IMG/VR virus record: IMGVR_UViG_3300029448_000515
Location: 1-21,620 of that record
From: a virus
DNA: 21,620 bases
Strand: one strand, 5' to 3'
The notes below the pieces were generated by a model. That model had not been told where the DNA came from, searched no databases, and saw only the letters and a list, made by a program, of their open reading frames with translations. The translations under genes and the position numbers were made by a program. Shown here in pieces: positions 1 to 21,620 of this stretch (the first letter of the stretch is position 1; every line of letters starts with the position of its first letter).

Positions 1-1
1 G

Positions 2-460
2 ATGTGCTACGAGTGGGGGCAACGTCCAGTAGACATACGCAATCTCAAGTGGACTGACATAGATGGTGATGTGGTGACCATCACACAGTCCAAGCGTGGT
101 GCTACCGTTGAGCTACCTGTGCCTGACAACCTGATGCAGATGCTACAGCAGCAGCGTGAGGACTGGGACTTCCAAGACTATGTAGTACCTCACCACAGGC
201 CACAGGACAGCGCCTACAGGCCGCTAACTGTTTCTCAGATGACAGCACTGCTCAGAGAAGTTAAGGCTACTGCTGGGCTACCTGACGAGCTGCAGGTAGG
301 TGACCTGAGGAAGACTGCTATTGTGGAGATGATTGAAGGTGGGGTTGACCATCTTGCAATTCAATCTGTATCAGGGCATAAGAACGTGGCTAGTCTTAAC
401 CCGTACAATAAGTTCAGTCTGAACACAGCCAAAGCTGCACTTGAAAGGAGACAGCGATGA
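2..460 (+). CDS. int: Tyrosine recombinase/integrase, C-terminal part (5' end cut by window edge)
   Basis: This is the catalytic domain of a tyrosine recombinase, which would integrate or excise phage DNA at an attachment site. The 152 visible residues contain the first catalytic Arg (R8 in GQRPVDIRNLKW), the beta-hairpin Lys (K31), R103 in GDLRKT, H126 in SGHKN and the nucleophile candidate Y135 in NPYNKF. In the usual HxxR box the His is replaced by Gly (G100), which is uncommon but tolerated in some members. The reading frame is open to the left edge, so the Met at base 2 is internal and the DNA-binding N-terminus lies outside the window. The stop overlaps the next start (ATGA). No attachment site is visible. 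Family assignment is firm; whether it is active is not known. Confidence 0.9.
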   Translation: MCYEWGQRPVDIRNLKWTDIDGDVVTITQSKRGATVELPVPDNLMQMLQQQREDWDFQDYVVPHHRPQDSAYRPLTVSQMTALLREVKATAGLPDELQVGDLRKTAIVEMIEGGVDHLAIQSVSGHKNVASLNPYNKFSLNTAKAALERRQR

Positions 461-645
461 AAAGGAAAAGAGATATACCCCCTGAGGTATTTAGGCATTG
501 GGCTAATTGTTTTATTGACGGTACGCTTGATGACGAGTATGCTGACGAGCTTGGTGAGATCCTTGAGCTACTTGCTAACAACGCAGAGTTCAATGAAGAG
601 TTGAAGAAGAATCGTGGGGCTTGGTATGAAGGCTCAATACATTAG
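457..645 (+). CDS. Small hypothetical phage protein (62 aa)
   Basis: I do not recognise this family. The protein has a basic start (MKRKRDIPPE) followed by an acidic, Leu/Glu-rich stretch at about residues 22-50 that is probably helical. There is no membrane segment or Cys motif. Its ATG overlaps the integrase stop (ATGA), and AAGGAG at 445-450 sits 6 bases upstream, so it should be translated with the integrase. The position right after int would suit an excisionase or a regulator, but no helix-turn-helix is evident, so that stays a guess. Confidence 0.7.
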   Translation: MKRKRDIPPEVFRHWANCFIDGTLDDEYADELGEILELLANNAEFNEELKKNRGAWYEGSIH

Positions 646-654
646 GAGAAGATC

Positions 655-855
655 ATGAAGATAACTAGGGTAAGTCCGTTTTCAAATAAGAAGACAACGC
701 TTGAGATTGATGTGACAGCTAGGCAGATAGCTTCATGGGAGAAGGGCGAGTTAATACAGGATGCAATGCCTAACTTGACAGCAGATGAACGAGAGTTTAT
801 AAAGATGGGCATTACGCCTGACGAGTGGGGTGATATATTTGGAGTTGATAAATGA
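655..855 (+). CDS. Conserved small phage protein (66 aa)
   Basis: This is a small soluble protein of a type often seen in phages of marine and other alphaproteobacteria. Its recognisable parts are an N-terminal VSPFSNKKTTLEIDVT strand region, a central ARQIASWEKGELIQDAMPNLTA-like segment and a C-terminal EFIKMGITPDEW motif (residues 48-59). A clear AGGAG ribosome binding site lies at 643-647, 7 bases before the ATG. The stop region overlaps the ThyX start by four bases (ATGA at 852-855), so the two are probably co-translated. Function is unknown. The resemblance is from memory of phage small proteins and was not searched. Confidence 0.8.
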   Translation: MKITRVSPFSNKKTTLEIDVTARQIASWEKGELIQDAMPNLTADEREFIKMGITPDEWGDIFGVDK

Positions 856-1475
856 TTACAGCAACATACATAGATCACATGGGTACTGACTTGACAGTAG
901 TGAATGCAGCTAGGGTGTCCTTTGGCAAAAAGCGTGATGTGTATCAAGAGCAAGAGGACTACAGGCTGATCCATTACTTAGCCAAGCATAAACACATGTC
1001 ACCCTTTGGGCATTGCTTTGCCAGCTTTCACGTTAAAGCACCTATGTTTGTAGCACGTCAGCTAGTTAAGCATAAGTTCCTACGTTGGAATGAAGTATCA
1101 AGACGATACGTAGATCACGAGCCTGAGTTCTATCAGCCCACAGAGTGGCGTGGACGTAGTGTTGATAAGAAGCAGGGTAGTAAAGGCGTGGTAGATGTGG
1201 GTAAGATAGGTGACATCAGTTTAACCAGTAAAACCCTATACAACAGCCTGATTGACAGGGGTGTATGCCCAGAGCAAGCACGTATGGTACTGCCACAGTC
1301 TATGATGACTGAGTGGTACTGGTCAGGTAGCTTGGATGCATTTGCTGACATGTGTAACCTACGCTGTAAGCCTGACACACAAGCTGAAACAAGGTTTGTG
1401 GCTGACGCTATCTCTGAGGAAATGGAAAAACTATTCCCTGTGTCATGGGAAGCTTTAATAAATGAGCAAAGGTAA
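852..1475 (+). CDS. thyX: Flavin-dependent thymidylate synthase ThyX
   Basis: ThyX converts dUMP to dTMP using methylene-tetrahydrofolate, NADPH and FAD, supplying thymidine for phage DNA synthesis. The protein has 207 residues, slightly under the usual 220-250. The signature RHRxxSxNExSxRY is present as a variant at residues 73-86: K73-H74-K75 replace R-H-R, the Ser is R78, and NEVSRRY is intact. Other matches are ARMVLP (residues 143-148), N169-L-R171 and TQAETR (176-181), which correspond to substrate-binding parts of the family. The ATG overlaps the preceding gene by four bases. With the RNR, MazG and DUF3310 genes downstream it forms a nucleotide-supply set. The family call is secure; the altered signature suggests a phage-specific subgroup. 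Confidence 0.93.
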   Translation: MITATYIDHMGTDLTVVNAARVSFGKKRDVYQEQEDYRLIHYLAKHKHMSPFGHCFASFHVKAPMFVARQLVKHKFLRWNEVSRRYVDHEPEFYQPTEWRGRSVDKKQGSKGVVDVGKIGDISLTSKTLYNSLIDRGVCPEQARMVLPQSMMTEWYWSGSLDAFADMCNLRCKPDTQAETRFVADAISEEMEKLFPVSWEALINEQR

Positions 1476-1615
1476 TGACTAAACTATATGACTTAGAGCC
1501 TATGATGTGGATACCTTACCTAATAACACAAGGGATCATTGTTGTAACTATAACATCCCCTGTGTGGTGGCTACTATGGGTTCTCATAAAGTATATAAAG
1601 GGTAAAAAGAAATGA
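1475..1615 (+). CDS. Predicted 46-residue membrane microprotein
   Basis: This small frame starts in a TAATG overlap with the thyX stop and ends in an ATGA overlap with the next gene, which is the spacing of a real gene in this operon. The product begins [10 protein letters not shown], nearly identical to the start of the next gene, and then becomes a hydrophobic segment at about residues 12-39 ([13 protein letters not shown]...WWLLWVLI), followed by a basic end (KYIKGKKK). That is a typical single-pass membrane protein with a positive cytoplasmic tail. Its function is unknown. The shared N-terminus points to partial duplication of the next gene's 5' end (see repeat). Confidence 0.65.
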
Positions 1616-1645
1616 CTAAACTGTATGACTTAGAGCCAATGATAA
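1475..1645 (+). repeat. Direct repeat of a gene start (1475-1507 and 1612-1644)
   Basis: The first 33 bases of two adjacent genes match at all but two positions (1475-1507 against 1612-1644), and similarity continues a few bases more with a one-base shift. Both copies encode [10 protein letters not shown] and start in overlap with an upstream stop. The copies are 137 bases apart. This is read directly from the sequence. The likely origin is duplication of the downstream gene's initiation region. Confidence 0.85.
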
Positions 1646-1836
1646 TGGATTGCTGGCATGTGTGTAATGACTTACAGGTTGTATTCAAGCAGATCGGTGA
1701 CGGTGAACGTGAACCTACACATGATGAAATGATGAACGCACTGATGGGTATGCAGCAAGTATACCAATGGAAGTTTGAGCAACTATTCTTTAAGTATGAG
1801 CAAGTAATAAAGAGGATCAAAGATAATGAGGGGTAA
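1612..1836 (+). CDS. Conserved small phage protein, MTKLYDLE family (74 aa)
   Basis: The start [20 protein letters not shown] resembles a small protein found in many marine podoviruses and cyanophages (from memory MTKLYELExxIMDCWxVxDD), usually close to replication or nucleotide genes. A helix-rich acidic middle (residues 30-48) is followed by [20 protein letters not shown], an aromatic helical segment typical of that family's end. No enzyme motif is visible and its function is unknown. It overlaps genes on both sides (ATGA with the 46-residue frame, and the next gene's ATG at 1826). It is the likely parent of the duplicated N-terminus in the preceding microprotein. Confidence 0.82.
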
Positions 1837-1987
1837 TATCAACGGTGCAATCAAGGCGTCAGCTATTGTAGCTTTACTGATTGCCGCACCGCCAGTGCTG
1901 ATAGCTATGACGTATGACGAGTACCCAAAGTATTGCAAGCTGTCTATCTTGCTACCATGTATAGGAGTGAAGGATGAAAACGGATGA
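1826..1987 (+). CDS. Small membrane or secreted protein (53 aa)
   Basis: The frame starts inside the end of the preceding gene and ends 14 bases into the next one, matching the overlap style of this operon. A basic start ([12 protein letters not shown]) leads to a hydrophobic stretch at about residues 11-28 ([18 protein letters not shown]), then a short polar tail with two Cys (C37 and C45). This could be a membrane anchor or a signal-peptide-like segment. I do not recognise it. A good coding arrangement but a short length gives moderate confidence. Confidence 0.55.
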
Positions 1988-2150
1988 GGTTAAAATAACA
2001 GAGATAGAAGAACATGAGGATGGCAGTGCTACGCTACAAGTAGAGTGTGATCCAGAAACCTTTATGGCTATATTTAATGTAGGCTTTGTGTCCTTGGTTA
2101 AGGCTGGCTTAGAATCGGAAAGGAGTGAAGATGTACGCAGTGGAGATTGA
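1974..2150 (+). CDS. Small acidic conserved phage protein (58 aa)
   Basis: An acidic N-terminal half ([20 protein letters not shown]) is followed by DPETFMAIFNVGFVSLVKAG, a predicted beta-beta-alpha arrangement. Small proteins with the pattern EhEDGSAxhxxxxDPExxxxhhxxGxxxLhxxxh are frequent in phages of marine bacteria; I recall the pattern but cannot verify it here. A strong AGGAGTGAAGG-type ribosome binding site lies just upstream of the ATG. The 3' end overlaps the next gene by 20 bases. Function is unknown. Confidence 0.7.
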   Translation: MKTDEVKITEIEEHEDGSATLQVECDPETFMAIFNVGFVSLVKAGLESERSEDVRSGD

Positions 2151-2343
2151 AGTTGAGAAGGGAGAGTATACCCTAGTACGAAAAGAAGATCCTTGGACTT
2201 ATGACACAAAGATAAGAGTCTTTGATACTAGAGAGAAAGCAGAGACAGAAGCCGCAAAATGGAACACGGGGCGTGTAATTAACTATTTACATTACATCCG
2301 ACCTATGACAAAAGAGGAGCGTGAAAGAGCAAAGGAAAGATAG
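2131..2343 (+). CDS. Small hypothetical protein (70 aa)
   Basis: The protein starts MYAVEIEVEKGEYTLVRKED and has a predicted beta-rich first half, then a helix (TREKAETEAAKWN) and a basic end (KEERERAKER). The general layout, a strand pair, a displayed parameter and then a helix with EAExxAxxWNTG, resembles small phage proteins of unknown role. The ATG at 2131 is preferred to a GTG at 2125 because AGGAG at 2121-2125 would overlap the GTG but is correctly spaced, 5 bases, from the ATG. The stop is immediately followed by the primase-helicase ATG. Confidence 0.7.
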   Translation: MYAVEIEVEKGEYTLVRKEDPWTYDTKIRVFDTREKAETEAAKWNTGRVINYLHYIRPMTKEERERAKER

Positions 2344-3945
2344 ATGTCCGATAATCCACACTTAGCTTGTCCCTATACAGACTGTGGTTCAAGCGATGCA
2401 TTCAATTGGAATAATGATGGCTATGGTCACTGTCATTCTTGTGGTAATGCATATCCTTCTAGGGATATGTCAGAAACATTTGATTGGGTGAAGGCTGAAT
2501 ACCCTTTACCAGAAAGGAGAAAACCTATGGAGATACCTGTGACGGGTATGACCTACCAGAACATCAGGGGTATTGATGCTGATGTCTGTGAGTTGTACGG
2601 TATCCAGTTACAGACTGGTGAAGGTGGTGAACCTGTACGTTATGCGTACAAGTACCCACATACTGTCAAGTATAGGCTGCACAGTGACAAGTCTAAGTCT
2701 TGGGTCAAGGATCGTGGGCTAGGTATGAACCACCTGTTTGGCCCTGACTTCAATGCCGGCACAAGCCAGCGAATCTACTTGACTGAGGGTGAGTTCGATG
2801 CGGCTAGTCTGTATCAGATTCTTGGTAAGACATTCCCTGTGAAATCACTGCCCTCTGCTTCTATCGGCGAGAAGTTTATCAAGCACAACCATGCTTATCT
2901 TTCGTCATTCAGAGAGATCATCTATGCAGGTGAGCTTGATGCGGCTGGACGTACTGCTGCTGACAAGTTGTACCAAGCCTTCCCTGAGAAGTTCTGGTAT
3001 GTGCCTATGACTAAGCACAAGGATGCTAATGACTTCTTGCAAGCAGGTGATGGTCAAGACTTGATGTGGTCTGCAAAGAAACCTCAACGGTATTCACCTG
3101 AGAACTTCTTCTGCTCTGATCAGGATGTAGAAGATGCAATCCTGAATGAGAATCCCTACGAGTATATTCCCACAGGTCACACTGGTCTTGATGATAAGAT
3201 CCGTGGGATGGTCAAGGGTGGCATTACCTTTATCAAAGCCCCAAGGGGTACTGGTAAGACTGAGGTGATCAGGTACTTTGAGACTGGTCTACTACGTGAT
3301 GAAGATAGCCGTGTAGCTTTGCTCCACATGGAAGAGATGAAGTCTACTACCTACCGTTCAATGGCTACCTATCAACTGGGTATCAATGTCAGAACCAAGG
3401 ATGATGCCAGAGAGAATGGTGTCTCTGAGGCAGCTGTGATTCAAGCAGCCAAGGAGATGACTCAGGGTGAGCGTACTATTATCTTTGAGATGATGTCACA
3501 CGATGATCCACTCAAGTTGCTTGACTACATACGTCTTGCAGCTACGGTGTATGGTGCCGGCTTCATCTTTATTGATCACGTTCAGCGTTTAGCCTATCTG
3601 TCTAGCTCTGGTGTTGATGGTGCTACTAGTACACTAACTACACTAGGTTCTCGTGCAGCACAGTTAGCCAAGGAGTTGAACATCGGTGTGATCTTTATAT
3701 CACAGGTCAATGATGATGGTAGAACAAAATATGCTGCTTCACTTGAAGAAGAAGCAATCATCTGTATTAAGATCGAGCGTGATGTTGAGACAGACGATGA
3801 GGTTCTTCAGAACACCACCAACTTTATTGTTGACAAGAACAGACCGTTTGCTAAGTTGGGTCATGCTGGTTCAGTCTACTATGATCCAGAGACTACGATA
3901 CTTAGTGAAGAAACACCATTTGTAAGGAGTGACCTAGCAGCATGA
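2344..3945 (+). CDS. T7 gp4-like DNA primase-helicase
   Basis: A bifunctional replication protein that unwinds DNA at the fork and makes RNA primers. It is 533 residues (T7 gp4 is 566). A zinc-binding module uses C9, C14, C30 and C33 (CX4C-X15-CX2C). The TOPRIM primase core has TEGEFDA (E148, E150) and, where DxD is normal, E197-L-D199 followed by AAGR, then KDANDFL. The RecA-type helicase has Walker A APRGTGKT (residues 299-306) and Walker B FIFIDH (D411). A linker near residue 255-270 separates the halves. The stop overlaps the polymerase start (ATGA), suggesting coupled synthesis. The Asp-to-Glu change in the TOPRIM motif is the only oddity. Confidence 0.93.
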   Translation: MSDNPHLACPYTDCGSSDAFNWNNDGYGHCHSCGNAYPSRDMSETFDWVKAEYPLPERRKPMEIPVTGMTYQNIRGIDADVCELYGIQLQTGEGGEPVRYAYKYPHTVKYRLHSDKSKSWVKDRGLGMNHLFGPDFNAGTSQRIYLTEGEFDAASLYQILGKTFPVKSLPSASIGEKFIKHNHAYLSSFREIIYAGELDAAGRTAADKLYQAFPEKFWYVPMTKHKDANDFLQAGDGQDLMWSAKKPQRYSPENFFCSDQDVEDAILNENPYEYIPTGHTGLDDKIRGMVKGGITFIKAPRGTGKTEVIRYFETGLLRDEDSRVALLHMEEMKSTTYRSMATYQLGINVRTKDDARENGVSEAAVIQAAKEMTQGERTIIFEMMSHDDPLKLLDYIRLAATVYGAGFIFIDHVQRLAYLSSSGVDGATSTLTTLGSRAAQLAKELNIGVIFISQVNDDGRTKYAASLEEEAIICIKIERDVETDDEVLQNTTNFIVDKNRPFAKLGHAGSVYYDPETTILSEETPFVRSDLAA

Positions 3946-5789
3946 TTGTATTTGACGTAGAAGCTGACAACCTCTTGGATGATGCTACTAAAATACATTG
4001 CTTATCTTACACATCTGATGGGGTTAATTACGACACCTTGTTTGACTATAACGACATGCGTGACTTGGTTATGAGTCAACGTGGTTTGATTGGTCACAAC
4101 ATTGTGCGGTATGATGCACCGTTACTTGAAAAGCTATTGGGCATTAAGCTTAAGGCTAGATTGTTTGATACTCTACCTATGTCTTGGGTACTAAATTATA
4201 GTAGGCCTAAGCATGGCTTGGAATCTTTTGGTGTTGACTTTGGTGTACCTAAACCTGAGATCAATGACTGGGTAAACCTTACTCAAGAAGAGTATGCCCA
4301 CCGTTGCACTGAAGATGTTAAGATTAACTGGTTGCTTTGGCAAGACTTACTCAAGCGATTCATGATCATCTATCAGAAGGACAAGGTGCTACTAGATAAG
4401 TTCTTCCGTTACCTTGAGTTCAAGATGAGGTGTGCAGCCACAGCTGAGTCTGTTGGTTGGAAGCTTGATCTAGACTTGGCTATTAAGTGTGTTGATGACT
4501 TAACTCAACAACAGGTAGACAAGGTGGCAGAGCTTAAGACTGTGATGCCAAGGGTTGCTAAGACTCAGGTAAAGCGTAGGCCTAAGAATTGCTTCAAGCA
4601 AGATGGTTCTCCATCTGCTCATGGTGAGAAGTGGTTTGCTCTACTTGATGAAAACAATCTACCAAGACATCATGACGAGGGTGTACTTATCCTCAAGGGT
4701 TATGATGAACCTAACCCTAACTCTAGCACTCAAGTAAAAGACTGGCTGTATTCTTTGGGTTGGGTACCTTGCACATTCAAGTATGTCAAAGAGGATGATG
4801 GTAGTGAAAGGACTATTCCTCAAGTGCGTAAAGATGGTGAGCTTACTGACTCAGTTAGCTTGCTTGTAGATGACAACCCTTCAGTAAAAGTTCTTGAGGG
4901 TCTAACTGTAATCCAACACCGACTTAGTATCTTTAAAGGTTTTGTTGAGTGTGAGCGTGACGGTTATGTGAAGGCAGAGATTGATGGCCTCACTAATACA
5001 CTACGCTTCAAGCATAAGAAACCTCTTGTCAACTTGCCTGGGGTTGATAGACCTTGGGGTAAGGAGATACGTGGGTGCCTCACTGCACCTGAGGGTTACG
5101 TACTGTGTGGTGCTGACATGACCTCTCTTGAGGATACATGCAAGCGTCACTACATGCACCCTTACGATCCAGCTTATGTGTTTGAGATGTCGCAGGATGG
5201 GTTTGACCCACACCTTGACTTAGCTAAACATGCCGGCGCTGTATCACAGGATGACATCGACGCTTACAATCAAGGCAACAAGCCTGAGCTTAAAGCTTTG
5301 CGTAAGAACTACAAGGTAGTCAACTACTCTGCTACCTATGGTGTTGGTGCTGCTAAACTATCACGTACTACTGGTCTACCTGCTCATGAGTGTCAGGCTT
5401 TGCTTGAGGCATATTGGGATCGCAACTGGTCAGTCAAGAAGTTTGCAGAGTCTCAACAGGTACGTAAACTAAACGGTGAGATGTGGGTACAGAATCCTGT
5501 CAGTAAGTTTTGGCACAGCTTACGCTACGAGAAGGATGTGTTCTCTACACTCAATCAATCTACTGGTGCTTACTGCTTTGACAAGTGGGTTGCCTACTAC
5601 CGTACACGTAGGGGCAATATCATTGGGCAGTTCCATGACGAATCAATCAATGTAGTAAAAGAAGGAGATCAAGATGTTCACAGTAATACTTTGACTTGGG
5701 CTATTGAAAAACTTAACAAAGAACTTAAATTAAATGTTGACTTAGGTATAGACATACAATACGGTCAACGATATAGTGATGTACACTAA
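3942..5789 (+). CDS. Family A DNA polymerase with 3'-5' exonuclease, T7-like
   Basis: The replicative polymerase of the phage, 615 residues (T7 gp5 is 704). Exonuclease residues are D5 and E7 (FDVEAD), D58 (GHNIVRYDAP) and D125 (CTEDV). Polymerase motif A is GADMTSLED (D392, E397), motif B is RKNYKVVNYSATYG (R454, K458, Y462, Y466-G467) and motif C is FHDES (H565, D566, E567). Y462 is at the position of E. coli Phe762, as in T7. No thioredoxin-binding insertion is obvious, but this cannot be excluded by eye. AAGGAG at 3924-3929 precedes the overlapping start. It works with the primase-helicase upstream and the SSB downstream. Confidence 0.95.
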   Translation: MIVFDVEADNLLDDATKIHCLSYTSDGVNYDTLFDYNDMRDLVMSQRGLIGHNIVRYDAPLLEKLLGIKLKARLFDTLPMSWVLNYSRPKHGLESFGVDFGVPKPEINDWVNLTQEEYAHRCTEDVKINWLLWQDLLKRFMIIYQKDKVLLDKFFRYLEFKMRCAATAESVGWKLDLDLAIKCVDDLTQQQVDKVAELKTVMPRVAKTQVKRRPKNCFKQDGSPSAHGEKWFALLDENNLPRHHDEGVLILKGYDEPNPNSSTQVKDWLYSLGWVPCTFKYVKEDDGSERTIPQVRKDGELTDSVSLLVDDNPSVKVLEGLTVIQHRLSIFKGFVECERDGYVKAEIDGLTNTLRFKHKKPLVNLPGVDRPWGKEIRGCLTAPEGYVLCGADMTSLEDTCKRHYMHPYDPAYVFEMSQDGFDPHLDLAKHAGAVSQDDIDAYNQGNKPELKALRKNYKVVNYSATYGVGAAKLSRTTGLPAHECQALLEAYWDRNWSVKKFAESQQVRKLNGEMWVQNPVSKFWHSLRYEKDVFSTLNQSTGAYCFDKWVAYYRTRRGNIIGQFHDESINVVKEGDQDVHSNTLTWAIEKLNKELKLNVDLGIDIQYGQRYSDVH

Positions 5790-5805
5790 ACATATGGAGG
5801 GCCGA

Positions 5806-6318
5806 ATGGCTACACGTAAAGTAAAACTAACTGGTACTGCAGAGTGGGCAAAAGTATTCCCACAGAACCGTGACTTGATGGGCTTTGATGGAGCCTATCA
5901 GGACTGTGATGGTGCTTGCACTATTGATGTTATCTTGGATGACGAGAACATGGCTAAGCTGACAGCCACAGGTTCAATGAAGCGGGGAGTGCCTGACCCA
6001 GAGGGACGGGGTAAGAAGGTACGCCTTGTGCGTAAGTACAACACTGGCCGTGATTGGGACAGTGGTGCACCTGTAGTTACTAAGGAAGATGGTACCCCTT
6101 GGGATTACGATCTTGATGGTACTATTGGTAACGGTTCTACCGTTGAGGTATTACTCTCAGTCTATGATACACGTATGAAGAGTATTGTAGGTACACGACT
6201 TGACAAGGTTACTGTCCTTGATCATGTAGAATACATCCCACCACAGGACGATGGCGGTACTTCCCCTGCCTTAGAGAAGCCTGTAGAAGCAGCTACTGAA
6301 GACTCAGTGCTATTCTAA
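5806..6318 (+). CDS. Probable single-stranded DNA-binding protein (T7 gp2.5-like)
   Basis: The gene sits directly after the polymerase, where marine T7-like phages often keep SSB. The 170-residue product begins MATRKVKLTGTAEWAKVFPQ and alternates predicted strands (CTIDVILDDE, KKVRLVRKYN, STVEVLLSVY) in a way that fits an OB fold. It ends in an acidic tail with a terminal aromatic residue (ATEDSVLF), a hallmark of gp2.5 and SSB proteins, which use it to contact polymerase and helicase. The start at 5806 is chosen over an upstream in-frame ATG at 5776 because GGAGG at 5796-5800 is spaced 5 bases from it and the conserved-looking N-terminus begins there. It is shorter than T7 gp2.5 (232 aa). 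Confidence 0.65.
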   Translation: MATRKVKLTGTAEWAKVFPQNRDLMGFDGAYQDCDGACTIDVILDDENMAKLTATGSMKRGVPDPEGRGKKVRLVRKYNTGRDWDSGAPVVTKEDGTPWDYDLDGTIGNGSTVEVLLSVYDTRMKSIVGTRLDKVTVLDHVEYIPPQDDGGTSPALEKPVEAATEDSVLF

Positions 6319-6331
6319 GGATGTAACTTAG

Positions 6332-6369
6332 GGGGGTGGTTGGTTTTCTTTCCTTTCCCTTCCACCCCC
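6332..6369. other. Hairpin with G/C stem and pyrimidine-rich loop
   Basis: GGGGGTGG (6332-6339) can pair perfectly with CCACCCCC (6362-6369), giving 8 base pairs and a 22-base loop that is mostly T and C (a homopyrimidine run at 6344-6363). It fills the only sizeable gap in the early operon, between the SSB stop and the exonuclease ribosome binding site. No U-tract follows the stem, so a classical terminator is unlikely. Candidates are an mRNA processing or stability element, a transcription pause site, or a replication-related structure. Confidence 0.55.
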
Positions 6370-6385
6370 AACTTAAGGAGTAACT

Positions 6386-7240
6386 ATGAAAAATATACAG
6401 ACATTGGTAGACGATCTGTACCAAGTGATACAAGGCCAAGGTGGTTGGACTAAAAGCATTAGCTCTCAGATGGGTAAAGCTATTGCTGACACTGCCAACA
6501 AAAGGTTTTCTAAACCACAGGAGCCACGGGGTTATCTATCTTTATCTTCTATTGGAACTCCTTGTAAGCGTAAGCTATGGTACAAAGTTAATAAAGCTGG
6601 TGAAGGTGAGCAGCTAGAGTCCAACACCTTACTTAAGTTTTTCTATGGCGACATGATTGAAGAGCTTATCTTGAGCATGACAGTAGCTGCTGGACACGAT
6701 ATGCAAGGATCACAGGACAGACTAGATGTTCATGGTATCAAGGGCCACAGGGATGCAGTGATTGATGGTATGACCGTGGATGTAAAGTCTTGCAGCTCTT
6801 ATGCATTCAAGAAGTTTAAAGAGGGGAACCTACGTGATGATGACCCGTTTGGTTATATATCTCAGCTTAGTTCTTATGTTTATGCAGGTAAGGATGACCC
6901 ACTTGTTACTAACAAGACTCATGGTGCTTTTCTTGCTATTGATAAGCAGAATGGACATATTTGTTTGGATGTTTATGATTTCACTGAAGAACTAAAAACA
7001 AAAGAAGCAGAGATGAAAGAGGCTGTAGCTATGGTCAAAGGTGACATACCTGAGGATCGTATCAAGCCAGTACCTCAGTCAAAGACTAGCCCTAACATGA
7101 AGCTGTCTATGGGTTGCAGTTACTGTGAGTACAAGAAACTGTGCTGGCCTAACATGCGTAAGTTTGTTTACAGCTATGGCCCAGAGTTCCTTGTTCATGT
7201 TGAGAAAGAACCAAGAGTTGCGGAAACAGTAGATGACTAG
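6386..7240 (+). CDS. RecB/Cas4-like PD-(D/E)XK exonuclease
   Basis: A 284-residue nuclease of the RecB/Cas4 clade, likely the phage 5'-3' exonuclease used in recombination or host DNA breakdown, as gp6 is in T7. Visible motifs are GHRDAVIDG with D123, the core D132-V-K134, and Q160-LSS-Y164, the QxxxY helix typical of RecB nucleases. C60 together with C244, C247 and C253 (CSYCEYKKLC) gives the one-plus-three Cys arrangement that binds an iron-sulfur cluster in Cas4 and AddB proteins. TAAGGAG at 6374-6380 marks the start. There is no CRISPR locus, so a Cas4 role in adaptation is not implied. The next gene begins inside its 3' end. Confidence 0.85.
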   Translation: MKNIQTLVDDLYQVIQGQGGWTKSISSQMGKAIADTANKRFSKPQEPRGYLSLSSIGTPCKRKLWYKVNKAGEGEQLESNTLLKFFYGDMIEELILSMTVAAGHDMQGSQDRLDVHGIKGHRDAVIDGMTVDVKSCSSYAFKKFKEGNLRDDDPFGYISQLSSYVYAGKDDPLVTNKTHGAFLAIDKQNGHICLDVYDFTEELKTKEAEMKEAVAMVKGDIPEDRIKPVPQSKTSPNMKLSMGCSYCEYKKLCWPNMRKFVYSYGPEFLVHVEKEPRVAETVDD

Positions 7241-7577
7241 ACAGGCCAAGCAGAAGGGCCGCTTAGGTCAGCAAGAGATTAGGGATAGGCTACTTGAAGC
7301 CTTCCCTGAGTTTGAGCCAGATGATATTAAGTCTACTACGATGGGAGAATCAGGGGCTGACATACAGCTATCCCCCGCAGCTAGAAAGAAGTTACCCCTA
7401 TCTGTTGAAGTGAAGAGGCGTAAGGCAGAACTTAAAACTGTCTATCGTTTTATGGAACAAGCCTCTAGACATTCAGAGCATGAGCCTGTAGTGTTCTTTA
7501 GATCAGACAGAAAACCTTGGGTAGTTATGGTGGGTCTGGATCACTACGTAGATTTATTAAGGAATTGGAAAACATGA
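7233..7577 (+). CDS. Small PD-(D/E)XK endonuclease-like protein (114 aa)
   Basis: The layout is that of a minimal restriction-endonuclease fold: a basic N-terminal helix with QQEIRDRLLEAFPEF, then D43 in GADIQLSPAARKK, then E59-V-K61 in LSVEVKRR, then a helix with FMEQA (residues 73-77). D43, E59 and K61 form the expected metal-binding set. Small phage proteins with MGxxGxDxxLSPxARxxxPxxxExK are common near exonuclease or polymerase genes and are annotated as endonucleases or resolvases. A junction-resolving role like T7 gp3 is a reasonable inference. It overlaps the exonuclease by 8 bases and the next gene by 4. Confidence 0.75.
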   Translation: MTRQAKQKGRLGQQEIRDRLLEAFPEFEPDDIKSTTMGESGADIQLSPAARKKLPLSVEVKRRKAELKTVYRFMEQASRHSEHEPVVFFRSDRKPWVVMVGLDHYVDLLRNWKT

Positions 7578-7801
7578 CAGTAAAGATATGGGATATATCA
7601 GTGGGGCCAATATCAGTAGACGAAGCGCCTGATGATGAAGACTTCCCAGAAGGTTGTAATTATTTTGTCGTCTGTAAAACAGAGATAGACGGTGAGATGG
7701 AAGAAGTAAACTTTTGGTTTGAAGACCTTGCGCAGATACAAGAATGGCAGAAGCATTTTAGAACCAGTATCGAACCGCTTGAAATAGACGAAGAACACTA
7801 G
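7574..7801 (+). CDS. Small acidic hypothetical protein (75 aa)
   Basis: The product is strongly acidic (EAPDDEDFPEG and IDGEMEE), with alternating strands and an aromatic stretch VNFWFEDLAQIQEW. I do not recognise the family. The ATG at 7574 overlaps the preceding stop (ATGA) and is preferred to an in-frame upstream start at 7517, which lies deep inside the previous gene. The acidity could fit a DNA-mimic or inhibitor protein, but nothing in the sequence proves this. The start of the next gene follows after a good GGAGAATAAAC spacer. Confidence 0.7.
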   Translation: MTVKIWDISVGPISVDEAPDDEDFPEGCNYFVVCKTEIDGEMEEVNFWFEDLAQIQEWQKHFRTSIEPLEIDEEH

Positions 7802-7811
7802 GAGAATAAAC

Positions 7812-8276
7812 ATGGCCGTTAGAAAGCCTTTTGAACCACACTTGTATGATCGCTTTGATAACCCAGCTAAAGTAAAGCTAATTGAAATACTGCAGCATCA
7901 GGGTCATGAGATCTCTTCTGTAAAGGAGAACTACTATGCTGATGTAGAGTCAACCCGAAAGGGTATCACCTACTACAGTGAAGCAGAGGTTAAGCGAGGT
8001 TGGAAAGAGGACTGGCCTGATGATTGGACTGAGATAAGAATACCAGAACGTAAGACACGACTGCTTAAGAAGTACGAGCACAACGTAAACTTCTTTGTCT
8101 TCAACAATGACTTGACTGCTTGCTGGAAGATACGAGGATCTCAGATGACCGAAGATACTATACGTGAGGCTAAGGGTAGGTATATTATGAAGGGTGAAAA
8201 GTTTTTTCACATACCCTACAAAGAAGCTGAGCTAGTGACATTAAATAACTTGACTGATAGTCAAGAGTCAGTATAA
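7812..8276 (+). CDS. Conserved phage protein with possible PD-(D/E)XK nuclease core (154 aa)
   Basis: The 154 residues include Y42-A-D44 and, after 14 residues, E59-V-K61 in SEAEVKRGWK, the same D..ExK spacing as the small endonuclease two genes upstream. A strand-helix pattern around this supports a restriction-endonuclease-like fold. The second half has IPERKTRLLKKY and NVNFFVFNNDLTACWKI, a basic helix followed by strands. I recall similar phage proteins starting MAVRxPFEP but know no tested function. GGAG at 7801-7804 precedes the ATG. An active nuclease is an inference; a structural remnant of the fold is also possible. Confidence 0.7.
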   Translation: MAVRKPFEPHLYDRFDNPAKVKLIEILQHQGHEISSVKENYYADVESTRKGITYYSEAEVKRGWKEDWPDDWTEIRIPERKTRLLKKYEHNVNFFVFNNDLTACWKIRGSQMTEDTIREAKGRYIMKGEKFFHIPYKEAELVTLNNLTDSQESV

Positions 8277-8290
8277 CTAGGGGTTTCCAA

Positions 8291-8452
8291 ATGAACTACG
8301 AAGTCCACCTATCAATACTCGTAGACAAAGATGCTAATTTCCTAGAGATATCTGGGGATAACTCAGGAGTACTCAAGGAGTTAATTGAGTATGCCCTGTA
8401 TGATATAGACGATATAATTATAACTGAGTGTGAAGTAAATAGACATGATTAA
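8291..8452 (+). CDS. Small conserved acidic phage protein (53 aa)
   Basis: The frame encodes MNYEVHLSILVDKDANFLEI, then GVLKELIEYALYDIDDIIITECEVNRHD. The strand-helix-strand pattern with ALYDIDDhxIxExEV is one I associate with a small protein widespread in marine phages. It fits the gap between its neighbours, leaving 14 bases before and 20 after. The ribosome binding site is weak (AGGGG at 8280-8284). The function is unknown; a small regulator or adaptor is possible. Confidence 0.65.
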   Translation: MNYEVHLSILVDKDANFLEISGDNSGVLKELIEYALYDIDDIIITECEVNRHD

Positions 8453-8472
8453 ACTATTAAAGGATGATAAGG

Positions 8473-8859
8473 ATGATTAATCGAAGTGATCTAGAAGCGT
8501 TTGGGTATTTTGATATGTTTCAAAACAGTCCAGACTATGAAGAAGATCCTGTCCGTTTCTATAGCCAGTTTGTAGAGGACAAGATATTAACTAAGGGGCG
8601 TGACCGCCTTATAGAAAATACTCTTGGTCTTTCTGGTGAAGCGGGTGAGGTATCTGAAAAAATAAAAAAACTCTTTCGTGACAAGGATAGATTTAGTGAT
8701 GAAGATCTCTTGAAAGAGTTAGGTGATGTGTTGTTCTACACGGTAGCTTTGGCAAATATCTTCGGGGGTGATCTACGTAAGGTTATGGAGATAAACATGG
8801 CAAAGCTAGATGATAGAGAGCAACGTGGTGTACTAAAGGGAAGCGGAGATAATAGATGA
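8473..8859 (+). CDS. MazG-like nucleotide pyrophosphohydrolase
   Basis: MazG enzymes cleave NTPs or dNTPs to monophosphates, and phage versions may remove aberrant nucleotides or alter (p)ppGpp-type signalling. The 128-residue product carries the family's metal-binding motifs: E56-AG-E59 in LSGEAGEVSEKI and E82-LG-D85 in ELGDVLFY. The helical content matches the all-alpha fold. The ATG at 8473 is preferred to the in-frame ATG at 8464 because the AAAGG at 8459-8463 is directly against 8464 but about 9 bases from 8473. The stop overlaps the RNR start (ATGA), placing it in the nucleotide-metabolism set. Confidence 0.85.
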   Translation: MINRSDLEAFGYFDMFQNSPDYEEDPVRFYSQFVEDKILTKGRDRLIENTLGLSGEAGEVSEKIKKLFRDKDRFSDEDLLKELGDVLFYTVALANIFGGDLRKVMEINMAKLDDREQRGVLKGSGDNR

Positions 8860-10760
8860 ATAACTACCTACCAACAGACTACCAATCCTTCATCCATACT
8901 TCACGGTATGCACGGTGGCTTGAAGGCGATGGGCGACGAGAGAATTGGGGCGAGACAGTACAACGATATATAGAGAATGTTGTAAGTAGTTTACCTGAAG
9001 TGGATACAGAAACCGTACACAAAATATCCCAATCTATCTTTAGTCTAGAGGTTATGCCCTCTATGCGAGCCATGATGACTGCAGGTCCAGCTGCTGAACG
9101 TGACAATACTTGTATGTATAACTGCAGCTACCTACCCGTAGATGACCCTAAGTCCTTCGATGAGGCTATGTTCATCCTCTTGTGTGGTACGGGTGTCGGC
9201 TTCAGTGTTGAGCGGCAGTTTGTTAGTAAGCTCCCTGAAATTCCTGAGTTGTTCTACAGTGATACCACAGTCGTTGTCAAAGATAGTAAGGAAGGTTGGG
9301 CTAAAGCTTTTCGTCAAGTTCTTGCTCTCCTTTGGGCTGGTGAAGTTCCACAATGGGATGTATCTAAGGTCCGTCCTGCAGGTGCAAAGCTTAAGACCTT
9401 TGGTGGTCGAGCTTCTGGTCCAGCACCTCTTGTTGAGTTATTCAACTTTGTTATCACTACATTTAAGAATGCACAACACCGTAAGTTATCTAGCATCGAG
9501 TGTCATGACATTATGTGTAAGATTGGCGAGGTAGTTGTCGTGGGTGGTGTACGTAGATCAGCTATGATTAGTTTATCTAACCTATCTGATGATCGTATGC
9601 GTCATGCTAAGTCAGGTGCATGGTGGGAGAATGATCCTCAACGTGCCTTAGCTAATAATTCTGTTAGTTATACAGAGAAACCAGATGCTGTTTCCTTCAT
9701 GAGGGAGTGGATGGCACTGGTAGAATCAGGGAGTGGAGAACGTGGTGTATTCAATCGTCAAGCAAGTAAAAAACAAGCTGAAAAGAATGGTCGGCGTGAT
9801 AGTAACTATGAGTTTGGAACTAATCCGTGCAGTGAAATTATTCTGCGTCCGAATCAGTTCTGTAATCTTACGGAAGTTGTTGTTCGTGCCTCAGACAGCG
9901 TGGAAGATCTTGAGCGTAAGGTTAAGTTGGCTACGATTTTGGGAACCATACAATCAACCTACACCAAGTTTCCATACTTGCGTAAGTTGTGGAGCAACAA
10001 TACAGAAGAAGAACGTTTGCTCGGTGTGTCACTCACAGGGATAATGGACAACCCCTTGATGACTATTAAGAATAAAGGCTTGGAGAAGACTCTTGAACAT
10101 CTTCGTGGGATCTGTGTTTCTACTAATGCTGAATGGGCTGACCGTCTTGGTATACCTGTGGCTGCTGCAATTACATGCGTCAAACCATCGGGAACAGTCT
10201 CACAACTGGTGGATAGTGCCAGTGGCATACATGCTCGCCACAGTCCCTATTATATCCGTACTGTGCGTGGTGATAATAAAGATCCGCTAACACAGTTCAT
10301 GACTGACCAAGGTATTCCTAGTGAGCCTTGTGCTATGAAGCCAGATCAAACAACAGTATTTAGTTTTCCTGTTAGATCACCTGAAGGTGCAGTAGTCACT
10401 GAAGATATGACAGCTATTGAGCAGCTTGAAACTTGGTTAATGTATCAAAGATCGTGGTGTGAACATAAGCCTAGCGTTACGATAAATGTACGAAAAGATG
10501 AGTGGTTTGAAGTAGGTGCATTTGTGTACAAGTACTTTGATGAGATGTCAGGTGTATCCTTCTTGCCTTACAACGAACACACTTATCAACAAGCGCCTTA
10601 TCAAGAAATAAATAAGGATCACTACAAAGACTTGCTTTCTACTATGCCTTCTGCTATTGCTTGGAGTGAGTTGGCTAACTACGAGAAGGAAGATAATACA
10701 GTTTCAATGCAGACAATGGCCTGTACAGGTGATGTTTGTGAGATGGTTGATATAACATAG
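8856..10760 (+). CDS. nrdJ: Adenosylcobalamin-dependent (class II) ribonucleotide reductase
   Basis: This enzyme reduces ribonucleotides to deoxyribonucleotides through a radical made from adenosylcobalamin, so the phage needs B12 from its host. The protein is 634 residues, shorter than the Lactobacillus leichmannii monomeric RTPR (739). The catalytic site is N323-P-C325-S-E327, with C336 in QFCNL; C90 in MYNCSY and C325 or C336 would give the redox and thiyl-radical Cys set, and the C-terminal shuttle pair is C623 and C628 (ACTGDVCEM). PSGT at residues 444-447 fits the phosphate-binding loop. No NrdB-type partner is present. It overlaps mazG by four bases. The class is well supported; substrate level (di- or triphosphate) is inferred. 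Confidence 0.93.
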   Translation: MNNYLPTDYQSFIHTSRYARWLEGDGRRENWGETVQRYIENVVSSLPEVDTETVHKISQSIFSLEVMPSMRAMMTAGPAAERDNTCMYNCSYLPVDDPKSFDEAMFILLCGTGVGFSVERQFVSKLPEIPELFYSDTTVVVKDSKEGWAKAFRQVLALLWAGEVPQWDVSKVRPAGAKLKTFGGRASGPAPLVELFNFVITTFKNAQHRKLSSIECHDIMCKIGEVVVVGGVRRSAMISLSNLSDDRMRHAKSGAWWENDPQRALANNSVSYTEKPDAVSFMREWMALVESGSGERGVFNRQASKKQAEKNGRRDSNYEFGTNPCSEIILRPNQFCNLTEVVVRASDSVEDLERKVKLATILGTIQSTYTKFPYLRKLWSNNTEEERLLGVSLTGIMDNPLMTIKNKGLEKTLEHLRGICVSTNAEWADRLGIPVAAAITCVKPSGTVSQLVDSASGIHARHSPYYIRTVRGDNKDPLTQFMTDQGIPSEPCAMKPDQTTVFSFPVRSPEGAVVTEDMTAIEQLETWLMYQRSWCEHKPSVTINVRKDEWFEVGAFVYKYFDEMSGVSFLPYNEHTYQQAPYQEINKDHYKDLLSTMPSAIAWSELANYEKEDNTVSMQTMACTGDVCEMVDIT

Positions 10761-10770
10761 GAGATGTAAG

Positions 10771-10959
10771 ATGTATGTTCTAGTGCTCATAATGTTCTTT
10801 GAAGATAGATATAAGATCAAAAGTCATGATACGTTTTTTCCAAGTCAGTTTGCCTGTCATCAGTTCGCAGCTCCACTTAAAAAAAGACTTATGGACACTA
10901 GACCTTCATCTAATTCTGATGTAAAATACTATTGTTTTGAAATCCCTAAAGAGGTTTAA
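10771..10959 (+). CDS. Small hypothetical protein (62 aa)
   Basis: The start MYVLVLIMFFEDRYKIKSHD is a hydrophobic strand followed by polar residues, then SQFACHQFAAPLKKRLMDTR, probably a helix, and a final strand VKYYCFEIP. The two Cys (C29 and C55) could pair. Phages carry many small proteins of this strand-helix-strand form with unknown role. ATAGGAGATGTAAG upstream gives a good ribosome binding site. It lies between RNR and DUF3310 and abuts the latter. Confidence 0.65.
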   Translation: MYVLVLIMFFEDRYKIKSHDTFFPSQFACHQFAAPLKKRLMDTRPSSNSDVKYYCFEIPKEV

Positions 10960-11193
10960 ATGAAATACGATCCAGTGAATAGCCCAGCGCACTACAAGTT
11001 AAGCGGTGGTATAGAGTGCATTGATTATATTAAACAGGTGCTAACCCTTGATCAGTTCATTGGTTACTGCCACGGTAATATGATTAAGTATCAACACAGG
11101 TACATGTACAAGGGTAATCCTGTGCAGGACATGGAGAAAGCAGAGTGGTATTTAAACAAAATGTTAGAAGCGATGGGGGAGAAACATAAATGA
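10960..11193 (+). CDS. DUF3310 family protein (77 aa)
   Basis: The sequence matches the DUF3310 pattern: NSPAHYKLSGGIECIDYIKQ, then FIGYCHGNMIKYQHRYMYKG, then DMEKAEWYLNKML. This domain occurs widely in phages, and is related to the T7 gp1.7 nucleotide kinase region, so a role in nucleotide metabolism is often proposed. It is consistent with the RNR and ThyX genes in the same operon. Catalytic residues cannot be assigned by eye. The stop overlaps the next start (ATGA at 11190). Confidence 0.88.
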   Translation: MKYDPVNSPAHYKLSGGIECIDYIKQVLTLDQFIGYCHGNMIKYQHRYMYKGNPVQDMEKAEWYLNKMLEAMGEKHK

Positions 11194-11357
11194 GGCCATA
11201 CGAAGAGGGCATAAAGGACTTCAGGGAAGGTAACTTAGGTAACCCCCACAGACCTAACACAAAGCAGAGCAGGGAGTGGGAGATGGGTTTTAACAAAGCT
11301 TATTTCCGTAACCTTGAAAGGGTTAAGTTGAATGAACAAAAACAAAAAGAGTCTTGA
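11190..11357 (+). CDS. Ribosome modulation factor-like small protein (55 aa)
   Basis: The protein has the spacing of RMF, the 55-residue bacterial factor that binds 70S ribosomes and drives dimer formation and hibernation. Matching points are G7-x6-G14, N18-P19-H20 in place of the CPY of RMF, and W30-EM-G33-F34-NK-A37 for W-xx-G-W-xx-A. Length is identical to E. coli RMF. It overlaps DUF3310 by four bases and the next gene by 26. The similarity is by pattern, and other phage proteins with this small fold may not act on ribosomes, so an effect on host translation is an inference. Confidence 0.6.
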   Translation: MRPYEEGIKDFREGNLGNPHRPNTKQSREWEMGFNKAYFRNLERVKLNEQKQKES

Positions 11358-11553
11358 AGAAGAGGCTAAAAGTTACAGGCAGAAAAAAATAAAGCCACCG
11401 CTTAAGACCAAAGCACTTACATCTCGTAGGTACTTAGCTGGTCAAGCGATGGCTGCATTGTTATCAAGATCTCCTGGGCATGTTCATAAAGGAGATATAA
11501 AACGTGAGTCATATGATTGGGCAGACTTTATGTTAGAGGATGATGAGGACTAG
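11332..11553 (+). CDS. Conserved small phage protein, last gene of the early unit (73 aa)
   Basis: A basic N-terminus (MNKNKKSLEEEAKSYRQKKI) precedes TSRRYLAGQAMAALLSRSPG (residues 30-49), a helix I recall from small proteins in many marine phages, and an acidic C-terminus (ESYDWADFMLEDDED). Its function is unknown. The start overlaps the previous gene. The stop TAG (11551-11553) shares three bases of CTAG with the stop of the convergent late gene, and the last codons lie inside the left arm of a predicted terminator. Confidence 0.75.
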   Translation: MNKNKKSLEEEAKSYRQKKIKPPLKTKALTSRRYLAGQAMAALLSRSPGHVHKGDIKRESYDWADFMLEDDED

Positions 11554-11575
11554 AAACGCTCTAGCCTCATCTTTT
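11542..11575 (+). terminator. Predicted intrinsic terminator at the convergence point
   Basis: GATGAGG (11542-11548) plus CTAG (11550-11553) pair with CTAG (11561-11564) plus CCTCATC (11565-11571), with one bulged A at 11549 and a 7-base loop. Four T follow on the plus strand (11572-11575), so it should end the early transcript. On the minus strand the same stem forms at the end of the late transcript but lacks a good U-tract. The arms lie in the last codons of the early gene and the last codons of the late gene, so coding and terminator functions overlap. Confidence 0.65.
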
Positions 11576-14500
11576 CGTAGTCAAGGTAACCTTGTATAAG
11601 ATCTAGCTGCTTTAAAGTTAGGTCTTTAAACTCTGTACCTTGAGCTACTTCTTCTATAGCACCGTCTATATCTTCCCATTTATATTTTGATCCTATATCT
11701 ATAAGCTTTGCTAGTTGCATGTCACCAAGATCTTTAACACCTCTTTCCATCAGAGTTATTGTAACATCTTTAGCGTCTTTAAATAAATCTTTAACTAGTT
11801 TTTGTCTAAGCTTAAGTTTATTGATTTGTTTCTTAGGATCTCCCTCACGAAACGCTTTATATCTCAGTAGATCAGAGGACATATGCTCTATAATATCGTG
11901 AAAAATTTGATTATACCTATTGTCAGCAGAGGGATCTTTAGTTTTAAGGTTAGCTAAGTAAGTAGGTCTGCCAACCATAGACAAAACTTTCTTAGTGTCT
12001 GTCATAGTTACCTCACGATAACCTACCTGTTTAGAGGCATCAGATTTTATTTTACCTGTCGCCCCTGTAAACTGCTCCTCTGAAATATCTTTTCCAGAGA
12101 CTACAGCTATTATCTGATCCATGTAACGAAGACTGTTGTTGAGGGTCTCACTGCCAATTTTTCTATTAACCATTTTAAAATCAGATCCCCTAGCCAGACC
12201 CACAGCAGAGTTAATAGGGTCAAGAAATCTTGTCGCCCCTGAAACAGCTTGAGATGTTACTGCTTGAATAGGTTTAACTAAATCTTTTAAAGCTCTTTCT
12301 CCTTTAGGTGTTCCAAATTCTGTGATAGCAGTCATGGTCATGTCACCTAAGCCATCTGTAATTTGATTAAGTTGTCTTGTGATTTGACCTGGACCAAGTA
12401 TTTCAAGTATTTGAGTGAGTTCTTCTTGTGGCATCTGCATATCATCTAACTGATAAGAAAAAAATCTACCTAAAGCTTTAAAATGAGAAAGTGGAAAGTT
12501 ATATTTTTCACTTTTAACACCACCAGTTTCAGGGTCTATGCGTTCATCCCAAGATAATCCAAGCTCCCTATTGAGAGTTTCATTTTGAGCAAGAGTAAAT
12601 ATTGTAGTTAAACCTACAGCACCTCTTACCCCTAACTCTCTAGTGCTTCTTGGGCTTATAGACTTAGCCCCTAATAATTTTGTTGCAAAAGTAAGTCCTG
12701 TACTGTCTGCAGTGAAAGCTAGGGTATTATTAAAAAATCTACCAAAGGGTACAAGCAAACCTATACCTGCAACATCTCTAGCTTCTTCTATAATTTTAGG
12801 TACAAATCCCGCATCCTTATACGAAACAGCGAAGGTAGCTTTCTGTGTTTCATAAACAGCTTTGGCTACGATATCTTGATACTGCTTGGAGGTCATAGCC
12901 TTAGCTGCACCCTCATGGTTAAAGAACTCATTCCAACTCTTGTCGTAACCTACACGCAAGCCTTTATCTAATTGGTATACAAACTCTTGAGACTTAGTAA
13001 GTACATCTTGGCCCACAACAAAGTTTATTTTTTGTAGTAACTCAATACCTTGATCAGCCCTCATACCAATTATTGTAGCTTCAGGATCTACACCCATTTT
13101 CTTTATAGCATCTTCGACATCTACACCACCAGCCATCACTTGTGTTAGTTTCTCTAAAGCTTTAGGGTCTTTTTCTGCAATAGACATATATGCATCATAA
13201 GTCATATTAGTATCTAAAAGATTTTTAAGCCTTTGCCCTTGAGCATTCTTTAGTTGCCTAAATATACGAAGAGACTCTGACGCTTCTTTATTCTTACCTA
13301 ATACTTTATAGAGACCCGACTGCCCAAGGTAAGTTAAAGCCATACCAGCGTCAGTAACAGTATTGATCCCTGCAGCTGAACCATAGCCTACCATGTTAAG
13401 ATAGGATGTGCTTGGCGATGTCACAAGTAATCGTATAATTCTTTTTTGGACATCAACTACACCTTGATTAACTTTACCAAACCAACTTTTAACCTCTTTA
13501 GTTTTAACTGGACTATACTCTCCTACCCCTAACAGAGCTGCAGCAGTATCAGAGACAGTCATATTTTTTACAGTATCATCATCAAGACTTAACTTTTTTT
13601 GTACTTGAGACACTGCATTTAATAATCTACCCTGATCACTAATTTTTTTAGCAAATATATTTGAAAAAGATTCTATATCTATTTCTTGCTTGGAGGTTTT
13701 TCCAGACACTTTATCTGTCAACTTTACCATAGTTATACCAGTATTATTTTTAAAGTCCTCAATAAACTTAGCAGCATTTTGAGGGTCTGATTTTTTGATC
13801 ACATCAGCTACAAAGTTAGATACACTGTCTTCAGGGGTACGTTTTATATAAGCATACCCTTGTTCTACCATAATCTCAGCAAGGCCTTTTACTCCATTAT
13901 CGGAGTCTCCCAACAACATACTAATAAAAAAATCTGTATCTAAGTCTTGAAGTTCTTCTGCTTTGGCAGCTTTCTCTTTTAGCTTACTTGCGTAGGATAT
14001 AGAGGAAACAGCCTCTGATAAGTCTAAAGACTCAGGTTCTTTTACATCAATACTAGGCTTGACTAAGACATTTTTATTACTTCTAAGTGCAATAGGTGCT
14101 AGACGTATACCACCTATAATTAATGTACCCACTGCAGCAAGTCCAACATTAAGTTTACTTACTTCCTCTTGAACACCAGTCCTAACTAAACCTTTTTCAT
14201 AAGCATAAGCAGAGCCAATATTTACAGCCCCCTCTACAGCCATGTTAGCTGAGACTTCTTTAGCCACACCAGAGGTAAGACGACCCCTAATAGTGTCAGG
14301 GGCCTTTTCAATAGCCTCTCTTTTTGCAGCAAGTTTAACTGCATTGTCTTTAGCTACTTGATTAAAGGTGTTTTTCCATACCAGATTACTCTCTTTTACA
14401 GCAGCTTTCTTTGTAGCACCCCTACGTAACGCTTTTTTGTAAGCTTTTAAAGCAGTTCTTTGTGCAATCTTAGCGCCCACTTTAGATCCACTAGCAGTAA

Positions 14501-15008
14501 ATAGTTTACCTATACCAAAACCCACTAGGTTTATAGGGTCTAGTACAGTGCTCCTAACATAATCTCCGATAGCTTCTGCTTTTTCTCCCCTAGTAGTTTC
14601 TTTACTAAATACTCCGGCCATGTTTTCAAACAAGGCATAAGCCTCGCCAACAGCAGCAAGCTGCTCTTCATCTTCACCCAGACTATTTAAAAAGGCCACT
14701 TCATTAATAGCTCTAGTAGAGTTACCCCCAGAGAAACCTCGCATATTATTTAAAAACTTATTGACAACTTCTTCTTTGCTGTAGTCCCTAAACTCATCTA
14801 CACCAAATCTTTTTTCCATATAACGTTCAATCGACCCAAAATACTTATCGTCAGTAAGGTCGTTTTGAGAATAGGACTCCGGTACAATCTCTTGAACAGG
14901 TAGTGGATCTGATCTAGGTAAAATAGAATCGTTAGACTGAAGATTTTTCTGTTCGTCTTCATCTTCAAAAGTACCCATAGCTCTTCTAAGATCGTTTAAA
15001 GTAGTCAT
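11550..15008 (-). CDS. Large internal virion protein (1152 aa)
   Basis: This is the last and longest gene of the late unit, in the position where T7 has gp16. The 1152-residue product begins MTTLNDLRRAMGTFEDEDEQ with an acidic N-terminus, then a long helical body and several hydrophobic stretches: about residues 286-308 (LNVGLAAVGTLIIGG), plus later ones around GIGLLVPFGRFFNNTLAF and GAVGLTTIFTLA. Such mixed hydrophobic regions fit proteins ejected with DNA that span the cell envelope. No transglycosylase domain is visible; that activity sits in a separate upstream gene. The start is one base after the preceding stop, with GGAAGA upstream. The function is inferred from position and size. Confidence 0.7.
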   Translation of the reverse strand: MTTLNDLRRAMGTFEDEDEQKNLQSNDSILPRSDPLPVQEIVPESYSQNDLTDDKYFGSIERYMEKRFGVDEFRDYSKEEVVNKFLNNMRGFSGGNSTRAINEVAFLNSLGEDEEQLAAVGEAYALFENMAGVFSKETTRGEKAEAIGDYVRSTVLDPINLVGFGIGKLFTASGSKVGAKIAQRTALKAYKKALRRGATKKAAVKESNLVWKNTFNQVAKDNAVKLAAKREAIEKAPDTIRGRLTSGVAKEVSANMAVEGAVNIGSAYAYEKGLVRTGVQEEVSKLNVGLAAVGTLIIGGIRLAPIALRSNKNVLVKPSIDVKEPESLDLSEAVSSISYASKLKEKAAKAEELQDLDTDFFISMLLGDSDNGVKGLAEIMVEQGYAYIKRTPEDSVSNFVADVIKKSDPQNAAKFIEDFKNNTGITMVKLTDKVSGKTSKQEIDIESFSNIFAKKISDQGRLLNAVSQVQKKLSLDDDTVKNMTVSDTAAALLGVGEYSPVKTKEVKSWFGKVNQGVVDVQKRIIRLLVTSPSTSYLNMVGYGSAAGINTVTDAGMALTYLGQSGLYKVLGKNKEASESLRIFRQLKNAQGQRLKNLLDTNMTYDAYMSIAEKDPKALEKLTQVMAGGVDVEDAIKKMGVDPEATIIGMRADQGIELLQKINFVVGQDVLTKSQEFVYQLDKGLRVGYDKSWNEFFNHEGAAKAMTSKQYQDIVAKAVYETQKATFAVSYKDAGFVPKIIEEARDVAGIGLLVPFGRFFNNTLAFTADSTGLTFATKLLGAKSISPRSTRELGVRGAVGLTTIFTLAQNETLNRELGLSWDERIDPETGGVKSEKYNFPLSHFKALGRFFSYQLDDMQMPQEELTQILEILGPGQITRQLNQITDGLGDMTMTAITEFGTPKGERALKDLVKPIQAVTSQAVSGATRFLDPINSAVGLARGSDFKMVNRKIGSETLNNSLRYMDQIIAVVSGKDISEEQFTGATGKIKSDASKQVGYREVTMTDTKKVLSMVGRPTYLANLKTKDPSADNRYNQIFHDIIEHMSSDLLRYKAFREGDPKKQINKLKLRQKLVKDLFKDAKDVTITLMERGVKDLGDMQLAKLIDIGSKYKWEDIDGAIEEVAQGTEFKDLTLKQLDLIQGYLDYEKMRLERF

Positions 15009-15009
15009 A

Positions 15010-15954
15010 CTATCTTCCCAGTACTAAATCTGCGGAACCAAATCCATATTCCCTATCAAATTCTATTTTGGCTTGAGGTAATTCTGGAGAATCTGTCATG
15101 GCCAATAAAGCATCCTTAGCTGAAGAGGGTATTTTATAAGGTGAAAGATTTGGTGCAAGGGTTGGAAACAAAGAAGCAGATCCAGGTGCACTAAGTAAAA
15201 ACTCCGATACATAACCCCCAAGCATACTTCTTAGTGTGTCTTTATCACCACTTTTGTGTTTACTAATTGCTGACTCTATTTCTGCAGCGGTGTAGAGATC
15301 AGTTTCATCTATATTACTAAGTATATTATTAGCATACGCTATGATCTTATCATCAAAAAGTTCAGCTTGAAGTTCAGCATCAAATTCTGCAGTAAAACCT
15401 GGAGCTATATCTGGATAAACGGTTGGCATAACTGAAGAAGGTAAAGCACTAACCCTACCCATAATTTCACCAAAGAAAGTATCATCTAAAAGATCATCAC
15501 TCATACCTGTAGCTATCTTATAAAGATCTCTACCTTCTTTGTATGGACCTAAGAAACTTTCATCTCCATAACCTTCAGCAACAATCTGAATGTTTTCAAA
15601 TATATCCTCACCAGTGAGAGTAACACCTAAATTGTCTTCTCTGGCCTGAATTGCATCTACAACTGTTTTTGCTACCCCTGGTGTGTGCATCATTTTAGCT
15701 AAGTAGTCGTTAGCACCTTCCACGTTACCTAACTTATTTTTTAGAAAAGATATAGAAGCAGAGTCAGCAGCTAAAGGTGCACCTCTACCATCCAAGTAGT
15801 CTAGTACAGACTTAGATCTACGAAGCAAACGGTTTTCATTAAACTCATTGTCAAGTCTTTCCTGAGCTTTTCTTTTAAACTCACGATCTTCTTCACGCTC
15901 TCTTCGTTCTTCTACTGCTTGTACTCCACCAAGAATACCTGTCCACATACCCAT
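15010..15954 (-). CDS. Probable virion or internal core protein (314 aa)
   Basis: The product begins MGMWTGILGGVQAVEERRER, then has a charged predicted coiled coil (about residues 14-50) and a longer, Leu-rich acidic body with FLGPYKEGRDLYKIATGMSD and YVSEFLLSAPGSASLFPTLA. I do not recognise it by name. It overlaps the stop of the preceding gene (TAATG) with GAGGAG about 8 bases upstream, and ends one base before the large protein, so it is co-translated with the internal-protein set. T7 has gp14 and gp15 in comparable places, but I see no specific match. Confidence 0.65.
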   Translation of the reverse strand: MGMWTGILGGVQAVEERREREEDREFKRKAQERLDNEFNENRLLRRSKSVLDYLDGRGAPLAADSASISFLKNKLGNVEGANDYLAKMMHTPGVAKTVVDAIQAREDNLGVTLTGEDIFENIQIVAEGYGDESFLGPYKEGRDLYKIATGMSDDLLDDTFFGEIMGRVSALPSSVMPTVYPDIAPGFTAEFDAELQAELFDDKIIAYANNILSNIDETDLYTAAEIESAISKHKSGDKDTLRSMLGGYVSEFLLSAPGSASLFPTLAPNLSPYKIPSSAKDALLAMTDSPELPQAKIEFDREYGFGSADLVLGR

Positions 15955-16475
15955 TACATATCTCCTCGTGACATAAGACCCTTAGGCATTTCTTTTGGTT
16001 GTTCTTTTGCGACCTCTTCTTGAGGTACTTCTTCCATAGATTCTTCAGGTATATCTACTTCACCCTCTTCTTCAAACTGATCAAGAATCTTACGAGCTTC
16101 TCTTTCCCTAATACCCTTATTAGTTTCTTCACGATTAAATTTATTATTTGTCTCTAGGCCTTCATCATACTCTAGTCCCGCTGCCTCTGCAGTTCCTACA
16201 ATATATTCATGAATTATAGGTCCAATAATCATAGACACATCTATACTGTGCCTACCATTAGCAACTGCACCACGAAGAATACCCTCTGTCATAGTCTTAA
16301 TATCAAGACCTAGATCAATTAATCCCAATACCGATTTTGTTCTTTCAGGTTCTTGTAACCTTTCAAGATGAAATATTAAAGATTCTTCTGGAGTAGAAAA
16401 CTGGGGAGGGTTTTCCCAAGCATAATTTTTAGGCTCTGCAGTTAGAGATTGTCCAGGTATAGGTGCATTAAACAT
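15954..16475 (-). CDS. Conserved marine-phage assembly protein (173 aa)
   Basis: The start MFNAPIPGQSLTAEPKNYAW followed by a segment including DIKTMTEGILRGAVANG and IDVSMIIGPIIHEYI is one I associate with a protein common in marine phages, usually beside structural genes. The C-terminal third (about 118-167) is acidic and Pro/Glu-rich and likely disordered. It is coupled to both neighbours by TAATG overlaps. A GGAGG ribosome binding site is at 16483-16487. Its place between a transglycosylase and internal proteins points to a virion assembly or ejection role; no enzyme motif is seen. Confidence 0.72.
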   Translation of the reverse strand: MFNAPIPGQSLTAEPKNYAWENPPQFSTPEESLIFHLERLQEPERTKSVLGLIDLGLDIKTMTEGILRGAVANGRHSIDVSMIIGPIIHEYIVGTAEAAGLEYDEGLETNNKFNREETNKGIREREARKILDQFEEEGEVDIPEESMEEVPQEEVAKEQPKEMPKGLMSRGDM

Positions 16476-17230
16476 TAATTATCCTCCATATTTTTCCAGT
16501 TAAATATAGGTTTAGCATCTTCTAATCCCTGTCTTGGTTTAACTCCTGCAGCTTTACTTCCATACCAAGGAGACCAACCTTGTTCTGCAGCTTTATCTAA
16601 AGCAAATTGTATCTGTGTAGTGAGTCCACTTACAGTATTGTCTGAGATAAGCTTTCTACCTGTTTTAGATTCATATTCATTCCCAAGACCGCCACCAATG
16701 TACAGCTGGCTTACACCAAAAGAAGCTTCTCGTCCACCTAGAGACCCTTTGCCAGCTCTTTTTACTTGAGACTGATAAGTGTTAGACTTAAGGCCTTCTT
16801 CGTTAAAGACAGCAACAGCTATGTCGGGGTCCATATTACGTAGCTTAGCTTCAGCCCTAACAATCTTTTCAAGGCTAACTTGATCTAAAGCCATTTCACC
16901 TGTAGACGGAGTGGTTTCTCCAAGCTCTTCCATAGACATATTTTTTTCTTCTGGGGTCATATCTAAACCAGTAGTTTTATCCGCAGTCATGTTTTGTATT
17001 TGTTCAGCAAGCGTTCTATTATTTGCATATAATTTATTGTAGGTAGAGGTCATAATATCCTCTTTAGGTTCTTGAGTCTTTAGTTTTCTTTGTGGGACAA
17101 GACTACTTCCAGATAACAGTTTAGCGTCTTCATCCCCAAGGACTCGACTTTTTCTTGGTTTATCTAAACCCTTTTCCCTAAACCTTATTTCAGCCTGTTC
17201 TCTTGCTGTTAGTAATATCTTTTCGTACAT
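16475..17230 (-). CDS. Virion lytic transglycosylase-like protein (251 aa)
   Basis: An SLT-like domain that would cut cell-wall glycan during DNA entry. From the chosen Met, residues 119-140 (VSLEKIVRAEAKLRN) open the domain; AVAVFNEEGLKS carries the catalytic Glu candidates E144 and E145; GGREASFGVSQLYIGGGLGN (165-184) matches the substrate-groove motif; GWSPWYGSKAAG (218-229) closes it. About 115 N-terminal residues are polar. The start at 17230 is preferred over an in-frame ATG at 17278 because the latter lies inside the upstream gene without a ribosome site, whereas ACGGGGT precedes 17230. The next gene overlaps the stop (TAATG). A virion role follows from context; a lysis enzyme is the alternative. 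Confidence 0.78.
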   Translation of the reverse strand: MYEKILLTAREQAEIRFREKGLDKPRKSRVLGDEDAKLLSGSSLVPQRKLKTQEPKEDIMTSTYNKLYANNRTLAEQIQNMTADKTTGLDMTPEEKNMSMEELGETTPSTGEMALDQVSLEKIVRAEAKLRNMDPDIAVAVFNEEGLKSNTYQSQVKRAGKGSLGGREASFGVSQLYIGGGLGNEYESKTGRKLISDNTVSGLTTQIQFALDKAAEQGWSPWYGSKAAGVKPRQGLEDAKPIFNWKNMEDN

Positions 17231-17244
17231 ATTATTTACCCCGT

Positions 17245-19911
17245 TTAACCTATTAGAACTTGGGTCAAGAGATTCCATTTGGCAGACTCTTCTTGATCAT
17301 CTCTAGCTTCTTGATACTCATCATATTTTTTATCTGCAAGTACAATATCTAAAGCTCTGTCCTTATCTGACTCACTCGACTTATAAGCATAATCCATAAG
17401 ATCACGCTCACGTTGCCATACTTGATCTACAGTAGAGTTAGTAAAAGCATTAGCAGCCGCAGCATCTGCAGCATTAGCTTCATTCTGAGCAGCTGTATTT
17501 AATGTAGTTACATTCTGTTTCCACTGTGCATTAGCCTGTGCTACGACAAGCGCATTAGTGGCATTAAACTGATTACGTTGTTCTTTTACCTGAGCATTAA
17601 ACTTAGCAGCAGCATTCTTTTCACCAGCGTTAAATTGATTAACAGCATTTTTTTGAGCCGCATTAAACTGTTCAGTTTGACTTTTAAGGCTTGCCATAAA
17701 CTGGTTAGTTTGATTTTCAGAGGAAGCATTAAATTGTTTAGCAGCATTTTCTGCAGCAGTGTCTGAAAGAATAGCTTGCTGAGTAGCTTGAGCTTTAAAC
17801 ATAGCAGTCTGTTGCTCATTACTTAGATTAGTTAAATCCATTTGCAAGAACGCTCTGGCATTTTCAACAGCCGCTTGTTGACGGTTGCTAAGATTAGCCA
17901 TATCCATACCTGCAGTCTTTGCCGCATTTTGTAATGTAGCTGCCTGTGCAGAGCTAAGTTCAGCAAGACCAATGGTCTGCATCAAAGATGAGTTATGCAA
18001 CTGAGTTTGTTGTTCAGCACTAAATGTAATATTAGATGCTTCAGAGAAACGTGCAGCATTACTAATTGCTACTTGTTGTTCGTTACTCAACACTTGTCCT
18101 TGCAATGATGCACCTAGATTAGCATTAGTAATGTAAGCTTGTGACTTACTACTAAGGTTAGCAAGGTTAGTCTGTAATTGTGATGAATTGTTTTGCAGTG
18201 CAGTCTGTTGTTTGTTGCTCAAGTTAAGGTTAGCTACTTCAGCAAAACGTGCAGCAATTGCTAGGTTAGACTGTTGTTGATTAGATAAGTTCTGACCTTG
18301 TAATGCAGACTTAATCTGAGCATTGGCAATAACTGTACTTTGCATGTTAGATAAGTTTTGTGATTGCAATGCAAATGCATTAGAACTATTTGCTAAAGCA
18401 GTCTGTTGCTCATTAGATAGATTCTGTAACTGTAACCCTTGTTGTGCAGCAGCATTAGTCAATGCGGTTTGCTGACGATTATTTAGGTTAGCCATGTTCA
18501 TACTAGCAAACGTAGCTGCGTCTTGCTGTGCAATGGGTAGTGCAGATTCCATAGCAGCCTGTAGGATAGCTGCACCTGCCATAGAGGATGCACCCAGACC
18601 CCGTGAGGCCATAGCTGCGTTAGCTGCACGAATAGCACCAGCAGCCCATGCAGGGGTACCATCATCAAAGTCTTTCATTAACTGTGATAGCTGACCTTCA
18701 ACTGTGTCTAGTGCACCTACATCGCCTTGCATAGCAAGAGCAAGTGTACCATCATCTACAGTAAACTTTTCTAGCTTTACAGCAACTGCAGTGGCATCAT
18801 CAGTCAAGCCATCCATTGTCATAGCCTGAGCTTGTGCCATCTGATCTTCTGCAATCTGTGCGGGTGGTGGTAACTCTTCAGGCTGAACTATTGCAGTTTC
18901 AGCTACAGCTTTTTCAAGGGTTTCTGACTCAGCTACTTCTGCTTTTACAGCCTCAAGATTTTTACCTTTAGCTTCTGCAAGTTGATCTTTTGTTACCTGT
19001 AGTTTTGGGTCTTCGGCTACAAGCTTAAGACGATCCGCATCAAATTTTTGTGCTTCTGCCATTGCTTCGGGAGATAGTTCACCTTCTGCTGCAGTAATTT
19101 GAGCTTTATCTGAGACTGTACCTTTAGCTGCTTTTACGCCGCCAACTTTAAATTTACCTTGGGGTTTTCCTTTTACAAAACCTTCTGGTGCAGTATAACC
19201 ACCAGTATTAACTGTAACTACTTCACCTGTAGTAGGGTTATGAAAAGTTTCAAGAGCTTGAGTAACAAAGGTACCTCCAGGAGGTGGCAAAAAACCTGCT
19301 TCTGCAGCGCTTACTTGTTTATAGTCTCTCTCAACACCCTCTAAAGCTTCTTGAACCCCTTGTTGTGAAGTAGAGGTTGTGACTTTACTAGTAGTGATAT
19401 CTTTAGGTGTAGCAGCAGTTTCAGCTGTAATAGTTTCAGCAGTTATTTTTGGTATAGCTCCAGTGATTTGACCTGTACCTGCAGCTAAAGTTGTACCTGC
19501 AGTATTAGGGTCTATAGTGTCTACATCGGGTGAAGTAACTAAAGAAGTAGGATCTGCTATTGCAGATTGAGCAAGCTCTTGTGTACTCTTTAGATTGTAA
19601 TCCTTATATGCTTTAACCCTATCTTGATAAGCTTTTAAGTCTGCTTTATACTGATCAAAAGCAGCTTTCTTGGCGTCATACTCAGCCTTATCATCACCCT
19701 CTTTAAATTCACCAGGGTCTTGAACAGGAGTTGGAGCAGATCCAGGAGCCTCAGGCATACCTCCAGCTTGAAAGCCTACAACACCACCTCGATTAAGTTT
19801 TTTTAACTCTTGAGCATTACGCATAATGTTTTGTAACTGAGATGTAGCGAGCTTACCTTCTTCAGCCATTTTACGTAGAGTTTCTTTTTGTGCCGTACTA
19901 AATCTTGCCAT
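17245..19911 (-). CDS. Large repeat-containing structural protein (888 aa)
   Basis: A long virion-type protein with distinct parts. Residues 1-45 are basic and helical and end in RGGVVGFQAGGMPE, a motif I recall in other marine-phage structural proteins. Residues 50-470 are Ala/Thr/Pro/Gln-rich and low in complexity. Residues 475-716 are eleven 22-residue repeats with a NLSNxQQxA core, residues 723-799 are seven 11-residue repeats with a xQFNA core, and the end (about 820-888) is charged. The repeats predict extended helices, fitting an internal core or tail spindle. No catalytic motif is seen. Stop of the upstream gene is 5 bases before its ATG. Comparable repeated proteins occur in cyanophages and pelagiphages; the exact function is not established here. 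Confidence 0.72.
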   Translation of the reverse strand: MARFSTAQKETLRKMAEEGKLATSQLQNIMRNAQELKKLNRGGVVGFQAGGMPEAPGSAPTPVQDPGEFKEGDDKAEYDAKKAAFDQYKADLKAYQDRVKAYKDYNLKSTQELAQSAIADPTSLVTSPDVDTIDPNTAGTTLAAGTGQITGAIPKITAETITAETAATPKDITTSKVTTSTSQQGVQEALEGVERDYKQVSAAEAGFLPPPGGTFVTQALETFHNPTTGEVVTVNTGGYTAPEGFVKGKPQGKFKVGGVKAAKGTVSDKAQITAAEGELSPEAMAEAQKFDADRLKLVAEDPKLQVTKDQLAEAKGKNLEAVKAEVAESETLEKAVAETAIVQPEELPPPAQIAEDQMAQAQAMTMDGLTDDATAVAVKLEKFTVDDGTLALAMQGDVGALDTVEGQLSQLMKDFDDGTPAWAAGAIRAANAAMASRGLGASSMAGAAILQAAMESALPIAQQDAATFASMNMANLNNRQQTALTNAAAQQGLQLQNLSNEQQTALANSSNAFALQSQNLSNMQSTVIANAQIKSALQGQNLSNQQQSNLAIAARFAEVANLNLSNKQQTALQNNSSQLQTNLANLSSKSQAYITNANLGASLQGQVLSNEQQVAISNAARFSEASNITFSAEQQTQLHNSSLMQTIGLAELSSAQAATLQNAAKTAGMDMANLSNRQQAAVENARAFLQMDLTNLSNEQQTAMFKAQATQQAILSDTAAENAAKQFNASSENQTNQFMASLKSQTEQFNAAQKNAVNQFNAGEKNAAAKFNAQVKEQRNQFNATNALVVAQANAQWKQNVTTLNTAAQNEANAADAAAANAFTNSTVDQVWQRERDLMDYAYKSSESDKDRALDIVLADKKYDEYQEARDDQEESAKWNLLTQVLIG
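17515..17745 (-). repeat. Seven tandem 11-residue repeats (33 bp units)
   Basis: Residues 723-799 of the 888-residue protein fall into seven units of exactly 11 residues, such as AAKQFNASSEN, QTNQFMASLKS, QTEQFNAAQKN, AVNQFNAGEKN and AAAKFNAQVKE. A Phe or equivalent sits at the fifth position of almost every unit. This is a hendecad pattern, typical of straight or right-handed coiled coils. They follow the 22-residue block after a six-residue link. Confidence 0.85.
17764..18489 (-). repeat. Eleven tandem 22-residue repeats (66 bp units)
   Basis: Residues 475-716 of the 888-residue protein split into eleven units of exactly 22 residues without gaps. The core is N-L-S-N-x-Q-Q-x-A at the start of most units (for example NLSNEQQTALANSSNAFALQ); several central units diverge but keep the length. 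As 22 is twice 11, the block and the following 11-residue block have one shared periodicity. Confidence 0.9.
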
Positions 19912-19916
19912 ATTGT

Positions 19917-20384
19917 TTATCCATTTACTGCTTCGTTAAGACCCCAGATCATTACTGCTAAACCACCTACGAATATTACTACTCCTAGTCCTAGTGATAA
20001 GCCCCAGAACAATCTGTCTCTTTGCTTTGCTTGTAATTCTAACGCTTCTTTGTGCCTTTGTCTAGCCGCTGCTTGTTCTTTTACAACTAAATCCCACATA
20101 CCGGGAGGTCCATACAACTGACAAGCTGACCTTAACTCGTCCATGCACTCTTTATGTTTCATCTTAGCTTGTGCTATTGCAAAGCCTTCTTCTTCAGATG
20201 AACTCAGTCTACCTAGTGGGCCTTTATGTGCACCCTTTTCAGCTAACTGTATCTCACTATCTAGTTTTGCTAACTTACCAAAGTGAGGCAGTAAGTCTGA
20301 TACATCACTACCAGCTTTAATTGCAGAGCTAACTGCACCAGCTATTTTAGTAACTGCACCTGCTAAAGCTAATACTTCTATCAT
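19917..20384 (-). CDS. Conserved membrane-associated phage protein (155 aa)
   Basis: The N-terminus has a hydrophobic, Gly/Ala-rich stretch (LALAGAVTKIAGAVSSAIKAG), followed by LLPHFGKLAKL and KGPLGRLSSSEEEGFAIAQA, and the C-terminus has a clear transmembrane helix at about residues 126-148 (LFWGLSLGLGVVIFVGGLAVM). A long charged helix (about 100-123) lies before it. I recall this LPHFGKLAKL...HKGPLGRL pattern in marine podoviruses. Its place near the tail and lysis-like genes suggests envelope work (spanin-like or ejection), but no defined family function is known to me. Confidence 0.72.
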   Translation of the reverse strand: MIEVLALAGAVTKIAGAVSSAIKAGSDVSDLLPHFGKLAKLDSEIQLAEKGAHKGPLGRLSSSEEEGFAIAQAKMKHKECMDELRSACQLYGPPGMWDLVVKEQAAARQRHKEALELQAKQRDRLFWGLSLGLGVVIFVGGLAVMIWGLNEAVNG

Positions 20385-20395
20385 TGTGGCAAATC

Positions 20396-20662
20396 CTATT
20401 GGTCATTGTTCGCCATCTTTTCTACTGATGATCTTATTGCTTTTATGTTTTCGTCTATACGGGCAAGTGATACTGCTTGGTTATGTACAGATGTTTCTAG
20501 TCTACCTATACGTTCTTCTAATGCTATAATTTCTTCTGAATTATCTTCAATGTCAAACATCATCATAGAGACTGTCCATACAATAGCTGCACCCTGAACA
20601 ATTAACCCAAAGATTAATGTAATTGGTACAGACTTATTTAAGTGCCAGCTATCATCAGTCAT
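20396..20662 (-). CDS. Single-pass membrane protein, holin-like candidate (88 aa)
   Basis: The protein begins MTDDSWHLNKSVPITLIFGL, then a transmembrane segment at about residues 13-35 (PITLIFGLIVQGAAIVWTVSM), then a predicted coiled coil of about 40 residues (EEIIALEERIGRLETSVHNQ and on). N-terminal membrane helix plus coiled coil is common in small phage proteins beside lysis genes, some annotated as holins or spanin components. AAGGA lies 9 bases upstream of the ATG. No endolysin is next to it, so the lysis role is a guess. Confidence 0.65.
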   Translation of the reverse strand: MTDDSWHLNKSVPITLIFGLIVQGAAIVWTVSMMMFDIEDNSEEIIALEERIGRLETSVHNQAVSLARIDENIKAIRSSVEKMANNDQ

Positions 20663-20676
20663 TCTTTATGTCCTTG

Positions 20677-21620
20677 TTATGCTATTGCGTAGAAGATGTA
20701 GGTTTCGTTATTATCGTTTATACCTCCCATTTGAGTATTAACAATAAAGCCTGAACTATGTGGGTCTATAACATCAATGGCACCTAATTCATTTTGCGCC
20801 ACTGTACTTTGCAGTTGAAGATACGGGTCATTACCCGCAACAATACCTCTAGCTGAGTCAAACAAAAACCACGGTTGTGTTTGAGTTGCCGACTTAATTA
20901 AGACAAACCTTGCACCTGACGTAAAGCCACAGTCAATAGTCTGGCTTGAGTCATTCCCAGTGTAGCTCCCCACCTTAGATATGCCAGCTAGGGTTGCGAA
21001 TAGGTAGGCTATGTAGTTCAAATTAGAGCCGTTTACAGAATTTGAACCTGCCAATGAAAAGACTGAGCTAGTTGGAGCAGTACCATTCCAACGGGCTGTG
21101 TTTGAAGAGGAGTCGCTATTCAGCCTTCTACCAGCATTTGCACCTAAAGCACTGTGATAAACATACCAACTATCTGTAGAGTTTCTAACCTTAACCCACA
21201 TCATCTCTGGTGCGACACCAAGGTTATGGCTTACAGTACGCCCTGCTGTTGAGTTCCCCGTGTATGCAACGACATCAAAGTAGTTAGGCGCACGTTTCCA
21301 CATCCAAGCATAGTAATTTGCACCGGGATTGCCACCAGCATCAAGAAACCCTGTCATTTTGTCGTAGCCAACAGCAGTGGCGCTGCCGAAAGCTGCCGTT
21401 GTATCAAGCTCACCCTCAGTTAAACCCGTTAGGCGTGAAGAAACATATCCTGACGAACCCGAAGTGGACTTGTAAAATGCCATATCAATAGGAAAGCCAG
21501 AAGTAAAATAAGGCTCAGAAGAATTAACGGCATCAATAGTAAACACCTCAGTCGCACTTTCAGGCACTTTAGTACCACGGCGTATGGCTATGTAGATGTA
21601 GGTGCCATTATCACCTGCTC
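20677..21620 (-). CDS. Tail fibre or appendage protein, C-terminal part (5' end beyond window)
   Basis: The frame is open from the right edge; a GTG at 21567 is internal, as GTYIYIAIRRGTKVPESATE continues upstream of it without a stop. It ends with two similar domains of about 95-98 residues: FDVVAYTGN...YIAYLFA (21279-20995) and VGSYTGN...YIFYAIA (20973-20680). Both share YTGN, a VxI/VLIK strand with Trp (WYVYHS and WFLFDSA) and YIxYxxA at the end, and the edge segment GTYIYIAIRRG looks like the end of a third. Such repeated beta domains occur in marine phage fibres that bind cell surfaces. Receptor binding is inferred from this and its place. Confidence 0.78.
   Translation of the reverse strand, partial: AGDNGTYIYIAIRRGTKVPESATEVFTIDAVNSSEPYFTSGFPIDMAFYKSTSGSSGYVSSRLTGLTEGELDTTAAFGSATAVGYDKMTGFLDAGGNPGANYYAWMWKRAPNYFDVVAYTGNSTAGRTVSHNLGVAPEMMWVKVRNSTDSWYVYHSALGANAGRRLNSDSSSNTARWNGTAPTSSVFSLAGSNSVNGSNLNYIAYLFATLAGISKVGSYTGNDSSQTIDCGFTSGARFVLIKSATQTQPWFLFDSARGIVAGNDPYLQLQSTVAQNELGAIDVIDPHSSGFIVNTQMGGINDNNETYIFYAIA
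20680..21279 (-). repeat. Two tandem fibre domains of about 95-98 residues
   Basis: Aligned by eye, the two domains share the order YTGN, a Gly/Asn turn, hydrophobic-VK/IK strand with Trp, a Gly-Asn turn with L-rich strand, then a S/T-VF or GFIV strand and a closing YIxYxxA. Identity is low to moderate, so the copies are old. They sit at 21279-20995 and 20973-20680. A further closing segment, GTYIYIAI at 21607-21584, precedes them. Confidence 0.7.

Follow-up and report, generated by a model that had tools for sequence, protein, structure and literature searches.

The junction and its genes

Two convergent genes end against each other within the window, the name used here for the whole 21,620-nt stretch of viral DNA that was analysed (Table 1). 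The plus-strand open reading frames (ORFs) to the left of this junction include a primase-helicase with DnaB_C and Toprim domains, a DNA polymerase A, a MazG-like pyrophosphatase and a ribonucleotide reductase, the last of which is assigned by matching gene order in the roseophage CRP-9. On its right, the minus-strand ORFs have counterparts among the leftward genes of CRP-type roseophages. This gene content suggests that the rightward block is early and the leftward block is late. The original prediction, which placed the meeting point of early and late transcription here, agrees with this arrangement, in which rightward replication genes (primase-helicase, DNA polymerase and ribonucleotide reductase) would run into leftward late genes. 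The two proteins that end at the junction, of 73 and 1152 aa, have no Pfam or PHROGs match. The 73-aa early protein is strongly conserved (...RRYLAGQAMAALLSRS...YDWADFMLED) in more than 100 relatives from viral contigs, and homologues of the 1152-aa late protein are found at 25-30% identity in cultured roseophages.

Table 1 Features of the convergent junction (positions in the window)
Feature	Position	Strand	Basis
Last gene of the predicted early (replication) block, 73 aa, no family match	11332..11553	+	103 relatives in viral contigs
Last gene of the predicted late block, 1152 aa, no family match	11550..15008	-	Homologue of CRP-9 gp36 (29%)
Hairpin 5' arm, with bulged A at 11549	11542..11554	+	Sequence, fold
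CTAG, both stop codons in one 4-nt overlap	11550..11553	both	ORF calls; CTAG/TTAG/TTAA in 17 further late-family loci
Limit of nucleotide similarity where genomes share the early block but differ in the late block	11553..11554	both	Locus comparisons
Hairpin loop, AACGC	11555..11559	+	Fold
Hairpin 3' arm, entirely within the late gene	11560..11571	+	Sequence, fold
AT private to the window genome; TG in both nearest relatives	11569..11570	+	Alignment with relatives
TTTT tail, plus strand only	11572..11575	+	Sequence, fold

Shared stop codons

The early ORF ends in ...LEDDED with a TAG stop codon at 11551-11553, and the late ORF ends in ...MRLERF with a TAG that is the complement of CTA at 11550-11552. 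The two ORFs therefore overlap by exactly 4 nt, and the ORF calls and the sequence both bear out the earlier statement that a single CTAG supplies TAG on both strands. CTAG is of the YTAR form that defines a 4-nt convergent stop overlap. In prokaryotes, such overlaps can take four forms, CTAA, TTAA, CTAG and TTAG, and in E. coli 19 of 58 convergent overlaps have a Rho-independent terminator within coding sequence (PMC2174442). The junction of the window belongs to exactly this tetramer class. It differs from those overlaps in lying at a phage early/late boundary, in having the tetramer itself within the arms of the stem and in carrying a hairpin that is not conserved. Stop overlaps that coincide with terminators in coding sequence are thus already a known kind of arrangement, of which the junction of the window is a tidy further example with a stem that uses the tetramer.

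The stop overlap of 4 nt is inherited and is conserved across the late-gene family of the window, which comprises loci at 58-97% identity. All 18 late-family loci with a readable junction, the window included, have the 4-nt overlap, with CTAG in the window, L004 and L006, TTAG in 13 loci and TTAA in two. Some loci with other late genes share this kind of overlap, as CTAG in L057 and L058 and as TTAG in L059 and L066.

A hairpin across the stop codons

The sequence at 11542-11571 folds into a hairpin of 12 pairs (7 + 5) with a single bulged A, followed by TTTT. The 5' side of the stem consists of GATGAGG (11542-11548), the bulged A and CTAGA (11550-11554), and the 3' side of TCTAG (11560-11564) and CCTCATC (11565-11571). 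The fold confirms that the shared CTAG pairs with a second CTAG at 11561-11564; the bulge and the TTTT are also as originally described, and the number of pairs is 12 rather than 11. Both arms lie in coding DNA, as had been proposed: the 5' arm encodes D-E-D-stop of the early gene together with the late-gene stop, and the 3' arm consists of late-gene codons (K/M-R-L-E). The stem energy is -16.9 kcal/mol on the plus strand and -17.2 kcal/mol on the minus strand.

As would be needed for an intrinsic terminator on the plus strand, the hairpin is stable beyond chance. Its plus-strand fold has a z of -4.5 and is equalled by none of 200 shuffles, and it is the most stable plus-strand fold among all 42-nt windows of the 21.6 kb. 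It is also the sole inverted repeat there with at least 11 Watson-Crick pairs and at most one bulge; 0.25 inverted repeats of at least 12 pairs are expected per first-order Markov sequence. When both proteins are recoded synonymously according to the codon usage of the window, with the overlap retained, 7 of 20,000 versions fold at least as well (3.5e-4), which rules out that the hairpin is a by-product of the two proteins. When the Gln of the relatives replaces the Met of the window, only 1 of 20,000 recodings is as stable. In 177 kb of relatives, off-junction hairpins with a 42-nt energy of -20 or below occur at 0.028 per kb per strand. By chance, about 0.003 such hairpins are expected for the junction of the window alone and about 0.08 over 29 gapless junctions (about 2.9 kb), so that an incidental origin has room, even though one such hairpin is unlikely. 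An Rfam search of the window gave no match to a known RNA family.

Termination potential on the two strands

On the plus strand, the stem is followed by TTTTCGTAG, in which the RNA tail UUUU gives way to CG. With only four T in the tail (TTTTCGTAGT), the estimated terminator score of d'Aubenton-Carafa is -5; the usual cut-off of this score is 0. A terminator consensus scan of the window did not list the hairpin because the scan needs five T in eight. On the minus strand, the stem is followed by ATCATCCTC, which lacks a T tract, and the estimated score is about -50. A bidirectional terminator is ruled out by the minus-strand continuation, ATCATCCTCTAAC. A T tract follows the stem on the plus strand alone, so that the hairpin could at best terminate the early, rightward transcript, and weakly, and not the late, leftward one.

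Junctions of relatives

Relatives were collected as 80 loci through the small early gene and as 18 loci, partly overlapping with these, through the C-terminus of the late gene, and three cultured roseophages were added. Their junctions split sharply into two classes, one with a spacer of 22-34 nt and one in which the genes abut or overlap (gap of -8 to +1 nt). All 33 distinct spacer junctions carry a terminator-like, GC-rich hairpin with T-rich flanks, which indicates that a terminator at this junction is normal for the group. The score of these hairpins is above 0 on the minus strand in 30 of the 33 and on the plus strand in 10. The cultured roseophages CRP-9, CRP-207 and CRP-603 belong to the spacer class and have such a hairpin. 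The hairpins of these three phages and of the viral contigs resemble that of the window in genomic position and in the T-rich tail. However, they are shorter, GC-rich, mostly minus-strand terminators placed in a spacer of 22-34 nt, whereas the window has no spacer.

None of the 29 distinct gapless junctions scores above 0, and the window is the only one within 10 of the cut-off. Its plus-strand score is close to the range of -6 to -13 in the junction class with a 31-nt gap. The gapless runner-up by stability, L009 (-16.8 kcal/mol), scores -34. Because 28 of the 29 gapless junctions have no hairpin of the window's grade, termination is not required at a gapless junction.

L004 and L006 are the only close relatives found whose junction could be read. 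They share the early gene of the window, and their late proteins are 91-97% identical to that of the window. Both retain the CTAG and an identical 5' arm, but the 3' arm reads TCTAGTCTCTGC in L004 and TCTAACCTCTGC in L006, with the loss of two to three stem pairs. Their junction folds are ordinary, at -11.6 kcal/mol (z of -1.2) in L004 and -7.1 kcal/mol (z of 0.0) in L006. The original prediction suggested looking for pairing maintained by compensatory changes in relatives. Among the window, L004 and L006, 4 of the 12 pairs vary, 5 of 36 cells are unpaired and no compensatory change occurs, so that these three sequences do not display the pattern of a conserved RNA structure. A pattern search for the window-type junction matched only the two relatives already known, and a DNA-level junction search of GenBank phages gave no match. 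The lack of a hairpin in relatives, which the original prediction named as evidence against itself, is thus largely what is seen, while the stop overlap is kept. Because the overlap is conserved without the hairpin, the coincidence of coding, stopping and terminating functions is at most particular to the window genome.

Origin of the completed stem

A quasi-palindrome across the stop codon was perfected by an adjacent double change in the window genome alone. The change from TG to AT at 11569-11570 mends two mismatches in an otherwise pairing outer stem of 7 bp and converts Gln to Met in the late protein. There are 46 derived changes private to the window in 3000 aligned columns, and this is one of only two tandem pairs among them; the derived state was polarised with L004 as the outgroup in a comparison of three sequences. 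The double change probably arose by a template switch between the arms or by selection for a terminator. A template switch would give both substitutions in one event, and template switching has been reported to create and perfect hairpins (PMC8794818). The likeness to those quasi-palindrome mutations lies in a clustered change by which mismatches in one arm are repaired from the other; the difference is that the window offers a single case of two bases, with ancestry taken from one outgroup.

If the mutation process alone made the hairpin, by quasi-palindrome correction or template switch, the hairpin would have no role, and neither selection nor transcription would depend on it. A private double change that falls on both mismatches of a stem is consistent with such an origin, as are the precedent for template switching and the close relatives and 28 gapless junctions that exist without the hairpin. 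However, the hairpin adjoins a T tract at the one site where a terminator is expected, and a change from Gln to Met is not favoured by neutral drift. We consider this origin possible but doubtful.

Possible role of the hairpin

The reading that we put forward, at about even confidence, is a compact convergent early/late junction with an inherited CTAG, a perfected stem and a weak one-way terminator of the early transcript. The CTAG overlap was inherited at the convergent junction where the early and the late block of a marine phage meet, and a pre-existing quasi-palindrome over the stop was perfected by the adjacent double change in the window genome. Once the stop codon has been translated, the hairpin and UUUU would most likely serve the early transcript as a weak intrinsic terminator that works in one direction only. 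The late transcript gains nothing comparable from the hairpin, and relatives with the same overlap manage without it.

The hairpin may instead stabilise RNA 3' ends. Rho-ended or read-through transcripts would be trimmed back to the stem, which would then protect the 3' end on either strand. The stability of the stem on both strands is compatible with such a function, and another route for ending transcripts must exist at most gapless junctions because these have no intrinsic terminator. Nevertheless, no sequence evidence is specific to a stabiliser and the hairpin is not conserved, and we regard this function as improbable. Least probable is the original prediction of one selected unit that serves as the stop of both genes and as terminator of early and late transcription alike: its coordinates and pairing match the sequence, and its stops, coding stem and early/late position stand, but joint two-way termination fails on a T tract confined to one strand and on the absence of the hairpin from relatives that keep the overlap, which largely refute it.

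The junction as an apparent boundary for block exchange

Comparison of loci reveals that near-identical early sides lead into different late sides, with the break falling exactly on the stop codon or where the terminator ends. The left sides of L064 and L070 are 99.9% identical over 4 kb, and their right sides share only the 34-nt terminator stretch. L019 and L020 are 96% identical over 3.3 kb on the left and have 38 nt in common on the right. L059 and L060 are 99.4% identical over 1.7 kb on the left, with nothing in common on the right. The window and L007 are 93% identical over 3.4 kb on the left, with no nucleotide match in the first 3 kb on the right. Altogether, a few early types are followed by 17 clusters of late sides, defined at 80% identity over 400 nt. 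The late proteins are mostly distant homologues (21-64% identity), and those of L005, L009, L058 and L060 have no full-length BLAST match to the late protein of the window. Assembly chimeras are an unlikely source of the block swaps because the junction types of the main examples each recur in contigs from several independent samples.

These comparisons tip the balance slightly towards the view that the convergent stop-stop junction is a recurrent crossover point for exchange of the whole late block. An early block, with or without a portable 3' terminator, would join at least 17 late types, one set of which has no full-length BLAST similarity to the others. Exchange would repeatedly leave either a gap of only -8 to +1 nt or a terminator of 22-34 nt. 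In the spacer class, crossover could use this terminator as a short linker of homologous sequence; gapless junctions offer no such linker. In roseophages, replication and morphogenesis modules have been reported to be swapped, and their precise boundaries were called elusive (PMC8528129). The genomes compared here are the same kind of phage with the same two blocks; in contrast to those elusive boundaries, the edges lie at the stop codon or at the terminator edge. The junction comparison thus resolves the edge of block exchange in roseophage-like genomes to the base, which could matter more than the hairpin; a hairpin on the stop codons is a neat yet single example of genome compression. Furthermore, these junctions, some with and some without a terminator, form a natural series for testing whether convergent phage operons need termination between them.

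Other features of the window

The region 2-460 of the window resembles, by eye, the C-terminal part of a tyrosine recombinase; this putative integrase would suggest a temperate phage. At 6332-6369, between two plus-strand genes, a perfect 8-bp repeat (GGGGGTGG/CCACCCCC) encloses a mostly pyrimidine loop of 22 nt and forms the second strongest fold on the plus strand of the window. L085, L086 and L087 also have strong folds similarly far from the junction, at about 5.2-5.6 kb.
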